DNA of 64,000 nt from Rhodospirillaceae bacterium (GTDB lineage Bacteria > Pseudomonadota > Alphaproteobacteria > Bin65): the NCBI GenBank assembly GCA_028819475.1, contig JAPPLJ010000060.1, forward strand, positions 1-64,000, given 5' to 3'. The notes beneath the pieces are model-generated. The model saw only the letters and a program-made list of their open reading frames with translations. It ran no database searches and was not told where the DNA came from. Position 1 is the stretch's first letter. The number at the start of each line of letters is the position of its first letter. Positions 1 through 64,000 of this stretch are shown here, one piece after another. The position numbers and the translations under genes are program-made.

Positions 1-156
1 GGACAGGTTGAGAATCCCCTTTCGCAGAGAAATCCTCTGAAGAGGGGGAAGGACAAGGTGGCGGCGGCTTGGCCCTCTTCGCTGAAGAATCCCAAGGGGC
101 GGGCCGGACATCTCAGCACTCGGCCGGGCGGCGTGCGGCCGGACCGGCCGGCGGCG

Positions 157-1038
157 TCAGAAAAGATAGCGGAAGCCGACCTCGAAGAGGTGGATGCGCA
201 TGGCGGACTTCGTCTTGATCGTGGTGCCGCCGGTCTTGCCGTCGAACTGCAGGCCCGGCGCCATCTGATACTTGTAGCTCAGATGGACCGAAGTTTCGTC
301 GCTCACCTTGTAGGCGACCCCGCCGCCGACCTGAAAGGCGAAGACGGTATCCTTGTCGGCGGGCCGGGCGCCCTTGATTCCGGCCAATGCCCCAGCGCAT
401 TCCGGAGAGCCTGGCGTTGGCGCGCCTCCCACGCCGGAGCACACAAGCGGTGCTGCGAATCTTTGGGCGATCAGGTCGGTATTCCATTTCAGGCCGCTGA
501 AATCGGCGTGAAAGACGCCGACTCCGCCGCCGACATAGGGGCTCCATTGCGAGTCCACGGGAATGTCGTACCAGGCGTTCACCATGGCGCCCAGCATCTT
601 GGCGTTGCCCTTGATCCTGGCGGTCACTTTGCCGGGAATCGGTATTGTGACGGGCCCAGCCACTACGCGCGTGCCGCTATGGACGGACTTTTTCACCCGC
701 GCGAAGCCGTAGAACACTTCGCCCTCGAGCCGGAGATTGGGTATGACGTAATAGCCCACCGTGCCGCCGACCCTGAACCCGAGCCCGTAGTGAGAAACGG
801 CATTCGTCGTGTATGTGCCGGTCTGTCCATCAAGCGTCATAGACCCGCTCACGTCGGTCTTCGTGTTGTCGATGAACATCACGGGGACGTTCAGGCCGAA
901 ATACCACCTGCCCTCGTTCCCCTCGTCGGCCTGCGCGCCGGTCGCGAAGGCCGGTGCGAGGCCCGGCGCAAGGCAAAGCGCAAACGCCGCCGCCGCAACC
1001 CGGCGGCCAGCGGTTTTCGGTAATGCAATTGTTTTCAT
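157..1038 (-). CDS. outer-membrane beta-barrel protein
   Basis: A 293-residue exported protein. The start chosen (ATG at 1038) has a GGAGG ribosome site just upstream and gives a signal peptide: basic Lys/Arg residues, a hydrophobic Ala-rich stretch and an AxA-type end near residue 35. The mature part alternates hydrophobic and polar residues with Gly/Tyr-rich strands (GYYVIPNLRLEGEVFYG, YVGGGVGVFHADF) and ends in Phe, the usual signature of an outer-membrane barrel assembled by BAM. A loop in the second half carries two cysteines about 15 residues apart. It resembles the small opacity/OmpW-like barrels of alphaproteobacteria rather than trimeric porins. The substrate or role is unknown. It is transcribed away from the ammonia-lyase-like gene. 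Confidence 0.75.
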   Translation of the reverse strand: MKTIALPKTAGRRVAAAAFALCLAPGLAPAFATGAQADEGNEGRWYFGLNVPVMFIDNTKTDVSGSMTLDGQTGTYTTNAVSHYGLGFRVGGTVGYYVIPNLRLEGEVFYGFARVKKSVHSGTRVVAGPVTIPIPGKVTARIKGNAKMLGAMVNAWYDIPVDSQWSPYVGGGVGVFHADFSGLKWNTDLIAQRFAAPLVCSGVGGAPTPGSPECAGALAGIKGARPADKDTVFAFQVGGGVAYKVSDETSVHLSYKYQMAPGLQFDGKTGGTTIKTKSAMRIHLFEVGFRYLF

Positions 1039-1240
1039 AATCCTCCCTCCAGCCTGTCCGGCCGACGAACCTGCGCCCCCGAACTTACCCTCCAGGCCGT
1101 TTCGCCGCAACCGGGACCGGCGCACGGGCCCGCGTTTGCGGTCGGAGTCGCGCCGCCCGACGCGGCCGATTGCCGGTGCGCGGCGGCTGCCCTAGGGTGC
1201 GCGCCCCGACGCCGGCACGCCGAGCAAGCTGCCGGACAGG

Positions 1241-1268
1241 GGATTCTACACAGAGGATTCCACACAGG
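1241..1268. repeat. 14-bp tandem duplication in a leader
   Basis: GGATTCTACACAGA (1241-1254) is followed directly by GGATTCCACACAGG (1255-1268). It lies 10 bp before the start of the ammonia-lyase-like gene. It could be an operator pair or just one of the many short tandem duplications in this genome. Confidence 0.6.
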
Positions 1269-1278
1269 GGACCGGAGC

Positions 1279-2730
1279 ATGACCGTACGCGTGAACTCCC
1301 GAGCCGATCTCACCCTCGAAGCGGCCCGGCGGGTCGCCTGGGAGGGCGAGGGCGTCGAACTCGGGCCCCGGGCGCTCGCGGCCATGGCGCAGGGCCGCGA
1401 CCGGCTGGAGCGCATCCTCGAGCACGATCCGGATGTCACGATCTACGGCGTGACGACGGGGCCGGGTCAGCTTGCCCGCGCCAGGCTGACCGCCGAGCAG
1501 CGCGCCCAGTGGGCCGGCATGTCGCCGGCGCGCGCCGCGGCCTCCTGGGGCGATCCGCTGCCCGGCCGCGCCGTGCGCGCCATCGTGCTTGCGCGGCTCG
1601 CCAACTTCGTCGAGGGCCATGCCGCGGTGTCGCCGGAGATCGCCTGCCGGGTCGCCGCCATGCTGGACGGAGATGACCTGCCCTTCGTGCCGGTGCAGGG
1701 CCACGGCGGGGCGGGCGAGATCCTGGCGCTGAGCCACCTGTTCACCGGCCTGGCCGAAGCCGGGCGGTTGGCGCCCAAGGACGTGATGTGCCTGATCAAC
1801 GGCTCGCCGGCGGCGGCCGGGCTCGTCACCGACGCCGCGCTCGCCGCCGCGGGGCGGCTGGAGGCGGCGGCGCGGATCTTCGCCCTGTCCTTCGAGGCCT
1901 TCAACGCGCCGCTCGGCCATCTCGACCCGGCGCTGGAGGGCTACTGGAACAATCCCCACGACACCTGGGCGCTGCAACGCCTGCGCGACCTGGTGGGCGA
2001 GGGCGACGAGGCCGGACGGCGGCCCTACCAGGCGCCGGTCAGCTACCGCATCCTGCCGCGCATGCTGGGCCAGGCCCGGCGCGCCGCGGCGCTGGCCGCC
2101 GAGGTCGCCGAAGAGTCGCTGCAGGCCGTGACGGACAACCCGGTGTGGATCGACGATACCGGCGAAGACCATCCCTTCGGCCGGTTCGTCTCGACCGGCG
2201 GCTATCACAATCCCCACGCCGCGCTCGCCATGGACGCGCTCGGCGCAGCCTGCGCCAATCTCTGCCTTCTCGCCGGGCGCCACGGTGCGAAACTGCTGGA
2301 CGGCAAGGTGTCGCTGCTGCCCGACCAGCTCGCCGACTCCGAAGACTTGGGCGATGTCCGCCGCGCCTATCTGGGCTGCCTGCCGATGGCCCAGACCGGC
2401 TACGAGGAGGAGGCCCGCCTCCACGCCCAGGCCACGCTGCTGCCGGGCAGCGAATCCGGCGGGTTCGGCCAGAACGACGTCGCGAGCCCGGTGTTCCTGG
2501 CCTGGTCGAAGCAGGACCGGGCCGGCCGCTGCCTCGACATGGCGCTCGCCAGCCTGGCGCCGATCGCCCTGCGCGCGCTGGACCTCACCGGCCGGCCGGT
2601 GCCGCCGCAACTGGCCGGGCTCGAAGCTGCGGTCCGCGAAGGCCTGCCCGATCCGATGCAGCCCGTAGCGCCCGGCCAAGCGGCGGCGTCGATCGCCGAA
2701 GCCCTGCGCCGGGGGATCTATCCATCGTGA
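1279..2730 (+). CDS. HAL/PAL-family aromatic amino acid lyase homologue without the MIO triad
   Basis: A 483-residue protein with the full-length fold of histidine/phenylalanine ammonia-lyases. Conserved landmarks are IYGVTTGPG with the catalytic-loop Tyr56, LINGS with Asn174 (Asn195 of HutH), the SYR Arg of the QAPVSYRILP stretch (Arg283 of HutH) and QNDV near residue 397. The electrophilic cofactor MIO is formed in this family from Ala-Ser-Gly. Here the matching stretch reads VQGHGGAGEILALSHL (residues 139-154), so the triad is Gly144-Ala145-Gly146 and the essential Ser is Ala. The DNA at 1681-1740 reads this unambiguously. HutH Glu414 is also Asn. Ordinary ammonia elimination is therefore unlikely, and either another reaction or a non-enzymatic role is inferred. 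No hut genes are nearby. Confidence 0.85.
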   Translation: MTVRVNSRADLTLEAARRVAWEGEGVELGPRALAAMAQGRDRLERILEHDPDVTIYGVTTGPGQLARARLTAEQRAQWAGMSPARAAASWGDPLPGRAVRAIVLARLANFVEGHAAVSPEIACRVAAMLDGDDLPFVPVQGHGGAGEILALSHLFTGLAEAGRLAPKDVMCLINGSPAAAGLVTDAALAAAGRLEAAARIFALSFEAFNAPLGHLDPALEGYWNNPHDTWALQRLRDLVGEGDEAGRRPYQAPVSYRILPRMLGQARRAAALAAEVAEESLQAVTDNPVWIDDTGEDHPFGRFVSTGGYHNPHAALAMDALGAACANLCLLAGRHGAKLLDGKVSLLPDQLADSEDLGDVRRAYLGCLPMAQTGYEEEARLHAQATLLPGSESGGFGQNDVASPVFLAWSKQDRAGRCLDMALASLAPIALRALDLTGRPVPPQLAGLEAAVREGLPDPMQPVAPGQAAASIAEALRRGIYPS

Positions 2731-2830
2731 CGCCCGAACAAGCGGCCATCGCGGAATTTGCCGGTATTCGCCCCCTATCGATTCCTCTGCGAAAAGCCGT
2801 GAGGCGGACCCGGCAGGCAAGACAACGTAT

Positions 2831-2955
2831 CCCCCCTCCCCTTGGGGGAGGGGGTCAGGGGGAGGGGTATGCGGCCTCTGTCGCGGCTCCGGGTTCGGAC
2901 ATCGGTACGGCGGCAGGCAACCCCTCCCCTAACCCCTCCCCCAAGGGGAGGGGGA
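2831..2955. repeat. long GC-rich inverted-repeat element, copy 1
   Basis: Left arm 2831-2868 (starting CCCCCCTCCCCTTGGGGGAG) and right arm 2919-2955 are near-perfect reverse complements, and each arm is itself partly palindromic. The 50-bp middle is related to the middle of a second copy at 25194-25322, so the whole unit, not just the arms, is dispersed. It fills most of the 372-bp gene-free gap 2731-3102. It looks like a REP/MITE-type element that forms a large hairpin, and may end transcription of the upstream gene. No coding capacity. Confidence 0.8.
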
Positions 2956-3102
2956 TTCGCGCGGCGCCCTTTTTCGCAGTGGAACCCTTTGGGGGGACGC
3001 GTTGTTTCGCCTGGTGGTCGGGGCCGATGGGCATCGCCTCGGCCTTCCGGGTCGTGCTACGAACCGCGCCGGGAAACCGGGCCGGACGACGGGAGAGGCA
3101 GA

Positions 3103-3447
3103 ATGAGCCGCGACAGGGTGAACGAGATTTGCCGGGCGTTTCCCGGCGCCGAGGTTTCCGACCCCTGGGGCGGCGGGCACGACGCCTGGAAGGTCGGCGG
3201 CAAGATGTTCGCCTGCATGGGCTCGGTGACGTCCGGCGTCTCGGTCAAGACCGACAGCATCGAGACCGCCGAGATGCTGATCGAGTTCGGCGCCGGCCGC
3301 AAGGCGCCCTATTTCCACCGCTCCTGGATCAACATCCCCTGGGACCTGCCGGAGGAGGAACTGCGCCACCGGCTCGCCGAATCCTACCGCCTGGTGCGCG
3401 GGGCGCTGAGCAAGAAGGCCCAGTCCGCGCTGGCGCCGTTCGCGTGA
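3103..3447 (+). CDS. YjbR/MmcQ-family DNA-binding-fold protein
   Basis: A 114-residue protein of the MmcQ/YjbR (DUF419) superfamily, recognised from the N-terminal helix with a PGAEVSDPWGGGHDAWKVGGKMFAC stretch (read here in two parts: PGAEVSDPWG and DAWKVGGKMFAC) and the C-terminal SYRLVRGALSKKAQ. The fold is CyaY-like and the cellular role of the family is not established. The ATG at 3103 was chosen because GGGAGAGG lies at the right distance. The same frame stays open for about 260 bp upstream, but that part falls inside the repeat element and is not protein-like. It stands alone between the repeat and the toxin-antitoxin promoter. Confidence 0.75.
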   Translation: MSRDRVNEICRAFPGAEVSDPWGGGHDAWKVGGKMFACMGSVTSGVSVKTDSIETAEMLIEFGAGRKAPYFHRSWINIPWDLPEEELRHRLAESYRLVRGALSKKAQSALAPFA

Positions 3448-3497
3448 ACGTCGTCTTCCCCTTGCATCCGGCGCGGCGGTCTGTAAGGCCCGCATTT

Positions 3498-3536
3498 TTG
3501 ACAAACGCCTACAGTTACAGTATCATGATGTAACTG
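3498..3536 (+). promoter_or_regulatory. promoter with overlapping operator for the RHH/RelE module
   Basis: TTGACA (3498-3503), a 17-bp spacer and TATCAT (3521-3526) form a near-consensus sigma-70 promoter, rare in this GC-rich window. An 8-bp inverted repeat CAGTTACA (3512-3519) / TGTAACTG (3529-3536) straddles the -10 box. That is where a ribbon-helix-helix antitoxin would bind to repress its own operon. The antitoxin start is 25 bp downstream. Confidence 0.75.
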
Positions 3537-3560
3537 ACATCAAACGGCTTCAGTGCTGCC

Positions 3561-3785
3561 ATGACCCAGCAGATTACCGCGCGTTTGCCGGATTCGGCGG
3601 TTGAAGCCCTGGACCGGGCCGCAGACAGCCTGCGGCGGAGCCGGGCCGAGGTCATCCGGCAGGCGGTGGAGCGCTACCTGGAAGATTTTGACGATCTTGC
3701 CGTTGCGATCGACCGGCTTCGCGACCCCCACGACCCGGTGCTGGATTGGGACACGGTCCGGCGTGACCTACTCGATTCGGATTAA
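3561..3785 (+). CDS. ribbon-helix-helix (CopG/RelB-like) antitoxin
   Basis: A 74-residue protein. The N-terminal TARLPDSAVEALDRAADSLRRSRAEVIRQAVERYL matches the RHH fold (one beta strand TARLP, then two helices with the RSRAEVIRQA turn). The acidic C-terminal tail DPVLDWDTVRRDLLDSD should wrap the toxin. Expected role: neutralise the RelE-type toxin encoded by the overlapping next gene and repress the operon through the palindrome on the promoter. Overlap with the toxin gene is 23 nt. Confident on family, not on exact subfamily. Confidence 0.85.
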   Translation: MTQQITARLPDSAVEALDRAADSLRRSRAEVIRQAVERYLEDFDDLAVAIDRLRDPHDPVLDWDTVRRDLLDSD

Positions 3786-4026
3786 GGCCAGCGCGGCGAG
3801 AGAACTCAGGCGCATCGCGGAACCGGAGCGGTCGAGGATCGTCGCGGCGATCGACCGGCTTGCGGAGAATCCGTTTCTCGGCAACGCGCTCAAGGGCGAT
3901 TTGAGGGGCCTGCGGCGGATTCGTGTCGGCGACCATCGGGTGCTTTACGAAATGCGCGACGATACGCTGGTCGTGCTGGTCGTGCGCGTTGCACACCGCC
4001 GGGATGCCTATCGCCGGAGACCGTAA
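3763..4026 (+). CDS. RelE/ParE-family toxin
   Basis: An 87-residue protein starting with GTG inside the end of the antitoxin gene. The start YSIRIKASAARELRRI, the middle NPFLGNALKGDLRGLRRIRVGDHR and the end VVLVVRVAHRRDAYRR follow the RelE pattern: central RVGDHRVLYE strand and C-terminal HRRDAY. RelE-type members cleave mRNA at the ribosome, whereas ParE-type members poison gyrase. The RxxxRVGDYRVxYE plus HRR-Y layout favours RelE. Translation is likely coupled to the antitoxin through the overlap. GTG was preferred because the frame upstream is only the shadow of the antitoxin gene. Confidence 0.85.
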   Translation: MTYSIRIKASAARELRRIAEPERSRIVAAIDRLAENPFLGNALKGDLRGLRRIRVGDHRVLYEMRDDTLVVLVVRVAHRRDAYRRRP

Positions 4027-4076
4027 CTGCGAAAGGCTGCCGGGGCCTCTGCCGGGTAAACGGGAGCGTGCCGAAC

Positions 4077-4136
4077 GCAATAATACCCAAAAAGATTTCT
4101 TAGATTGATTTGTTGAAATTTTTCTGTAATTCAATC
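4077..4136. promoter_or_regulatory. AT-rich putative promoter/operator of the Xre/RES module
   Basis: About 60 bp far richer in A+T than its surroundings, lying upstream of the Xre antitoxin gene. GATTGA (4103-4108) and TCAATC (4131-4136) form an inverted repeat around TTGTTGAAATTTTTC. It is a likely promoter with an operator, but no clean -35/-10 pair can be fixed. The remainder of 4027-4232 shows nothing else. Confidence 0.4.
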
Positions 4137-4232
4137 GAAGGCGGGTCTCGCGACCCGATCCGCGAAACCTGCGGGAGTCCGCACGATGCGCCCGGACATG
4201 CGCGCTGCAACACCGGCTCGAAAGGGCAGGGC

Positions 4233-4589
4233 ATGGCCGTAGCTGCCGAGCGATCGACGGCCGTTTCCCGCATGGTCGGCGAATTGCGCCGGTTGAGCGG
4301 CCTGAAGAATGTCGATCTTGCGAACATCGTCGGCGTCTCTCCGCCGACGGTCCACCGCTGGAGCCGCGGCCAGGGCAGCCCGACGATCGAAAAGCAGCAG
4401 GTCATCGCCGACCTCCGGTGGGTGGCCGAACGGCTGTCGGACTTCTACGAACCCGACGAAGCGCGCCTCTGGCTCCAGACGGGCCATCCGCAACTTGGCG
4501 GCGCGCGGCCGTACGACCTGATCAACGACGGCCGTATCGCGGACGTGCTGGAGGTGATCGACCGCCTGGAAAGCGGGGTCTATCTCTGA
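4233..4589 (+). CDS. Xre/MbcA/ParS-type antitoxin
   Basis: A 118-residue protein with an N-terminal helix-turn-helix (LKNVDLANIVGVSPPTVHRW, residues about 28-47) and a C-terminal MbcA/ParS-like part (FYEPDEARLWLQTGHPQLGGARPYDLI, then GRIADVLEVIDRL). Antitoxins of this family plug the NAD-binding site of the RES toxin encoded next. The stop TGA (4587-4589) is immediately followed by the toxin ATG. The start at 4233 was chosen because AAAGGGCAGG precedes it and because the in-frame sequence before it is not protein-like. It likely represses its own promoter through the AT-rich site upstream. Confidence 0.85.
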   Translation: MAVAAERSTAVSRMVGELRRLSGLKNVDLANIVGVSPPTVHRWSRGQGSPTIEKQQVIADLRWVAERLSDFYEPDEARLWLQTGHPQLGGARPYDLINDGRIADVLEVIDRLESGVYL

Positions 4590-5162
4590 ATGGCGGTCCG
4601 GCGCGCCGGTCACGAACTCGGTCTCCTCGATGCGCTGGCGGACCTCCCGGAAACGGTCTTCGACGGCGAATTCTGGCGCGCCGTGCACGGCGCAAGGTCG
4701 CCGCTCGACGGCTCGAAAGGCGCCGGCCGGTGGAATGTGCGCGAGAGCGAGGTGCTGTATTGCGCCCTGGAGCGGGACGGCGCGCTGTCGGAAATCTTCT
4801 TTCACATCAACCGCCAGCAATCGGTCTTTCCCAGCCGCCTGCGCTCGACGGTTCACCGCATGCGCGGCCGGTTCGGCAAGGCAATCGACCTGACCGGTAT
4901 GGCCCTGCTGGAACGGCTCGGCGTGGACCCGGCGCGCTATCGCGAGATCGTCTACGGCGACACGCAAAGGATCGGCGAGGCTGTGGGCTTTCTCGGCTTC
5001 GAAGCCATGCTCGTGCCGAATGCCCGGCACCCGAGCGTCAATCTGGTCGTCTTTCCGGCAAACTGCGACCTCGATGCGATCGAACGGATCGAGGCGGAGG
5101 CGGTCGATTGGGCGGAGTGGCGCCGCCGCCGGGCCGGCCGCGGCCGCGATGAAAGACCCTAA
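4590..5162 (+). CDS. RES-domain NAD-degrading toxin
   Basis: A 190-residue protein with the RES signature: Arg30 in FWRAVHG, the GAGRWN stretch (residues 44-49), Tyr57 in VLYCAL and Glu68 in LSEIFFH, at spacings like Arg27/Tyr58/Glu69 of mycobacterial MbcT. The conserved late Ser is plausibly in HPSVNLVVF. RES toxins degrade NAD+ (phosphorolysis or hydrolysis), stopping growth unless held by the partner antitoxin. Transcription and translation are coupled to the Xre gene (zero gap). The C-terminus ends in an Arg-rich tail (WRRRRAGRGR). Confidence 0.85.
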   Translation: MAVRRAGHELGLLDALADLPETVFDGEFWRAVHGARSPLDGSKGAGRWNVRESEVLYCALERDGALSEIFFHINRQQSVFPSRLRSTVHRMRGRFGKAIDLTGMALLERLGVDPARYREIVYGDTQRIGEAVGFLGFEAMLVPNARHPSVNLVVFPANCDLDAIERIEAEAVDWAEWRRRRAGRGRDERP

Positions 5163-5914
5163 CCCGACGCGGTGAAACGGCGGAGGGCGAAGCGGTCGCG
5201 GATTTCGGCCCGCGGCCCGTCGACATGGACCCCCCGGTCCCGGAGCGTCGACAGCGCGCGCGAGAATGTCTCCGGCTTCATGCCCAGCCGGTTGGCGATC
5301 AGCTGCTTGTCGTAAGGCAGCAGGACGACGACGCGCGCGGCATCCGCCCCCGAATCGGCCCCCGAATCGGCCCCCGAATCGGCCCCCGAATCCGTCCCTG
5401 CATCCGTCCGGGGGGCCGGCCCGCCGAACTTGAGGAGGAAATCCGCGACCCGCTGGGCGGCGGTCTGGGTTTCCTTTTTCTCGATACGGTTGACGAGCTC
5501 CTTGAGCCGCACCGCCATCGACGCGAGCATGCTGATCGCCAGGTTCGGATCCTGCCGCACCCGCTCGCCGAAGGCCGCGGTCGGCACCGCCAGCAGCCGG
5601 CCATCCTCGACCATCTCGGCGCTGACCGGATAGCCCTCGGGCATGTGCATGGCGCCTTCGGCGAAGGATTCGCCCGGACCGAAGATCTCCACCACCACTT
5701 CGGCGCCGTCCGGGCGCAGGCGGAACAGCTTTACCCAGCCGGAGAGGACGACAAAGAAATGGGTTGCCGGGTCGCCCTGCAGGAACAGGGTCTTGCGTTT
5801 GCCGTGCATCCGGACCGCGCAATCCCCGAGCAGGTCCGTGAGGCTCTCGGCAGACAGGCCCGCGAAGAGGGGCAGGGCGTGCAGGCGGGCGATTTCCTGG
5901 GCGCTGAGATTCAT
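5159..5914 (-). CDS. Crp/Fnr-family transcription regulator
   Basis: About 251 residues. The N-terminal cyclic-nucleotide-binding fold (LFAGLSAESLTDLL, LFLQGDPATHFFVVLSGWVKLFRL, GPGESFAEGAM) is followed by the long dimer helix and a helix-turn-helix (DKQLIANRLGMKPETFSRAL). No N-terminal cysteine cluster is present, so it is not an oxygen-sensing Fnr. It is closer to the Dnr/Crp branch, where the ligand cannot be read from sequence. Between the dimer helix and the DNA-binding helix is an insert of four SGAD units encoded by 12-nt repeats. The start at 5914 (MNLSAQEI) was chosen over one 45 nt upstream because it fits the family start. It converges with the RES gene (4-nt overlap). Confidence 0.8.
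   Translation of the reverse strand: MNLSAQEIARLHALPLFAGLSAESLTDLLGDCAVRMHGKRKTLFLQGDPATHFFVVLSGWVKLFRLRPDGAEVVVEIFGPGESFAEGAMHMPEGYPVSAEMVEDGRLLAVPTAAFGERVRQDPNLAISMLASMAVRLKELVNRIEKKETQTAAQRVADFLLKFGGPAPRTDAGTDSGADSGADSGADSGADAARVVVLLPYDKQLIANRLGMKPETFSRALSTLRDRGVHVDGPRAEIRDRFALRRFTASG
5346..5405. repeat. 12-nt tandem repeat inside the Crp-type gene
   Basis: About five 12-nt units, the first four being GCCCCCGAATCG (last base varies) and the fifth diverged. They encode (Ser-Gly-Ala-Asp)n in the regulator. As the unit is a multiple of three, copy number can change without a frameshift. Confidence 0.85.
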
Positions 5915-6044
5915 GGGCGCTCGCAGCGGCTGCCGGAATTCGGCGCCAGCATGCCACAAGTCGCCGCCTTTCCGCGATCACGCTGTCGTGGCCGGCTTTC
6001 AGCGCCGCCGGTCTGTGCTATGGGTTCCCGCCGGAACGAGAACT

Positions 6045-6068
6045 GTACACCGGGCTATACACCGGGCG
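6045..6068. repeat. 12-nt tandem duplication in amidase leader
   Basis: GTACACCGGGCT (6045-6056) is followed by ATACACCGGGCG (6057-6068), just ahead of the GGAGG ribosome site of the amidase gene. It is one of several such duplications in the window. Confidence 0.55.
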
Positions 6069-6087
6069 AAACGGAGGACGCTGCCCC

Positions 6088-7608
6088 ATGACGGCCAAAC
6101 CGCCCACACGGGAACAGATCGCGCGCGCCGCGGACACGCTCGGCCTTTCGCTCGAACCCGCCGATCTGGACGAATTCACCGACATGATCCGCGGCACGGT
6201 GGAGACCTATTACCGGCCGCTCGACCGGCTGCCGGACAACCTGCCGCCGGTCAAATATCCGCGCACGCCGGGCCATTTCCCGACCGACGCGGAAGACCCG
6301 CTGCGCGCCTGGTACGTCAAATCGACCATCGAGGGCAGCAAGCGCGGCAAGCTGCGCGGCAAGACGGTGGCGATCAAGGACAATATCTGCGTCGCCGGCC
6401 TGCCGATGATGAACGGCGCCTCGGTGCTGGAGGGCTATGTGCCGGAGGTCGACGCCACGGTGGTGACCCGCACGCTGGACGCCGGCGGCACGATTCTCGG
6501 CAAGGCCCATTGCGAGTATTTCTGCTATTCCGGCAGCAGCCATACCAACGCCCAGAAGACGACGCTCAACCCGCTGAATCCGGAATACACGCCGGGCGGT
6601 TCGTCCTCCGGCTGCGCGGCGCTGCTGGCGGCCGGCGAGGTCGATCTCGCCATCGGCAGCGACCAGGGCGGCTCGATCCGCGAGCCGGCGGCGTTCAGCG
6701 GCCTTGTCGGCATGAAGCCGACCTGGGGCCTGGTGCCTTATACCGGCGCGGCGTCGATCGAGATGACGCTCGACCATCTCGGCCCGATGAGCCGGACCGT
6801 CGAGGACAATGCGCTCTATCTGGAGGTGCTGGCCGGGGAAGACGGGCTCGACCCGCGCCAGTACACGCCGCGCACCGCGCGCTATACCCAAGCGCTGGGC
6901 CAGCCGGTCGCGGGCCTGCGTATCGGCGTCATGCAGGAGGGCTTCGGTTTCGAGGACAGCGAGGCGGATGTCGACGAGGCCGCGCGGGCCGCCGCGCAGG
7001 TCTTCGCCTCGCTGGGCGCGGCGGTGACGGAAATTTCCGTGCCGGCCCATCGCGAACTCGGCATGCCGGTCTGGGTGCCGATCGCCTGCGAGGGCGCCTA
7101 CGAGCAGATCCTCAAGGGGCTGGGCAACGGCCACAACTGGAAGGGCGCCTATGTGCCCAGCCTGCTGGAAAAGCTCAACGGCTGGCAGGCCAAGTCGAAC
7201 ATGTTCTCGGAAATCTTCAAGCTGGGGATGCTGTGCGCCGAGCACATGCGCACGGTCCATCACGGCCGCTACTACGCCAAGGCGCAGAATCTCAGCCGCC
7301 TGCTGCGCGCGGCCTACGATGCGGCGCTGGAGGACGTCGATATCCTGCTGACGCCGACCTCGCCGATCAAGGGCTCGAAGCTGCCGCCGGAAGACCGCAG
7401 CCGGGAGGAAGATATGGTGCCCGGCTTCACGCCGATCCCGAACACGGCGCCGATCGACTGCACCGGCCATCCGTCGATCAGCATTCCCTGCGCCATGCGC
7501 GGTGGATTGCCGGTCGGCCTGATGCTGACCGGGCGGCATTTCGACGAATCGACGCTCTATCGCGCCGCCCACGCCTTCGAGCAGGCGGTCGACTGGAAAT
7601 CGGTCTAG
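6088..7608 (+). CDS. amidase-signature amidase (nitrile-hydratase-associated type)
   Basis: A 506-residue enzyme of the amidase-signature family, R-CO-NH2 to R-COOH plus ammonia. The Ser-cisSer-Lys triad is visible: Lys97 in VAIKDN, Ser172 in PGGSSSG and nucleophile Ser196 in DQGGSIREPAAF. An N-terminal helical extension of about 75 residues, the NPLSAWYV-like EDPLRAWYVKSTI stretch and DQGGSIR rather than DTGGSIR place it with the enantioselective amidases found beside nitrile hydratases (Rhodococcus/Pseudomonas type). No nitrile hydratase gene is present here. The gene is followed at 79 bp by a dipeptide-type ABC transporter, so an imported amide or peptide-like compound is a likely substrate. 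A good GGAGG precedes the ATG. Confidence 0.85.
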   Translation: MTAKPPTREQIARAADTLGLSLEPADLDEFTDMIRGTVETYYRPLDRLPDNLPPVKYPRTPGHFPTDAEDPLRAWYVKSTIEGSKRGKLRGKTVAIKDNICVAGLPMMNGASVLEGYVPEVDATVVTRTLDAGGTILGKAHCEYFCYSGSSHTNAQKTTLNPLNPEYTPGGSSSGCAALLAAGEVDLAIGSDQGGSIREPAAFSGLVGMKPTWGLVPYTGAASIEMTLDHLGPMSRTVEDNALYLEVLAGEDGLDPRQYTPRTARYTQALGQPVAGLRIGVMQEGFGFEDSEADVDEAARAAAQVFASLGAAVTEISVPAHRELGMPVWVPIACEGAYEQILKGLGNGHNWKGAYVPSLLEKLNGWQAKSNMFSEIFKLGMLCAEHMRTVHHGRYYAKAQNLSRLLRAAYDAALEDVDILLTPTSPIKGSKLPPEDRSREEDMVPGFTPIPNTAPIDCTGHPSISIPCAMRGGLPVGLMLTGRHFDESTLYRAAHAFEQAVDWKSV

Positions 7609-7687
7609 CGCGGCATTTGTACAGCGGCGCCGGTTGCTGTTACGGTGTCGCCGGAATCTTACGTCATCGCACAAGGAGGAGGGTTCA

Positions 7688-9214
7688 ATGCGTAGACGCA
7701 CTTTGATTGCCGGCGTGGCCGCCGGCGCCGCGGCCGTTCTGGCCGTTGCCGGGTCGCTGGCGCCCCAGGCCCAGGCCGCGAAGGACAGCGTGGTGATCGC
7801 CTGGCAGGTCGATCCCCAGACTTGGGATCCGAACAAGCGGACGGTTCCGGTCCGGCAATCGCTCTACAAGATGGTCTACGACCAGCTGCTCACGCAGGCG
7901 CCGGACATAAAGCTGGAGGCGTCGCTCGCGACGAAATGGTCCCAGTCGGCGGACGGCAAGACCGTGACGCTGGACATCCGGGACAACGCCTACTGGCACG
8001 ACGGCACCAAGGTGACGTCGGCCGATGTCAAATACACCTTCCTCGAACGCGGCAAGGCGGGCCACAAGATCGACCTCGTGCGGATTTGGCGCAACGTCGC
8101 CGATATCGAGACCCCGACGCCGACCCGCGCGGTCATCAAGCTGAGCAAGCCGATGGCGACGGCGATCCCGTGGCTGGCGTTCCTGGCCAACTTCGTGGTG
8201 CCGAAGCACCATGTCGAGAAGGTCGGCGCCGACGGCTTCGCCGACAAGCCGATGGGCAGCGGGCCCTACAAGGTCGTGGACTATCAGCGCAACTCGCGCA
8301 TCGTGCTCGAAGCCTTCGACAAATACTGGGGGCCGAAGCCGAAAATCCGCAAGGTGACGATCCTGATCATGAAGGACCCGTCGGCCCGCGTCGCGGCGGT
8401 CCAGTCCGGCCGGGTCGATTTCGCGCCGGACGTGCCGATTCGCGAAGTCGGACGGCTGGACAAGATGGCGGCGCTGAGCGGCCGGATCTTCCCGATCTCG
8501 CGCGTGATCCTGCTGCAGATCCGCAGCGACAAGGCGTTCGCCGACAAGAATGTCCGGCTGGCCGCACATCACGCGATCAACAAGAAGGCGATTTCGCAGG
8601 CGCTCTATGCCGGCAAGGCGGTGCCGCTGTCGATCGTCGCGCCGCCCGGCACGCCCGGCTATGTCAAGGATTTCGAATTCCCCTACGATCCGGCGAAATC
8701 GAAGGCGCTGCTGGCGAAATCCGGTTTCAGCACCGACAAGCCGCTCAAGATCGGCATGGCCAGCTTCAACGGCAATTTCCCCGGCGACTACGACATCGCC
8801 CGGGCGATCGTCTCGATGTGGAAGAAGGTCGGCATCGAGGCCAATCTGCAGGTGATCGAGTACTCGAAATATTTCGAGCTCAACCGCGGCAACAAGCTGC
8901 CGGAGGCGACTCTCTACAGCTGGGACAACGCCGTCGGCGACCCGGAGATGTTCACCGGCTACCTGATGCATCCGAAGCTGCCCTTCTCGGCCTGGAAGGA
9001 CATGGATGTCGGCGGCCGGGTGATGAAGCTGTTCGGCGTCGTCGACTATGACAAGCGCATCCAGGGCTACAAGGATGTTGCCGTCTACGCGTCGAAGCAG
9101 GGCGCCGTCATGCCGCTGCTGCAGTCCGTGATCACCTGGGTCCACAAGAGCGATCTCGGGGTGGTGCAGTACAACAACGGCTGGGCGCTGCCCCAAACCT
9201 GGTCCTGGAAATAG
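7688..9214 (+). CDS. ABC transporter substrate-binding protein, peptide/opine family
   Basis: A 508-residue periplasmic protein of the SBP_bac_5 (DppA/OppA) family. An AAGGAGGAGGG ribosome site precedes the ATG. The signal peptide has RRR, a hydrophobic Ala/Val core and ends near AQA at residue 31. Family landmarks include WHDGTKVTSADVKYTFLE and MGSGPYKV. It captures the ligand (di/oligopeptide, opine or a similar amide) and hands it to the permeases encoded next. Its gene is separated from the permeases by a strong stem-loop, which usually keeps the binding protein in excess. The ligand cannot be read from sequence; the amidase upstream suggests an amide. Confidence 0.9.
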   Translation: MRRRTLIAGVAAGAAAVLAVAGSLAPQAQAAKDSVVIAWQVDPQTWDPNKRTVPVRQSLYKMVYDQLLTQAPDIKLEASLATKWSQSADGKTVTLDIRDNAYWHDGTKVTSADVKYTFLERGKAGHKIDLVRIWRNVADIETPTPTRAVIKLSKPMATAIPWLAFLANFVVPKHHVEKVGADGFADKPMGSGPYKVVDYQRNSRIVLEAFDKYWGPKPKIRKVTILIMKDPSARVAAVQSGRVDFAPDVPIREVGRLDKMAALSGRIFPISRVILLQIRSDKAFADKNVRLAAHHAINKKAISQALYAGKAVPLSIVAPPGTPGYVKDFEFPYDPAKSKALLAKSGFSTDKPLKIGMASFNGNFPGDYDIARAIVSMWKKVGIEANLQVIEYSKYFELNRGNKLPEATLYSWDNAVGDPEMFTGYLMHPKLPFSAWKDMDVGGRVMKLFGVVDYDKRIQGYKDVAVYASKQGAVMPLLQSVITWVHKSDLGVVQYNNGWALPQTWSWK

Positions 9215-9233
9215 GCCCTGAAACGCCGGTAAT

Positions 9234-9273
9234 GCGCGCGGCCCGGCGGAGAACATCCCGCCGGGCCGCCGCG
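9234..9273 (+). promoter_or_regulatory. stem-loop between binding-protein and permease genes
   Basis: CGGCCCGGCGG and CCGCCGGGCCG pair around a 7-8-nt loop, with further G/C pairs outside. There is only a weak T-rich tract after it, so it is more likely a 3'-end stabiliser or partial terminator than a full terminator. It should give more binding protein than permease. Confidence 0.6.
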
Positions 9274-9341
9274 TTGCCGGTTTTCCTTCTCTTCCCGGCC
9301 GCCGCTTGCGCGCCTGTGCGCGCGGGCCTTATGTCTGCCCG

Positions 9342-10361
9342 ATGAGCGGCGAAATCCTCGGCATCGTGTTGCGCCGGATCGCGGTCGCGATCCCGCTGAT
9401 GCTGCTCGTCTCGATCCTGGTCTTCATCGTGCTGCGGCTGATTCCGGCCGATCCGGTGGCCATGTCCATGCCGCCGAACGCGACGAACGAGGATATTGAG
9501 GCACTGCGGCGCGAAATGGGCCTGCACCTGCCGGTCATGCACCAGTATGCGATCTGGCTCGGCCACATCCTCGAAGGCGACCTGGGCCGGTCCATCGCCT
9601 TCGGGCAGCCGGTTTTCAAGCTGATCGGCCAGTCCCTGCCGGCGACCATCGAACTCGCGGTTTTCGGCGCCCTGTTCGCGACGGCGATCGGGCTGCCCGG
9701 CGGCATTCTCCTGTTCCGGCTGCGCGGCCGGCCGTCGGAGCAGGCGGTCGATGTCGGCAGCACGCTGATGATGTCGATCCCGGAATTCCTCTGGGCGCTG
9801 TTCCTGATCCTGGTCTTCGGCGTCGCGTTCAACCTGCTGCCCTTCGCCGGCCGCCTGCCGCCGGACATGACGATTCCCAGGGTCACCGGTTTCCTGCTGC
9901 TCGACTGCCTGCTGACCGGCGACCTCACGGCCTTCTTCGAAGCGATCCGGCACATGCTGCTGCCGGCGCTGGCGCTCGCGCTCGGCACCGTGCCGCTCAT
10001 CATGCGCCTGCTGCGCTCCAGCCTGCTCGACGTGATCGGCGAGGATTATGTCACGATGGCGCGGCTGCGCGGCGTGCCGGAGCGCCGGGTGGTCAACCGC
10101 CACGCCCTGCGCAACGCGCTGCTGCCGACCCTGTCGCTGATGGGCGTCCAGTTCGGCTTCCTGTTCGGCGGCACGCTTCTGGTCGAGGTCATCTACTCCT
10201 ATCCCGGCCTCGGCAACCTGATGGTCGAGGCGGTGCGCAATACCGACCTGCCGATCATCCAGGGCGCCGCGCTGGTCTTTGCGCTGGCCGTGCTGACCAT
10301 CAACCTGGCCGTCGACGTGGTCTACATCGTCGTCAACCCCAAGCTGCGGCGGGCCCGGTGA
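9342..10361 (+). CDS. ABC transporter permease, DppB type
   Basis: A 339-residue inner-membrane permease. It has an N-terminal transmembrane helix (IAVAIPLMLLVSILVFIVLRLIPADP), the family LGL..P.. pattern (MGLHLPVMHQYAIWLGHILEGDLGRS), five further hydrophobic segments and the EAA cytoplasmic loop DYVTMARLRGVPERRVVNRHALRNALLP that contacts the ATPase. It pairs with the following DppC-type permease, whose GTG start overlaps its stop. The ATG at 9342 was preferred over one 36 nt upstream because it begins the family-typical region. Confidence 0.9.
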   Translation: MSGEILGIVLRRIAVAIPLMLLVSILVFIVLRLIPADPVAMSMPPNATNEDIEALRREMGLHLPVMHQYAIWLGHILEGDLGRSIAFGQPVFKLIGQSLPATIELAVFGALFATAIGLPGGILLFRLRGRPSEQAVDVGSTLMMSIPEFLWALFLILVFGVAFNLLPFAGRLPPDMTIPRVTGFLLLDCLLTGDLTAFFEAIRHMLLPALALALGTVPLIMRLLRSSLLDVIGEDYVTMARLRGVPERRVVNRHALRNALLPTLSLMGVQFGFLFGGTLLVEVIYSYPGLGNLMVEAVRNTDLPIIQGAALVFALAVLTINLAVDVVYIVVNPKLRRAR

Positions 10362-11248
10362 GCGCGGAATTGGCAATGAGCGCGGCGGCCGTCGCCGGCG
10401 AGAGCCCGCTCCGGCGCGCCTTGCGGTCGGGCCGCGTCGTCGTCGGCGGGTCGATCCTGCTCATCTTGCTGTTCTGCGCCGCCGCCGCGCCGCTGATCGC
10501 CCCCTACGATCCCAACGAGCAGGACCTGCTCAACGCGCTCAAGGGGCCGTTCTGGACCGACAATGCCGAGCCGGGCTTCTGGCTCGGCACCGACAATCTC
10601 GGCCGCGATACCCTGTCCCGGCTGATCTACGGCACAAGGGTCGCCCTGTTCGTGGCGGTCTGCGCCGCGGTCGGCACGATGCTGATGGGCACCGCGCTGG
10701 CCCTGCTCGCCGGCTATTTCGGCGGCGTGATCGACTGGCTGATCTCGCGCGCCGTCGACCTGTGGATGTCCTTCCCGCCGGTCGTGCTGTCGCTGATCCT
10801 GATCGTCGGCTTCGGCGTCGGCATCGGCAACGTCATCCTGGCGATCATCCTGGTCGACTGGACGCGCTTCTGCCGCGTCGTGCGCAGCGAGGTGCTGGTG
10901 ATCCGCCGGCAGAATTATGTCGATGCCGCCCGGCTCTCCGGCTTTTCCCACATGCGCACGATGGTGCGCGAGGTGCTGCCGGCCGCCGCGCCGACGATCA
11001 TCACGCTGATGAGCCTGGAGATGGGCATCGCCGTGATCGTCGAGGCGATCCTCAGCTTCGTCGGCATGAGCGTCGAGGCGAGCATCCCGGCCTGGGGCGT
11101 GATGATCGCCGACGCGCGCAACTACATGTACCAGTCGGCCTGGGGGCTGGTGCTGCCGATCCTCGCCATCGTGACGACCGTGCTCGCCTTCAACCTGCTG
11201 GGCGACGGTCTGCGCCGGACCTTCGACGCCCGGCTGCAGCAGCACTGA
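10358..11248 (+). CDS. ABC transporter permease, DppC type
   Basis: A 296-residue permease with the DppC N-terminal layout: one transmembrane segment, then APYDPNEQD, LGTDNLGRDTLSRLIYGTR, several membrane helices and an EAA loop (NYVDAARLSGFSHMRTMVREVLP). The GTG start overlaps the previous stop by 4 nt (GTGA), and an ATG 18 nt inside is a possible alternative. It is the partner of the DppB-type subunit in the dipeptide-type importer. Confidence 0.9.
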   Translation: MSAELAMSAAAVAGESPLRRALRSGRVVVGGSILLILLFCAAAAPLIAPYDPNEQDLLNALKGPFWTDNAEPGFWLGTDNLGRDTLSRLIYGTRVALFVAVCAAVGTMLMGTALALLAGYFGGVIDWLISRAVDLWMSFPPVVLSLILIVGFGVGIGNVILAIILVDWTRFCRVVRSEVLVIRRQNYVDAARLSGFSHMRTMVREVLPAAAPTIITLMSLEMGIAVIVEAILSFVGMSVEASIPAWGVMIADARNYMYQSAWGLVLPILAIVTTVLAFNLLGDGLRRTFDARLQQH

Positions 11249-11258
11249 GCGCCCTGTC

Positions 11259-13067
11259 ATGACGCTCCTCGCCCTCAACGACGTCAACGTGACGACCGAG
11301 GCCGGCGGCCGGCGGATCGACGTGCTGCGCGATGTCTCGCTGGCCGTCGGCCGGGGCGAGCTGGTCGGCGTCGTCGGCGAATCCGGCGCCGGCAAGTCGA
11401 TGGTCGGCCGGCTGATCGCCGGCATGCTGCCCAGGGGTTTCGCAACGAGCCGCGGCAGCGTGACCTTCCTCGACCGCGACCTGCTGGCCATGGCGCCGCG
11501 CGAGCGCACCGGCCTGCTCGGCGACGCCATCGCCTTCGTGCCCCAGCACCCGATGACGTCGCTCAACCCGGTCCTGTCGCTCGGCGCCCAGTTCGACGAG
11601 CATCTCCGGCGTCTCGGCCGGGACGGCAAGGCGGCGCGGCGCGAACGGGCGCTCGCCGCGCTCGATTCGGTCCATCTGCCGCGCCCGGCCGACCTGCTCG
11701 GCCGCTTTCCGCACCAGCTTTCCGGCGGCCAGTGCCAGCGCGCGCTGATCGCCATGGCCTTCGCCGGCAAGCCTGACCTGATTATCGCCGACGAGCCGAC
11801 CACGGCGCTGGACGTCATCACCCAGGCGCGGGTGATGGAGCTGATCGACGAATTGCAGCGCGACAGCGAGACCGGCCTGCTCTTCATCACCCACGATCTG
11901 CGGCTGGCGGCGCAGCATTGCCAGCGCCTTGCCGTGATGTATGCCGGCGAGATCGTCGAGACCGGGCCGGCGGCGGCGCTGCTCAGCGATCCGCTGCATC
12001 CCTATACGCGCAGCCTGGTCGCCGCCAATCCCGGCATCGCCGGGCCGGTGCGCCGGCTGGCCGCGCTGCCCGACCACATGCCGGGCCTGAGCGGTTTCGC
12101 CGACCTGCCCGGCTGCCGCTTCGCCCCGCGCTGCCCGGTGCGCGACGAGGCCTGCGCCGCCGCCCGCACGGCGCTGACCGAGGTTGCGCCGGGCCGGTTC
12201 GTGCGCGGCGCCGGGGCGTGCATGAAACAGGCGTCGGCGCTGGCCGGGCAGGGCGACCTGCCCCGCGCCGCGGCCGACGCCGCCGCGCCGCCGATCCTGT
12301 CGGTCGACGGGCTGGGCAAGACCTTCCGCTCCGGCCGCAACTGGCTCGGCCGCCGCCGCGCGCCGGTGGTCGCGGTCGACGGGGTGAGCCTCGACATCGC
12401 GCCCGGCGAATTCGTCGGCCTGGTCGGCGAGAGCGGCAGCGGGAAATCCACCGTCGCCCGCCTGCTGCTCGGCCTCGAAACGCCGGACGGCGGCCGGATT
12501 GTCGTCGACGGGCAGGACATCACAGGCCCGTTCCAGCGCACCGCGAAGCAGCGAATCGCGCTCATCCAGATGATCTTCCAGGACCCGCAATCGGCCCTCA
12601 ACCCGCGCCAGCGCATCGGCCGGCTGGTGACCCAGTCGATGGAGGTGCGCCGCCCGCCGGCGCGCTGGCCCGAGCGGCTGGAGCGCGCGCGCGACCTGCT
12701 CGGCCAGACCGGCCTGCCCCAGGACACGATCGGCCGCTATCCGGTGCAGGTCTCCGGCGGCCAGCGCCAGCGGGTCAACATCGCCCGGGCGCTGTGCACC
12801 GCGCCCAAGGTGCTGGTCGCCGACGAGATCGTCTCGGGCCTCGACGTGTCGGTGCAGGCGCAGATCCTCAACCTGCTGCTCGACATGCGCGCGCAGATGC
12901 AGATCTCCATGCTGTTCATCAGCCACGACCTCTCGGTCGTGCGCTACCTGTGCGGCCGGGTCGCGATCATGAACCGCGGCCGGATCGTCGAACAGGGCCC
13001 GACCGAGCAGGTCTTCCGCGCGCCGCAGCACGACTATACGAAGGCGTTGCTTGCGGCTGTGCCGTAG
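11259..13067 (+). CDS. fused DppD-DppF-type ABC ATPase
   Basis: A 602-residue protein with two complete ABC ATPase domains in one chain. First domain: Walker A GESGAGKS with Lys46, signature LSGGQCQR, Walker B IIADEPTTALD, and a DppD-type C-terminal Cys-rich stretch (PGCRFAPRCPVRDEAC). Second domain: Walker A GESGSGKST with Lys396, signature VSGGQRQR, and VADEIVSGLDVSVQ as Walker B. It powers the two permeases encoded just upstream. Fusion of D and F is a known variant in proteobacteria. The gene starts 10 bp after the permease and ends the operon. Confidence 0.9.
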   Translation: MTLLALNDVNVTTEAGGRRIDVLRDVSLAVGRGELVGVVGESGAGKSMVGRLIAGMLPRGFATSRGSVTFLDRDLLAMAPRERTGLLGDAIAFVPQHPMTSLNPVLSLGAQFDEHLRRLGRDGKAARRERALAALDSVHLPRPADLLGRFPHQLSGGQCQRALIAMAFAGKPDLIIADEPTTALDVITQARVMELIDELQRDSETGLLFITHDLRLAAQHCQRLAVMYAGEIVETGPAAALLSDPLHPYTRSLVAANPGIAGPVRRLAALPDHMPGLSGFADLPGCRFAPRCPVRDEACAAARTALTEVAPGRFVRGAGACMKQASALAGQGDLPRAAADAAAPPILSVDGLGKTFRSGRNWLGRRRAPVVAVDGVSLDIAPGEFVGLVGESGSGKSTVARLLLGLETPDGGRIVVDGQDITGPFQRTAKQRIALIQMIFQDPQSALNPRQRIGRLVTQSMEVRRPPARWPERLERARDLLGQTGLPQDTIGRYPVQVSGGQRQRVNIARALCTAPKVLVADEIVSGLDVSVQAQILNLLLDMRAQMQISMLFISHDLSVVRYLCGRVAIMNRGRIVEQGPTEQVFRAPQHDYTKALLAAVP

Positions 13068-13092
13068 GGGGCGGGTGTGAAGGCCTGACCCG

Positions 13093-13220
13093 TCATTTCG
13101 ACCGGAGCGGCGAAGCCGCGTAGTGGAGAAATCTTTCGGCTACGGCGCTTCGGACCCGCCACGGCGCGGGAAAGATTTCTCCGCTGCGCGGGCGTGCGGC
13201 CCGCTCCGGTCGAAATGACG
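13093..13220. repeat. 128-bp element with 20-bp terminal inverted repeats
   Basis: CGTCATTTCGACCGGAGCGG at the left end is the exact reverse complement of CCGCTCCGGTCGAAATGACG at the right end. AGAAATCTTT and AAAGATTTCT form an inner inverted pair. It sits between two convergent genes (ABC ATPase and flotillin), where it can act as a two-way terminator. Such intergenic palindromes are common in alphaproteobacteria. No coding capacity. Confidence 0.8.
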
Positions 13221-13257
13221 GTGAGTGGCTCGGGGAGCGGCCGGCAGAATTCCGCCC

Positions 13258-14985
13258 CTACTCCTTCTCGCCGCCCGTCTCCCCCGCATCCCCCGAGCGC
13301 AGCATCCGGGTGAGCGCGCTTTGCAGTTCTTCCGGGTCGTCGGCGGAGAAGCCGACGTCTTTCAGGAGCTGGTCGAGCACCGGGGCGTGGGCGCGGTAGC
13401 GCAGGGCGCTGTTGACGATCTGGTCGGAGAGGCCGGTCTCGCGCTTCTCGCCCTCCGCCGCGCCGCCGCCGCTCTGGGGCGCGAGGCCGTCGACATGGAC
13501 GATCTTGATGCCCTCGATCCGCTCCAGCGGCTTCACGCTCTCGGCGATCATGCCCTGGAGATGCTCGACGATGGCGAGCCGGATCTTCATGTCGATCAAC
13601 TCCGGGCTGAGGCCGGAATCGGCGTCGTTCATGGCGCGCTTGGCGGCGGCCTCGATGCTGCTGCGCAGCTCCATGGCGGCGGCGCGCAGCTTTTCGCCTT
13701 CGGATTCCGCTTCGGCCATCGCCTTGATCCGGCCGGCTTCGCTGTCGGTCTGGAGCCGGTCGGCCTCGGCCAGTTCGCCGGCGGCCTCGCGCTTCGCGGT
13801 CGCCGAGGACACGGTGTCGATGGCCGATTTCTCGGCCTCCCGCTGCGCCTCGATCAGGTCGATCCGCTTCTGCCGTTCGGCGCGCTCGATCTCGCGCACC
13901 GTCTCCACGGCCTCCGCCGCGCGTTCGGCCTCGGCCCGCGCATCTTCGGCCTCGGCGCGGACCTTGCTCTGCTCTTTCGCTTTGGTGTCGATCTCGATGC
14001 TGCGGTTGTGCCGGGCCAGTTCCACGGCGATGTCGCGCTCGATGTCGCGCTCGCGCACTTCCTGCTCGGCGGCGATGCGTCTTGCCTCGATCTCCTGGTC
14101 GCTCGCCACCTTGGCGAGGTCGATCGCCTTGCCGGACGCGATCCGGGCCTCCTCCATCTCGCGTTCCTTCTCGGCCTCGCGCGCGGCGACCTCGCTGCGC
14201 TGCTCGGCGCGCCGGGTCGAAACCGCCCGTTCCTGTTCGAGGCGGGCGAATTCCTCGTCGCGCGCGATCTCCAGCTTTTCCTGCTCGGCCTTCAGGTTGC
14301 GCGCCTGGATCTCGACCTCCGTGTCCTGCTCGATCTCGTTGCGCTGGCGGCGCCGGTTCTCGATCTCCTGGGTCAGCCGGGTCAGGCCCTCGGCGTCGAA
14401 CGCGTTCTGCGGATTGAAATGCTCCCGGTCGGTCTGGTCGAGGCTGGTCAACGAGACCGACTGGAGTTCGAGGCCGATGGAGGCGAGGTCGTCGGCCAGG
14501 GTCTCCCGCACCCGGCGCACGAACTCGATCCGCTTCTCGTGCAATTCCTCCATGCTCATCTCGGCGGCGACCGAGCGCAGGGCGTCGGTCAGGCGGCCCT
14601 CGATCAGCTCCTTGAGCAATTCGACCCGCAGCGTCTTGGTGCCCAGGCTCTGCGCCGCGGTCGCGATGGCCTCGTGATCGGCGCCGACCCGGACCAGGAA
14701 ATCGGCCGACACGTCGACCCGCAGCCGGTCCCGCGTGATCAGCGCGTTGCGCGCCGCCCGCGCCACGTCGATGCGCAGCGCGTTCATGTTGACCTGGATG
14801 ATGTCGTGCAGGACGGGCAGCACCAGCGCGCCGCCGTTCATCACCACCTTCTGGCCGCCGAAGCCGGTGCGGACGAACGACAGTTCCTTGGTCGCGCGGC
14901 GGTAGAGCCACCAGAACAGCAGCCACAGGACGACGATCGCGACGAGGGCGATTACGATCGCCAGAACGGCGTTGCCCAATGTCAT
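13258..14985 (-). CDS. flotillin-family (SPFH/band 7) membrane protein, YqiK-like
   Basis: A 575-residue protein. An N-terminal transmembrane helix (residues about 5-27) is followed by an SPFH domain (VRTGFGGQKVVMNGGALVLP, then ITRDRLRVDVSADFLVRV, and LTSLDQ). A very long charged coiled-coil (about residues 210-430) rich in Ala/Glu/Arg and a C-terminal globular part with GLSDQIVNSALRYRAHAPVLDQLL complete it. Flotillins scaffold membrane microdomains and oligomerise through the coiled-coil. No NfeD gene is adjacent. It is a single gene convergent with the peptide transporter operon. Confidence 0.88.
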   Translation of the reverse strand: MTLGNAVLAIVIALVAIVVLWLLFWWLYRRATKELSFVRTGFGGQKVVMNGGALVLPVLHDIIQVNMNALRIDVARAARNALITRDRLRVDVSADFLVRVGADHEAIATAAQSLGTKTLRVELLKELIEGRLTDALRSVAAEMSMEELHEKRIEFVRRVRETLADDLASIGLELQSVSLTSLDQTDREHFNPQNAFDAEGLTRLTQEIENRRRQRNEIEQDTEVEIQARNLKAEQEKLEIARDEEFARLEQERAVSTRRAEQRSEVAAREAEKEREMEEARIASGKAIDLAKVASDQEIEARRIAAEQEVRERDIERDIAVELARHNRSIEIDTKAKEQSKVRAEAEDARAEAERAAEAVETVREIERAERQKRIDLIEAQREAEKSAIDTVSSATAKREAAGELAEADRLQTDSEAGRIKAMAEAESEGEKLRAAAMELRSSIEAAAKRAMNDADSGLSPELIDMKIRLAIVEHLQGMIAESVKPLERIEGIKIVHVDGLAPQSGGGAAEGEKRETGLSDQIVNSALRYRAHAPVLDQLLKDVGFSADDPEELQSALTRMLRSGDAGETGGEKE

Positions 14986-15234
14986 GTCCGCCTCCCCGGA
15001 GGATGGTTATCGCGCCGTTTTCGCTCCGGCCTGCCGCCGCCCCGGACCGCGCAGGACCGGGAGAGCTACCGGGAAACTAATGTTTATCGGGGCAGGTTTG
15101 CAATCGCCGGGCACGGGGGCGTCGGCCGTCCGGCCCGGCCGCGCCGCCACGCCCTTTGGCGGCGCAAGTGGAAATCCACGGAATTCCGCAATTTTCCGGG
15201 TTCTGCCCGAACCCGCGATCCACCGTTCGGATAT

Positions 15235-15261
15235 CGCACAATACCGGGCCGGTATTGTGCG
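15235..15261. promoter_or_regulatory. perfect 13-bp-arm palindrome carrying the GCACAATA motif
   Basis: CGCACAATACCGG (15235-15247), one base, then CCGGTATTGTGCG (15249-15261). It is 250 bp upstream of the flotillin start and 30 bp beyond the LysR stop. There is no T-tract on either side, so a terminator is unlikely. The half-site GCACAATA-CCG recurs in the LysR-dioxygenase intergenic region, suggesting one regulator binds both. The rest of the 305-bp gap 14986-15290 shows no gene. Confidence 0.6.
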
Positions 15262-15290
15262 GCCCGGCAATTCGGGCCGATGCCCGCGGA

Positions 15291-16184
15291 TCAGGCCAGG
15301 ATGCGGCGGCTCACGCTGCGTGCCGTATCGACGAAGCGGTGGACCAGCGGCCCGCGGCTGTCGATCCGCCAGTTCACGCTCAGCTCGGTCTCCGCCTTCA
15401 CACCGTCGAGCGGCCGGCAGACCAGGCCCCTGCGTTCGCCGGTGGCGGTCGATTCCGGCACCAGCGAGACCCCGACGCCGACGGATACCAGGCCGGCGGC
15501 CGTCTGGTAGTCGTAGACGAGCTGCGCGACCCTCGGTTCCACGCCGCGGGAGCGGCAGATCGCGATAACGTGGTCGGCGAAGGTCGGCCGCGGCTTGTCC
15601 GGGTAGAGCACGAATTCCCGGTTCGCCAGGTCGGCGACAGTCAACGCCGGCATCCCGGCCAGCGGGTCGGTCGCCGGCAGCGCCACGACCAGCCGCTCGC
15701 GGTTGATCGTTTCGTGGCGCAGCTCGTCGTCGTCGATCCGCGGCCGGGCGATGCCGATATCCATGCGCCGCTGGATCAGGGCGTCACGCTGGCCGGCATT
15801 GTTCATGGGAACCAGGGTGAGTTCGACGTCCGCATTCTCTGCGCGGAAGGCGTGGACGATATCGGGCAGCACGCTGTAGGTCGCGGAGCTGACGAAGCCG
15901 ATGGTCAGGCTGCCGATCGTCCCGGCGCCGGCCTGCCGGACGGCTTCTTCGGCATTCTCCACCCGGCCCAGGATGTCCCGCGCCCGTTCGCGCAGGATTT
16001 CGCCGGCGTCGGTCAGCCGGATCTGGCTGCGCGACCGGTTGAAGAGGACTGCACCGAGTTCCTCCTCCAGCGCCTTGATCTGGCGCGACAGCGGCGGCTG
16101 CGCGATGCCGAGGCGCGCCGCCGCCCGGCCGAAATGCAGCTCGTCGGCGACGGCGACGAAATAGTGGAGGCGGCGGAAATTCAT
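15291..16184 (-). CDS. LysR-family transcription regulator
   Basis: A 297-residue regulator. The N-terminal winged helix-turn-helix MNFRRLHYFVAVADELHFGR / AAARLGIAQPPLSRQIKALEEELG is textbook LysR, followed by a linker helix and the periplasmic-binding-like effector domain (GSLTIGFVSSATYSVLP, DIGIARPRIDDDELRHE, VPESTA). LysR proteins of this branch (CatR/BenM/TfdR-like start) commonly control aromatic catabolism. It is divergent from the aminophenol-dioxygenase-type operon, which is therefore its probable target, with an aromatic or ring-cleavage product as inducer. Confidence 0.92.
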   Translation of the reverse strand: MNFRRLHYFVAVADELHFGRAAARLGIAQPPLSRQIKALEEELGAVLFNRSRSQIRLTDAGEILRERARDILGRVENAEEAVRQAGAGTIGSLTIGFVSSATYSVLPDIVHAFRAENADVELTLVPMNNAGQRDALIQRRMDIGIARPRIDDDELRHETINRERLVVALPATDPLAGMPALTVADLANREFVLYPDKPRPTFADHVIAICRSRGVEPRVAQLVYDYQTAAGLVSVGVGVSLVPESTATGERRGLVCRPLDGVKAETELSVNWRIDSRGPLVHRFVDTARSVSRRILA

Positions 16185-16222
16185 GGCCCAGCTCCCGTTC
16201 TGCGCCGGGCGGCCGGCGCGCT

Positions 16223-18213
<1,991 letters not shown>

Positions 18214-18227
18214 GGAGGACTTGGAAG

Positions 18228-19493
18228 ATGCGTAAGGAACTAGCCTCTGTACTGGCGCTGGCGGCCATCGCCGGCACCGCCGTTGCGACCGCGCCGGCAC
18301 CCTCTGCGGCGCAGGATTGCAGCATCACGGTCGGCCGCGTCGTGCCGCTGACCGGCCCGCTGCTCGACATGGGCCGGGAAACGCCGTGGCTCGACGAGAA
18401 CAAGGTCGGCGCGATCAACAAGGCCGGCGGCCTCGCGGTCGGCGGCAAGAAGTGCAAGATCAACTACAAGATCTACGATTCGCGCGGCACCATGGCGGGC
18501 TCCGGCGAAGCGGCGACCCGCGCCATCCTCAAGGACAAGGTGGATGTCGTCTTCGCCCAGGGCACGCCGGACACGACCAACGCGCCGTCCGACCTGTGCG
18601 AGCGCTACAAGGTGCCGTGCATCACTTCGAACACGCCGGTCGAAGCCTGGCTCTACGGGCCGGACGGCAAGCCGAAGACCTACAAGTACACCTTCCACTT
18701 CTTCTTCGGCGTGCCGGACCTGGTGGCCAACCATGTCGGCATGATCAAGGCGCTGCCCGGCGGCTTCAACGGCAGTATCGGCTATCTCTATCCGAACGAT
18801 CCCGACGGCGTCGTGTTCGCCTCGCTGTTCGATCCGACCTTCAAGAAGGAAGGCTGGAAACCGGTCGATACCGGCCGTTTCAAGCAGGGCTTGCCGGACT
18901 TTTCGGCGATCATCAACAAGTTCAAGCGCGGCCGGGTCCAGGTGGTGACCGGCGTGCTCGCCCCGCCGGACCTCCAGAACTACCTGCAGCAGGCGGCGCA
19001 GGCCGGCTTCAAGCCGCGCATGTACATCATCGACAAGGCGACAGGATATCCGGAAGCGATGAAGGCACTCGGCGAGTTCGGCATCGACATCCTGAGCGTG
19101 AACTTCTGGTCGCCGGCCTATCCGGGCAAGTCGAAATACGGCGGCTATACCGGCCAGGGCCTCGTCGACCTGTACGAGACGCAGAACGCCGGCAAGTATT
19201 ATTCGCCGCCGCTGGCCTATACCGATGCGTCCTACGACGTGCTGTTCGACGCCATGCAGCGGGCCGGCTCGACCGACCGGGCGAAGCTGCTGGCGGCGCT
19301 GGCCAAGACGGATCTCGAAACCGTCGTCGGCCAGGTCAAGTTCAACGCCCAGCAGTTTTCCGTGCAGCCCCTGGGCGGCGCACAATGGCGCGTCGATTCG
19401 AAAACCAAGCGCTGGGTCAAGGACAACGTGTATAACGCGGTCTATCCGTCGGTTAAGAAGACGGCGGAAATGCGCCTGTACCAGGCCAAGTAA
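18228..19493 (+). CDS. ABC transporter substrate-binding protein, branched-chain amino acid (LivK) type
   Basis: A 421-residue periplasmic binding protein of the Peripla_BP_6 family, with a signal peptide (Lys/Arg start, Ala-rich core, PSAAQDCS). VGRVVPLTGPLLDMGRETP opens the mature fold, and AQGTPDTTNAPSDLCERYKVPCITSNTP and RGRVQVVTGVLAPPDLQNYL are typical strands. The family carries amino acids, but in catabolic clusters also aromatic acids, amides and urea. AGGGAGGAC precedes the ATG. Lying directly behind dioxygenase genes, it is expected to bind the ring substrate or a close relative. Confidence 0.9.
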   Translation: MRKELASVLALAAIAGTAVATAPAPSAAQDCSITVGRVVPLTGPLLDMGRETPWLDENKVGAINKAGGLAVGGKKCKINYKIYDSRGTMAGSGEAATRAILKDKVDVVFAQGTPDTTNAPSDLCERYKVPCITSNTPVEAWLYGPDGKPKTYKYTFHFFFGVPDLVANHVGMIKALPGGFNGSIGYLYPNDPDGVVFASLFDPTFKKEGWKPVDTGRFKQGLPDFSAIINKFKRGRVQVVTGVLAPPDLQNYLQQAAQAGFKPRMYIIDKATGYPEAMKALGEFGIDILSVNFWSPAYPGKSKYGGYTGQGLVDLYETQNAGKYYSPPLAYTDASYDVLFDAMQRAGSTDRAKLLAALAKTDLETVVGQVKFNAQQFSVQPLGGAQWRVDSKTKRWVKDNVYNAVYPSVKKTAEMRLYQAK

Positions 19494-19512
19494 CCGGCCG
19501 GTTCTCCGGTCG

Positions 19513-19554
19513 CCCGGCGCGCGCCCCGGACCAGGAACGGGGCGGCGCGCCGGG
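19513..19554 (+). promoter_or_regulatory. strong stem-loop after the LivK-type gene
   Basis: CCCGGCGCGCGCCCCG (19513-19528) pairs with CGGGGCGGCGCGCCGGG (19538-19554) with one bulge and a 9-nt loop. No T-run follows. Its position between binding-protein and ATPase genes suggests differential expression within the operon. Confidence 0.65.
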
Positions 19555-19602
19555 TGACGCTGCAGAAAGATCGTGCCGGCCGGAGCGCACGACCGGGATG
19601 CG

Positions 19603-20319
19603 ATGACGACGGTTCTTTCTGCAACGCGGCTGTCCAAGGCGTTCGGCGCGATCCATGTCGCGGATCGCGTCAGCTTTTCGATAGACGAAGGCGAGATCCT
19701 CGGCGTCATCGGGCCGAACGGCGCGGGCAAAACCTCGTTGTTTGGCCTGATCTCCGGCAACATCCGGCCGGATTCCGGCTATGTCGAATTCGGCGGGAAG
19801 GACATCACCCGCTGGGCGCCGCAGGACCGCGCCCGCGCCGGCATCGCCCGGACCTACCAGATCCCCAAGCCTTTCACCCACATGACCGTCGCCGGCAACC
19901 TCAAGGTTGCGGCGATCTTCGGCGGCGGCGTGGCCGAGGACGAGGTCGAGGAATGGATCGACGGGGTTCTCGCGCAGACCCATCTCGCGCCGGCGCGCAA
20001 TACGCTGGCCGGGCGGCTGCCGCTGCTCATGCGCAAGCGTCACGAGCTGGCCCGGGCGCTCGCCATGCGCCCGAAACTGCTGCTGGTCGATGAAGTCGCC
20101 GCCGGCCTGACCGACCACGAGGTCGGCGAATTCATCGACATGGTCGCGGGAATCCGCGCCGGCGGCGTGACCGTCCTGTGGATCGAGCATGTCATGAAGA
20201 CGATGCTGACCGCGACCGACCGGCTGCTGGCGCTGGATTCCGGCCGCATCATCGCCCAGGGAAGGCCGGACGAGGTCATCAACTCGCCGGACGTCCGCCG
20301 TGTCTATCTCGGCGCCTGA
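19603..20319 (+). CDS. ABC transporter ATPase, LivG type
   Basis: A 238-residue ATPase. Walker A is GPNGAGKTSLF, the LivG hallmark ARAGIARTYQIPKPF follows, and Walker B is LLLVDEVAAGLTDHE. The usual LSGG signature is replaced by LPLLMRKRHELARALA, so the canonical C-loop is degenerate while its helix is intact. LivF-type partners can supply the second canonical site. The ATG at 19603 is preferred over an upstream GTG because it starts at the family-typical position. It ends 20 nt inside the next ATPase gene. Confidence 0.85.
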   Translation: MTTVLSATRLSKAFGAIHVADRVSFSIDEGEILGVIGPNGAGKTSLFGLISGNIRPDSGYVEFGGKDITRWAPQDRARAGIARTYQIPKPFTHMTVAGNLKVAAIFGGGVAEDEVEEWIDGVLAQTHLAPARNTLAGRLPLLMRKRHELARALAMRPKLLLVDEVAAGLTDHEVGEFIDMVAGIRAGGVTVLWIEHVMKTMLTATDRLLALDSGRIIAQGRPDEVINSPDVRRVYLGA

Positions 20320-21067
20320 GCATCCCGCGCTGCTGACCGTCAAGGGCCTCTCGGCCTACTACGGCGAGAGCCGCGCGCTCTACGGCGTCGGCTTCGCCGT
20401 CGAGAAGGGCACGATCCATTCCATCGTCGGCGCCAACGGGGCCGGCAAGTCGACCCTGCTGCGCGCCATCGTCGGCATGATGAACCGGGGGCGGGCGGCC
20501 CACACCGCCGGCAGCATCGAATTCAAGGGGCGCAGGATCGATGCGCTGCCGACCGAAGACATCGTCGGCATGGGCGTGACCATGGTGCCGGAGGGCCGGC
20601 GGCTCTTCGCCAGCATGTCGGTGGAGGAGAACCTGGTCTGCGGCGCCTTCCTGCCGCGCTGCCGGTCGGGGCTGGGCGAGACCCTGGAGGATGTCTACAG
20701 CCTGTTCCCGCGGCTCGCCGACCGGCGCCAGCAGCCGGTGTCCCAGATGTCCGGCGGCGAACAGCAGATGGTCGCGATCGGCCGGGCGCTCATGTCCTCG
20801 CCCGAGCTGATCCTGCTCGACGAGCTCTCGCTCGGGCTGGCGCCGATCGTGGTCGACCAGATCTACGAGCGGATCGCGGCGATCAACGTGCGCGGCGTCA
20901 CCTGCATCGTGATCGAGCAGGATACCGAGCGCGCGATGCGGGTCGCCGGCGCGGTTTCCGTGCTGCTGGAAGGGCGCGTGGTGCTTGAGGGCGATCCCGA
21001 AGAACTGGGCCGCGACCGGGTCTCGGCGGCCTATTTCGGCATCGAGACCGCGGGGCAGGGCGGATGA
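20300..21067 (+). CDS. ABC transporter ATPase, LivF type
   Basis: A 255-residue ATPase with GANGAGKSTLLRAI (Walker A), the LivF-typical VPEGRRLFASMSVEENL, signature QMSGGEQQMVAIGRAL and Walker B LILLDELSLGLAP. It pairs with the LivG-type ATPase to drive import. The GTG start (MSISAPEH) lies inside the end of the previous gene (20-nt overlap), and the stop overlaps the next ATG (ATGA), so the operon is translationally coupled. Confidence 0.9.
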   Translation: MSISAPEHPALLTVKGLSAYYGESRALYGVGFAVEKGTIHSIVGANGAGKSTLLRAIVGMMNRGRAAHTAGSIEFKGRRIDALPTEDIVGMGVTMVPEGRRLFASMSVEENLVCGAFLPRCRSGLGETLEDVYSLFPRLADRRQQPVSQMSGGEQQMVAIGRALMSSPELILLDELSLGLAPIVVDQIYERIAAINVRGVTCIVIEQDTERAMRVAGAVSVLLEGRVVLEGDPEELGRDRVSAAYFGIETAGQGG

Positions 21068-21987
21068 ACGAAGACCTGTACTGGACGTTCATCGACATCG
21101 CCAACGGGCTGCTGTCCGGCGTCATGCTCGGCGGCTATTACGGAATCATCGCGATCGGCCTGGCGCTCACCTTCGGCGTCATGCGCATGGTCAACCTGGC
21201 CCACGGCGACATGCTGGTGCTCGCCGCCTACCTGGCGGTGCTGGTGCTCCAGTTCGTGCCGATGTCGCCCTTCATCACGCTGGCGCTCGTGATCCCCGTG
21301 ATGTTCGGGGTCGGCTATGCGCTGCAACGCTTCCTCCTGAACGCGATCTCGGTCCAGTCGATGGAGCGCAAGGGCATGTCCGCCGGCTTCGGCCTGATGT
21401 CGCCGATCCTGGTCACCTTCGGCCTGTCCATCGTCATCGCCCACGCGCTGCTCGGCGGCTTCGCGTCCGACGCGCGAATCATCCGCAACGCGCTCTCCTA
21501 TTCGGCGGTGCGCCTGACCGAGGATCTGAACCTCTCGACCCTGCGGCTGATCTTCTTCGTGATCGCCGTGGCCATCCTGGTCGCGCTGCACCTGTTCCTC
21601 AGGCGGACCCATGCCGGCCGCGCGATCCGCGCCTCGGCGGACGATGCCGAGATCGCGCCGCTCATGGGCGTCGCCACGCCGAAGATCAACGCGCTGGCCA
21701 GCGGCATCGCCATCGCGATTGCCGGCGTCGCCGGGGTCATGGTCGGCATGTCGCGCACCTTCCAGCCGTTCGACGGGCCGGTCTTCCTGCTGGTCGCCTT
21801 CGGGGTGGTGATCGTCGGCGGGCTCGGCTCGATCGTCGGCAGTCTGGTCGGCGGCGTCCTGCTCGGCATCACCCAGGTGCTGGCGGGCACCTATTTCGGC
21901 CCGTCGGCGCAGCTCGTCGCCGGCTATATCCTGATCCTGTTCGTCCTGGCGGTCCGGCCCCAGGGCCTGTTCGCGCGGCGGCGCTAG
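21064..21987 (+). CDS. ABC transporter permease, LivH type
   Basis: A 307-residue inner-membrane permease with the LivH layout: GVMLGGYYGIIAIGLALTFGVMRMVNLAHGD at the N-terminus, the conserved RRTHAGRAIRASADDAEIAPLMGV loop that contacts the ATPases, then AFGVVIVGGLGSIVGSLVGG and a final helix ending RPQGLFARRR. It is the partner of the LivM-type domain encoded 27 bp downstream. Confidence 0.92.
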   Translation: MNEDLYWTFIDIANGLLSGVMLGGYYGIIAIGLALTFGVMRMVNLAHGDMLVLAAYLAVLVLQFVPMSPFITLALVIPVMFGVGYALQRFLLNAISVQSMERKGMSAGFGLMSPILVTFGLSIVIAHALLGGFASDARIIRNALSYSAVRLTEDLNLSTLRLIFFVIAVAILVALHLFLRRTHAGRAIRASADDAEIAPLMGVATPKINALASGIAIAIAGVAGVMVGMSRTFQPFDGPVFLLVAFGVVIVGGLGSIVGSLVGGVLLGITQVLAGTYFGPSAQLVAGYILILFVLAVRPQGLFARRR

Positions 21988-22014
21988 GCGGCGGGCAGGG
22001 GCGGGCAGGCGGCG

Positions 22015-25000
22015 ATGCTGGGCGGCTTCCTCGACCGATGGCTCACCGGCTGGCGCGCCCGGGCGCTGGTCGCCGCCGGGCTCGTCGTGCTGGTCGTGCT
22101 GCCGCCGCTCCTCGGGCCGAACAGCTATATCACGCAGCTGCTGCTGACCCTGTTCGTCTTCGCCGTGTTCGGCCATGCCTGGAACCTGCTGGCCGGCTAT
22201 TGCGGGCTGCTCTCCTTCGGCAACCAGGTCTATGTCGGCATCGCCGGCTTCACCATGGCGATCCTGGTCTACTACGGCGGCGTCCATGTCTGGGTTGCCA
22301 TGCCGATCGCCGGCCTGGTTTCCGCCGCCTTCGCCTTCCTGCTGGCAATCCCGGTGCGCACCAGCCTGATCGGCCCGGCGGTGCTCAGGCCGGTCGCCGT
22401 CGCGGTCGCCCTCTGGATCGGCTACGAAATCCTCGTCTACTACGATCCGTGGTGGGACGTGTTCGGCGATCCCTACGTCCGCCGGGTGATGATCCTGCTG
22501 CTCATTTTCCTCGGCGCGATGCCGCTGCTCACCCTGGAAGGCGCCTATTTTGCAGTCGCGACCTGGCTGATTGCGGCGGCGGTCGGCACCGTCTTCAACG
22601 AATGGAAGCTGGTCGGCGCCGGCGGCGGCATGCGCATCCCGTCCTCGGTCACGCTGGAGGAGATGTATTATGTCGGCCTGATCCTGCTGGTCTTCGCGAC
22701 CTGGATCATCCGGGCCCTGCTGAACAGCCAGATCGGCCTGGCGCTCACCGCCGTGCGCGACGACGCCGAGGCGGCGGGGACCGTCGGCGTCGACGTCGCC
22801 AAGGTCAAGCTGCTCGCCTTCGTCCTGTCCGGGGCGCTCACCGGCCTCGCCGCCAGCCTCTATTTCGTCGATGCGGTGTCGCTGACGCCGCCGTCGGCCT
22901 TCACGGTTTTCTGGTCGGCCTATTTCGTCTTCGTCGCGGTCGCCGGCGGCATGGGCAGCCTGTCCGGCCCGATCGTCGGCGCGCTCATCTTCGTCGTCAT
23001 CGACCGGCTGCTCTCCGGCTGGCTCGACCAGCCATTGCTCGTGCTCGGTCTGGCCTCGGTCATCGTGATCCTGGTGCTGCCGCGCGGCGTCGTCGGCGCG
23101 CTCGACGTGCTGCGCAGCGCGCGCGACGCCCGCTCGGCCTGGCGCGAACTGTTCGAGGCGACCGCGCTGGCCGACCTGATCGGCCGGCTCGGCCGCCATC
23201 GCCGCGCGCGCGACGGCAACGCGGTCGTCGCCGCCTTCCTGGTGCCCGGCACGCCGTTGCCGCTGCTACGGCCCGACGCGCCCGGCTGGAAAACCCTGCT
23301 CGATGGATACAGGGAAGCCGCCCGGTCGCTCGAAAAAGCGCGGCCCGACGTTCTCCTCGTCTACTCGACCCAGTGGATCGCGGTGCTCGACCAGCTCTGG
23401 CAGACCAGGCCGCGGGTGCGCGGCATCCATGTCGACGAGAACTGGCACGCCTTCGGCGACCTGGCCTACGACTTCGACATCGACGCCGAACTGGCCCAGG
23501 CCTGCATCGACCAGTCCGACGATGTCGGCGTGCGCTCCAAGCCGGTCAACTACGACCGCTTCCCCATCGATACCGGGACGATCGTCGCGGCGAACCTGCT
23601 CAATCCGGACTCGCGCCGGCCCCTCGTCCTGGCGTCGAACAACCTCTACCACGACGGCGCGCTGACCGGGCGGCTGGCGGCGCTTGCGGTACAATGCGCG
23701 GCCGAACAGGGCAAGCGGGTGGCGCTGATCGGCGTCGGCGGCCTTTCCGGCGCGGTGCACCGGCGCGAGATCGACCCGGCCGAGGACAGCTTCGCCGGCG
23801 ACGCCGACGACCACTGGAACCGCCGCCTGCTCGACGCGCTGATCGCCGGCGACGTCTCGCAACTCCGCGCCCTGCTGCCGGACTATGCGGCCAACGCCCG
23901 GGGCGACATGGGCATGAAGCATCTGGAATGGCTGCTCGGCGGGGCCGGGCCGCAATGGCGCGGCGCCTACGTCCACGCCTACGGGCCGGTCTGGGGCAGC
24001 GGCGCGGCGGTGGTCGAACTGGCGCTCGACGACCGGCTCGCCCGGCGCGGCCGGGCGCGCGGCATTCCCGCCGAAGCCAAACGCCGGCTGACGGTAAGCG
24101 GCGATGCGCCGGAGTCTGCCGCAGAGCCGCCCCCGAAATCGTCAGTCCCGAAACCGTCAGCCCCGAATCCGTCAGTCGCCGCGCAGCCCGCCGCTCCCGG
24201 TCCGTCCCGCCGGGCTGCCGCGCCTGCCGCTGTAACAGCGCCGGCGTCGGCGGCCGCTTCGGGCGGCTTCCTGTACCGGAATTTCCGCACCCAGGCGGAG
24301 ATCGACGCGCAATACGATGTCGAAGCCTCGGTCGAGGATTTCGGCGCCTGTGTCGAGTTCTTCCTGTCGAACAGCGAGCGGGTGCGCCGCAAGCTCAAGC
24401 CCGCGCTCGACATCGCCTACGGCCCGACCGCGGCCGAGCATCTCGACCTCTATCCGGCCCGGGCGCCGGATGCGCCGCTGCACCTGTTCATCCACGGCGG
24501 CTACTGGCATTCGCTGAGCAGCAAGGAATTCAGCTTCGTTGCCGAGGGGCTGGTCGAGGCCGGCGTCGCCGTCGCCGTCCTCAACTACGACCTCTGCCCG
24601 AACGTGACGATGACCGAGATCGTGCGCCAGAACCGGGCCGCCGTGAAATGGCTCTACGAGAACGCGGCGCGCCATAACTGCGACCCCGATCGGATCTCGG
24701 TCTCCGGCCATTCCGCCGGCGGCCATCTCACCGCCATGCTGATGGCGACCGACTGGGCCGGCGCCTGGGGCCTGCCGCCCGACGCCGTGAAAAGCGGCTG
24801 CGCGGTCTCCGGCCTGTTCGACCTCGCGCCCTTCGAACACAGCTGGCTCCAGCCCAAGCTGAAGCTGAACGCTGAGGAGATCGAACGCAACAGCCCGATC
24901 CGGCACATCCCGCAGTCCGCCGGGCCGCTGATCGTCACGCTCGGCGGCGACGAATCGGCGGAGTTCCACCGCCAGTCCCAGGATTTCCTCGCCGCCTGGA

Positions 25001-25137
25001 CCCGCGCCGGCCTGCCGGGCGCCTATCTCGACCTGCCCGGCCTCAACCATTTCACCGTGCTCGAAGGCTACATGGACCGCCGCAGCCCCCTGTGCAGCGC
25101 CATCCTCCGCCAGATCGAGGAGACGCGGGTGGGGTAG
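22015..25137 (+). CDS. three-part fusion: LivM-type permease + AmnA-type dioxygenase alpha subunit + arylformamidase-like hydrolase
   Basis: A single uninterrupted 1040-residue frame. Residues 1 to about 385 form a LivM-type ABC permease (AGYCGLLSFGNQVYVGIAGF, LEGAYFAVATW, ALTAVRDDAEAAGTVGVDV) with about 60 extra, mostly hydrophobic residues before LEGAYF. Residues about 402-672 match the AmnA-type subunit encoded earlier in the operon (AFLVPGTPLPLLRPD, STQWIAVLDQLWQTRPR, HVDENWH), also without metal ligands. Residues 672-752 are a Pro/Ala/Ser-rich linker with three 15-nt repeats. Residues 753-1040 are an alpha/beta-hydrolase of the kynurenine-formamidase type, with oxyanion motif HGGYW (827-831), GHSAGGH nucleophile Ser900, Asp979 and His1012. 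No stop or plausible internal start lies at the permease-dioxygenase junction. The enzyme parts are probably cytoplasmic, tethered to the transporter; that is inference. Confidence 0.85.
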   Translation: MLGGFLDRWLTGWRARALVAAGLVVLVVLPPLLGPNSYITQLLLTLFVFAVFGHAWNLLAGYCGLLSFGNQVYVGIAGFTMAILVYYGGVHVWVAMPIAGLVSAAFAFLLAIPVRTSLIGPAVLRPVAVAVALWIGYEILVYYDPWWDVFGDPYVRRVMILLLIFLGAMPLLTLEGAYFAVATWLIAAAVGTVFNEWKLVGAGGGMRIPSSVTLEEMYYVGLILLVFATWIIRALLNSQIGLALTAVRDDAEAAGTVGVDVAKVKLLAFVLSGALTGLAASLYFVDAVSLTPPSAFTVFWSAYFVFVAVAGGMGSLSGPIVGALIFVVIDRLLSGWLDQPLLVLGLASVIVILVLPRGVVGALDVLRSARDARSAWRELFEATALADLIGRLGRHRRARDGNAVVAAFLVPGTPLPLLRPDAPGWKTLLDGYREAARSLEKARPDVLLVYSTQWIAVLDQLWQTRPRVRGIHVDENWHAFGDLAYDFDIDAELAQACIDQSDDVGVRSKPVNYDRFPIDTGTIVAANLLNPDSRRPLVLASNNLYHDGALTGRLAALAVQCAAEQGKRVALIGVGGLSGAVHRREIDPAEDSFAGDADDHWNRRLLDALIAGDVSQLRALLPDYAANARGDMGMKHLEWLLGGAGPQWRGAYVHAYGPVWGSGAAVVELALDDRLARRGRARGIPAEAKRRLTVSGDAPESAAEPPPKSSVPKPSAPNPSVAAQPAAPGPSRRAAAPAAVTAPASAAASGGFLYRNFRTQAEIDAQYDVEASVEDFGACVEFFLSNSERVRRKLKPALDIAYGPTAAEHLDLYPARAPDAPLHLFIHGGYWHSLSSKEFSFVAEGLVEAGVAVAVLNYDLCPNVTMTEIVRQNRAAVKWLYENAARHNCDPDRISVSGHSAGGHLTAMLMATDWAGAWGLPPDAVKSGCAVSGLFDLAPFEHSWLQPKLKLNAEEIERNSPIRHIPQSAGPLIVTLGGDESAEFHRQSQDFLAAWTRAGLPGAYLDLPGLNHFTVLEGYMDRRSPLCSAILRQIEETRVG
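24133..24177. repeat. three 15-nt tandem repeats in the fusion-protein linker
   Basis: CCGAAATCGTCAGTC, CCGAAACCGTCAGCC and CCGAATCCGTCAGTC follow one another in frame and encode Pro-Lys/Asn-Ser/Pro-Ser-Val/Ala. They lengthen the flexible linker before the hydrolase domain. Confidence 0.8.
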
Positions 25138-25193
25138 GTGGCGGCGCGCCGATTTTCGGACCTGTTACCCATGTATCCGGTTAGCACCGTTTC

Positions 25194-25322
25194 TCCCCCC
25201 TCCCCTTGGGGGAGGGGGTCAGGGGGAGGGGTCAGCGGGCGCCTGTTGCAACGTCGGAACCGGACCTCCTTGCGGCGGCAGACAACCCCTCCCCTAGCCC
25301 CTCCCCCAAGGGGAGGGGGATT
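25194..25322. repeat. long GC-rich inverted-repeat element, copy 2
   Basis: Second copy of the element at 2831-2955, same orientation. Arms CCCCCCTCCCCTTGGGGGAG and its complement, with a related 50-bp centre (both have GCGGCGGCAG next to the right arm). It lies just after the fusion-gene operon and before the convergent sulfatase gene, so it may end transcription from the left. The rest of the 254-bp gap 25138-25391 shows no gene. Confidence 0.8.
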
Positions 25323-25391
25323 CGAGTCGCGGTTTCGCAATTCCACAGAGAAATTCCCGGAAAGGGAGAAGAACATTCCTGCCCCAACCCC

Positions 25392-27038
25392 TCACGCGCA
25401 GTATTCCGCCTTCGGGCCCATGTCCTGGTGGCGCAGGGTTTCGCGCAGCATCTGTTCGAGGAGTTCGGCCTTGACGCCCTGCGCCGCCGGGTCGTTCCAC
25501 AGGTTGCGCAGCTCCAGCGGGTCTGCCTCGCGGTCGAACAGTTCGCCGAGCCGGTCGCCGTCCCAGAAAGTCAGGCGCCAGCGCCCGGTGACCAGGGTGC
25601 GCAGGCGCGTGTAGCGTTCGATGTTGGAATTGACCGGCAGATCCTCCTCCTCGACCAGGAGGGCGTCGCGCACCGGCGTGCCGTCCCTGGCCGCCGCCAT
25701 CAGGTCGAAGCCGCGGTTGCCGTTGGGCGGCGCCAGACCGGCCCGGCCGAGCACTGTCGCGCCGATGTCGATCGAGCCGGAGAGCAGGTCGCTGCGCCCC
25801 CCAGTCCCGCCGGCCGCGCCGCCGTCCGGCTCGCTCCAGATGAAGGGCACGCGGATCAGCCCTTCGTAGTGGAAGCCGTGCTTCAGCATCAGGCCGTGGT
25901 CGCCCATCAGGTCGCCGTGATCCGTGGTGAAGATCAGCACCGTGTTGTCGGCCAGCCCGAGCGCATCGAGCCGGGCGACCAGGGCGCCGACTGCATCGTC
26001 GATCATCGAGATCATGCCGTAGGTCAGCGCGATCGATTCCCGGGCCTCGCGCGCCGAAAGGGCGTAGGGATGGACATGCTCGCGCCGGGCGACGCCGTCC
26101 TCAAGGTCGCGGTGGAACCTGCGCCACAGGGCCGACGGGTCGAGATGCTCCGCGCCGTGGGAGGCCGGCACGGGGATGTTGTCCGGGTCGTACATGTCCC
26201 AGTAGCGGCCCGGCGGGGTGAAGGGATGGTGCGGGTCGGTAAAGGAATATTGCAGGAAGAAGGGCCGGTCCGGCGTCCGCGCGAAGTCATCCAGCAGTTC
26301 GATCCCGGCCTCGCGGATATAGCTGGTGGAATAGAGCTCCTCCGGCATCCGCGTGCGCCAGGCCTGGGGCGCGGTGATCGTGCCGCGGTCGAGCGCGTTT
26401 TCCGGGCCACGCAGGGCGTCCGGGTCGTTCGTGCGCTGCAGCAGCCAGCGGGTATGGTGCCCCTGTGTGTCGTCGGCGTGGCGGATGACCAGGCGGACAT
26501 CGTCGAAGCCGTAATAGGGCGACGGCATGGCCCGGTCCGGGTCGGCAATCCACAGGTCGTTCATCTCCGCGTCGTAGCCGGGGCCGGAGACCGGGCGGCG
26601 CAGGGATTCGGCGAGCGCCGCCGGCGGCGGCCGGCCGGGGGCAGGCGGCGGATAGTTCGATGCGTCGACGGGAATCGGCATCATGTTCTGGAGATGGCAT
26701 TTGCCGGCGAGCGCGGTGCGGTAGCCGTCGGCGCGCAGCAGGTCGACGAAGGTCGTCGATTCGAGCGGCAGGGGCAGGCCGTTGGTCGGCACGCCGTTGG
26801 CGCTCGGCATTTTGCCGGTCATGATGGTCGCCCGGTTGGGCATGCAGATCGGGCTGGCCACATAGAAGCGGTCGAAGGCGAGCCCGCGCGCCGCGATCGA
26901 ATCGATATGCGGCGTCCGGACGATGCCGTTGCCGTAGCAGCCCAGATGGTCGGCGCGCTGCTGGTCCGTCATGATCAGGACGAAATTGGGCCTGTCCGGG
27001 CGCGGCCTGTCGGGACTCGACCTATCGGACCGGGGCAT
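25392..27038 (-). CDS. type I sulfatase
   Basis: A 548-residue alkaline-phosphatase-superfamily sulfatase that hydrolyses sulfate (or related) esters with a formylglycine made from Cys. The motif CMPNR (Cys65-x-Pro-x-Arg69) with downstream ATIMTGK is complete, so maturation by a sulfatase-modifying enzyme is expected. Metal-binding DQ (Asp25-Gln26) and TDHGDLMGDHGL are present. No signal peptide is visible, so it is probably cytoplasmic. The N-terminus has a SDRSSPDRPRPDRPN low-complexity lead. A fragment of a close relative lies at 28212-28331. The substrate is unknown; choline-sulfatase or phosphonate-hydrolase-like members also have this form. Confidence 0.88.
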   Translation of the reverse strand: MPRSDRSSPDRPRPDRPNFVLIMTDQQRADHLGCYGNGIVRTPHIDSIAARGLAFDRFYVASPICMPNRATIMTGKMPSANGVPTNGLPLPLESTTFVDLLRADGYRTALAGKCHLQNMMPIPVDASNYPPPAPGRPPPAALAESLRRPVSGPGYDAEMNDLWIADPDRAMPSPYYGFDDVRLVIRHADDTQGHHTRWLLQRTNDPDALRGPENALDRGTITAPQAWRTRMPEELYSTSYIREAGIELLDDFARTPDRPFFLQYSFTDPHHPFTPPGRYWDMYDPDNIPVPASHGAEHLDPSALWRRFHRDLEDGVARREHVHPYALSAREARESIALTYGMISMIDDAVGALVARLDALGLADNTVLIFTTDHGDLMGDHGLMLKHGFHYEGLIRVPFIWSEPDGGAAGGTGGRSDLLSGSIDIGATVLGRAGLAPPNGNRGFDLMAAARDGTPVRDALLVEEEDLPVNSNIERYTRLRTLVTGRWRLTFWDGDRLGELFDREADPLELRNLWNDPAAQGVKAELLEQMLRETLRHQDMGPKAEYCA

Positions 27039-27137
27039 GGCGGACCTTTCGCTGGGGCGGTGAGCGCGGCGGGCCGGGCGTCGCGCATCCTATCGCGGCG
27101 CTGCCCGCCACGCTATCGGCGCCGGAACGGCACGCGT

Positions 27138-27878
27138 TCAGAGGCCGAAGAAATCGGTCAGCCGGGCGTTGAAGATTTCGGGACATTCCCAGTGCAGGAA
27201 GCGGCCGGCGCCTTCGACCGGTTCCACCTGGCGGAAATTCCGCACGCCGCCGAGGCGCGCCGGGTCCTCGATGAAGGGGTCGGCGGTGCCGTTGATCCCC
27301 ATGACCGGAATGTCCAGCGCTTCGAGCCGCGGAATGACGTCCGGAACCGAGGCCGCCATCTCCAGCATGCCGGTGCGGTATTCCTCGACCGGGTGGTTGG
27401 CGAGGAGCTGGATGACCGGCTCGCGGAACGGATGGCCCTCCGGCGGGATGACCTTGAAATACTTCGTGCCGCCGTGTTCGCGCAGGAAGGCGACCAGTCC
27501 GTCCCGGCTGCCGGCTTCGAGGGCGTCGGCGGCGGCCCGACCCGCAACCTGCCAGCGTTCCAGGTAGGACCGGGCCTCGTACAGCTCGCCCCAGGCGATC
27601 AGGGCGAGGCCGGACACGCGCTCCGGATGGTTGACGGCGAAGTTGGCGGCGATGGTGGTGCCGAAGGCGAGCGCGACCAGGAGCGGCCTTTCCAGCCCGA
27701 AATGCTCGACGAGGCCGAGCAGGTCGACGGTCTGGTTCTCGACCGAGAAGCCATAGTCCGTCATGCCGGTGCCGGCATGGCCGCGCCGGTCGTAGGCCAG
27801 GCAGGTGTAGCGGTCGGAGAAGGCCTCGATCTGCGGCGCCCAATAGTCGAGGCCGTGGATTTCGCCGTGGATGAACAC
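27138..27878 (-). CDS. alpha/beta-hydrolase-fold protein lacking nucleophile and normal start (possible pseudogene)
   Basis: About 246 residues from the first usable codon (GTG at 27878). The fold is clear: FIHGEIHGLDYWAPQIEAF, CLAYDRRGHAGTG, VMGINGTADPFIEDP and a late His in GRFLHWE. The nucleophile elbow G-x-S-x-G reads ALAFG, so Ser is Ala71. The conserved first strand is still encoded upstream in frame (KIRVNGCDFNCRIEGDGPGI), but its start position holds ATA (27939-27941) where ATG would give MKIRVNG. No ATG, GTG or TTG lies in frame between 27942 and the upstream gene. Either ATA is used, or the gene lost its start when the small gene upstream arrived. Cofactor-free non-serine members of this fold exist, so function is not excluded. 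Confidence 0.6.
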   Translation of the reverse strand: MFIHGEIHGLDYWAPQIEAFSDRYTCLAYDRRGHAGTGMTDYGFSVENQTVDLLGLVEHFGLERPLLVALAFGTTIAANFAVNHPERVSGLALIAWGELYEARSYLERWQVAGRAAADALEAGSRDGLVAFLREHGGTKYFKVIPPEGHPFREPVIQLLANHPVEEYRTGMLEMAASVPDVIPRLEALDIPVMGINGTADPFIEDPARLGGVRNFRQVEPVEGAGRFLHWECPEIFNARLTDFFGL

Positions 27879-27952
27879 GATGCCGGGGCCGTCGCCCTCG
27901 ATCCGGCAATTGAAATCGCAGCCGTTGACGCGGATTTTTATTGCCTGAAGCT

Positions 27953-28174
27953 TTACAAATACTTGATCGCCGCAAACAACGCACCGGCAAGCGCGAGGCC
28001 GTAGAGCATCAGCCGCCGTTCGAGTTGTGCAACCGTGGCTTCCGGATCGACCTTGCTGACAAGTTCGCCTTGCCCGGCACGGATAGCCGTGGCGACGGCT
28101 TCGGCTTGGCGCATGTCCATGCCTGCGGCTTCCATTTTTCGGGCCGCGTCAAGGGTATCGAATGTTTGCGCCAT
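27953..28174 (-). CDS. small coiled-coil membrane protein (DUF1640-like)
   Basis: A 73-residue protein. An N-terminal helix (TFDTLDAARKMEAAGMDMRQ, then AEAVATAIRAGQGELVSKVD) ends in one transmembrane segment LMLYGLALAGALFAAIKYL. It resembles the short DUF1640/CCDC90-type proteins often carried on phages and mobile DNA. Base composition is noticeably lower in G+C than its neighbours. It lies between a sulfatase fragment and a hydrolase gene without start codon, consistent with an inserted segment. The start at 28174 was chosen because it gives the family N-terminus; an earlier in-frame ATG lies 36 nt upstream. Confidence 0.6.
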   Translation of the reverse strand: MAQTFDTLDAARKMEAAGMDMRQAEAVATAIRAGQGELVSKVDPEATVAQLERRLMLYGLALAGALFAAIKYL

Positions 28175-28211
28175 GGCGCAAAGGTAGGTCCTAAAGGTCG
28201 CCGGCGTCAAG

Positions 28212-28331
28212 TTCGAGCGGCAGGGTCAGGCCGTCGGTCGGCACGCCATCGGCGCTTGGCATTTTGCCGGTCATGACGGTCGCCCGGTCGGGCGGGCATT
28301 TCGGTCTGGCGACATGGAAGCGGTCGAAGAC
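28212..28331 (-). pseudogene. sulfatase gene fragment
   Basis: About 40 codons on the minus strand read FDRFHVARPKCPPDRATVMT and continue GKMPSADGVPTDGLTLPLEL. This matches residues 56 to about 95 of the intact sulfatase encoded at 25392-27038, including the formylglycine motif (here CPPDR). Nucleotide similarity to 26761-26880 is high and stops abruptly at both ends. There is no start codon or remaining domain, so it is a relic of a duplicated or transferred sulfatase gene. Confidence 0.8.
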
Positions 28332-28344
28332 CGGGCCAACCGCC

Positions 28345-28857
28345 CTACAGAATAATCGGGATACCGCGGTTCTCGCCTTCGGAATCGATCAGGTCGATGC
28401 GCTTGAAGGCGATGCGGTAGCTGCCGTTCTCCGGAACGAGCCGGTGGGTGCAGCGCCCGGCGAACAGGCGGGTGCGGCCCTGCCGGTATTCGGCGACCGT
28501 CTGGTTCGAACGCACGACGATCCGGCCGTCATCCGGTTCGGCTTCGACGGCGACGTTGGCGATCATATGGACGGTGCGGGACGGCGGCGCCTGGGCGTGG
28601 ACCCGCGGATGGCCGAGCCGGCGCACCCGGGTTTCGAGCAGCTTGCGGTCGTCGTAGATCAGGGAAACCGTGTGCTGCGGATCGGCCTGGCCTTCCTCCA
28701 GCGGCACCCAGTAGCGGCAATCGTCGGTGTAGAGGGCGAGCCACGCCTCGAAGTCGCGCCTGTCGATCAGGTCGGCCTCATGGATCAGGAAGGCTTCGAC
28801 TGCCGCCCTGTCGGAAGCGGGGTCGAGGGCCGAGGCCGGCACGGAGCTGCCGCTCAT
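28345..28857 (-). CDS. ring-hydroxylating dioxygenase beta (small) subunit
   Basis: A 170-residue NTF2-fold protein of the aromatic-ring-hydroxylating dioxygenase beta family: FLIHEADLIDRRDFEAWLALYTDDCRYWVP, VSLIYDDRKLLETRVRRL and AGRCTHRLV. Beta subunits have a structural role in alpha3-beta3 enzymes. Its ATG overlaps the stop of the alpha-subunit gene by 4 nt, so the two are co-translated. No ferredoxin or reductase gene is adjacent; electron-transfer partners must be encoded elsewhere. Confidence 0.9.
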   Translation of the reverse strand: MSGSSVPASALDPASDRAAVEAFLIHEADLIDRRDFEAWLALYTDDCRYWVPLEEGQADPQHTVSLIYDDRKLLETRVRRLGHPRVHAQAPPSRTVHMIANVAVEAEPDDGRIVVRSNQTVAEYRQGRTRLFAGRCTHRLVPENGSYRIAFKRIDLIDSEGENRGIPIIL

Positions 28858-30206
28858 TCCGCCGCCACGGCCATGTCCGCGGCATCGGCGGCGCCGGCCC
28901 CGGTCATGTAGCCTGCCCAGGCGCGGAACTGATTGCGCACGGCGATCTCGCTGGTCCCGGTGCCGCCGCGGTCGAGGCCGTTATCGCCGTCGCGCACGTC
29001 GCGGCCGAAGCCGCGGCCGGTGTCGACCCATTCGTTGCCGTCGGCGCCGAGGCCGGTCTGGAGCCGCTCGTATACTTCCAGGTCGTCGGTCAGCACCGGC
29101 GAGCCGGTGCCGTTGACCATGTTGGCGAAGGCGACCGCCCGGCGGAACATCGCTTCCGGCGCGCCCTTCAGGCGGAAGACGTAGGTATCGAGGACCGTGC
29201 GGCCGGCGGCGAGCGGCCGGACGATGCGCAGCTGGCCGAACTGGCTCATGAAGGAGACGTTGGGGAAGACGATGGAGTTCCAGCGCGTGACCGACAGGAT
29301 TTCCCGCGCCCGTTCCGGCCCGTAGGCCGCCTCCATCCGCTTCTGGTATTCGACATGAACCGGGTCGTCCGACGCCGCGACCAGCTTCTCGTCGTCGTGA
29401 TAGTCGGCCATGTAGCCGTGGCCGCCGCCGGCGACCCAGAGGCCGATGCCTTCCCACAATTCGTTGGGCGCGCCGTTCTGGCGCATCTGGCGCACGCCGA
29501 CCTCGCCGGCCCCGTCGGTCGGGCTGCCGTCGTCCTGCTCGTTGGCGGCGGCGATCGAGGAGGCGTGGACGTAGCGCGGATGGATCGTGTCCAGATGGTT
29601 CTCCAGCACGAATTTCCAGTTGCCGTCATAGGCGTGGCGCGAGACGCCGCCGGCGACCTCGACTTCGCCCTCCGGCGCCCGGTCGACCAGGTCGTCGAAG
29701 GAGGAGATCAGCGGGCCGAGAAAATCGCGCAGCGACGGGCCGTCCGCGGCCAGGCTGGCGAAGACGAAGCCGCGATACACTTCGGTCCGCGGCACTTCGG
29801 CGAGGCCCAGGCGACGCTGCGGGCTGCGCTCCTCGGCATAGCCCTCCGGCGACGGCACGGCGAGCAAGGCGCCGTCCAGGCCGTAGGTCCAGCCGTGATA
29901 GGGGCAGACGAACTGCGTGACCGTGCCCTTCGCGGCGCTGCACACGGTCGACCCGCGATGGGCGCAGCGGTTGAACAGCACCGCCACGCCGCCGTCGCGC
30001 TGGCGCACCATGAGGACCGGCTGGCGGCCCATCTGCGTCGTCACGAAATCGCCCGCGCGCGGGACCTGGCTGTCATGGCCGAGCAGCAGCCAGGCCCGGC
30101 CGAAGATCCGTTCCATCTCCAGGTCGAAGATGCCCGGATCGGTGTAGGCGTCCCGGTGCACCCGGCCGGGCTGCACCAGCTCCGCAATCCGCTCGGTCGT
30201 CCACAT
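28854..30206 (-). CDS. Rieske ring-hydroxylating dioxygenase alpha subunit
   Basis: A 450-residue oxygenase subunit. The Rieske [2Fe-2S] site is Cys81-x-His83 and Cys101-x-x-His104 (CPYHGW). The mononuclear iron site is in ENHLDTIHPRYVH, with Asp206 as the bridging residue and His209/His214 as ligands. The enzyme adds O2 to an aromatic ring (cis-diol) or demethylates/hydroxylates. The sequence class (salicylate/anthranilate/benzoate-like groups) cannot be fixed here. It forms a pair with the beta subunit downstream. The SDR gene 224 bp upstream on the same strand could oxidise a diol product. Confidence 0.92.
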   Translation of the reverse strand: MWTTERIAELVQPGRVHRDAYTDPGIFDLEMERIFGRAWLLLGHDSQVPRAGDFVTTQMGRQPVLMVRQRDGGVAVLFNRCAHRGSTVCSAAKGTVTQFVCPYHGWTYGLDGALLAVPSPEGYAEERSPQRRLGLAEVPRTEVYRGFVFASLAADGPSLRDFLGPLISSFDDLVDRAPEGEVEVAGGVSRHAYDGNWKFVLENHLDTIHPRYVHASSIAAANEQDDGSPTDGAGEVGVRQMRQNGAPNELWEGIGLWVAGGGHGYMADYHDDEKLVAASDDPVHVEYQKRMEAAYGPERAREILSVTRWNSIVFPNVSFMSQFGQLRIVRPLAAGRTVLDTYVFRLKGAPEAMFRRAVAFANMVNGTGSPVLTDDLEVYERLQTGLGADGNEWVDTGRGFGRDVRDGDNGLDRGGTGTSEIAVRNQFRAWAGYMTGAGAADAADMAVAAE

Positions 30207-30345
30207 GGCGCCCTCGTTCGTTCAGCCTGGCAAAGGTTACACCGCAGGGCGGGGCAGCGGAAGCCGGCCCTCCTACTGCCCGTCCGACGCGCTTTTTCCG
30301 CTCCGTCGGGCGGGGGTGCCACGGACTGCGCGGGCTCGAACCTGT

Positions 30346-30374
30346 GTAGGGGAGGGTTTCAAACCCTCCCCTAC
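30346..30374. repeat. 29-bp perfect palindrome, copy 1
   Basis: GTAGGGGAGGGTTT and its exact complement around one C. It lies in the 224-bp gap between the SDR and Rieske genes. A diverged copy is at 62594-62621. It may act as a terminator or a protein-binding site; the sequence GTAGGGGAGGG...CCCTCCCCTAC is typical of dispersed alphaproteobacterial repeats. Confidence 0.75.
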
Positions 30375-30430
30375 GGACTCTCCGCCCGGATCGGAGTCCG
30401 GCGCGCGATCGGTGCGGCCCGCCGGCCTGC

Positions 30431-31219
30431 TCAGAACAGCGGCCCCTTGTTCACCATGCCGCCGTCGACGGTCACGATCGTGCCGGTGGTGTAGCTCGAC
30501 AGGTCGCTCGCCAGGAACACGGCCATGTCGGCGATTTCTTCGACCGTGGCGGCGCGGCCCCAGGCGAAGGGCGCGAAATATTCGGAATAGCGGTCTTCGT
30601 CGCCCCAGGCGTCGCGCGCCGCCTTGCGCATCATGCCGACGAGCTTTTCCGTCGCCACCGGGCCGGGATTGAGGCCGACGACGCGCACGCCGTCCTTCGG
30701 CCCGCCGCCGCCGAGCGCGCGGGTGAAGGCCATCAGGGCGGCGTTGGCCGTGCTGCCGCAGATATAGTCGGCGACCGGTTTCTCGCCGCCGTTGCCGATG
30801 ATGTTGACGATCACGCCGCCGCCGCGCGCCTTCATCGCGGCGTAATAATGGCGGCACAGGTTGATCGTGCTGAAGACCTTGAGGTCCCAGACCGCGCGCC
30901 ATTGCGGCTCGAGGATCTCGTCGATCCGGCCCTTCGGGATCGCGCCGGCGGAGTTGATAAGGATGTCGGCGTCCGGGCAGGCTTCGGCGAGCACGGCCTG
31001 GCCTTCGCTCGTCGAGAGGTCGCGCGGATGGCAGGTGACCGACACGGAATGCGCCGCCTCGATCTCCGCCTTCAGACCGTCGAGCCGCGCCGCGGTGCGC
31101 GCGGATATGTGCAGATCGACGCCTTCGGCCGCCAGCCGTTCGGCGATCGCCCGGCCGATGCCTTCGGACGCCCCGGTGACGACCGCCGTCCTCCCGGCAA
31201 GGTTGGTTTCCAGCGCCAT
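30431..31219 (-). CDS. short-chain dehydrogenase/reductase, atypical active site
   Basis: A 262-residue SDR. The NAD(P)-binding motif TGASEGIG (residues 15-22), ILINSAG (NNAG-type) and a C-terminal VDGGMV are clear. The catalytic region reads NIIGNGGEKPVADYICGSTANAAL: a Tyr (152) is present but the residue four later is Ser, not the usual Lys of YxxxK, and alignment from the following helix puts Asn at the Lys place. Divergent SDRs with this NGGEKP-DYICGS block may use a shifted site. The ATG at 31219 follows GGGAGGATCCC. It is co-oriented with the TRAP transporter upstream. Confidence 0.8.
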   Translation of the reverse strand: MALETNLAGRTAVVTGASEGIGRAIAERLAAEGVDLHISARTAARLDGLKAEIEAAHSVSVTCHPRDLSTSEGQAVLAEACPDADILINSAGAIPKGRIDEILEPQWRAVWDLKVFSTINLCRHYYAAMKARGGGVIVNIIGNGGEKPVADYICGSTANAALMAFTRALGGGGPKDGVRVVGLNPGPVATEKLVGMMRKAARDAWGDEDRYSEYFAPFAWGRAATVEEIADMAVFLASDLSSYTTGTIVTVDGGMVNKGPLF

Positions 31220-31344
31220 GGGATCCTCCCGCCAGTTGAAATTCATTGCCTGCGATGGACCGGCGCCAGCATTCCGATTGTCGAGCGAAAGGCAAGAGGG
31301 GAGGCGGATGGGCACGGGCTGCGCGCGCCGGCGATCCCGCCGCG

Positions 31345-31779
31345 TCAGCCCGCGGATTTCTCGATCAGCCGCTTCAGTTCGCGGATTTCGCTTTCGTGGC
31401 CGGATCTGAGGCCGCTCCAGCGGGCGTCGTCCATGCCCGCCTGGCGCCACGCGATCAGGGAGACGACGCAGGTCCCGGGATCGCATTCCAGAACGTTTCC
31501 CGGCACCACGCGGATCATGATCCGGGGGACCAGTGAGTCGCGGTCGGGGCCGAGATGGAACAGGATCGTGCCGCGCTCCGGGTCGGCGTCGATAAGGCCC
31601 CAAATCGGCGCGCCGGTCTCCGGGAAGGCGCCTTCGACCGTGCCGTCCGGATGGACCGTGGCGTCGCCCAGGCCGACCGCCCAGGAGGCGAGATTCTCCG
31701 GCGCCAGCAGGAACGCCATCGCGTCCGCGGCCGGGCGGTCGACGGCGGCCGAGCAGATATGGGCCCATCGGTCTTCCAT
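31345..31779 (-). CDS. SRPBCC (START-like) family protein
   Basis: A 144-residue helix-grip protein (polyketide-cyclase/START-like). ENLASWAVGLGDATVHPDGTVEG and IWGLIDADPERGTILFHLGPD strands are followed by a long C-terminal helix (SEIRELKRLIEKSAG). Members bind hydrophobic ligands. The role is unknown. It lies 15 bp after the TRAP large-permease gene on the same strand, so it is probably in that operon. Confidence 0.65.
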   Translation of the reverse strand: MEDRWAHICSAAVDRPAADAMAFLLAPENLASWAVGLGDATVHPDGTVEGAFPETGAPIWGLIDADPERGTILFHLGPDRDSLVPRIMIRVVPGNVLECDPGTCVVSLIAWRQAGMDDARWSGLRSGHESEIRELKRLIEKSAG

Positions 31780-31794
31780 CGCACACGCTTTCCG

Positions 31795-33087
31795 TCAGAA
31801 GCCGAGCAGCCGGGGCAGCCACAGGCTCAGGCCCGGCACATAGGTGACGAGCACGAGCGCGGCCAGGCTGACCAGCAGGAAGGGCCAGGTTTCGCGCAGC
31901 AGCGCCGGCAGGCCGCAGCCGGCGATCCGCTCCGCCGCGAACAGGCAGACGCCGAGCGGCGGGGTCAGCAGGCCGATATTCAGGTTCAGGATGGCGATGG
32001 CGCCGAAATGGACCGGGTCGACGCCCGCCGCCGTGGCCGCGGTGGCGAGGATCGGCACGAACAGGATGATCGCGGCCACCGGGTCGATGAACATGCCGAG
32101 CAGCAGCATAATGAGGTTGAGCGCGATCAGCAGCAGCGCCGGCGGCAGGGCAAGCTCGCGCACCGTGTTCTCGAGCAGGGCCGGCACATTCTCCATCCCC
32201 ATCACCCAGGTGAAGATCGCGCCGCAGCCGACGATGATCAGGAGCTGGGCGGAAAACACCGCCGAACGGTCGAGCACTGACAGGAACTGGCGCAGGCCCA
32301 GGGTGCGGTAGAGGAACGCCGCGATCAGCAGGGCATAGAAGGCGGCGAGCCCGCCCGCCTCGGTCGGGGTCATGATGCCGCCCAGGATGCCGGCCAGGAT
32401 GATTCCGGGGATCATCAGCGGCGGGAAGGCGCGGCCTGCCGACCGGGCGACCGCCGGCAGGCTGCGGTCCATCGCGACGGCGGCGTGGCCCCGCCGGCGC
32501 GCCTGGAACCCGACCAGCGCCATCTGGCACAAGCCGATCGTCAGGCCCGGCACGATGCAGGCGGCGAACAGGGCGCCGATGGAGATGCCGGTCATCGAGC
32601 CGTAGATGACGACGATCAGCGACGGCGGCACCATGGGGCCGATGATGGAGGAGGACGCGGTGACCGCGGCGGCGTAGGCGGCGGAATAGCCGCTCCGGCT
32701 CATCGACGGGATGAAGACCTTGCCCAGCGCTGCGATGTCGCCCAGTGCGACGCCGGTGATGCCGGAGAACAGGATCGACGCGCCGATATTGACCTGGGCC
32801 AGCCCGCCGCGCATCCAGCCGAACAGCACGTTGGCGAAGGCGATCAGCCGGTCGGTGATCCGGCTTTCGTTGATCAGTTCGCCGGCCAGGATGAACAGCG
32901 GGATCGCCATCAGCACGAACACGTCGATGCCCTGGAAGATCCGCTCCGGCAGAACCGGCAGAAAGGCCGTCTGGCCGCTCGCCACGAGCCACAGGAGCGA
33001 CGCGGCGACCATCGTCCAGGCGACCGGCAGGCCCGCGAACAGGAGGAACAGGAACGACGCCAGGAACAGGCCGAGCGAGAGGCTCAC
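31795..33087 (-). CDS. TRAP transporter large permease (DctM)
   Basis: About 430 residues with a dozen hydrophobic segments. DctM landmarks: GLPVAWTMVAASLLWLV, FQGIDVFVLMAIPLFILAGEL, SGITGVALGDIAALGKVFIPSM, TASSSIIGPMVPPSLI and LGMFIDPVAAIILFVPI. It transports an organic acid with a sodium or proton gradient together with DctQ and the DctP binding protein. The GTG at 33087 was chosen because it overlaps the DctQ stop by 4 nt and starts the first transmembrane helix; a longer frame begins 39 nt upstream. Confidence 0.9.
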   Translation of the reverse strand: MSLSLGLFLASFLFLLFAGLPVAWTMVAASLLWLVASGQTAFLPVLPERIFQGIDVFVLMAIPLFILAGELINESRITDRLIAFANVLFGWMRGGLAQVNIGASILFSGITGVALGDIAALGKVFIPSMSRSGYSAAYAAAVTASSSIIGPMVPPSLIVVIYGSMTGISIGALFAACIVPGLTIGLCQMALVGFQARRRGHAAVAMDRSLPAVARSAGRAFPPLMIPGIILAGILGGIMTPTEAGGLAAFYALLIAAFLYRTLGLRQFLSVLDRSAVFSAQLLIIVGCGAIFTWVMGMENVPALLENTVRELALPPALLLIALNLIMLLLGMFIDPVAAIILFVPILATAATAAGVDPVHFGAIAILNLNIGLLTPPLGVCLFAAERIAGCGLPALLRETWPFLLVSLAALVLVTYVPGLSLWLPRLLGF

Positions 33088-33557
33088 CCGGCATCCTTCC
33101 ACGGCCGGCCGGACCAGGACTGCCACAGGCGGACGATCAGAAAGACCAGTCCCAGGCCGAAGGCGACCGGCAGGGCCGCGTAGGGATATTGCAGCGAGAC
33201 CTGCAGCCCATCGCTGGTCTGCCCGCCGGCGAAATCGACGGTGCGCACCGCAGCGAAGGTGAGGATCAGCAGCAGGGCGACGGTCAGCAGGTCGAGCGTT
33301 CGCATCCAGTACCAGCGCGCGCCGGGCCGCAGCAGGTCGGGAACGAAAGTCACCCGGATATGGCCGTCGGTCCGGATCGAGACCGCCACGCCCGCCAGCA
33401 CCGACCAGACGAGCGCGTAGCGGGCCATCTCCTCGGTAAAGAAGGGCGTGACGCCGAAGCCGTAGCGCATGGCGACCTGCGCGACGATCAGCGCGAACAG
33501 CAGCAACAGCGCCGTCGCGCCGATGGTCCGCAGCAGCCGTTCCAGCCAGCCGGTCAT
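33084..33557 (-). CDS. TRAP transporter small permease (DctQ)
   Basis: A 157-residue protein with four transmembrane helices in the DctQ pattern: TIGATALLLLFALIVAQVAMRYGFG, then EEMARYALVWSVLAGVAVSIRTDGHIRVTFV, and two more hydrophobic segments. It forms the membrane unit with DctM, whose start it overlaps. It is separated from the DctP gene by 54 bp containing a perfect GC palindrome. Confidence 0.9.
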   Translation of the reverse strand: MTGWLERLLRTIGATALLLLFALIVAQVAMRYGFGVTPFFTEEMARYALVWSVLAGVAVSIRTDGHIRVTFVPDLLRPGARWYWMRTLDLLTVALLLILTFAAVRTVDFAGGQTSDGLQVSLQYPYAALPVAFGLGLVFLIVRLWQSWSGRPWKDAG

Positions 33558-33571
33558 GGAACCACGGTCAG

Positions 33572-33587
33572 GGCCGGGCGCCCGGCC
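33572..33587 (-). promoter_or_regulatory. GC palindrome between dctP-type and dctQ-type genes
   Basis: GGCCGGGCGCCCGGCC is a perfect 16-bp palindrome in the 54-bp gap behind the binding-protein gene. It probably forms a stem-loop protecting the dctP message or pausing transcription, like the stem-loops behind the other three binding-protein genes here. Confidence 0.45.
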
Positions 33588-33611
33588 GGCGGCTCGGCGT
33601 GGTCCGGAACG

Positions 33612-34634
33612 CTATTTGGACAGCCGGGCCACCTCGGCGATGATCTCGTCGACCAGCGCCGGCGTGTCGACATTCTTTTTCAGCCACGCGATCGCCGCCG
33701 GCCGCACGCGGTCCGCGAACGCCTGCTTCATCTCCCGTGTGAAGGGGATGACGGTGACGCCGCGTTCCTTCGCCATCGCGATATTTTTCGCTTCGGCGTC
33801 CCGCGACGCCTTGCGGTTGTAGGCGATGGCCTTCTTGCCCGCGGCCAGCACGACCGCCTTGTGCTTGTCCGACAGCTTGGCGAACCAGCGGTCGTTGATG
33901 CCGAGCGGCCCGAAGGCATAGATGTGGCCGTCCAGCATCAGGAATTTCTGAACCTCATGCAGCTTGATCAGGTTGAACACCCAGACGGCGTTGTCCTGCC
34001 CGTCGACCACGCCGGTCTTGAGCGAGGTGTAGAGTTCCGGGAAGGCGATGGGCGTCGCCGAGCCGCCGAGGGTCAGCACCGGAATGCCGAAGATCGGCGC
34101 CATGACGCGCATCTTCAGGCCCTTCATGTCGTCCGGTTTGCGGATCGCCCTGTTCGCGCTGTAATGCTTGAAGCCGCCGGATTCCCACCAGCCGAGGACG
34201 CGGATGCCGGTCTTTTTGCGGATATCCTCGGCCATCTTCGTGCCGACCGGACCGTCGAGCAGCTTCCAGGCCGTTTGTTCGTCCGGGAACAGGTAGGGCA
34301 TCGAGAGGATCTGGATGTCCTTGTAGATCGAGGCGTAGTTGCCGTCGGACGCATCGGACATCTGGATGATGCCGTGGCGGACCTGGTTCAGCCGTTCGTT
34401 GGGCTTGCCGAGCGCGCCGCCGTAGACGATCTCCATCTTGATCGCGCCGCCCGAGCCTTTCTCCACTTCCGCCTCGAAAAGCTCGAACATGCCGTTGACC
34501 GGCTCCGCGCCCGGGAAGCCCTTCTTGAGCATGAGGCCGGCCTTGATGTCCGCCGCCGAAGCGGGCGCGCCGATTCCGGCCGTCAATACGGCGGTTGCGG
34601 CCAGGGCTGCCGCCGCCTTCAGAATACTCCTCAT
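33612..34634 (-). CDS. TRAP transporter substrate-binding protein (DctP)
   Basis: A 340-residue periplasmic protein. Signal peptide residues 1 to about 27 (MRSILKAAAALAATAVLTAG, then ASA). DctP-family features: NERLNQVRHGIIQMSDASDG, MKGLKMRVMAPIFGIPVLTLGGSATPIAFPELYTSLKTGVVDGQDN, with the conserved Arg that salt-bridges the carboxylate of organic-acid ligands in KMRVM. The start at 34634 was chosen because it opens the signal peptide. It is divergent from hyuA across a 100-bp promoter region. Confidence 0.9.
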   Translation of the reverse strand: MRSILKAAAALAATAVLTAGIGAPASAADIKAGLMLKKGFPGAEPVNGMFELFEAEVEKGSGGAIKMEIVYGGALGKPNERLNQVRHGIIQMSDASDGNYASIYKDIQILSMPYLFPDEQTAWKLLDGPVGTKMAEDIRKKTGIRVLGWWESGGFKHYSANRAIRKPDDMKGLKMRVMAPIFGIPVLTLGGSATPIAFPELYTSLKTGVVDGQDNAVWVFNLIKLHEVQKFLMLDGHIYAFGPLGINDRWFAKLSDKHKAVVLAAGKKAIAYNRKASRDAEAKNIAMAKERGVTVIPFTREMKQAFADRVRPAAIAWLKKNVDTPALVDEIIAEVARLSK

Positions 34635-34646
34635 CGTACGTCTCCG

Positions 34647-34677
34647 TTGACGCCTTGCCAGGGAACAGGCGTATACA
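34647..34677 (+). promoter_or_regulatory. divergent promoter/operator between TRAP operon and hyuAB operon
   Basis: TTGACG (34647-34652) and TATACA (34672-34677) are promoter-like boxes reading toward hyuA, with a rather long 19-bp spacer. The inverted repeat ACGCCT (34650-34655) / AGGCGT (34667-34672) lies across them, as expected for a repressor site. It probably couples control of the divergent transporter and hydantoinase genes. Confidence 0.4.
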
Positions 34678-34734
34678 ATCGGCCGATCGTCGCGGTTCGG
34701 CAAGGTGCTTCGGCATGACCAATAACATCCGGCA

Positions 34735-36840
34735 ATGACCGATTCGCCAACCCGCTACCAGATCGGCATCGACGTCGGCGGGACGTTTACCGATTTCCTG
34801 CTGAGCGGCGGCGGGGCCGGGCGCATCTTCAAGATCCTGTCGACGCCGGACGATCCGTCGGACGCGGTCATGGCCGGGCTGGCGGAGATCGCCGCGGCCG
34901 AGGGGAAGACGCCGGAGGCGTTTCTCGGAAGGGTGCAGCGCATCGTCCACGGCACGACCGTCACGACAAACGCGGTGCTGACCGGCGCGACGGCGAAGAC
35001 CGGGCTGCTGACGACCCACGGCTTCCGCGACGCGCTGCAGATGCGCCGCGGCATCCGCGAGGAGTTGTACAACAACAAATTCGTTGCGCCGAAGCCGCTG
35101 GTGCCGCGCCGGCTGCGCCTGCCGGTGCGCGGCCGCATTCTGGCGACCGGCGAGGAAGCGTTGCCGCTGGAGCCGGACGACGTGGCCGCCGCGGCACAGG
35201 CCTTCCGGGACGCCGGCGTTCAGGCCGTCGCCATCTGTTTCATGCACGCCTACGCCAACCCCACCCACGAGCGGGCAGCGGCGGCGCAGCTTCGGGCCCT
35301 GATGCCGGACGCCTATGTCAGCGCGTCCGCCGACGTGCTGCCCCAGGTCCGCTATTACGAGCGCACCAGCACAACCGTGCTCAACGCCGCCGTCGGCCCG
35401 ATCCTCAAGCGCTACCTGGAGCGGTTGACCGGGCGGCTGGATGCGGCCGGCTTCGGCGGCGCCCTGCTGATCATGCAGTCCAACGGCGGGGTCTGTGCCC
35501 CGCAGGCCGCCATCGACAGGGCGGCCGCGACCCTGCTGTCCGGCCCGGCCGCGGGGCCGGTTGCCGCCGGAATCTACGCCCGCCGGTTCGGTTCGCCGCG
35601 CAACATCGCTATCGACATGGGCGGCACGAGCTTCGAGGCGTCGCTGACGCTCGACCGCGCGCCTGCGGTGACGACCGGCGCGACGATCGACAGGTTCGCC
35701 ATGGCCCTGCCGTCGCTCGACATCAAGACGATCGGCGCCGGCGGAGGCTCGATCGCCTGGATCGACGGCGGCGGCCTGCTGCGCATGGGGCCGCAGAGCG
35801 CCGGCGCAAAGCCGGGGCCCGTTTGCTACGGGCTGGGCGGCGGCCGGCCGACCTGCAGCGACGCCAATCTCCTGCTCGGCTATCTCTCGGCGGATTTCTT
35901 CGCCGGCGGCCGGATGCGCCTCGATGCCGATGCAGCGCGCCATGCGATTGCCGGGGAGATCGCCGGACCGCTCGGCCTCGATCCGGTCGGCGCGGCGGCC
36001 GGCATGTACCGGGTGATGAATGTCAACATGGCCTCGGCGATCCGCGAGGTCTCCATCGAACGGGGCTACGACCCGCGGGATTTCCCGCTGGTCTGCGCCG
36101 GCGGCGCCGGGGCGATCCACGCCGCCATGATCGCCCGCGAGCTGGGCATCGGCACCGTTCTCGTGCCGCGCGAGGCCTCCATCCTGTGCGCCGCCGGCAT
36201 GCTGCGCACCGACCTGCGCCACGACCTCGTGCGCTCCTGGGCGACGCCGTTCACGGCGCGGGACATGGATAGCGACGTCCTGCTGTCCCTGCTCCGGGAC
36301 CTGGAAGCCGAAGCGCATGCCCTGCTGCGCGCCGAGGGCGTGGCGGACGACGACCGGGAGTTCGTCTACGCCCTCGACCTGCGCTATGTCGGCCAGTATC
36401 ACGAGGTCCGGGTCGACGAAATCCCGGAAACGGCGCTCAAGTCCCTCGATCTGGAAACCGTCACGGCCATGTTCCACCGCAGCCACGACCGCATGTTCGG
36501 CTACGATCTCGCCGAGGAGGAGACGGCGGTGGAACTGGTCAACGTGCGCATGACGGCGCTCGGCCGGACCCCGAAGCCCGGCCTGGAGGTCCGGCGGGAC
36601 GCCGGCCCCGACCCGGCGGCAGCCCTCAAGGGGCGCCGGCCGGTCTTCGAGCCCGCCGCGGCGGAATTCGTCGACGCGCCGGTCTTCGACGGCGGGCTGC
36701 TGGCGCCGGGCAACGCGCTTTCCGGGCCGGCCATCGTCGAGACGGCGGTGACGACGATTCTCGTTCCCGCCAGTTTCGATGCCGGGATCGACGCGGTCGG
36801 GACGGCGGTGCTGACCGACCGGGCGGCAGGTCCGGCATGA
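34735..36840 (+). CDS. hyuA: hydantoinase/oxoprolinase subunit A (HyuA), copy 1
   Basis: A 701-residue ATP-dependent amidohydrolase subunit. The ASKHA nucleotide-binding start IGIDVGGTFTDFLLS and VHGTTVTTNAVL are present, as are LSGPAAGPVAAG, IAIDMGGTSFEASL and IKTIGAGGGSIAWID. With HyuB it hydrolyses cyclic amides (hydantoin, 5-oxoproline) using ATP; related pairs are acetone or acetophenone carboxylases. The stop overlaps the HyuB ATG (ATGA). It is divergent from a TRAP operon, so an imported organic acid or cyclic imide is a likely substrate. Confidence 0.9.
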   Translation: MTDSPTRYQIGIDVGGTFTDFLLSGGGAGRIFKILSTPDDPSDAVMAGLAEIAAAEGKTPEAFLGRVQRIVHGTTVTTNAVLTGATAKTGLLTTHGFRDALQMRRGIREELYNNKFVAPKPLVPRRLRLPVRGRILATGEEALPLEPDDVAAAAQAFRDAGVQAVAICFMHAYANPTHERAAAAQLRALMPDAYVSASADVLPQVRYYERTSTTVLNAAVGPILKRYLERLTGRLDAAGFGGALLIMQSNGGVCAPQAAIDRAAATLLSGPAAGPVAAGIYARRFGSPRNIAIDMGGTSFEASLTLDRAPAVTTGATIDRFAMALPSLDIKTIGAGGGSIAWIDGGGLLRMGPQSAGAKPGPVCYGLGGGRPTCSDANLLLGYLSADFFAGGRMRLDADAARHAIAGEIAGPLGLDPVGAAAGMYRVMNVNMASAIREVSIERGYDPRDFPLVCAGGAGAIHAAMIARELGIGTVLVPREASILCAAGMLRTDLRHDLVRSWATPFTARDMDSDVLLSLLRDLEAEAHALLRAEGVADDDREFVYALDLRYVGQYHEVRVDEIPETALKSLDLETVTAMFHRSHDRMFGYDLAEEETAVELVNVRMTALGRTPKPGLEVRRDAGPDPAAALKGRRPVFEPAAAEFVDAPVFDGGLLAPGNALSGPAIVETAVTTILVPASFDAGIDAVGTAVLTDRAAGPA

Positions 36841-38588
36841 CGGCCCGGACCGAAGCCATCGATCCGGTCCTGGCGTCGGTGATTGCCCGGCGGCTCAAGT
36901 CGATCACCGAGGAGATGGGCCTTGCCCTGCTGCGCACCACGCGCTCGCCGATCCTCAACGAGGCGCGGGATTTCGTCACCGGCCTCTACGACGCCGACGG
37001 CGACATGCTGGAGCAGACGGAATACATCCCGGTGCTCGCCTTTGCCCTGCAGCCGGTGTGCAAGCGGATCATCGCGTTCTTCGGCGCCGACATCCATCCC
37101 GGCGACGTCATCCTGCATAACGACGTGTTCAGCGGCGGCAACCAGAACAACGACGTTGCCGCCTTCCGGCCGATCTTCCATGACGGAACGCTCGTCGCCT
37201 GGGCCGCCTGCAAGGGGCACCAGGCCGATATCGGCGGCGCCCAGGCCGGCGGCTACAACCCGGACGCGCGCGAGGTCTGGCAGGAGGCGCTTCGCATTCC
37301 GCCGCTCAAGGTCTACGACCGCGGCGTGCTGCGCAAGGACGTGTGGGGCATGGTGTTCGCCAACATCCGCTACCGCATCGTCGAGGAGGATATCAAGGCC
37401 CAGATCGGCGGGACGCGGGTCGGCGAGCGCGCCATGCAGGAACTGATCGCCCGTTACGGCCTGGAGCGGTTCCTCGCCCACAAGGCGCATCTGTTCGACA
37501 GCACGGAAGCGACCGTCGCGCGCGGCATCGAGGCGATTCCCGACGGCCGCTACGAGGCGACCAGCACCGTCTTCTACGACGGCGTAACCGACGGCTCGAC
37601 CATGGAAATCCGCCTCGCCGTGACGGTCGACGGCGGCCACGTCACCTTCGATTTCACCGGCTCGTCGCCCCAGACGCCGGGCTTCGTCAACGCGCCCTAC
37701 GCGGCGACGGCCTCCGCGGTCATGCTGACATTCCTGATGCTGATCGACCCGGACATCCCGCACAATGCCGGCATCCAGCGCCGGGTCCACATCGTCAATC
37801 CCGAAGGTTCCTTCCTCAATGCGGCCTTCCCGGCGGCCACCACCTTCGGCAACTCGATCACCGGCCCGACCTCCGACGCGATCATGCGGGCCTTCGCCCA
37901 GGCGATTCCGGAAACCGTGACCGCCGGCTGGAACCGCTTTCTCGGCTTTGCCGTGACAGGCGACGACCCGCGCAAGGGCCGGCCCTATACGGACATCCTG
38001 TTCCTCGCGCTCAAGGGCGGCTCCGGCGCGACCTTCGGGGCCGACGGCTACGACCATATCGGCCTGATAAACTGCGCCGGCGGCATCCTCGCCCAGGATT
38101 ACGAAATGTTCGAAATCCAGAACCCCCATGTCCTGGCGAAGCACGAATACCTGCCCGATTCGGCCGGTCCGGGGCGCTGGCGCGGCGGGCTCGGCACCGA
38201 AACCGCATTCCGCATCGACGGCGAGAATGTCACCGCTGTGGCGTTCGGCGACGGCATAGAGCCGGGCGCCGAAGCCTTTGGGCTGTTCGGCGGCGGCACC
38301 GGCGTGCTCAACCGGGCCGTGCTGCGCGCGCCGGACGGGACCGAGCGGGTGGCCAAGTCCAAACAAATCCTGCGCGACATCGCCAGGGGCACGGTGCTCG
38401 TGCAGACGGCGGGCGGCGGCGGCGGTTACGGCGAGCCCTTCGAGCGGCCGGCCGAACTGGTCGCCGAAGAGGTGCATAACGGGCTGATCAGCCCGGAGGC
38501 TGCGGCGCGCGACTATGGCGTGGCGGTCACGCCCGACGGCGAGATCGATCGCACGGCCACGGCGGCATTGAGGGGAGCGGAACGATGA
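36837..38588 (+). CDS. hyuB: hydantoinase/oxoprolinase subunit B (HyuB), copy 1
   Basis: A 583-residue partner of HyuA. The N-terminus IDPVLASVIARRLKSITEEM opens the family, followed by LLRTTRSPILNEARDF, HPGDVILHNDVFSGG, KGHQADIGG and, near the C-terminus, LPDSAGPGRWRGGLGTE and TAGGGGGYGEPFERP. This subunit carries part of the active site of ATP-dependent hydantoinases/oxoprolinases. Overlaps at both ends (4 nt with hyuA, 4 nt with the VOC gene) show tight coupling. Confidence 0.9.
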   Translation: MTARTEAIDPVLASVIARRLKSITEEMGLALLRTTRSPILNEARDFVTGLYDADGDMLEQTEYIPVLAFALQPVCKRIIAFFGADIHPGDVILHNDVFSGGNQNNDVAAFRPIFHDGTLVAWAACKGHQADIGGAQAGGYNPDAREVWQEALRIPPLKVYDRGVLRKDVWGMVFANIRYRIVEEDIKAQIGGTRVGERAMQELIARYGLERFLAHKAHLFDSTEATVARGIEAIPDGRYEATSTVFYDGVTDGSTMEIRLAVTVDGGHVTFDFTGSSPQTPGFVNAPYAATASAVMLTFLMLIDPDIPHNAGIQRRVHIVNPEGSFLNAAFPAATTFGNSITGPTSDAIMRAFAQAIPETVTAGWNRFLGFAVTGDDPRKGRPYTDILFLALKGGSGATFGADGYDHIGLINCAGGILAQDYEMFEIQNPHVLAKHEYLPDSAGPGRWRGGLGTETAFRIDGENVTAVAFGDGIEPGAEAFGLFGGGTGVLNRAVLRAPDGTERVAKSKQILRDIARGTVLVQTAGGGGGYGEPFERPAELVAEEVHNGLISPEAAARDYGVAVTPDGEIDRTATAALRGAER

Positions 38589-39010
38589 ACCGACCGCGGA
38601 TCGACCATATCGGCCTGATGGTCGCCGACCTTGACGCCGCCGTGGAGCGGCTGCGGCCGGTTTTCGGCGACGAGGTGTCCTACAAGGACCTGCCGCAATA
38701 CGAGCTCCGCACCGCGATCTTCCACACCGAAAACCTGGCGATCGAACTGCTCCAGTATACCGGCGAGGCGGCGTTCGCCCGGGGCGTCATGGGCAGCCGG
38801 CTCGGCCTCAACCATGTCTCGGCCGAAGTCGCCGACGCCGAGGCGAGCATCGCGGCCCTCAAGGAGCGGGGATTTGCCGTCAAGGACGGTTTCCCGGCCG
38901 ACGGCGTGCACGGCCGGGTCGCCTTTTTCGAGCCGGACGACGTGACCGGCCTGCTGTTCGAGATCTGCGAGCCGTTTGCCGCCGGCCCCAAGGCCGATGC
39001 CGCCGACTGA
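38585..39010 (+). CDS. VOC-family protein, methylmalonyl-CoA-epimerase-like
   Basis: A 141-residue vicinal-oxygen-chelate protein made of two beta-alpha-beta-beta-beta halves. Potential metal ligands are His8 (IDHIGLMVADLDAAV), His near 78 (LGLNHVSAEVADAEASI) and Glu in GLLFEICEP. Closest in style to methylmalonyl-CoA epimerases and glyoxalases. Its ATG overlaps the HyuB stop, so it should act on the HyuAB product or a CoA derivative of it. The exact reaction cannot be read. Confidence 0.75.
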   Translation: MNRPRIDHIGLMVADLDAAVERLRPVFGDEVSYKDLPQYELRTAIFHTENLAIELLQYTGEAAFARGVMGSRLGLNHVSAEVADAEASIAALKERGFAVKDGFPADGVHGRVAFFEPDDVTGLLFEICEPFAAGPKADAAD

Positions 39011-40412
39011 CCCACGGCAGCGCCTGTGGAATCCGGCGGTCGAGACCCTGCCGCGCGACGCGCTGCGGGACTTGCAATGGCACCGGCTGACCCGGCAGCT
39101 GCGCTATAACTTCGAGGGCTCCGCCTTCTATCGCGCCCAATTCGAAAAATCGGGTGCGGAGCCCGGCGACATCCGGTCGTTCGAGGATTTCGCCCGCCTG
39201 CCGCTCATGGACAAGGCGGATCAGCGCGCCGCGCAGGCGGAGTCGCTCGACCGCTTCGGCAACCCGTTCGAACTTCTGGCCTGCGCGCCGCGCGAGAAGA
39301 TCGTCCGCATCGTCTCGACCTCCGGCACGAGCGGCACGCCGACCCTCTACACGCATACGGCGCACGACATCGCCGTCATCAACGAGATGCACGCCCGCAA
39401 ATACTGGCGCGCCGGCATCCGGCCCGGCGACGTCATGCTCCAGGCGGTGTCGCTCAGCATGTTCACCGGCGGCCTGCCGCTGTCGGACGGCATCCAGCAT
39501 CTCGGCGCCTGCGTCGTCCCGGTCGGCATCGAGGGCGGCACCGACCGCGTTCTGCAATATCTCGACCTTACGCGGCCGTGCGCCCTGCTGGCGACGCCGT
39601 CCTTCGGCCGGTACCTGATCGAGCAGGCGCCGGACCGCGCCGGCCGGCCGGCGCGCGACCTCGGCATCCGGTATTTCTTCTGTGTCGGCGAACCGGGCGG
39701 CGGCTTGCCGGAAGTCCGCAGCCTGCTGGCCGAGGGCTTCGGCGCCAGGGTGTTCGACCATACCGGCGGCGGCCATGCCTTCCACGGCATCTCGCCGGAC
39801 GAGCCGCCGGAGCGCGCTTCCGGCATGCAGTTCATCTCCGAAGACCATTGCCTGCTCGAACTGATCGATCCGGAGACCCGCGCGCCGGTGGAGCAGACCG
39901 ACGGCGCGGTCGGCGAGATGGTCTTCACCTTTCTCGATTGGGAAGGCACGCCCTTCATGCGCTACGCCCTGGCCGACCTGATCCAGCTGTGGGACGCGCC
40001 GCCCGATTGCCCGACGCCCGGCCGGCTGTTCCGCATCCTCGGGCGGACCGACGACATGCTGATCGTCAAGGGGGTCAACGTCTATCCGGCGGCGATCCAG
40101 GATGTTCTCGCCGGCTTCCGGCCCCGGGTGACCGGCCACTTCAGGATCGCCGTCGACGGGCCGGGGCCGCAGGTCGCGCCGCCGCTGGGCCTGAGGGTCG
40201 AGCATGGCGCCGCCGTGCGCAGCGACGATCTGCCGGCGCTGGCGGCGGATATCGTCCGGGCGTGCCGGGCGCGGCTCCGGGTGACGCCGGATATCGAATG
40301 GCTTGCGCCCGGCGCCCTGCCGCGCGAGGCCGGCAAGACCCGCCCGATCGAACGGACCGGGCGGCCGCGCGCAAGCGGTCAGGCGACCGCGTCGTCCGGC
40401 GTTGCGCGGTAG
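38997..40412 (+). CDS. phenylacetate-CoA-ligase-like (PaaK) adenylating enzyme
   Basis: A 471-residue member of the PaaK branch of AMP-forming ligases. The phosphate loop STSGTSGTPTLYTH (residues 107-120), YFFCVGEPGGGLPEVR, DHTGGGHAF-type motif and the C-terminal GRTDDMLIVKGVNVYPAAIQDVL hinge are conserved. It should activate a carboxylic acid to acyl-CoA through acyl-AMP. The late Lys is plausibly in EAGKTRPIERTG. The gene overlaps the VOC gene by 14 nt and converges with an amidase gene (34-nt overlap at the 3' ends). Together with HyuAB it suggests ring opening followed by CoA activation. Confidence 0.85.
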   Translation: MPPTDPRQRLWNPAVETLPRDALRDLQWHRLTRQLRYNFEGSAFYRAQFEKSGAEPGDIRSFEDFARLPLMDKADQRAAQAESLDRFGNPFELLACAPREKIVRIVSTSGTSGTPTLYTHTAHDIAVINEMHARKYWRAGIRPGDVMLQAVSLSMFTGGLPLSDGIQHLGACVVPVGIEGGTDRVLQYLDLTRPCALLATPSFGRYLIEQAPDRAGRPARDLGIRYFFCVGEPGGGLPEVRSLLAEGFGARVFDHTGGGHAFHGISPDEPPERASGMQFISEDHCLLELIDPETRAPVEQTDGAVGEMVFTFLDWEGTPFMRYALADLIQLWDAPPDCPTPGRLFRILGRTDDMLIVKGVNVYPAAIQDVLAGFRPRVTGHFRIAVDGPGPQVAPPLGLRVEHGAAVRSDDLPALAADIVRACRARLRVTPDIEWLAPGALPREAGKTRPIERTGRPRASGQATASSGVAR

Positions 40413-41704
40413 GGGAAGCGGGCCTCGATCCACTTCGCCGCGTGTACGACCCGCCAGTCCCGGCCGATACGGCCGATCAACTGAACGCCCAGCGGCCGGC
40501 CGGCCGGGCCGGCGAGCAGCGGCAGCGTCATGCAGGGCATATGAAGCAGGGTCCAGACCCGGTTCAGGATCGGATCGCCCGTGCTCTCGAGTCCTTCCGG
40601 CGCCTCGCCGGGAGCGGCCGGAGCGAGCAGGACATGGACGCCCGCCCGGCGCAGCATTTCGTTCAGCGAGGAGCGGCAGTGGTTGGCAAGGATGCGGGCG
40701 GCGCCATAGTCCCGGTCCGACAGGCTCTCTCCCAGTTCGAAGATGGCGCGCAATTTCTCCGAACAGAGGTCCGGATGGGTCAGCCGCTCCCAGGTCAGCG
40801 ACCGGGTCGTTTCATAGGCCATGATCGTCCACTGGGCGTCGGCCAGACCGCCGAATCCGACCGGAAAAGTGATATCGGCGACATTCGCGCCGGCCCCGCG
40901 CAGCGCCTCGACGAATTCCAGGAGCGGCTCGATCGTGCCGCTTTCCGCGGCGGACCATTCCGCGGTCCGGCACAGGGCGAACCGTGGCGCGGCCTCCGGA
41001 TCGTCGGGTTCCTGAAAGGATTGCCGGCCGTCGGACAGCGAGGAAAATTCCGCCACGTCGCCGACGTTGCGGGCGAAATACCCCACCGTGTCGAGCGAAC
41101 CTGCCGACGGTTTGAACCCGGCCCGCAGCGTATAGCCGAAGGTGGGCTTGTAGGCGACGACACCGCAATACGAAGCCGGCCTGATCACCGAGCCGGCGGT
41201 CTGCGTGCCCATCGCCACCGGCGCCATCGACGCTGCGACGGCCGCCGCGGAGCCGCTCGACGAGCCGCCGGGCGTCCGGCCCAGGTCGCGCGGGTTTCGC
41301 GTCACGGTCGGATTGTTTGCGGCGAACTCGGTCGTCCTCGTCTTGCCCAGGATGATGGCGCCGGCAGAGCGGGCCAGCGCGACGCAGGCGGCGTCGGCGC
41401 GCGGCCGGTGCCCCCTGTAGATCGGGCTGCCGTATTCCGTGGCATAGTCCGCGGTCTCGAATATGTCCTTGACGCCGAACGGCACGCCGGCCAGCGGCTT
41501 GTCCCTCCCGTCTCGGTCCACCGCGCGCGCCTGTTCGATCGCCAGATCCGGGTCCATGGCCGCCCAGGCCTGTACCCGGCCGTCGATCTCGTCGCATCGT
41601 TCCAGAAAGGCGCGGATCACCGCTTCGGCCGTCCAGCGCCCTTCGTTCACGCCCTGCGCGATGTCACGCGCCGTCAATTCGACAAAACTGCGTTCCTGGC
41701 TCAT
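40379..41704 (-). CDS. amidase-signature amidase
   Basis: A 441-residue amidase with a complete triad: Lys79 (FGVKDIF), Ser148 (TPGGSSSGSAA) and nucleophile Ser172 (TQTAGSVIRPA). The short form resembles AtzF/GatA-like single-chain amidases acting on small amides. TQTAG instead of DTGGS is a known variant. It lies 54 bp after the crotonase gene and is the last gene of a minus-strand operon that also holds another amidase. The 3' end overlaps that of the ligase gene on the other strand. Confidence 0.85.
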   Translation of the reverse strand: MSQERSFVELTARDIAQGVNEGRWTAEAVIRAFLERCDEIDGRVQAWAAMDPDLAIEQARAVDRDGRDKPLAGVPFGVKDIFETADYATEYGSPIYRGHRPRADAACVALARSAGAIILGKTRTTEFAANNPTVTRNPRDLGRTPGGSSSGSAAAVAASMAPVAMGTQTAGSVIRPASYCGVVAYKPTFGYTLRAGFKPSAGSLDTVGYFARNVGDVAEFSSLSDGRQSFQEPDDPEAAPRFALCRTAEWSAAESGTIEPLLEFVEALRGAGANVADITFPVGFGGLADAQWTIMAYETTRSLTWERLTHPDLCSEKLRAIFELGESLSDRDYGAARILANHCRSSLNEMLRRAGVHVLLAPAAPGEAPEGLESTGDPILNRVWTLLHMPCMTLPLLAGPAGRPLGVQLIGRIGRDWRVVHAAKWIEARFPYRATPDDAVA

Positions 41705-41758
41705 CCCGACACCCTGCCCGTGTTTGCCGGACCCGTGTTCACCAAGGCCGGCGCCTCG

Positions 41759-42592
41759 TCACCGGCCCTCGAAAACGGGCTTGCGTTTTTCCGCGAAGGC
41801 GGCGCGGCCTTCGGCAAAATCCCGGCTGTTCGCGCACGCCGCGACCGCCTCCTCGCAGGCGATACGGCCGGCCTCTGCAGGCTCCCCCAAGAGATAGCCT
41901 ATTGTCTCCTTGGCCGCACGCACCGACATGGGCGCATTGTCGGCGATTGTCCCGGCGATGCGCGCAACCTCGGCGTCGAGCGCCGCTTTCGCGTACACGC
42001 GGTTGACCAGACCGAACCCGTCCGCCTCAGCGCTGTCGTAACGCCGGCCGGTGTACAGCATTTCCCGCGTCGGGGCCGGGCCGATCAGATCGACCATCCA
42101 TCTTACGAAGGTCAGGGGAAAGGCCAGCCCAAGACGGGCCGACGGGATGCAGAACTGCGCGTCGTCGGCGGCATAGCGCAGGTCGCATGCGGCGGCCAGG
42201 GCCACGCCGCCGCCGAAACAATAGCCGTGGATCGCCGCGATCGTCGGTTTCGGGCAGTCGGCCACCGCTTCGAACAGGTCGCCGGCCAGGGCCAGATACC
42301 GGCGCTCCGCCTCGTCCGCATCCCGTCCCCTTTCGAACTCTGCAAGGTCGCCGCCGGAAACGAAGGCCCGGTCGCCGCCGCCGGTCAGCACGAGCACGCG
42401 CTGGCCGCCGTCGTCGGAGAAGGCGCGCACGGCATCGAGCGCCTCCTCGATCATTCCCATGGACAGGGCATTGTGCTTCGCCGGCTGGTCGAAGATCAGC
42501 CACCGGACCATGCCGTCCGTGCGCAGGCCGATCCTGCCGGTCGGTGTCGCGGCCGGTCCGACGGCCGGTGTTACGGTCGAATCGGAAGTCAT
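41759..42592 (-). CDS. enoyl-CoA hydratase/isomerase family protein
   Basis: A 277-residue crotonase. Oxyanion-hole residues are in KHNALSMGM and HGYCFGGGVALAAACDLRYA. Of the two catalytic glutamates of enoyl-CoA hydratase, the first position reads CIPSARLGLAFP (Ser/Ala instead of Pro-Glu), while the second is kept in TREMLYTG. It may therefore be an isomerase or another crotonase type rather than a hydratase. The ATG overlaps the stop of the amidase gene upstream by 4 nt. Confidence 0.8.
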   Translation of the reverse strand: MTSDSTVTPAVGPAATPTGRIGLRTDGMVRWLIFDQPAKHNALSMGMIEEALDAVRAFSDDGGQRVLVLTGGGDRAFVSGGDLAEFERGRDADEAERRYLALAGDLFEAVADCPKPTIAAIHGYCFGGGVALAAACDLRYAADDAQFCIPSARLGLAFPLTFVRWMVDLIGPAPTREMLYTGRRYDSAEADGFGLVNRVYAKAALDAEVARIAGTIADNAPMSVRAAKETIGYLLGEPAEAGRIACEEAVAACANSRDFAEGRAAFAEKRKPVFEGR

Positions 42593-44043
42593 CGGGGCCT
42601 CGCCGGGGCGTTCGGTTCCGCCTCGCCCGAAGCGATGGCGGGCGCGCGTTCGGTCCAGTCCGTCACTTTCTGATACGCGTCGCCGAGGCGCAACAGGGTG
42701 GCCTCGGCGAACGGCCGCCCGACCAGTTGAAACCCCGCCGGCATCCCGCCGGTCTGGAAGCCGCAGGGAATCGAAACCGCCGGCAGGCCGAGGAAGCTGA
42801 ACGGCCGGGTGCAGCGGCCGAACCGGGCCATGACCCTGGCGGCCCCGTCGGAATCCGCGACGGCGCTTTCGGCCAGCGTCGGGGTCGGATCGTCCAGCAC
42901 CGGCGTGAACAGGACATCGGCCTGCGACAGGGGCCCGGCGAGCCAGCGCGCGAGAACCGGCCCCCGCTCTCGCAGGGCGCGGAGATAGTCGACAGCGGAA
43001 ATGGACAGGCCGGTCTCCATGCCCTCCCTGATGCCGTGGTCGTAATCGCCCGGACGGTTGCGCATCCAGTCTTCGTGAACGGCGGCCGCCTCCGCCTTGA
43101 GGACGATCACGGCCAGCCGGAAGGGCACGGCAGGATCGGGCACATCGACCGGCGTCACGGCGACACCGAGGCCGGCAAACGCCTCCAGCGCAGCGTCCAG
43201 CAACGCGCGGATACCGCCGTCGACCTCGTCAAGGAAATAGGTGGTCGGTACGCCGATCCGCAGCCCGGCGACCGGCTCTTCAAGCGCCGCGCGGTAATCG
43301 GGAACCGGAACCGCCTCGGCTGTCGGGTCCGCCGGATCGCGCCCGGCGACCACCTGAAGCAGCAGGGCGGCGTCCTCGGCGGTCCGGGCGAGCGGCCCGG
43401 CGCTATCCATCGACCAGCTGCGCGGAAAGATGCCGTGGCGGCTGACCCGGCCCTGGGTCGGACGCAGGCCGACCGCGCCGCAGAAATGCGCCGGCATCCG
43501 GACCGACCCGCCGGTATCCGTGCCGAGGGAGGCGAAGATCTGCCGGGCCGCGACGGCAGCCGCCGAGGCGCCTGAAGACCCGCCAGGAATGCGCGCAGGA
43601 TCCCAGGGATTGCGGCAATCGCCGTGGTGCCGGTTATGGCCCGTGGCGCCGGCAGCGAACTCCGAAGCGCCGAGGGTGCCGATCTCGACGGCTCCGGCGG
43701 CGTCCAGCCTGGCGAGGACGGTCGCCGTATTGTCCGCGACCCGGTCGTTCAGGAGGATGCCGCCGGCGGTCGTGACCCGGCCGGCCCGGTCGAACAGATC
43801 CTTGTGCGCAACGGGGATTCCGTCCAGCGGGCCGAGGGATTCGCCGCGCGCCCTGCGGGCGTCCGAAGCCGCCGCGGCGGCGGCCGCGCCCTCGGCGTCC
43901 ACGGTCAGGAAAGTGTTGAGAACGGGCTGCTGGCGCACGACCCGGTCGAGGCAGGCCGCGGCCAGTTCGCCGGCCGAAATGCCGCCGCCGGCGAGCTGCG
44001 CGGCGGCGGCCGAAAGCGTCAGATCGGCCGGGTTGCCGGTCAC
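42589..44043 (-). CDS. amidase-signature amidase
   Basis: A 484-residue amidase: Lys81 (IPVAHKDLFD), Ser156 (RIPGGSSGASAA) and nucleophile Ser180 (GTDTGGSVRMP) are all present, in the GatA-like arrangement. The GTG start overlaps the stop of a 63-codon ORF (GTGA), suggesting that the two are translated together, as with small GatC/AtzG-like partners. The frame continues open for over 1 kb upstream, but that part is the shadow of other genes. It is likely part of an amide-degrading operon with the crotonase and second amidase. Confidence 0.85.
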   Translation of the reverse strand: MTGNPADLTLSAAAAQLAGGGISAGELAAACLDRVVRQQPVLNTFLTVDAEGAAAAAAASDARRARGESLGPLDGIPVAHKDLFDRAGRVTTAGGILLNDRVADNTATVLARLDAAGAVEIGTLGASEFAAGATGHNRHHGDCRNPWDPARIPGGSSGASAAAVAARQIFASLGTDTGGSVRMPAHFCGAVGLRPTQGRVSRHGIFPRSWSMDSAGPLARTAEDAALLLQVVAGRDPADPTAEAVPVPDYRAALEEPVAGLRIGVPTTYFLDEVDGGIRALLDAALEAFAGLGVAVTPVDVPDPAVPFRLAVIVLKAEAAAVHEDWMRNRPGDYDHGIREGMETGLSISAVDYLRALRERGPVLARWLAGPLSQADVLFTPVLDDPTPTLAESAVADSDGAARVMARFGRCTRPFSFLGLPAVSIPCGFQTGGMPAGFQLVGRPFAEATLLRLGDAYQKVTDWTERAPAIASGEAEPNAPARPR

Positions 44044-44231
44044 CTCGCGGCGGCGCGGACCAGCCGGCGCCGCAAATCGACGCCGGGCTCGACGGCCGGA
44101 TCGGCCGGCCCGACTCTCTTCAGGACCGCCGAGAAGTGCGCCAGTTCGTCTGCAACCTGGTGCCGGTCCGGCGCGCCTGTATCGGTCCCGGTGCGCGCCG
44201 CCGCCGGAGTCTCCCGGGTATCGCCTGTCAT
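44040..44231 (-). CDS. small ORF coupled to amidase, possible GatC/AtzG-like partner
   Basis: A 63-residue predicted protein starting at ATG 44231. The sequence has a polar N-terminus and a helical second half (HQVADELAHFSAVLKRVGPA, then PGVDLRRRLVRAAAR). Size, position and 4-nt overlap match the small GatC/AtzG-type subunits that accompany amidases such as AtzE, but the sequence match itself is weak. No other function is recognisable. It could be spurious. Confidence 0.45.
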   Translation of the reverse strand: MTGDTRETPAAARTGTDTGAPDRHQVADELAHFSAVLKRVGPADPAVEPGVDLRRRLVRAAAR

Positions 44232-44352
44232 GCACGGCCTCAAGGTGGAGAAGAAAGCGGCGCAATATTGACCTTGCCTCCGCCTTCTCGCAAGGTTTCC
44301 GCGCCGCGCGGCGGTCGTCGGAAAGGCCCTGCGCACACGCTGGAGGCGCCCC

Positions 44353-45297
44353 TTGAAAGCCATCCGTTTCGACCGGTTCGGCGGGCCGGAGGAACTGAAA
44401 CTGGTCGACCTGCCCGATCCGCAACCGGGCCCGGGCGAACTGCTGATCGAGGTCCATGCCGTCAGCGTGGTGCCGGGCGACTGGAAGCTGCGCAAGGGCG
44501 AGCTGACCGCGATCTTCCCGGTCCGGCCGCCCAAGGTGCCGGGGCGCGACGGCGCCGGGATCGTGCGGGCGGTGGGCGCCGGCGTCGACCGCTTCGCCGC
44601 CGGCGACCGGGTCTGCTTCACCTGCCAGCATGTCGACCAGGGCTCCTATGCGCAACTCGCCGTCCGCCCGGTGGACGATGTCGTGCCGATGCCCGAAGGC
44701 TTCGGTTTCGTCGAGGCTGCCGCCGTCATGCATGCCGGGGTCTGCGCCTGGATCGCCGTGGTGGAAACCGCCGGCGTCAAGGCCGGCGACCGGGTGCTGG
44801 TGCACGCGGCGGCCGGTGCGATCGGCGGCATGGCCGTGCAGTTGTGCAAGCATCTGGGCGCCGAAGTGACCGGCACCTGCAGCGAACGCAACCGCGGCCA
44901 TGTCGCCGCGCTGGGCTGCGACCGGATCGTGCCCTACGACACGGTGGCCTTCGAGACGGCGGTGTCCGGCCAGGACGTTGCGATCGACCTGGTCGGCGGC
45001 GCGGTCCACACCCGCTCCTACGGCGTGCTGCGGCCCGGCGGCATGCTGGTCTGGCTGATCGCCGCGCCCTTCGAGGACCGCTCGGCCGGGCTGGATATCG
45101 CGGTGCGCCAGGCCATGATCCAGGACAATCGCGATATCCTGGCTTCCGTCGTCGGCCTGGCGGAGGCCGGACATCTCCGGCCGCTGATCAGCCGGGTCCT
45201 GCCGCTGGACAGGGCCGCCGAAGCGCACCGGATTCTCGAAGCCGGGGAAAACACCCGCGGCCGGCTCGTGCTGGAAACGCAGCGCTTTGCGAACTGA
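44353..45297 (+). CDS. zinc-free MDR oxidoreductase (quinone-reductase type)
   Basis: A 314-residue medium-chain dehydrogenase. MKAIRFDRFGGPEELKLVDL starts the family, followed by VPGRDGAGIVRAVGAGV and the NADPH-binding VLVHAAAGAIGGMAVQLCKHLGAEV. Zinc ligands of alcohol dehydrogenases are absent, so a quinone or enone reductase role is expected. The start codon is TTG, chosen because GGAGG lies 7 nt upstream and the protein then begins exactly like its family. It is transcribed divergently from the amidase operon and converges with the GntR gene. Confidence 0.85.
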   Translation: MKAIRFDRFGGPEELKLVDLPDPQPGPGELLIEVHAVSVVPGDWKLRKGELTAIFPVRPPKVPGRDGAGIVRAVGAGVDRFAAGDRVCFTCQHVDQGSYAQLAVRPVDDVVPMPEGFGFVEAAAVMHAGVCAWIAVVETAGVKAGDRVLVHAAAGAIGGMAVQLCKHLGAEVTGTCSERNRGHVAALGCDRIVPYDTVAFETAVSGQDVAIDLVGGAVHTRSYGVLRPGGMLVWLIAAPFEDRSAGLDIAVRQAMIQDNRDILASVVGLAEAGHLRPLISRVLPLDRAAEAHRILEAGENTRGRLVLETQRFAN

Positions 45298-45357
45298 AGG
45301 GCGTTCCCGGTATTTCCCCAGGCGGCCGCAGACCCGCGCGATACGGCCCTCAAGCCG

Positions 45358-46053
45358 TCAGCCCGGTTCCGTTTCCGCTTCGCGCTTGGGTTTGAGGAGC
45401 TTGGAGATTGCCTTTTCGGTCTTGATCAGATGCGCATCCATCAGATCGATTGAGGCAGCCACGTCGCGGCCGATGACCGCTTCCATGATCCTTTCGTGAT
45501 CGCGCTGGGCGTCGAGCTGGCGGCTCTCGTCGGCTCCGGTCTGGAACAGCCGCAGTTTCCGATAGCGTTCCGATTGGTCCGCCAGCGTGTTCCAGAACTG
45601 CAGGAGCCAGTCCGAACCGCAGGCGGCGACCAGCGCGTAGTGGAACTGGCGGTGGCAGCGTTCCCAGTTGGCAGTCGTTTCCCGGGAGTCGGTCGGGTCG
45701 GGAAACGGGGTTCGCGACATGACATGGAAGGACCGCACAATCTCCGCTTCCCAATTCGCATCGCCCAGTTCGATCGCCTTGGTCAGGCACAGCCTCTCGA
45801 TTTCCCGGCGGGTTCGGATCATGTCGCGGAACTCTTCGAGATTGTCGTCGGGCACGCGCGCGCCGCGATAACTTTCCCAGGATACGAGCCCCTCGCTGGT
45901 CAGGCGCATCAGCGCCTCCCGGATCGGCGACAGCCCGAGCCGGTAGCGCTCGTTCAGGTCGGCCACGCGAAGCCGCTCGCCCGGCATCAGCGCGCCGTGC
46001 AGGAGCTCCTGCCGAAGAAATTCATAGGCATCCGCGCTTGTGCGTCTTGCCAT
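45358..46053 (-). CDS. GntR-family regulator with FCD domain
   Basis: A 231-residue regulator. The N-terminal winged helix (MARRTSADAYEFLRQELLHG, RVADLNERYRLGLSPIREALMRL) is followed by an FCD effector domain with metal/ligand residues in RCHRQFHYALVAACGS and DHERIMEAVIGRD. FadR-C-domain regulators usually repress catabolic operons and release on binding an organic acid. It is divergent from hyuAB copy 2 and probably binds the palindrome at 46103-46117. The ATG at 46053 was chosen for its GGGAGC ribosome site. Confidence 0.9.
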   Translation of the reverse strand: MARRTSADAYEFLRQELLHGALMPGERLRVADLNERYRLGLSPIREALMRLTSEGLVSWESYRGARVPDDNLEEFRDMIRTRREIERLCLTKAIELGDANWEAEIVRSFHVMSRTPFPDPTDSRETTANWERCHRQFHYALVAACGSDWLLQFWNTLADQSERYRKLRLFQTGADESRQLDAQRDHERIMEAVIGRDVAASIDLMDAHLIKTEKAISKLLKPKREAETEPG

Positions 46054-46091
46054 GACTGCTCCCGTCATTCCTGAATCGATAAATTATTCAA

Positions 46092-46121
46092 ATAGAGTTT
46101 TGAGTAATCATTACTCTATTG
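46092..46121. promoter_or_regulatory. nested palindromic operator in the GntR-hyuA gap
   Basis: GAGTAATCATTACTC (46103-46117) is a perfect palindrome with 7-bp arms. AATAGAGT (46092-46099) and ACTCTATT (46114-46121) form a second, overlapping inverted repeat. The region is AT-rich in a GC-rich window and lies between two divergent starts (46053 and 46352), so it is the likely GntR binding site and promoter region. The rest of the 298-bp gap shows no gene. Confidence 0.65.
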
Positions 46122-46351
46122 TGTCGATCCGAATTTACCGAAACCCGGAGGCCAATTATACCTCGAACAGAAACGATCGGGCCCTCGCTATATTCGCGCA
46201 TGCCTGTCCGGTCACGGTCCGGACGGAGGCCGGCGGAAATCGTCGCGATCCCGCTGCCGGCGCGTGACGGTCAGGTCGCGCGGTTCGGCCCGCTGTCGCA
46301 CCGTCTCGCCGAAACCCGTTTGACGAGAGAATTCCGGAAAAACGGTTAGCC

Positions 46352-48451
46352 ATGGCGCGTTCGCAATCCGGATGGCGCCTCGGCGTCGACATCGGCGGGA
46401 CCTTTACCGACCTCGTGCTCGCCGCGCCGGACGGCGCCCTGCACACCCATAAGCTTCTGTCAACGCCCGACGACTACGGCCGGGGCATCCGCGACGGCGT
46501 TGCGGCGCTGCTTGACCGGCAGGGGCTCGAACCAGCCGCCGTCGGCCGGGTCGTCCACGGCACGACCGTTGCGACCAACGCCGTGCTGGAGGGCAAGGGC
46601 GCGCTGACCGGGCTCGTCACCACGCGCGGCTTCCGCGACGTGCTGGAGATGCGCCGCCTGCGCATCCCGGAGATGTACACGCTGAACTATCGCCGGTCGG
46701 AGCCGCTGGTCCCGCGCCGGCTGCGCCTGGAGGCGGATGAACGGATGGGGCCGGAAGGCCAGGTCTGGCGGCCGCTCGATGCGGCAAGCGTGGAAGCCGC
46801 GGCCGGGCGGCTGGCGGCGGCCGGGGTCGAGGCGGTCGCCGTCTGCCTGCTCCACGCCTACGCCAACCCGGATCACGAGCGCCGCGTCGCGGCCGTCCTG
46901 CGCGACCGGCTCGGCGACGATGTGTTCCTGACCTGCTCCAGCGATCTCCTGCCGGTCATCCGCGAGTACGAGCGGACCAGCACGTCCGTCATCAACGCCT
47001 ATCTCGGGCCGGTGATCCGGGGCTATCTCGGCCGGCTGCGGGAGCATCTGGACGGCATCGGCGTGACCGCGTCGATCCTGGTGATGAAATCCGACGGCGG
47101 CATCATGAGCGCCGCGGCGGCGGCGGAGAAGCCGGCCTACATCGTCGAGTCCGGACCTGCCGCCGGCGTGATCGGCGCGGCCCACGCCGGCGCGCGCGAC
47201 GGGATCGCCGACTGCATCACCCTCGACATGGGCGGCACCACGGCCAAGGCCTCCATCGTCGAGGCCGGCGAGGTCGCCCGGACCGGCGACTATGAGGTCG
47301 GCGCCGGCATCAACCTGTCGAGCAAGCTGGTCATGGGCGGCGGCCACGCGCTCAAGCTACCGGTCATCGATATTTCGGAGATCGGCGCCGGCGGCGGCAG
47401 CCTGGTGCGGGTCGACGCCGGCGGGCTGGTCCGCGTCGGGCCGGACAGCGCCGGCGCCGTGCCCGGTCCGGTCGCCTACGGGCAGGGCGGTACGGAGCCG
47501 ACCTTCTGCGACGCGGTGCTGACCCTCGGCTGGCTCAATCCGGATTATCTGGTCGGTGGCGGTCTTGCCGTCGACGCCGGAGCTGCCGCAGGGTCGGTCG
47601 CCGAACGGATCGCCGTGGTGCTGGGCCGGGACGTGCTGGACGCCGCCCACGGCATCCTGGAGGTCGCCTGCGGCACCATGATGCGCGCCGTCAAGGCGGT
47701 CTCGACCTACCGCGGCCGCGACCCGCGCGATTTCGCCCTGTTCGCCTTCGGCGGCAACGGACCTGTCGTGGCGGCGGCGATCGCCGACCTGCTGGAGATG
47801 ACGAGGGTTGTCGTGCCGCCCAATCCCGGCGTGTTCAGCGCCTACGGCCTGCTGCTCTCCGACATCGAGCAGGAGGCGGCGCGCAGCCATCTTGCGCTGC
47901 TCTCCGAGACCGGGCCGGCGGCGATCGACGCCCTTTACCGGGAACTGGAAACCGGCCTCGCCGCGGACATGGCGGCGGAAGGGTATGCTGCCGGCGACTA
48001 TGCCCTGCGCCGTCTCGCCGAGCTGCGCTACGAGGGCCAGGCGCACGAACTGGCGGTTCCGGTGCCGGCGGGGCCGGACGGACTGCCCGATACCGCGGCG
48101 ATGGCCGCCGCCTTCGGCGCCGAGCACGAACGGACCTATGGCCACCGCGCCGATGCCGTCGCCGTGGAAAGCGTTACCCTGCGCGCGGTCGCGACCGTTG
48201 CGGTCGACAAGCCCGCGCCGAAGCCGAAACCGGGCGGTGCGACTGCCGGCAGCGCCCGCCCGGCTTTTTTCGGCGCGGCGGCGGGCCGGCCGAACGTGCC
48301 GGTCGTGCCGCGCGAGGCCCTGACGGCAGCGCCGCGCGGCGGCCCGCTGATCGTCGAGGAATACGACGCGACCTGCGTTGTGCCGCCCGGCTGGACGGCG
48401 CGCCTCGATGCGGCGCAGAATATCGTGCTGGAGAAGGGAGGCGTGGCATGA
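46352..48451 (+). CDS. hyuA: hydantoinase/oxoprolinase subunit A (HyuA), copy 2
   Basis: A 699-residue HyuA: LGVDIGGTFTDLVLAAPDG, VVHGTTVATNAVLEG, LLHAYANPDHERR, VESGPAAGVIGAAHAG, TLDMGGTTAKASIVEAGEV and IGAGGGSLVRVDAGG. The stretch EYEVGAG-type DYEVGAGINLSSKLVMGGGHALKLPVIDI is longer than in copy 1, placing it in a different HyuA subgroup nearer N-methylhydantoinases. Its stop overlaps the HyuB ATG. Control by the divergent GntR protein is likely. Confidence 0.9.
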   Translation: MARSQSGWRLGVDIGGTFTDLVLAAPDGALHTHKLLSTPDDYGRGIRDGVAALLDRQGLEPAAVGRVVHGTTVATNAVLEGKGALTGLVTTRGFRDVLEMRRLRIPEMYTLNYRRSEPLVPRRLRLEADERMGPEGQVWRPLDAASVEAAAGRLAAAGVEAVAVCLLHAYANPDHERRVAAVLRDRLGDDVFLTCSSDLLPVIREYERTSTSVINAYLGPVIRGYLGRLREHLDGIGVTASILVMKSDGGIMSAAAAAEKPAYIVESGPAAGVIGAAHAGARDGIADCITLDMGGTTAKASIVEAGEVARTGDYEVGAGINLSSKLVMGGGHALKLPVIDISEIGAGGGSLVRVDAGGLVRVGPDSAGAVPGPVAYGQGGTEPTFCDAVLTLGWLNPDYLVGGGLAVDAGAAAGSVAERIAVVLGRDVLDAAHGILEVACGTMMRAVKAVSTYRGRDPRDFALFAFGGNGPVVAAAIADLLEMTRVVVPPNPGVFSAYGLLLSDIEQEAARSHLALLSETGPAAIDALYRELETGLAADMAAEGYAAGDYALRRLAELRYEGQAHELAVPVPAGPDGLPDTAAMAAAFGAEHERTYGHRADAVAVESVTLRAVATVAVDKPAPKPKPGGATAGSARPAFFGAAAGRPNVPVVPREALTAAPRGGPLIVEEYDATCVVPPGWTARLDAAQNIVLEKGGVA

Positions 48452-50346
48452 CCCGGGCCCGACTCAACGCCCGACTCAACGCCCGACTCAACATGGGCCG
48501 CAACGCCGATCCGATCGCCCTGGAGGTGGTGCGCAACGCCCTGTCGTCGATCGCCGACGAGATGGCGCTGGTCATCATGCGCACGGCCTATTCCTCCATC
48601 GTGCGCGATTCGATGGACTATTCGACCGGCCTGTGCGACCGGCACGGCGAGGCGGTCGCCCACGGCCTGACCATGGCGCTGCATCTCGGCTCCTTCCCGG
48701 ACGGCATGAAGGCGCTCATCGCCGAGTATGGCGACGATACGAACCCCGGCGACATCTTCGTCTTCAACGATCCATATACCGCCGGCGGGATGCATCTGCC
48801 GGACGTCTATATCGTCAAGCCGCTGTTCTACGGCGGCGAACTGGAAGGTTACGCCGCGACCCTGGTGCACCAGATTGACATGGGCGGCATTGCGCCGGGC
48901 AGCACGGCGGTCTACGCCACGGAGATTTTCCAGGAAGGGCTGCGCATTCCCGTATTGAAGATGTACGAGGCGGGCCGGCCCAACGAGACCTTCTTCCGGC
49001 TGATGCACCAGAACACGCGGGTGCCGGACAAGCTGGCCGGCGACATGCGCGCCCAGGTCGCCGCCTGCAACACGGCCGAGCGCGCCTACGGCGGCCTTGT
49101 CGAGCGCTACGGCAGCGAGACTTTCCGCACCATTCTCGCCGACCTGCACGACTATGCCGAGGCCGTCACGCGCCGGGAAATCGCCGCGCTGCCTGACGGG
49201 CAGTGGTCCTTCACCGACTATCTGGACGGGCTCGGCGACAACCCGGAGCCGATCCCGCTCAAGGTGACGGTGACCATCGATGGCGGCCGGATGATCGTCG
49301 ACTGGGCCGGCACGGCGCCGGAGGTGCCGGGCGCGATCAACTGCCCGTCGCCCTTCGTCAAGTCGGCGGTGCAGCTCATCGTCAAATGCATTGCCGACGG
49401 GGAAATCCCGAACTTCGAGGGCTTCGCGCGGGCGATCGACATCCGCCTGCCGGAAGGCACCATCGTCAACCCGCGGCCGCCGGCGGCCTGTGCGGCGCGG
49501 GCGATCGTCGGCTGGCGCGCCATTGACGTGCTGCTCGGCGCATTCGCGCAGATCGTGCCGGACAGGATCCCGGCGGCCGGCGAGGGCGGTGTCACCTTCC
49601 CGGCGATCAGCGGCATGCACCGGGGCCGGCAATTCGTCCTGTCCGAGACACTGGCGGGGAGCTGGGGTGCGATGCCGGACCGCGACGGCACTTTCGGCAT
49701 CCCCAACCCCGGCGGCAACCTGACCAACCAGCCGGCCGAGATGATCGAGGCGCTGCATCCGCTCGAGATCGAGGGCTACGGCATGGTCGAGAATTCCGGC
49801 GGGCCGGGCCGCTACCGCGGCGCGCCGGCCTACCGGCGGCAGTACCGGGTGCGCGCGCCAGGCGGCGTGCAGATGGTCATGCGCTCCGACCGGCGGCGGA
49901 TCCTGCCCTACGGGCTGGACGGCGGCTGTCCGGGCACGCCGTCGTGGAACATCGTCAATCCGGGGCCCGACCAGCGCACCGAGCCGGTCATGCCGATGGA
50001 AGCGATCCGGCTCGCGGACGGCGAGGTCTTCTGCCATATCGGCGCCGGCGGGGCCGGGCAGGGCGATCCGCTGGAGCGCGATCCCGCCCTGGTTGCGGCG
50101 GATGTCGCGGAGGAGCGGATCACGGCCGATTACGCCGAAGCGGTCTACGGCGTCGTGCTCGGCGCGGCCGGCGCGGTCGATGCACAGGCTACGGACGCCG
50201 CGCGGGCGGAACTGCGCAAGGCGCGGGGAAACGGCGCCGATCCGGCGCCGGCCTATCTGCGGATGTTCCAGGACAGCCTCGGCCTGCCGGACTTCCGGCT
50301 GGCGGGCGAGCGGCGGATGGTCTACGCCGAAGAGGAAAGGGATTAG
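48448..50346 (+). CDS. hyuB: hydantoinase/oxoprolinase subunit B (HyuB), copy 2
   Basis: A 632-residue HyuB: DPIALEVVRNALSSIADEMA, MRTAYSSIVRDSMDYSTGLC, NPGDIFVFNDPYTAGGMHLPD, HQIDMGGIAPGS and VENSGGPGRYRGAPAYRRQYR. The first 15 codons encode three Ala-Arg-Leu-Asn units from a 12-nt repeat. The family-typical protein starts at a second ATG (48493), so either codon could be used. The 4-nt overlap with hyuA favours 48448. Two bases after the stop region lies the DUF1989 gene. Confidence 0.9.
   Translation: MTRARLNARLNARLNMGRNADPIALEVVRNALSSIADEMALVIMRTAYSSIVRDSMDYSTGLCDRHGEAVAHGLTMALHLGSFPDGMKALIAEYGDDTNPGDIFVFNDPYTAGGMHLPDVYIVKPLFYGGELEGYAATLVHQIDMGGIAPGSTAVYATEIFQEGLRIPVLKMYEAGRPNETFFRLMHQNTRVPDKLAGDMRAQVAACNTAERAYGGLVERYGSETFRTILADLHDYAEAVTRREIAALPDGQWSFTDYLDGLGDNPEPIPLKVTVTIDGGRMIVDWAGTAPEVPGAINCPSPFVKSAVQLIVKCIADGEIPNFEGFARAIDIRLPEGTIVNPRPPAACAARAIVGWRAIDVLLGAFAQIVPDRIPAAGEGGVTFPAISGMHRGRQFVLSETLAGSWGAMPDRDGTFGIPNPGGNLTNQPAEMIEALHPLEIEGYGMVENSGGPGRYRGAPAYRRQYRVRAPGGVQMVMRSDRRRILPYGLDGGCPGTPSWNIVNPGPDQRTEPVMPMEAIRLADGEVFCHIGAGGAGQGDPLERDPALVAADVAEERITADYAEAVYGVVLGAAGAVDAQATDAARAELRKARGNGADPAPAYLRMFQDSLGLPDFRLAGERRMVYAEEERD
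48457..48492. repeat. three 12-nt tandem repeats at the start of hyuB copy 2
   Basis: GCCCGACTCAAC three times in a row, encoding (Ala-Arg-Leu-Asn)3 between two possible start codons. Copies are identical, suggesting recent expansion. Confidence 0.9.
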
Positions 50347-50349
50347 GCG

Positions 50350-50979
50350 ATGCCGGGGAAAGTGGTGGAAGACTTCGTCATTCCGGCCCGATACGGGCGC
50401 GGTTTCGTCGTGAAAAAGGGCCAGGTGCTGCGCATCGCCCAGGTCGAGGGCGGCCAGGTCGGCGACTGCGCCTTCTTCAACGCCGACGATCCGAAGGAGA
50501 TGTTCCACTGCGGCCAGAGCTGGGCGATCAACGTGACCGCGGGGACCGGCACCAGCAAGGCGTTCCGGTATTTCTATTCCAAGCCGCCGCGCGAGAATGT
50601 CATGCTGACGGTGCTGGAAGACACCTACCCCAACCACTGGGGCAACATGGGCGGGCGCTGCTCGACCCGGCTCTACGAAATCCGCGACAATCTCCCGCCC
50701 GGCAGCCACCGCTCGTGCCAGGAGAACCTGCGTGAGGCGGTCGAGCCGTTCGGCCTGACCGGCGACGACATCATGGACGTGTTCAACGTCTTCATGAATG
50801 TCGACCTGTTCACCGACGGAAGCTTCAAAATCCTGCCGACGGAGGCCGGGCCGGACGACTATATCGACCTGCGCGCCGAGATGAACGTCCTGGCCGCGAT
50901 CTCCGCCTGCCCGGCCGATACCTCGCCGACCAACAACTTCCGCTCCGCCCCGCTCGCCATCCGGATTTTCGAGGGCTGA
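50350..50979 (+). CDS. DUF1989 (urea-carboxylase-associated) family protein
   Basis: A 209-residue protein of DUF1989: FVIPARYGRGFVVKKGQVLRI, GGQVGDCAFFNADDPKEMFH and SCQENLREAVEPFGLTGDDIMDVFNVFMN. Members accompany urea carboxylase, allophanate hydrolase or guanidine-related genes and have a cupin-like fold with conserved Cys/His residues that may bind metal (Cys in GDCAFF, His in HRSCQEN). Function is unproven. It follows hyuB copy 2 after 3 bp, so it is expected to act with HyuAB on a nitrogenous compound. Confidence 0.8.
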   Translation: MPGKVVEDFVIPARYGRGFVVKKGQVLRIAQVEGGQVGDCAFFNADDPKEMFHCGQSWAINVTAGTGTSKAFRYFYSKPPRENVMLTVLEDTYPNHWGNMGGRCSTRLYEIRDNLPPGSHRSCQENLREAVEPFGLTGDDIMDVFNVFMNVDLFTDGSFKILPTEAGPDDYIDLRAEMNVLAAISACPADTSPTNNFRSAPLAIRIFEG

Positions 50980-51044
50980 GCGTTCCGCTGTCCCGATACG
51001 GCGCGCAGCCGTTCCGAGTGCCGACGCCGTTAACCACCCTTCAG

Positions 51045-51143
51045 TGCCGCCCCGGATGGAGCGCAGCGGAAATCCGGGGCCCAGAGTCGCCCGGCACGAT
51101 CTTGCCTCACGTCCCTGGGCCCCGGATCAAGTCCGGGGCGGCA
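51045..51143. repeat. 99-bp intergenic element with inverted ends
   Basis: TGCCGCCCCGGAT at the left end and ATCAAGTCCGGGGCGGCA at the right end are inverted; GGGGCCC/GGGCCCC recur inside, giving two nested hairpins (TCCGGGGCCC and GGGCCCCGGA). It lies between convergent genes (DUF1989 and CoA-transferase), where it may serve both as terminator. No coding capacity in the 245-bp gap 50980-51224. Confidence 0.7.
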
Positions 51144-51224
51144 TCATTGGTTTTTGTGGTATCGACGAAGGGGCGGCATTTGCAGTTTTCGTCGGCTTTC
51201 TCCCGCCGCCGCCCGAAAGTCCGG

Positions 51225-52430
51225 CTATGCGGCTGACGGACCCGCGGCGATACCGGTCTCGATCATCCGGTCGATCTCCTTCCCGGCATAGCCGACTTCG
51301 CGCAGTACGGCCCTCGTGTCTTCGCCGTAGCCGCGCGGGGGGAAGAAGTCCTCCGGCTTTTCCGCCAGGTCGACGGCGCGCGGCTGCAGGCGCAGGGCCC
51401 GGCCGGTCGGCAGCACCGTCCGGGTCATCTTCGAGCGGACCGCCGGCATCTCGTGAACCTGCGGGATCGGGTTGATCGGCGTATTCGGGATCTGCGCCGC
51501 CGACAGTTCCGCCGAAACCGCCGCCAGCGTCGCCTGCCCGGTCGCCACGCCGATCTCCCGGTAGATCGCCTCGCGGTCGGCATAGCGCGCTTCCGGCGTG
51601 TCGCGCGCGCCGTCCTTCGCCACGGGGACGAAGCGTTCGATCGCTGTCAGGCGGCGCCACTGGGCGTTGCTGCCGACGGCGATATAGATGTAGCCGTCGC
51701 TGGTCGGGTAGACGCTGGTCGGGATGAACTTGCGGTGGGCGTTGCCCCAGCGGGAAATCTCCTCCGGGTCGCAGTCCAGGTCGATCAGCGGCAGGAGCGT
51801 GATCAGCCACGACGCCGCGGCCTGGAGCATCGAGACGTCGATCCGCCGGCCGCCGGCCCTGTCCGCACCCTCGGCGAGCGCCAGCAGGACGTTGGCATAG
51901 ACCTCGTCGCCGGCCTTGAGATCGACCACCGGCACGCCCATCAGGGTCGGCGGCCCGTCCTCGAATCCGGTCACTTCCATATAGCCGCACATCGCCTGGA
52001 TGACCGGATCGTAGCCGGCGACCCTCGGATAGTCCGGCCCCATGGCGGAAATCCCCGCCCAGATCAGCCCCGGTTTGATCGAGCTCAGGGTCTCGTAGTC
52101 GATGCCGAGCTGTTCGTAGCGGCTGGGAATCGTGTTGCAGGTGAAGACGTCGGCGTCGAGCTCCCGGATCATGCGATGCAGGGCGGCCCGGCCTTCCGCC
52201 GTCTTGAGGTTCAAGGCGACGCATTCCTTGCCGACATTCTGGGCCAGGAAATAGGAATAGGGCTCGATGCCCGGCACCGGCCCGCCGATATAGCGGTTCG
52301 GGTCGCCGGGCTGGTCGCCGCCGCCGGTCGATTCGACCCGGATGACCCGCCAGCCGAGATGCACGAAGCGCATCGTCGCGTAGGGCATCGCGAGCGCCTG
52401 TTCCATGGCGATGAGGGTGCGTCTCGTCAC
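51225..52430 (-). CDS. CaiB/BaiF family CoA-transferase
   Basis: A 401-residue type III CoA-transferase, which moves CoA between carboxylic acids through an Asp-bound anhydride. The catalytic Asp is Asp170 ([20 protein letters not shown]), matching Asp169 of formyl-CoA transferase. [24 protein letters not shown] and the [18 protein letters not shown] region fit the family. The start is GTG at 52430. It is the last gene of a long minus-strand operon with mutase and acyl-CoA dehydrogenase genes, so it probably activates or releases an acid of the same pathway. Confidence 0.88.
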
Positions 52431-52472
52431 ATTTTGCTCCGCTGCTGCTGCCTCCGGCCTGCCGTACCGGCC

Positions 52473-54110
52473 TCAGATCGTGACCGGCTCCTCGAACCGG
52501 CCGTAGACGTCGGCGAGGACCTTCGTCATTTCGCCGACCGTCGCGTAGGCCTTCACCGCCTCCATGATCGCCGGCATCGTGTTGGCGCCGCCGGCGGCAT
52601 CGGCGTGGAGCCGTTTCAGCGCGCGGTCGACCGCATCCCGGCTGCGCTCCGCCCGCACCTGTTTCAGGCTCGCCATCTGCATATCGACGTCCTCCTGCCG
52701 TTCGGGATGGAACGCGACGTCCGGCTTTTCCTCCTCGACCCGGTAGCAGTTGACGCCGACCTTGCGCGCCGCGCCGCTCTCGACCCGGCGGTGGTGCTCG
52801 TAGGCCTGTTGCGAAACCCGGTCCTGGATCCGGCCGCTCGCGACGCCGGCGACGATGCCGCCCTCGTCCTGCACCCGCCGCATCGCCGCCGTTATCTTCT
52901 CCTCCATCTCGTCGGTCAGCGCCTCGACGAAATAGGAGCCGCCGAGCGGATCGGCCGTGTCGCACAGGCCGAGTTCCTCGATCAGCAATTGCATGGTGCG
53001 GATCGAGATCTGCTGCGCCCTGGGCGAGGGGATCGTGTAGGCCTCGTCGTAGCAGCACAGCGCGATCGTCTGGGCGCCGGACAGCACGGCCGAGAGCGCA
53101 TAGTAGGCGCCGCGCATGATGTTGTTTTCCGGCTGGTCGATGGTGAGCCCGAAACCGCCGCCGCCGGCGATCATGCGCATCCACATGGTTTTGGGATTTT
53201 TCGCGCCATACTGTTCTTTCAGAATTTTCGCCCACATCCGGCGGCCGGCGCGGAACTTGGCGACTTCCTCGAACAGCTTGCCGAAGACGTTGAAGTTGAA
53301 GGACAGCCGCCCGGCGAAATCGTCGATGGCCAGGCCGCGCTTCAGCGTCTCGTCGATATATGCCTTGGCGATCTCGAAGGCGTAGGCCATCTCCTCGGCC
53401 GGATCGCAGCCCGATTCGCGGATGTGGTAGCCGCACACGCTGACCGGGCTGTAGTTCGGTGCGTGGCGCGCGCAATATTCGATGGTGTCGCCGACCAGCC
53501 TGACCGACGGCTCGACCGGGAAGACCCAGGTGCCGCGGCCGACCATCTCCTTGAGGATGTCGTTCTGCGCCGTGCCGCGCAGGGCGGCGATGTCGTAGCC
53601 GCGCTTTTCCGCCATCGCCAGATACATGGCGATCATGATCGCCGCGGCGCCGTTGATCGTGAGCGAAACGGTGATCGCGTTCAGGTCGACGCCGTCGAAC
53701 GCGACCTCGAAGTCGCGCAAACTGTCGACCGCCATGCCGACCCGGCCGACCTCGCCTTCGGCGGCGGGGTCGTCGCTGTCCAGCCCGCACTGGGACGGCA
53801 GGTCGAAGGCAACGTTGAGCCCCGTGTTGCCGGTCTCGATCAGATAGTGGAAGCGCTCGTTCGTCGCCTGCGCGTTGCCGAATCCGGTATACTGGCGCAT
53901 CGTCCAGGGCCGCCGGCGGTACATCTCGGCGTGGATGCCGCGGGTAAACGGATACTCGCCCGGCCGTTCCTCGCCGGCGCCGTTGGCACCGTTCGCATCC
54001 GCCGCCGTGTAGACCGGCTTCACCTCGATCCCGGAGTCGAAAAAGACCGGCTCGACGCCCCTGGGCAGATCGAGCCCGCCTTTCGCGTCCGTCGCTAGTT
54101 TCTCGGCCAT
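52473..54110 (-). CDS. B12-dependent acyl-CoA mutase large subunit, methylmalonyl-CoA-mutase-like
   Basis: A 545-residue TIM-barrel subunit without its own B12 domain. Landmarks: YPFTRGIHAEMY, RRPWTMRQYTGFG, NVAFDLPSQCGLDSDDP, QNDILKEM, FVEALTDEMEEK. Tyr74 (in RQY) and Arg192 (ten residues after Gln182 of AQND) correspond to Tyr89 and Arg207, which in methylmalonyl-CoA mutase bind the carboxyl group. Isobutyryl- and 2-hydroxyisobutyryl-CoA mutases differ at these positions. A carboxylated acyl-CoA substrate is therefore favoured. The start at 54110 overlaps the B12-subunit gene by 16 nt. Confidence 0.88.
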   Translation of the reverse strand: MAEKLATDAKGGLDLPRGVEPVFFDSGIEVKPVYTAADANGANGAGEERPGEYPFTRGIHAEMYRRRPWTMRQYTGFGNAQATNERFHYLIETGNTGLNVAFDLPSQCGLDSDDPAAEGEVGRVGMAVDSLRDFEVAFDGVDLNAITVSLTINGAAAIMIAMYLAMAEKRGYDIAALRGTAQNDILKEMVGRGTWVFPVEPSVRLVGDTIEYCARHAPNYSPVSVCGYHIRESGCDPAEEMAYAFEIAKAYIDETLKRGLAIDDFAGRLSFNFNVFGKLFEEVAKFRAGRRMWAKILKEQYGAKNPKTMWMRMIAGGGGFGLTIDQPENNIMRGAYYALSAVLSGAQTIALCCYDEAYTIPSPRAQQISIRTMQLLIEELGLCDTADPLGGSYFVEALTDEMEEKITAAMRRVQDEGGIVAGVASGRIQDRVSQQAYEHHRRVESGAARKVGVNCYRVEEEKPDVAFHPERQEDVDMQMASLKQVRAERSRDAVDRALKRLHADAAGGANTMPAIMEAVKAYATVGEMTKVLADVYGRFEEPVTI

Positions 54111-54529
54111 CTCGCTACATTCTCCTCGATATACCGGACGATGTCGTCCAGCCGGCTGCGCGAATTGAAGACGGCGTCGACGCCGATGTCGGCGAGCGCC
54201 TCGTGGTCCCGCTCCGGCACGTTGCCGCCGACAAGCCAGAGCCGCGTGCCGAGGTCGTATTCGTCCCACAGGTCCTTGAGCCGCCGGGCCAGCGGCAGGT
54301 GGGAGCCGGACAGGATCGACATGCCGATCACGTCGACCTCCTCGTCCTTTGCGCGCCGGGCGATGTCCTCCGGCGTCTTGCGCAGTCCGGTATAGACCAC
54401 GTCCATGCCGGCGTCCTTGAGCGCGCGTGCAACCACCTTGGCGCCGACATCGTGGCCGTCCAGCCCCGGCTTGGAGATCAGCACCCGGATCGGCCTGTCC
54501 GTTGCCTGGCCTGTCGCTTGGCCGGTCAT
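54095..54529 (-). CDS. cobalamin-binding subunit of the acyl-CoA mutase
   Basis: A 144-residue B12-binding protein. The DxHxxG motif (GLDGHDVGAKVVARAL) supplies the lower axial His ligand, and SILSGS plus WLVGGNVPERD complete the cobalamin pocket. It matches the C-terminal domain of methylmalonyl-CoA mutase, encoded here as a separate gene. Two 12-nt repeats encode TGQATGQAT near the N-terminus. The ATG overlaps the acyl-CoA-dehydrogenase stop by 4 nt. Confidence 0.9.
   Translation of the reverse strand: MTGQATGQATDRPIRVLISKPGLDGHDVGAKVVARALKDAGMDVVYTGLRKTPEDIARRAKDEEVDVIGMSILSGSHLPLARRLKDLWDEYDLGTRLWLVGGNVPERDHEALADIGVDAVFNSRSRLDDIVRYIEENVARWPRN
54500..54523. repeat. 12-nt tandem duplication at the start of the B12-subunit gene
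   Basis: On the minus strand GGCCAAGCGACA is followed by GGCCAGGCAACG, encoding Gly-Gln-Ala-Thr twice. It is in frame and in the disordered N-terminal tail. Confidence 0.7.
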
Positions 54530-55656
54530 CCCGCGGACACCTCCTTGGCGATGACCAGCTTCAGGATCTCGCTGGTGCCGCCGCCGATCAGCAGGAAGCG
54601 CACGTCGCGCAGATAGCGCTGGGCCGGATACTCCATGGCGAAGCCGTAGGACGCGAAGATGCGCGAGGCGTGTTCGCAAATGCGCGCCGCGGCCTCCGAG
54701 GCGAACAGCTTGGCCATCGCCGCCTCCTTGTGATGCGGCAGGCCGGCGTCGCACAGTTGCGCGGCGTGGGCGACGAGGTGGCGGGCGGCCTCCAGGTCGG
54801 TGCCCATGTCGGCCAGGCGCATCTGGACGGCCTGGAAACGGTTGATCGGCTTGCCGAACTGCTTGCGCTCGCCGGCATATTGGACGGCGTCGTCGAGCGC
54901 CGCCCGGGCGATCCCGAGGCCCATGGCGCCGGTCATGATGCGGATGCGGGCGAGGATCTTGCGCAGATGGGTTTCGCCCTCGCCGACCGCGCACAGTCGG
55001 TGGCTGTCCGGCACGAAACAGTCGTCGAACGAGAGTTCCGAGGTCGGCAGGGCGCGGACGCCCAGCTTCTCGATCGCCCGGCCGACCTGGAGGCCGTCGA
55101 AGTCCCGCTCGACCAGGAAGATGGTGATGCGGTCTTCGTCGCCGGCCTTGGCAAAAACGGTGAAGAAATCGGCGACCGGCGCCGAGGTCACCCACATTTT
55201 CTGGCCGTTGAGCCGCCAGCCGCCATCTGCTTTCGCCGCGCGGGTGTTCATGCCGTGCAGGTCCGAGCCGGCGTTGGGTTCGGTCATGCAGATGCCGCCG
55301 ATCTTCTCGCCGTCGAGCGCCGGGATCAGCAGCCGCTCGACGATGTCGTCGCTGCCCAGTTCGTTCAGGAAATGGGTGCCCATCAGCGCCTGCATCGAGC
55401 AGGCCGCGGCCAGCGCCATCGAACCGCGCGACAGTTCCTCGACCGCCAGGCAGAAGGGCAGCAGGCCGAGTTCCAGCCCGCCGACCCGCTCCGGATAGCG
55501 CATGCGGAAAAAGCCGAGTTCGCCGATCTGCCGGAACAGGTCGCGCGGAAACTCGTGGGCCTCGTCGATCGCCTCGGCCTGGGGCAGGATCCGCTCGTCG
55601 CAGAAGCGGGCGAAGGTCTCCCGGATTGCGGCAACCTCTTCCGGCAGCTCGATCAT
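54526..55656 (-). CDS. acyl-CoA dehydrogenase family protein, atypical active site
   Basis: A 376-residue flavoprotein with the standard three-domain fold: CSMQALMGTHFLNELGSD, GGICMTEPNAGSDLHGM, GWRLNGQKMWVTSA, ERKQFGKPINRFQAVQ. The catalytic Glu of medium/short-chain enzymes (YEGT) is replaced: the sequence is IGGGTSEI with Gly359. That is also true of isovaleryl-CoA dehydrogenases, but their alternative Glu (in an LER motif) aligns here with ILARIRIMTGAMG, which has no acid. Either the base is elsewhere or the reaction differs. It lies 19 bp after hyuB copy 3. Confidence 0.85.
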   Translation of the reverse strand: MIELPEEVAAIRETFARFCDERILPQAEAIDEAHEFPRDLFRQIGELGFFRMRYPERVGGLELGLLPFCLAVEELSRGSMALAAACSMQALMGTHFLNELGSDDIVERLLIPALDGEKIGGICMTEPNAGSDLHGMNTRAAKADGGWRLNGQKMWVTSAPVADFFTVFAKAGDEDRITIFLVERDFDGLQVGRAIEKLGVRALPTSELSFDDCFVPDSHRLCAVGEGETHLRKILARIRIMTGAMGLGIARAALDDAVQYAGERKQFGKPINRFQAVQMRLADMGTDLEAARHLVAHAAQLCDAGLPHHKEAAMAKLFASEAAARICEHASRIFASYGFAMEYPAQRYLRDVRFLLIGGGTSEILKLVIAKEVSAG

Positions 55657-55675
55657 CGGCGCGCTCCGCCGCCCT

Positions 55676-57418
55676 TCATTCCGCAGCCACGGCCGCGCCG
55701 CCGGTCCGGGCGCGCAGGGCGGCGGTTGCGGCGCGGTCGACCCGCATGGCCGCCCGGTCGACGACCGCGCCGTAGTCGCGTTCCGCTCGCTCCGGCGTCA
55801 CCTTGCCGTCCAGCAGATCGCGGTCGATGGCGGCGAGGTCCCGCTCGCGGGGATCGCCGTAGCCGCCGGCGCCCGGCTGGCGCAGGCTGACGACATCGCC
55901 TTCGGCCAGCGTGTCGAGCGCCTTGGACCGCATGCGCTCTTCCTTCGGCGTACCCGGGTTGCGAACGATGGCGCCGGGCGCGCCGGGCCGGCCGCCGAAC
56001 AGCCCCTGGGGCGGGAATTTCTGACGGTCGGCGTAGCGCGCGAAGCTGACCGGGCCGGTGAGCAGGCGGATGTCGCGGCGCAGGGCAAGGCTGCCGCGGA
56101 ACTTCCCGGCGCCGCCGGTGTCCGGCAGGAATTCGTAGCGGTCGATGCGGAAGGGGAAACGGCTCTCCACGGCCTCGACCGGCGTGTTCATGAAGCGGGG
56201 CAGGTGGCTGTCCTGGCCGTCGGCGCCGTCCTGGCGCGGCCTGCCGCCGTTGCCGCCGCCCTGGATGTCGATCATGATGAAGGTCTCGCCGGTCTTCGGA
56301 TCCGTGCCGCCGAAGCCGCAGGTCGTGATCTGGCCGTGGCTGCCGGCGGTCACCCGGTCCGGCGCGGCCTGCGACAGGGCGAAGAAGGTGCCCTCGGCGA
56401 TCTTCTGCGAGGCATTGGTGCGCGCGGCGACGGCGCCCGGCGGCAATGGATCGGCGATCGTGCCCTTCTTCGTCACCACCTCGACCGGGCGGTAGCAGCC
56501 GGAATTGGGCGGCGCGTGCGGATCGACCACGGCGATCATGACATAGTAGATCGCGGCGTGGGTGTTCGCGATGGTGGAGTTGGTGTTGCCCTCGGCCTGC
56601 GGATCGGACTCCGTCAGGTCGACGATCGCCCGGTCGCCGTCGATCGTGACCTTGAGCGCGATGCGGATCGGCTCGTCGTTGATGCCGTCGTCGTCGATGA
56701 AATCCTCGGCCTCCCAGGTGCCGTCGGGCAGGGCCGCGAGCCCCTGGCGCATGCGCCGCTCGGAATAGTCGAGCAGGTCGTTCCAGGCGCTCTGGACCAC
56801 CGCCTTGCCGTAGCGGTCGAACAGCCGGCCGAGCCGCTCGGTGCCGACCATCAGCGAGCTGATCTGCGCCCGGATGTCGCCCAGCGTCTTGTCCGGCACG
56901 CGGATCTGGTTGGCGATGATGCCGACGATTTCGCGGTCTTCGGCGCCGGCTTTCATAATCTTCACCATCGGCAGGCGCAGGCCTTCCATGTAGATTTCGC
57001 GGATGCCGCCCGCGACGCCGCCCGCCGCCACGCCGCCGAGGTCGGAATGGTGGGTGATGTTGCCGACGAAGCCGATCAGCTCGCCGCCGTGGAAGGCCGG
57101 CGCGATGGCGTAGAGATCCATGATGTGCTGGCCGCCCCGGTAGGGGTCGTTGGTGACGATGACGTCGCCGGGCGCCAGGTTCTCCGGCCCGAATTCCTTG
57201 ACCAGCTCGCGCATGGTGATCTCGAAACCGGCGAGCAGGCTGGGCGTGTGATGGGCCTGGGCGACCGTCTGGCCCTTCGCGTCGGTCACGACACAGGAAA
57301 TGTCCTTGATCTCGGTGATGATGGTCGAGCGGCCGGTGCGGACCAGCGTGTAGCCCATCTCGTCGGCGATCTGCTCCGAGGCGTAGCGGATCACCTGCAT
57401 GGTCACCAGATCGTTCAT
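55676..57418 (-). CDS. hyuB: hydantoinase/oxoprolinase subunit B (HyuB), copy 3
   Basis: A 580-residue HyuB: DLVTMQVIRYASEQIADEMG, VRTGRSTIITEIKDISCVVTD, LAPGDVIVTNDPYRGGQHIMDL, THHSDLGGVAAGGVAGG and LPDTGGAGKFRGSLALRRDIR. Gly-rich C-terminal QPGAGGYGDPRERD is typical. It follows hyuA copy 3 after 12 bp and precedes the acyl-CoA dehydrogenase gene, inside a transporter-to-CoA-chemistry operon. N-methylhydantoinase, oxoprolinase or a carboxylase-type reaction are all possible. Confidence 0.9.
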   Translation of the reverse strand: MNDLVTMQVIRYASEQIADEMGYTLVRTGRSTIITEIKDISCVVTDAKGQTVAQAHHTPSLLAGFEITMRELVKEFGPENLAPGDVIVTNDPYRGGQHIMDLYAIAPAFHGGELIGFVGNITHHSDLGGVAAGGVAGGIREIYMEGLRLPMVKIMKAGAEDREIVGIIANQIRVPDKTLGDIRAQISSLMVGTERLGRLFDRYGKAVVQSAWNDLLDYSERRMRQGLAALPDGTWEAEDFIDDDGINDEPIRIALKVTIDGDRAIVDLTESDPQAEGNTNSTIANTHAAIYYVMIAVVDPHAPPNSGCYRPVEVVTKKGTIADPLPPGAVAARTNASQKIAEGTFFALSQAAPDRVTAGSHGQITTCGFGGTDPKTGETFIMIDIQGGGNGGRPRQDGADGQDSHLPRFMNTPVEAVESRFPFRIDRYEFLPDTGGAGKFRGSLALRRDIRLLTGPVSFARYADRQKFPPQGLFGGRPGAPGAIVRNPGTPKEERMRSKALDTLAEGDVVSLRQPGAGGYGDPRERDLAAIDRDLLDGKVTPERAERDYGAVVDRAAMRVDRAATAALRARTGGAAVAAE

Positions 57419-57430
57419 CGCCCGCTCCCG

Positions 57431-59518
57431 CTACGATCCGCGCAGATCGACGATCAGGCCGAGGTCGGCGGCCACGGCCGCCTGCGTCCCCGGCGGCACC
57501 AGGGTCGCCGAGGTATCCTCCTCGATCACCGCCGGTCCGGGCACCATCATGCCATGGGCGAGCCGTCCGCGCTGAAAAATCGGCGTGTCGGTCCAGCCCG
57601 GCCCGTCGAAATAGACCGCACGGCGGCCGCTTTCGGCCGCGGCGGGCGAGGTTGCGCTTCCCGTACTCTCCGGGAATTCGACCGGCGGATTGAGTCCTTC
57701 GGCGCTGAGGCGCAGGTTGACGATCTCGATGGGCTCGTCCTCAAAGAAGAAGGCGTAGCGCTCGCGATACAACCTGCCGAAATCCGCAGCCAGCGCGGAA
57801 ATCCCGGCTTTCGTCACCGGCCCCTGGCCGGGCAGGGGCAGCAGCAGCTCGTAGGTCTGGCCAACGACCTTGAGGTCGGCGAGCCGGGTCAGGCGGATGC
57901 GCTCGGCCGGAAACCCCTGGGCGGCCAGCAGGTCCTTGCCCTGTTGCTCCATGTCCTGAAAGGCTTTTTCCAGCCCGGCGATCTCCGCCTCTTCGGCGAC
58001 GATGCCGCCGGTCGCGGTCACATAGTCGTGGCGCATTTCGGTCGCCAGCAGGCCGACGGCGGAAAAAGTGCCGGGCATCGGTGGCACGATGGCTTCGGCC
58101 ATCGACAGTTCCTGCGCCAGGTCGACCGCGTGGGCGCCGCCCGCGCCGCCGAAGGAGACCAGCGAGAAATCGCGCACGTCGATGCCGCGCTGGATCGTGA
58201 CCGTGGCGATGCCGCGGATCATGTTGGCGTTGACGACCCGGACGACGCCGAGCGCGGCTTCCTCCAGGCTTGCGCCCATCTTTTCCGCCAGGGCGCGGAC
58301 GGCGCGTTCGGACGCCGCAAAATCGAGCGCCATGCGGCCGGCGTTGAAATTGTCCGGGTTGAGCCGGCCAAGCACCAGGTTGGCGTCGGTCACCGTCGCC
58401 TCTGCGCCGCCCTGGCCGTAGCAGGCCGGGCCGGGCACGGCGCCCGCCGAGTGCGGCCCGACATTGAGCGCGCCGCCGGGATCGATCCAGGCGATCGAGC
58501 CGCCGCCTGCGCCGATGATATGCAGGTCGACGATCGGGATCTTGACCGGCAGGCCCTGGAAATCGCCCTCGGTCGTCACCCGCGAGCGGCCGTCCTCGAT
58601 CAGCCCGATATCGAAGGAGGTGCCGCCCATGTCGACCGAGACCATGCGCTCGCGCCCGTGCCGCCGCCCGTAGGCCGCCGCCGCCACGACGCCGCCGCAC
58701 GGGCCGGAGTTGACCGTCGTGACCGCCTTGCGCCGGGCCTGCTCCACCGAGGTCGAGCCGCCGTTCGCCTGGATGACGGAGAGGCGCGCCGCCGGCGCGG
58801 CCTCCGCGATCCGGGCTTCGAGAGTGCCCAGATAGCTGTCCATGACCGGCGTCAGATAGGCGTTCATCACCGCCGTCGAGGCACGCTCGTATTCCCGGTA
58901 TTCCGGGCTCATCCGGTTGGACACGCTGATCGGCACACCGGGCAGGCGCCCGGCCAGGAGTTCGGCGGCGCGGTCTTCGTGTGCCGGGTTGAGGTGGGCG
59001 AACAGGAAGCAGATCGCGACAGCCTCGACCTGTTGGCGGGCGAACACGTCGGCGGCGGCGAAAACGCCGGCCTCGTCGAGCGGCGTCACGATCCGGCCTT
59101 CGGCGTCGATGCGCTCGACGGCTTCGAGGCAGCGGTGGCGCGGCACCAGGGGCGGCGGCCGGTCCACGGTGAAATCGTACAGGCCCTCCATCGGCCGCTG
59201 GACGCGGCCGATCTCCAGCATGTCCCGGAAGCCCGCCGTCGTGAGAAAGCCGACCTTCGCGCCGCTGCGCTCGATCAGCGCGTTGGTGCCGGTCGTCGAG
59301 CCGTGAACCACCTCGACGATGCCGTCCAGGCCGATCCCGGCCGCTGCGGCAGCCGCATGAATGCCCTCGATCGCGCCGGCGGCGCGGTCCTGCGGCGTCG
59401 TCGGCACCTTGGCGCCGGTCAGGCCCCGGCCCCGCTCGTCGGCGACCACCACATCGGTGAACGTGCCGCCGACGTCCACGGCGACGCGGTATCGGCGCGC
59501 CGCATTGGCGGAATCCAT
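57431..59518 (-). CDS. hyuA: hydantoinase/oxoprolinase subunit A (HyuA), copy 3
   Basis: About 695 residues: VAVDVGGTFTDVVVADERG, EVVHGSTTGTNALIERSGA, FLFAHLNPAHEDRAAELLAG, VNSGPCGGVVAAAAYG, VSVDMGGTSFDIGLIEDG and DLHIIGAGGGSIAWIDPGG. The ATG at 59518 was chosen because the DctM-type gene ends at 59548; a longer frame would overlap it. Conserved IGLI and TIQRGIDVRDF motifs follow the HyuA pattern. It works with HyuB copy 3, and the TRAP transporter upstream probably supplies the substrate. Confidence 0.9.
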   Translation of the reverse strand: MDSANAARRYRVAVDVGGTFTDVVVADERGRGLTGAKVPTTPQDRAAGAIEGIHAAAAAAGIGLDGIVEVVHGSTTGTNALIERSGAKVGFLTTAGFRDMLEIGRVQRPMEGLYDFTVDRPPPLVPRHRCLEAVERIDAEGRIVTPLDEAGVFAAADVFARQQVEAVAICFLFAHLNPAHEDRAAELLAGRLPGVPISVSNRMSPEYREYERASTAVMNAYLTPVMDSYLGTLEARIAEAAPAARLSVIQANGGSTSVEQARRKAVTTVNSGPCGGVVAAAAYGRRHGRERMVSVDMGGTSFDIGLIEDGRSRVTTEGDFQGLPVKIPIVDLHIIGAGGGSIAWIDPGGALNVGPHSAGAVPGPACYGQGGAEATVTDANLVLGRLNPDNFNAGRMALDFAASERAVRALAEKMGASLEEAALGVVRVVNANMIRGIATVTIQRGIDVRDFSLVSFGGAGGAHAVDLAQELSMAEAIVPPMPGTFSAVGLLATEMRHDYVTATGGIVAEEAEIAGLEKAFQDMEQQGKDLLAAQGFPAERIRLTRLADLKVVGQTYELLLPLPGQGPVTKAGISALAADFGRLYRERYAFFFEDEPIEIVNLRLSAEGLNPPVEFPESTGSATSPAAAESGRRAVYFDGPGWTDTPIFQRGRLAHGMMVPGPAVIEEDTSATLVPPGTQAAVAADLGLIVDLRGS

Positions 59519-59528
59519 CTGCGCCCCG

Positions 59529-59558
59529 CCGCCTACAGCCTTACCGCCTACAGCCCCG
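59529..59558. repeat. 15-nt tandem duplication at the dctM-hyuA junction
   Basis: CCGCCTACAGCCTTA (59529-59543) is followed by CCGCCTACAGCCCCG (59544-59558). The second unit contains the stop codon of the dctM-type gene (CTA on this strand at 59548-59550), and the first carries a matching CTA. The duplication therefore lengthened the intergenic spacer. Confidence 0.7.
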
Positions 59559-60885
59559 GCAGCCACAGGACGATCGGCGGGAAGAAGATCATCAGCAGCA
59601 TGACCAGGGAATCGCAGCCCAGGAAGGGCAGGGCGGACTTGTAGATGTCCATCATCTTCGTGCCGGCCGGCGCGACGCCCTTCATGACGAAAAGCTGCAA
59701 TCCGAAGGGCGGCGACGTGCTCGCCATCTGCATGTTGAGCAGCATGATCGCGCCGAACCAGATGATTGCCTGCTCCGGCGTCAGGCCGAGGCCGGGCGCC
59801 AGCGCCTCGACGATCGGCAGGTATATCGGCACCGTCAGGAACATGATCGACAGCGGCTCCATGAAGGTACCCATGACGAGCAGCACAAGCATCATCAGGA
59901 TGATGATGACGAAGGGCGCGACCTGGACCGCCGTCGCCAGCTCGACCATGCCGCGCGAGGCCCCGGTAAAAGCGAGGATCTGGCCGAACGCCGTCGTGCC
60001 GGTCAGGATCATGAACATCATGACCGTCGTGCCCAGGGTCGAGCGCAGCGATTTCGCCGCGACATCCCAGTTCAGCCCCCGGTACAGGGCCGCGAGGATG
60101 AAGGTGCCGGCGGCGCCCAGGGCGGCCGATTCGGTCGGCGTCGCCACGCCCATGAAGATCAGGCCGATCACCAGGAAAACGATGGTAGCGAGCGGGAACA
60201 CATAGATGAGCGTATTGCCGATTTTGGGCAGCAAGGGCTGGGGCGGCACGTCGTAGGGCGGCGCCAGATGGGGTTGCAGAGTGCAGCGGATCACGATGTA
60301 GGAGGCGTAGAACAGGCCCATCAGCAGGCCCGGCAGGATGATCGCGATCAGGAAATCGCCGACCGAGAAATCGCCGATGGCCGCGAGCAGCACGCCGAGC
60401 GCCGAGGGCGGAATCATGATCGCCAGACCGCCGGAACCCAAAATCGGCCCCAGGGTCATCGGCTTGGCGTAGCCGCGGCCTTCCATGTCCGGCACCAGCA
60501 GCTTGCCGAGCATCGCCGTGCCCGCCATGCCGGAGCCGGTGAGCGTGGCGAACATGGTGCCGCCGCCGACCGCCATCAGGCTGAGCCGGCCCGGCACCCG
60601 GCCGAACCAGGAATCCAGCACCTCCATCTGCTTCGAGGCGATGCCCGAGCGGAACATCACCTCGCCCATCAGTATGAACATGGGGACGGGCAGGATCGCG
60701 AAATGGGTGACGGACGCGCCGACCGAAAGGACGAGCTGGTTAAAGCCCGCAAAGCCGTTCCAGAAGATGTAGACGCCGACGACGTTGATGGCGAGGAAGG
60801 CGAAGGCGACGGGCACGCCGATCGCCAGCAGCACGATCAGCGCGCCGAAGATGACCAGCAGGACGACCCACCACTCGGGACCCAT
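59548..60885 (-). CDS. TRAP transporter large permease (DctM)
   Basis: A 445-residue membrane protein with about a dozen helices: IGVPVAFAFLAINVVGVYIF, PVPMFILMGEVMFRSGIA, GGTMFATLTGSGMAGTAMLGKLL, GGLAIMIPPSALGVLLAAIG, TPTESAALGAAG and VMGTFMEPLSIMFLTVPIYLP. It belongs to the larger, taurine/C4-dicarboxylate-type DctM group. It abuts the DctQ stop exactly (zero gap). Confidence 0.92.
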   Translation of the reverse strand: MGPEWWVVLLVIFGALIVLLAIGVPVAFAFLAINVVGVYIFWNGFAGFNQLVLSVGASVTHFAILPVPMFILMGEVMFRSGIASKQMEVLDSWFGRVPGRLSLMAVGGGTMFATLTGSGMAGTAMLGKLLVPDMEGRGYAKPMTLGPILGSGGLAIMIPPSALGVLLAAIGDFSVGDFLIAIILPGLLMGLFYASYIVIRCTLQPHLAPPYDVPPQPLLPKIGNTLIYVFPLATIVFLVIGLIFMGVATPTESAALGAAGTFILAALYRGLNWDVAAKSLRSTLGTTVMMFMILTGTTAFGQILAFTGASRGMVELATAVQVAPFVIIILMMLVLLVMGTFMEPLSIMFLTVPIYLPIVEALAPGLGLTPEQAIIWFGAIMLLNMQMASTSPPFGLQLFVMKGVAPAGTKMMDIYKSALPFLGCDSLVMLLMIFFPPIVLWLPGL

Positions 60886-61404
60886 CTATCCGATTTCCGT
60901 TTCGAAGCTGGCCTGGTCGCTGCGCACGCCGGCGGCGAATTCGATCGTGTGGCGCAGGAAGCGCAAGGCCAGGATCAGCGAGCCGACCGGGATGCACAGA
61001 AGGACGATCCACGACGGGAACTCCACGACCGTCGGCTTGTAGGCGCCGGTGACGTATTTCTCCCAGGTCGCGCCGGCGCCCCAGATCAGCAGGACGAGCG
61101 CGATCCCCAGCCCGAGCAGCGACGAGATGACGCCAAAGCGCTGCCGCCAGCGCTGGGAAAAGGCATAGAGGAAAATATCGACGCGGACGTGATTACCCTC
61201 GCGCAATGCCCAGGCCGCGCCGAGAAAGCAGATATAGAGCAGCGCATACTCGGCAAACTCGACGACCCAGACCAGCGGGTCGTTGAGAACGTAACGCATG
61301 AAGACTTCGAGGCAGACCGCCAGCGTGATGGCGACCAGCAGCAGGACAGCGCCGAACGACATCGCGTCTTCGATCCGGTCGAGGATGCGAAGGAAGCGTT
61401 GCAT
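60886..61404 (-). CDS. TRAP transporter small permease (DctQ)
   Basis: A 172-residue protein with four transmembrane helices: MSFGAVLLLVAITLAVCLEVFMRYVLND, VWVVEFAEYALLYICFLGAAWALREGNHVRVDIFL, GVISSLLGLGIALVLLIWGAG and WIVLLCIPVGSLILALRFLRH. Typical DctQ. It is separated from the dctP-type gene by 71 bp with a terminator-like hairpin. Confidence 0.9.
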   Translation of the reverse strand: MQRFLRILDRIEDAMSFGAVLLLVAITLAVCLEVFMRYVLNDPLVWVVEFAEYALLYICFLGAAWALREGNHVRVDIFLYAFSQRWRQRFGVISSLLGLGIALVLLIWGAGATWEKYVTGAYKPTVVEFPSWIVLLCIPVGSLILALRFLRHTIEFAAGVRSDQASFETEIG

Positions 61405-61415
61405 GGGGCGATCCG

Positions 61416-61449
61416 CAAAAAATCCGGGGGCGGCGGGAAGCCGCCCCCG
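61416..61449 (-). terminator. rho-independent-type terminator/attenuator after dctP
   Basis: Read on the minus strand: CGGGGGCGGC, loop TTCCC, GCCGCCCCCG, then GATTTTTTG. A 10-bp perfect GC stem with a T-run right after it is a textbook intrinsic terminator. As the DctQ/DctM genes continue on the same strand, partial read-through is expected, giving more binding protein than permease. Confidence 0.75.
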
Positions 61450-61475
61450 AACCTATATCCTCAGGGCATTCGCGC

Positions 61476-62438
61476 CTAGTTGCAGGCGAGCTTCTTCAGC
61501 TCGGCCACACGCTTGGCGCCGACCTTTTCGGCCAGCCGCGCCCATTCGGTCTCATAGGCGGCGTCGACATAGGTCTTGTTCTCGGCGTCCGAGAACTTGA
61601 TCTTGGTGACGTGGCCCTTGAGCGACTCCCAGTCCTTCGCCTCGAGGGCCTGGTAGTATTTCACCATGCCCGGCTCGTAGCCGACCGAGATTTCGGTGAT
61701 CTTCTTCCGGGCGTCGGCCGGCAGCTTCTTCCACCGGTCGAGATTCATGATCGCGCCCATGTTCGAATTGCCGAAGAAGGGCAGGTCGACGACGTACTTC
61801 GCCTTCTTGACCCAGCCGCGCTTGAGCACACCGGCGGTCGGCCAGCCGAAGCCGTCGACCACGCCGCGCTCCAGCGCCGTGTAGACGGCCGGCGAGTTCA
61901 TGGTGACCGGCACCATGCCCAGCTTCTTCATCATCTTGTCGTAGAGCGAACCCGTGCGCATTTTCAGGCCCTTGAGATCGGCCAGCGTCTTCGCGTTCTT
62001 GTTCATCCAGAGATAGAAGTTGCCGTACTGGACCCGCGCGATCAGCTTCAGGTTCAGCTTCGCCATCTGGGCGTCGAGATGGGCGAAATGGCCGTTGTTG
62101 CGCTCGTCCGGAATCGTGCATTTGGACAGCCAGCTCGACGCCGTCTCGGGCGCGCGGTCCTGGATATCGGCGAACACGGCGAAGATGATGTCGATCACGC
62201 CGTTGCTGGCCGCGTCCCATTGCTGGCGGCGGCCGATCACTTCCGGCCCGCCGATATAGTTGATTTTCAGCGTGCCCTTGAGCGCGGCGTTCACCTTGTT
62301 CACCCAGTCGTGGGACGATTTCATCACCGGATGCTTGTGCGGAATGAAGGCGATGGCGCGCATGCCGGTTTCCGCCATCGCAAGGGACGGAGCGGCGGCA
62401 ATGGCCGCGGCACCGATCAAAAGACCCAATTTACGCAT
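61476..62438 (-). CDS. TRAP transporter substrate-binding protein (DctP)
   Basis: A 320-residue periplasmic protein. GAGGAG precedes the ATG at 62438, and the signal peptide MRKLGLLIGAAAIAAAPSLA ends near AMA (residue 22). YIGGPEVIGRRQQWDAASNGVIDI, LKGLKMRTGSLYDKMMKKLG and LERGVVDGFGWPTAGVLKRGW follow the DctP fold, with the ligand-binding Arg in KMRTG. It delivers an organic acid to the DctQM genes that follow. A Cys pair is possible between SKCTIP and the C-terminal ACN. Confidence 0.92.
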   Translation of the reverse strand: MRKLGLLIGAAAIAAAPSLAMAETGMRAIAFIPHKHPVMKSSHDWVNKVNAALKGTLKINYIGGPEVIGRRQQWDAASNGVIDIIFAVFADIQDRAPETASSWLSKCTIPDERNNGHFAHLDAQMAKLNLKLIARVQYGNFYLWMNKNAKTLADLKGLKMRTGSLYDKMMKKLGMVPVTMNSPAVYTALERGVVDGFGWPTAGVLKRGWVKKAKYVVDLPFFGNSNMGAIMNLDRWKKLPADARKKITEISVGYEPGMVKYYQALEAKDWESLKGHVTKIKFSDAENKTYVDAAYETEWARLAEKVGAKRVAELKKLACN

Positions 62439-62593
62439 TACAAACTCCTCGTTTTCCCGCCATTCCCGTTTCCTCCCTATGGAATTCCGGGATTGCGCCG
62501 CAGAACCTACCCGACCGTTCGCCGGATTACCAGCGCACGCAGCGCATGGCGCCCCGGACGCCACTCCCGGCCTCCGGACCAGGCGAAAGAATC

Positions 62594-62621
62594 GTAGGGA
62601 ATGGTTTCAAGCCTCCCCTAC
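62594..62621. repeat. 28-bp palindrome, diverged copy 2
   Basis: GTAGGGAATGGTTT...CTCCCCTAC matches the 29-bp palindrome at 30346-30374 with several changes. It lies in the 214-bp gap between the MmgE/PrpD and DctP genes, which otherwise shows nothing. Confidence 0.65.
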
Positions 62622-62652
62622 GGACGGCTGCGGACTTGCGTCTTCCGGAATT

Positions 62653-64000
62653 TCAATCGGAGACGCTGCCGGACAGCGCAAACAGCCGCGCGAAATCGGG
62701 CAGGGGGCCGCCGACGACTGCCCGTTCGAGCGCGTCGGTATCCCGCGCGGGGGAAGCGCGCCGGGCGTTGGCGCGGAATTTCGCCAGCACCTTGCCGGCA
62801 TCCGGCGGAGCGGAGGAGACCGGCCGTTCGCGCCGTCCGCCGTCGGACAGGTCGAGGATCAGCACGCCGTCAAATCCCTGGCCGAGCGCCGGGTCTTCCT
62901 CGTGGGTCAGGCGCGCCGCAAGGTCGAGGACCGCCGGGTCACGGCGCGACGGCGCGTCCAGGGCGTCGAGGGTCACCGCGCCGTCGGCGAGTGCGACGGC
63001 CAGCAGGTAGGGCAGGCTGGCGATCGCCGCCATTTCGCTGTCCGGGCGGAGCTTGGCGGCCCGCGGCTCGCAGACGATCTGCGCCGCCCACGGCGCGATC
63101 CGGCAGACGCCGCCCACAATGTCGCCCGCGCGGAGGCCATGCTCGCGGCGCAGGTCGATGGCGGCGTCGAGATAGGGCTGAATGACATGGGCGCAGGGAT
63201 AGTATTTGAAATGGACCTCCGCGCCGCGCCAGGCCGCGCCCAGCCCGCCGGTCAGGGTTTCCGCCAGACCGGCCGGCGAAATCTCCTCACCCGCCAGCAG
63301 TGCGGCATAGAGATTGTGCCGCCCGTCGAGCACCCCGGCCGGCCCGCGGAAGCCCTGCGCCGCCATCTGCGCCGCCACGATGCCGCCATGGGCCGCCCAG
63401 CCGGCGTGCAGCCATTTCGACCAGGAACCGTCGGCGACGAAGGCCATCAGCCCGCCCGCCATGCTGCCGGCGAGGCCGAAGGCGTTTGCGATGGCCGCGC
63501 CGTCGAGCCCCATCAGCCGGCCGGCGGTCGCGGCCGCCGCAAACGGGCCGACGATGCCGGTGGCGTGCAGGCCGCGGATGTGGAAGCGCCGGCCGGCGAC
63601 GCTGCCGAGCCGCGCCGCGACTTCGTAGCCGGCGACGATGGCGGCGGCGATGTCGGCGTCCGCCGCACGGTTCGCCTCGCCGACCGCTAAGGCCGCCGGC
63701 ACGACGACCGAGCCGGGATGCACGACGGAATCCTGGAAGGTGTCGTCGAAATCCCGGCAATGGGCGGTCACGCCATGCACGAAAGCCGCCCAGGCCGCCG
63801 ATGCCCTGCCGCCGCCCGGAACAATGCCGGCTTCGTCCGATGCGCCCTGGCGGCCCGCGACCTGCCGAGCCGCCGCCGCCGCGTCGGTCGAAGCGCCGGC
63901 GAGGATGAGGCCCAGCGTATCGAGCACGCGCAGGCCGATCAGCGGATGCTGCGCGGCCGGAACGTCCGCCCACCGCAGGCCGGCCGTCCAGTCGGCGAGG
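62653..64000 (-). CDS. MmgE/PrpD family protein (5' end beyond window)
   Basis: At least 449 residues of a 2-methylcitrate-dehydratase/immunomodulating-decarboxylase-fold protein. The frame is open to the window edge: upstream of a GTG at 63927 it still reads LADWTAGLRWADVPAAQHPL, the usual start of this family, so the true start lies outside. Landmarks include VLDTLGLILAGA, FVHGVTAHCRDFDDTF, HPGSVVVPAALAVGE, LHATGIVGPFAAAATAGRLMGLD and YYPCAHVIQPYLDAA. Members dehydrate or isomerise polycarboxylates such as methylcitrate or aconitate. It probably belongs to the following TRAP operon, though a 214-bp gap separates them. Confidence 0.88.
   Translation of the reverse strand, partial: LADWTAGLRWADVPAAQHPLIGLRVLDTLGLILAGASTDAAAAARQVAGRQGASDEAGIVPGGGRASAAWAAFVHGVTAHCRDFDDTFQDSVVHPGSVVVPAALAVGEANRAADADIAAAIVAGYEVAARLGSVAGRRFHIRGLHATGIVGPFAAAATAGRLMGLDGAAIANAFGLAGSMAGGLMAFVADGSWSKWLHAGWAAHGGIVAAQMAAQGFRGPAGVLDGRHNLYAALLAGEEISPAGLAETLTGGLGAAWRGAEVHFKYYPCAHVIQPYLDAAIDLRREHGLRAGDIVGGVCRIAPWAAQIVCEPRAAKLRPDSEMAAIASLPYLLAVALADGAVTLDALDAPSRRDPAVLDLAARLTHEEDPALGQGFDGVLILDLSDGGRRERPVSSAPPDAGKVLAKFRANARRASPARDTDALERAVVGGPLPDFARLFALSGSVSD

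Follow-up and report, generated by a model that had tools for sequence, protein, structure and literature searches.

A conserved alphaproteobacterial branch of the histidine ammonia-lyase family without the MIO-forming serine, and its candidate role in betaine breakdown

The usual task of the MIO group in histidine, phenylalanine and tyrosine ammonia-lyases is to turn ammonia into a leaving group, and its formation requires the side chain of a Ser. The window analysed here, a stretch of 64,000 nucleotides from a Rhodospirillaceae bacterium, carries at 1279..2730 of the forward strand a homologue of aromatic amino acid lyases in which that Ser is gone. Because MIO needs this side chain, the protein should be unable to build the group. 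This raises the questions of whether the change is real and, if so, what reaction such a lyase may catalyse.

The gene encodes 483 amino acids from an ATG start and matches PF00221 with 198.8 bits (cut-off 27.3). In the HMMER alignment to Pseudomonas putida HutH (1gkj, loop GSVGASGD), a GGAGEI loop (residues 143-148; 1705..1722, +) stands in place of the MIO-forming GASGDL, with Gly144-Ala145-Gly146 (1708..1716, +) facing HutH Ala142-Ser143-Gly144, as the initial annotation had read it. One residue is missing before these three positions, and about 20 residues are deleted after the loop, relative to HutH. For the remainder of the active site, we followed the numbering and roles of the HutH residues. 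Tyr56 (HutH Tyr53; 1444..1446), Asn174 (Asn195; 1798..1800), Gln251 (Gln277; 2029..2031) and Arg257 (Arg283; 2047..2049), all on the forward strand, are retained. The Tyr, Asn and Arg had already been listed as kept, and the alignment to HutH bears this out, as do 51 of 51 clade rows. Glu147 (1717..1719, +) corresponds to HutH Asp145. Three further active-site residues of HutH, not remarked on before, are altered: a residue other than His is found in the His83 region, Val254 replaces Tyr280 and Asn399 replaces Glu414. Asn399-Asp400 (2473..2478, +) faces HutH Glu414-Asp415, and Asn or Asp occupies position 399 in 50 of 51 rows.

An AlphaFold2 model built from 53 rows (pLDDT 90.1, pTM 0.92) predicts that the window protein has a complete lyase fold. 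The top matches of the model among solved structures are tied, namely tyrosine aminomutase (Z 38.1), the ergothionase 6s7j (Z 37.7) and HutH (Z 37.5), over more than 460 residues. Compared with the MIO enzymes (HAL, PAL, TAL), the protein has the domain, the predicted fold and the Tyr, Asn, Gln and Arg residues (51 of 51 rows each), and carries Gly-Ala-Gly instead of Ala-Ser-Gly. Its score against the NCBIfam HutH model TIGR01225 is 143 bits, below the cut-off of 539.15. No NCBIfam model scored above its cut-off for the window protein, for six copies from the multi-copy genome G481, for the lyase of locus L106 or for that of Rhizobium jaguaris.

The lyase clade without MIO is real and conserved. 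A search of genome contigs found 33 loci, nearly all in assemblies labelled as alphaproteobacterial metagenomes, and GGAGEI occurs in all 31 of those that bear the loop, across separate assemblies. Near-copies and partial rows (e.g., L001-L006, L013, L027, L038, L042, L045) were excluded before the clade was aligned. Position 145 holds Ala in 46 of the 51 clade rows, Pro in 3 and Ser in 2, and G146, E147, Y56, N174, Q251, R257 and D400 are invariant. The dN/dS of the window gene against five orthologues is 0.175-0.244, in keeping with the earlier view of a full-length gene with a good start and no decay. Five of the six other genomes of the window's genus that were searched have the gene, at 82-97% identity, the exception being G006. 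The clade extends, at 37-54% identity, to more distant members from rhizobia, including R. jaguaris and R. tropici plasmids, and from other alphaproteobacteria.

A family tree had been proposed at the outset, and in it the clade with the Gly-Ala-Gly-type loop stands apart from the MIO enzymes with a branch support of 100. The tree has 84 rows, comprising 53 GGAGE sequences (rows 1-53 of the 55 in the clade alignment), 16 MIO enzymes and 15 members of a second Ser-less group with the loop GSVGYL; the ergothionase 6s7j is not among them. By a quick method, the separating branches are supported at 100, 98 and 98. The GSVGYL group joins the MIO enzymes, so, provided that the midpoint root is correct, the Ser was lost on two occasions. 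The clade is a lineage of the histidine ammonia-lyase family, widespread in bacteria, that has lost the self-made catalytic group.

How freely the loop can vary is seen in G481, an alphaproteobacterial genome of marine type (2.7 Mb, 7 contigs), in which the stretches analysed encode 28 HAL-family proteins. Twenty-four belong to the lyase clade, two are more diverged and Ser-less with GE at the loop, and two have a full GSVGASGD. Clade genes stand in tandem, five in L110 and six in L111, with further loci at L131-L141. The position of the MIO Ser is Ala in 13 of the 24 copies, Pro in 6, Ser in 4 and Glu in 1; Tyr56, Glu147 and Asp400 are present in 24/24 and Asn174, Gln251 and Arg257 in 23/24. 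Varying loop letters alongside conserved site residues fit a loop freed from making MIO. The same genome has seven urocanase-like proteins. One of them, next to the tandem in L110, exceeds the cut-off for S-methyl-thiourocanate hydratase (890.8 bits, cut-off 880), and another exceeds that for thiourocanate hydratase. The latter (963 bits) adjoins a HAL with the complete GSVGASGD at L135:3814-8606, where an MIO lyase may feed thiourocanate.

We favour, with moderate confidence, the reading that the clade consists of MIO-independent lyases of the HAL/PAL fold that take trimethylamine (or another quaternary-ammonium group) off an imidazole betaine, most likely converting histidine betaine (hercynine) to urocanate. 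Here the identity of the substrate and of the leaving group is inferred, as are the functions given to individual residues. In this scheme, the lyase would eliminate the quaternary group from the alpha carbon of the betaine, and the urocanate made from hercynine would enter the hut pathway. The MIO Ser would be dispensable because trimethylammonium, unlike ammonia, is already a leaving group, and the Tyr/Asn/Gln/Arg frame that places the substrate carboxylate and the base would be retained. Urocanate can be reached in one elimination from two substrates, from histidine with loss of ammonia or from histidine betaine with loss of trimethylamine. Histidine betaine has been reported from a cyanobacterium, according to an excerpt of PMC3826126. 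No paper on a hercynine lyase came up in searches of open-licence literature, and none that joins hercynine to both urocanate and trimethylamine or to hutU.

The product is suggested by the hut clusters of relatives. In L024, HutF, HutI, HutG, HutC and HutU are followed by the lyase in the place of HutH, and every Hut protein exceeds an NCBIfam cut-off. This succession of gene families is repeated in L041 (HutI above the cut-off, HutU 945 bits). L018 and L027 have a HutC-HutU-lyase arrangement, and in L018 the urocanase and lyase genes overlap by four bases. An apparent urocanase-lyase fusion in L027 (an open frame of 1062 codons) was rejected, since the coordinates place two genes in different frames. 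HutU of L018, L024, L027 and L041 reaches about 945-950 bits with the urocanase model and about 700 with that of thiourocanate hydratase, for which the cut-off is 930. Given that the linked HutU is a canonical urocanase, the product of the lyase at these loci should be urocanate. HutH was not found in the genomes of L018, L020, L024, L027 and L041, where the best matches (74-80 bits against the cut-off of 539) are the lyase itself. Among 18 further lyase-bearing genomes, HutH is above the cut-off in 9, two of which look like repeats (G768/G769 of G004/G002, with the same coordinates), and in the other 9 none is above it. Both the lyase and a full MIO HutH occur in the window genome (G000), G002, G003 and G004; the HutH of G001 lies in pieces on different contigs. 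In the window genome the MIO HutH lies in a normal hut cluster elsewhere.

Betaine uptake and methylamine genes point to the leaving group. At L020, an OpuAC betaine-binding protein is encoded immediately upstream of the lyase, and ProW- and ProV-like proteins share a divergent operon with a TMAO demethylase that scores 1250 bits (cut-off 1100); L019 and L030 have parts of this arrangement. Betaine-type ABC transporters adjoin the lyase in L019, L020, L030 and partly L027 and, in the distant branch, in R. jaguaris L080, where ProV-ProW-ProW-OpuAC lies downstream of the lyase and the ergothioneine-type catabolic genes ErtD and ErtE are divergent, as are UbiD and UbiX. ErtD/ErtE at L080 and the S-methyl-thiourocanate hydratase at L110 also count in favour of the imidazole-betaine reading. 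A tally of 50 loci, which are not independent, counted a betaine ABC transporter at 5, HutU at 5, HutC at 4, a betaine-aldehyde-dehydrogenase-like ALDH at 4, UbiD/X at 4, TMAO demethylase at 2 and ErtD/E at 2. It omits L045, L099, L100 and L101 and includes same-genome pairs (L022/L041, L105/L106, L110/L111).

We also surveyed 385 genomes of the class, in which the lyase occurs in 17, TMAO demethylase in 34 and trimethylamine monooxygenase in 21. TMAO demethylase is found in 12/17 lyase-positive and 22/368 lyase-negative genomes (p 1.4e-10), and trimethylamine monooxygenase in 9/17 and 12/368 (p 1.2e-8). Counted by genus, the corresponding figures are 6/10 vs 15/266 (p 1.6e-5) for the demethylase and 3/10 vs 9/266 (p 0.006) for the monooxygenase. 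All these p values overstate the association, since the genomes share ancestry and a large number of them may come from the sea. A common marine habitat may account for part of the co-occurrence of lyase and demethylase. Neither the lyase nor TMAO demethylase nor trimethylamine monooxygenase is present in G006.

Histidine betaine is favoured because betaine uptake genes accompany the lyase in two distant branches, because of the link to the demethylase, and because the window genome has a normal HutH. Our confidence is held to a moderate level by several observations. HutU and betaine ABC genes each accompany the lyase at only 5 of 50 clade loci. In G752 and G753, which have the clearest hut clusters, TMAO demethylase did not exceed its cut-off (best 189 and 192 bits). 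Several HutH-less genomes have no HutI above the cut-off, HutI falling short in the profile scan of G750, G751, G758, G759, G760 and G754. Finally, the window copy is isolated: among the close neighbours on its strand YjbR alone has a match, and no hut, betaine or TMAO-demethylase genes adjoin it. Ergothioneine was considered as the substrate in the window species and is disfavoured because no thiourocanate hydratase exceeds the cut-off in the window genome, where the sole urocanase scores 700 bits against 930.

Downstream of the lyase (3541-5162), reading alone suggests two gene pairs that resemble toxin-antitoxin modules, one RelE-like and the other Xre/RES-like. At 6088-13067 there follow an amidase (PF01425) and a family-5 importer of the peptide/opine ABC type (PF00496), whose permease and ATPase genes were assigned by reading. 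At L107, a substrate-binding protein similar to that of this importer comes after the lyase.

Of the alternatives, the one that survives best, although we consider it unlikely, is that the lyase expels a good leaving group from another betaine or related compound, perhaps one that has no imidazole ring. The links to hut genes would then apply to some orthologues only. A UbiD-type decarboxylase and/or UbiX lies beside the lyase in L080, L081, L106 (directly upstream) and L107, and at these four rhizobial-branch or related loci UbiD/UbiX is unexplained by a histidine-betaine pathway. Rhizobial-branch loci have UbiD/UbiX and ErtD/ErtE rather than HutU, the 24 diverged copies in G481 suggest many substrates, and the window copy lacks pathway neighbours. 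However, lyases linked to HutU in the close clade share 76-80% identity with the window protein, which makes a common substrate likely, and imidazole pathways are the best-linked contexts.

Somewhat less likely still is a true histidine ammonia-lyase that dispenses with MIO, takes ammonia off histidine through another form of acid/base catalysis, and has taken over from HutH in some genomes. The position of the lyase in the HutF-I-G-C-U cluster of L024 would be explained directly, as would host genomes without a canonical HutH, G752 and G753 among them also being without TMAO demethylase above the cut-off. Against this, the window genome and G002-G004 retain a full MIO HutH alongside the lyase, betaine transporters and TMAO demethylase adjoin close orthologues, and the equivalents of HutH His83, Tyr280 and Glu414 are absent. 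In addition, a MIO-less PAL with the Ser-to-Ala change served as a blank lacking the essential group, according to an excerpt of PMC3903478. The stronger form of this idea, in which the clade displaced HutH within complete hut clusters and deaminates histidine by plain acid/base catalysis with no electrophilic cofactor at all, seems to us more doubtful again.

The initial annotation had suggested either a different chemistry or a regulatory or binding role. The first is the best reading; the second, a non-catalytic protein, we regard as very improbable. The loss of the MIO Ser would be compatible with it, but Y56, N174, Q251, R257, E147 and D400 are invariant (51/51 rows), the lyase fold is predicted to be complete, relatives lie in catabolic clusters with HutU or transporters, HutH is replaced in some genomes, and G481 keeps the site residues in 23 or 24 of its 24 copies. 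A sequencing error or decaying pseudogene has practically no chance and is rejected for the clade by GGAGEI in 31/31 loci of separate assemblies and by a dN/dS of 0.18-0.24, and nothing about the window copy favours it. In G159 (L050 / L079), a distant copy has an in-frame stop, and the lyase would be lost or broken there.

If the elimination from histidine betaine is correct, the self-made electrophile disappeared from the HAL fold on at least two occasions, in step with a switch from ammonia to trimethylamine as the leaving group. Also implied would be an unnamed route by which sponge-associated, marine and rhizobial bacteria break down histidine betaine, together with a source of trimethylamine so far unassigned. 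The clade makes an old question testable, namely what MIO is needed for, and such proteins are easily mis-annotated as histidine ammonia-lyase.

Among known systems, the window protein resembles HutH in its PF00221 domain, its predicted fold (Z 37-38), the equivalents of Tyr53, Asn195, Gln277 and Arg283, and, through L024, its place in a hut cluster. It differs from HutH in the missing Ala-Ser-Gly, the deletion after the loop, the replaced equivalents of His83, Tyr280 and Glu414, and the 143 bits against 539.15. The GSVGYL group (L051, L052, L064, L071 and others) belongs to the HAL family and likewise lacks the MIO Ser. However, it forms its own clade joining the canonical HALs, keeps the His83 and Glu414 equivalents, and lacks the triplet by deletion. 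In this group (L052, L064, L071 and 12 other loci), two of the three proteins scanned exceed the NCBI histidine ammonia-lyase subfamily cut-off (550 and 535 vs 524), and so would be named HutH without the MIO Ser.

The closest functional parallel may be ergothionase (ergothioneine trimethylamine-lyase, Treponema denticola, 6s7j), which an excerpt of PMC13405746 describes as a HAL relative that has no MIO and releases trimethylamine. An MIO-less member of the fold is thus not unprecedented, and a HAL fold without MIO would be common to ergothionase and, by prediction, the window protein. The predicted model matches 6s7j with Z 37.7 over 465 residues (rmsd 2.2, 20% identity). The sequence match is weak, E 2.7e-4 by single sequence and 9.4e-14 by profile, and HALs score better. 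The partner hydratase also differs, being in the orthologues a canonical urocanase and not a thiourocanate hydratase, none of which exceeds the cut-off in the window genome. The best explanation is that these lyases work like ergothionase yet probably form a separate, unnamed clade. Most simply, quaternary-amine elimination would have been invented a second time on the HAL fold in this clade.
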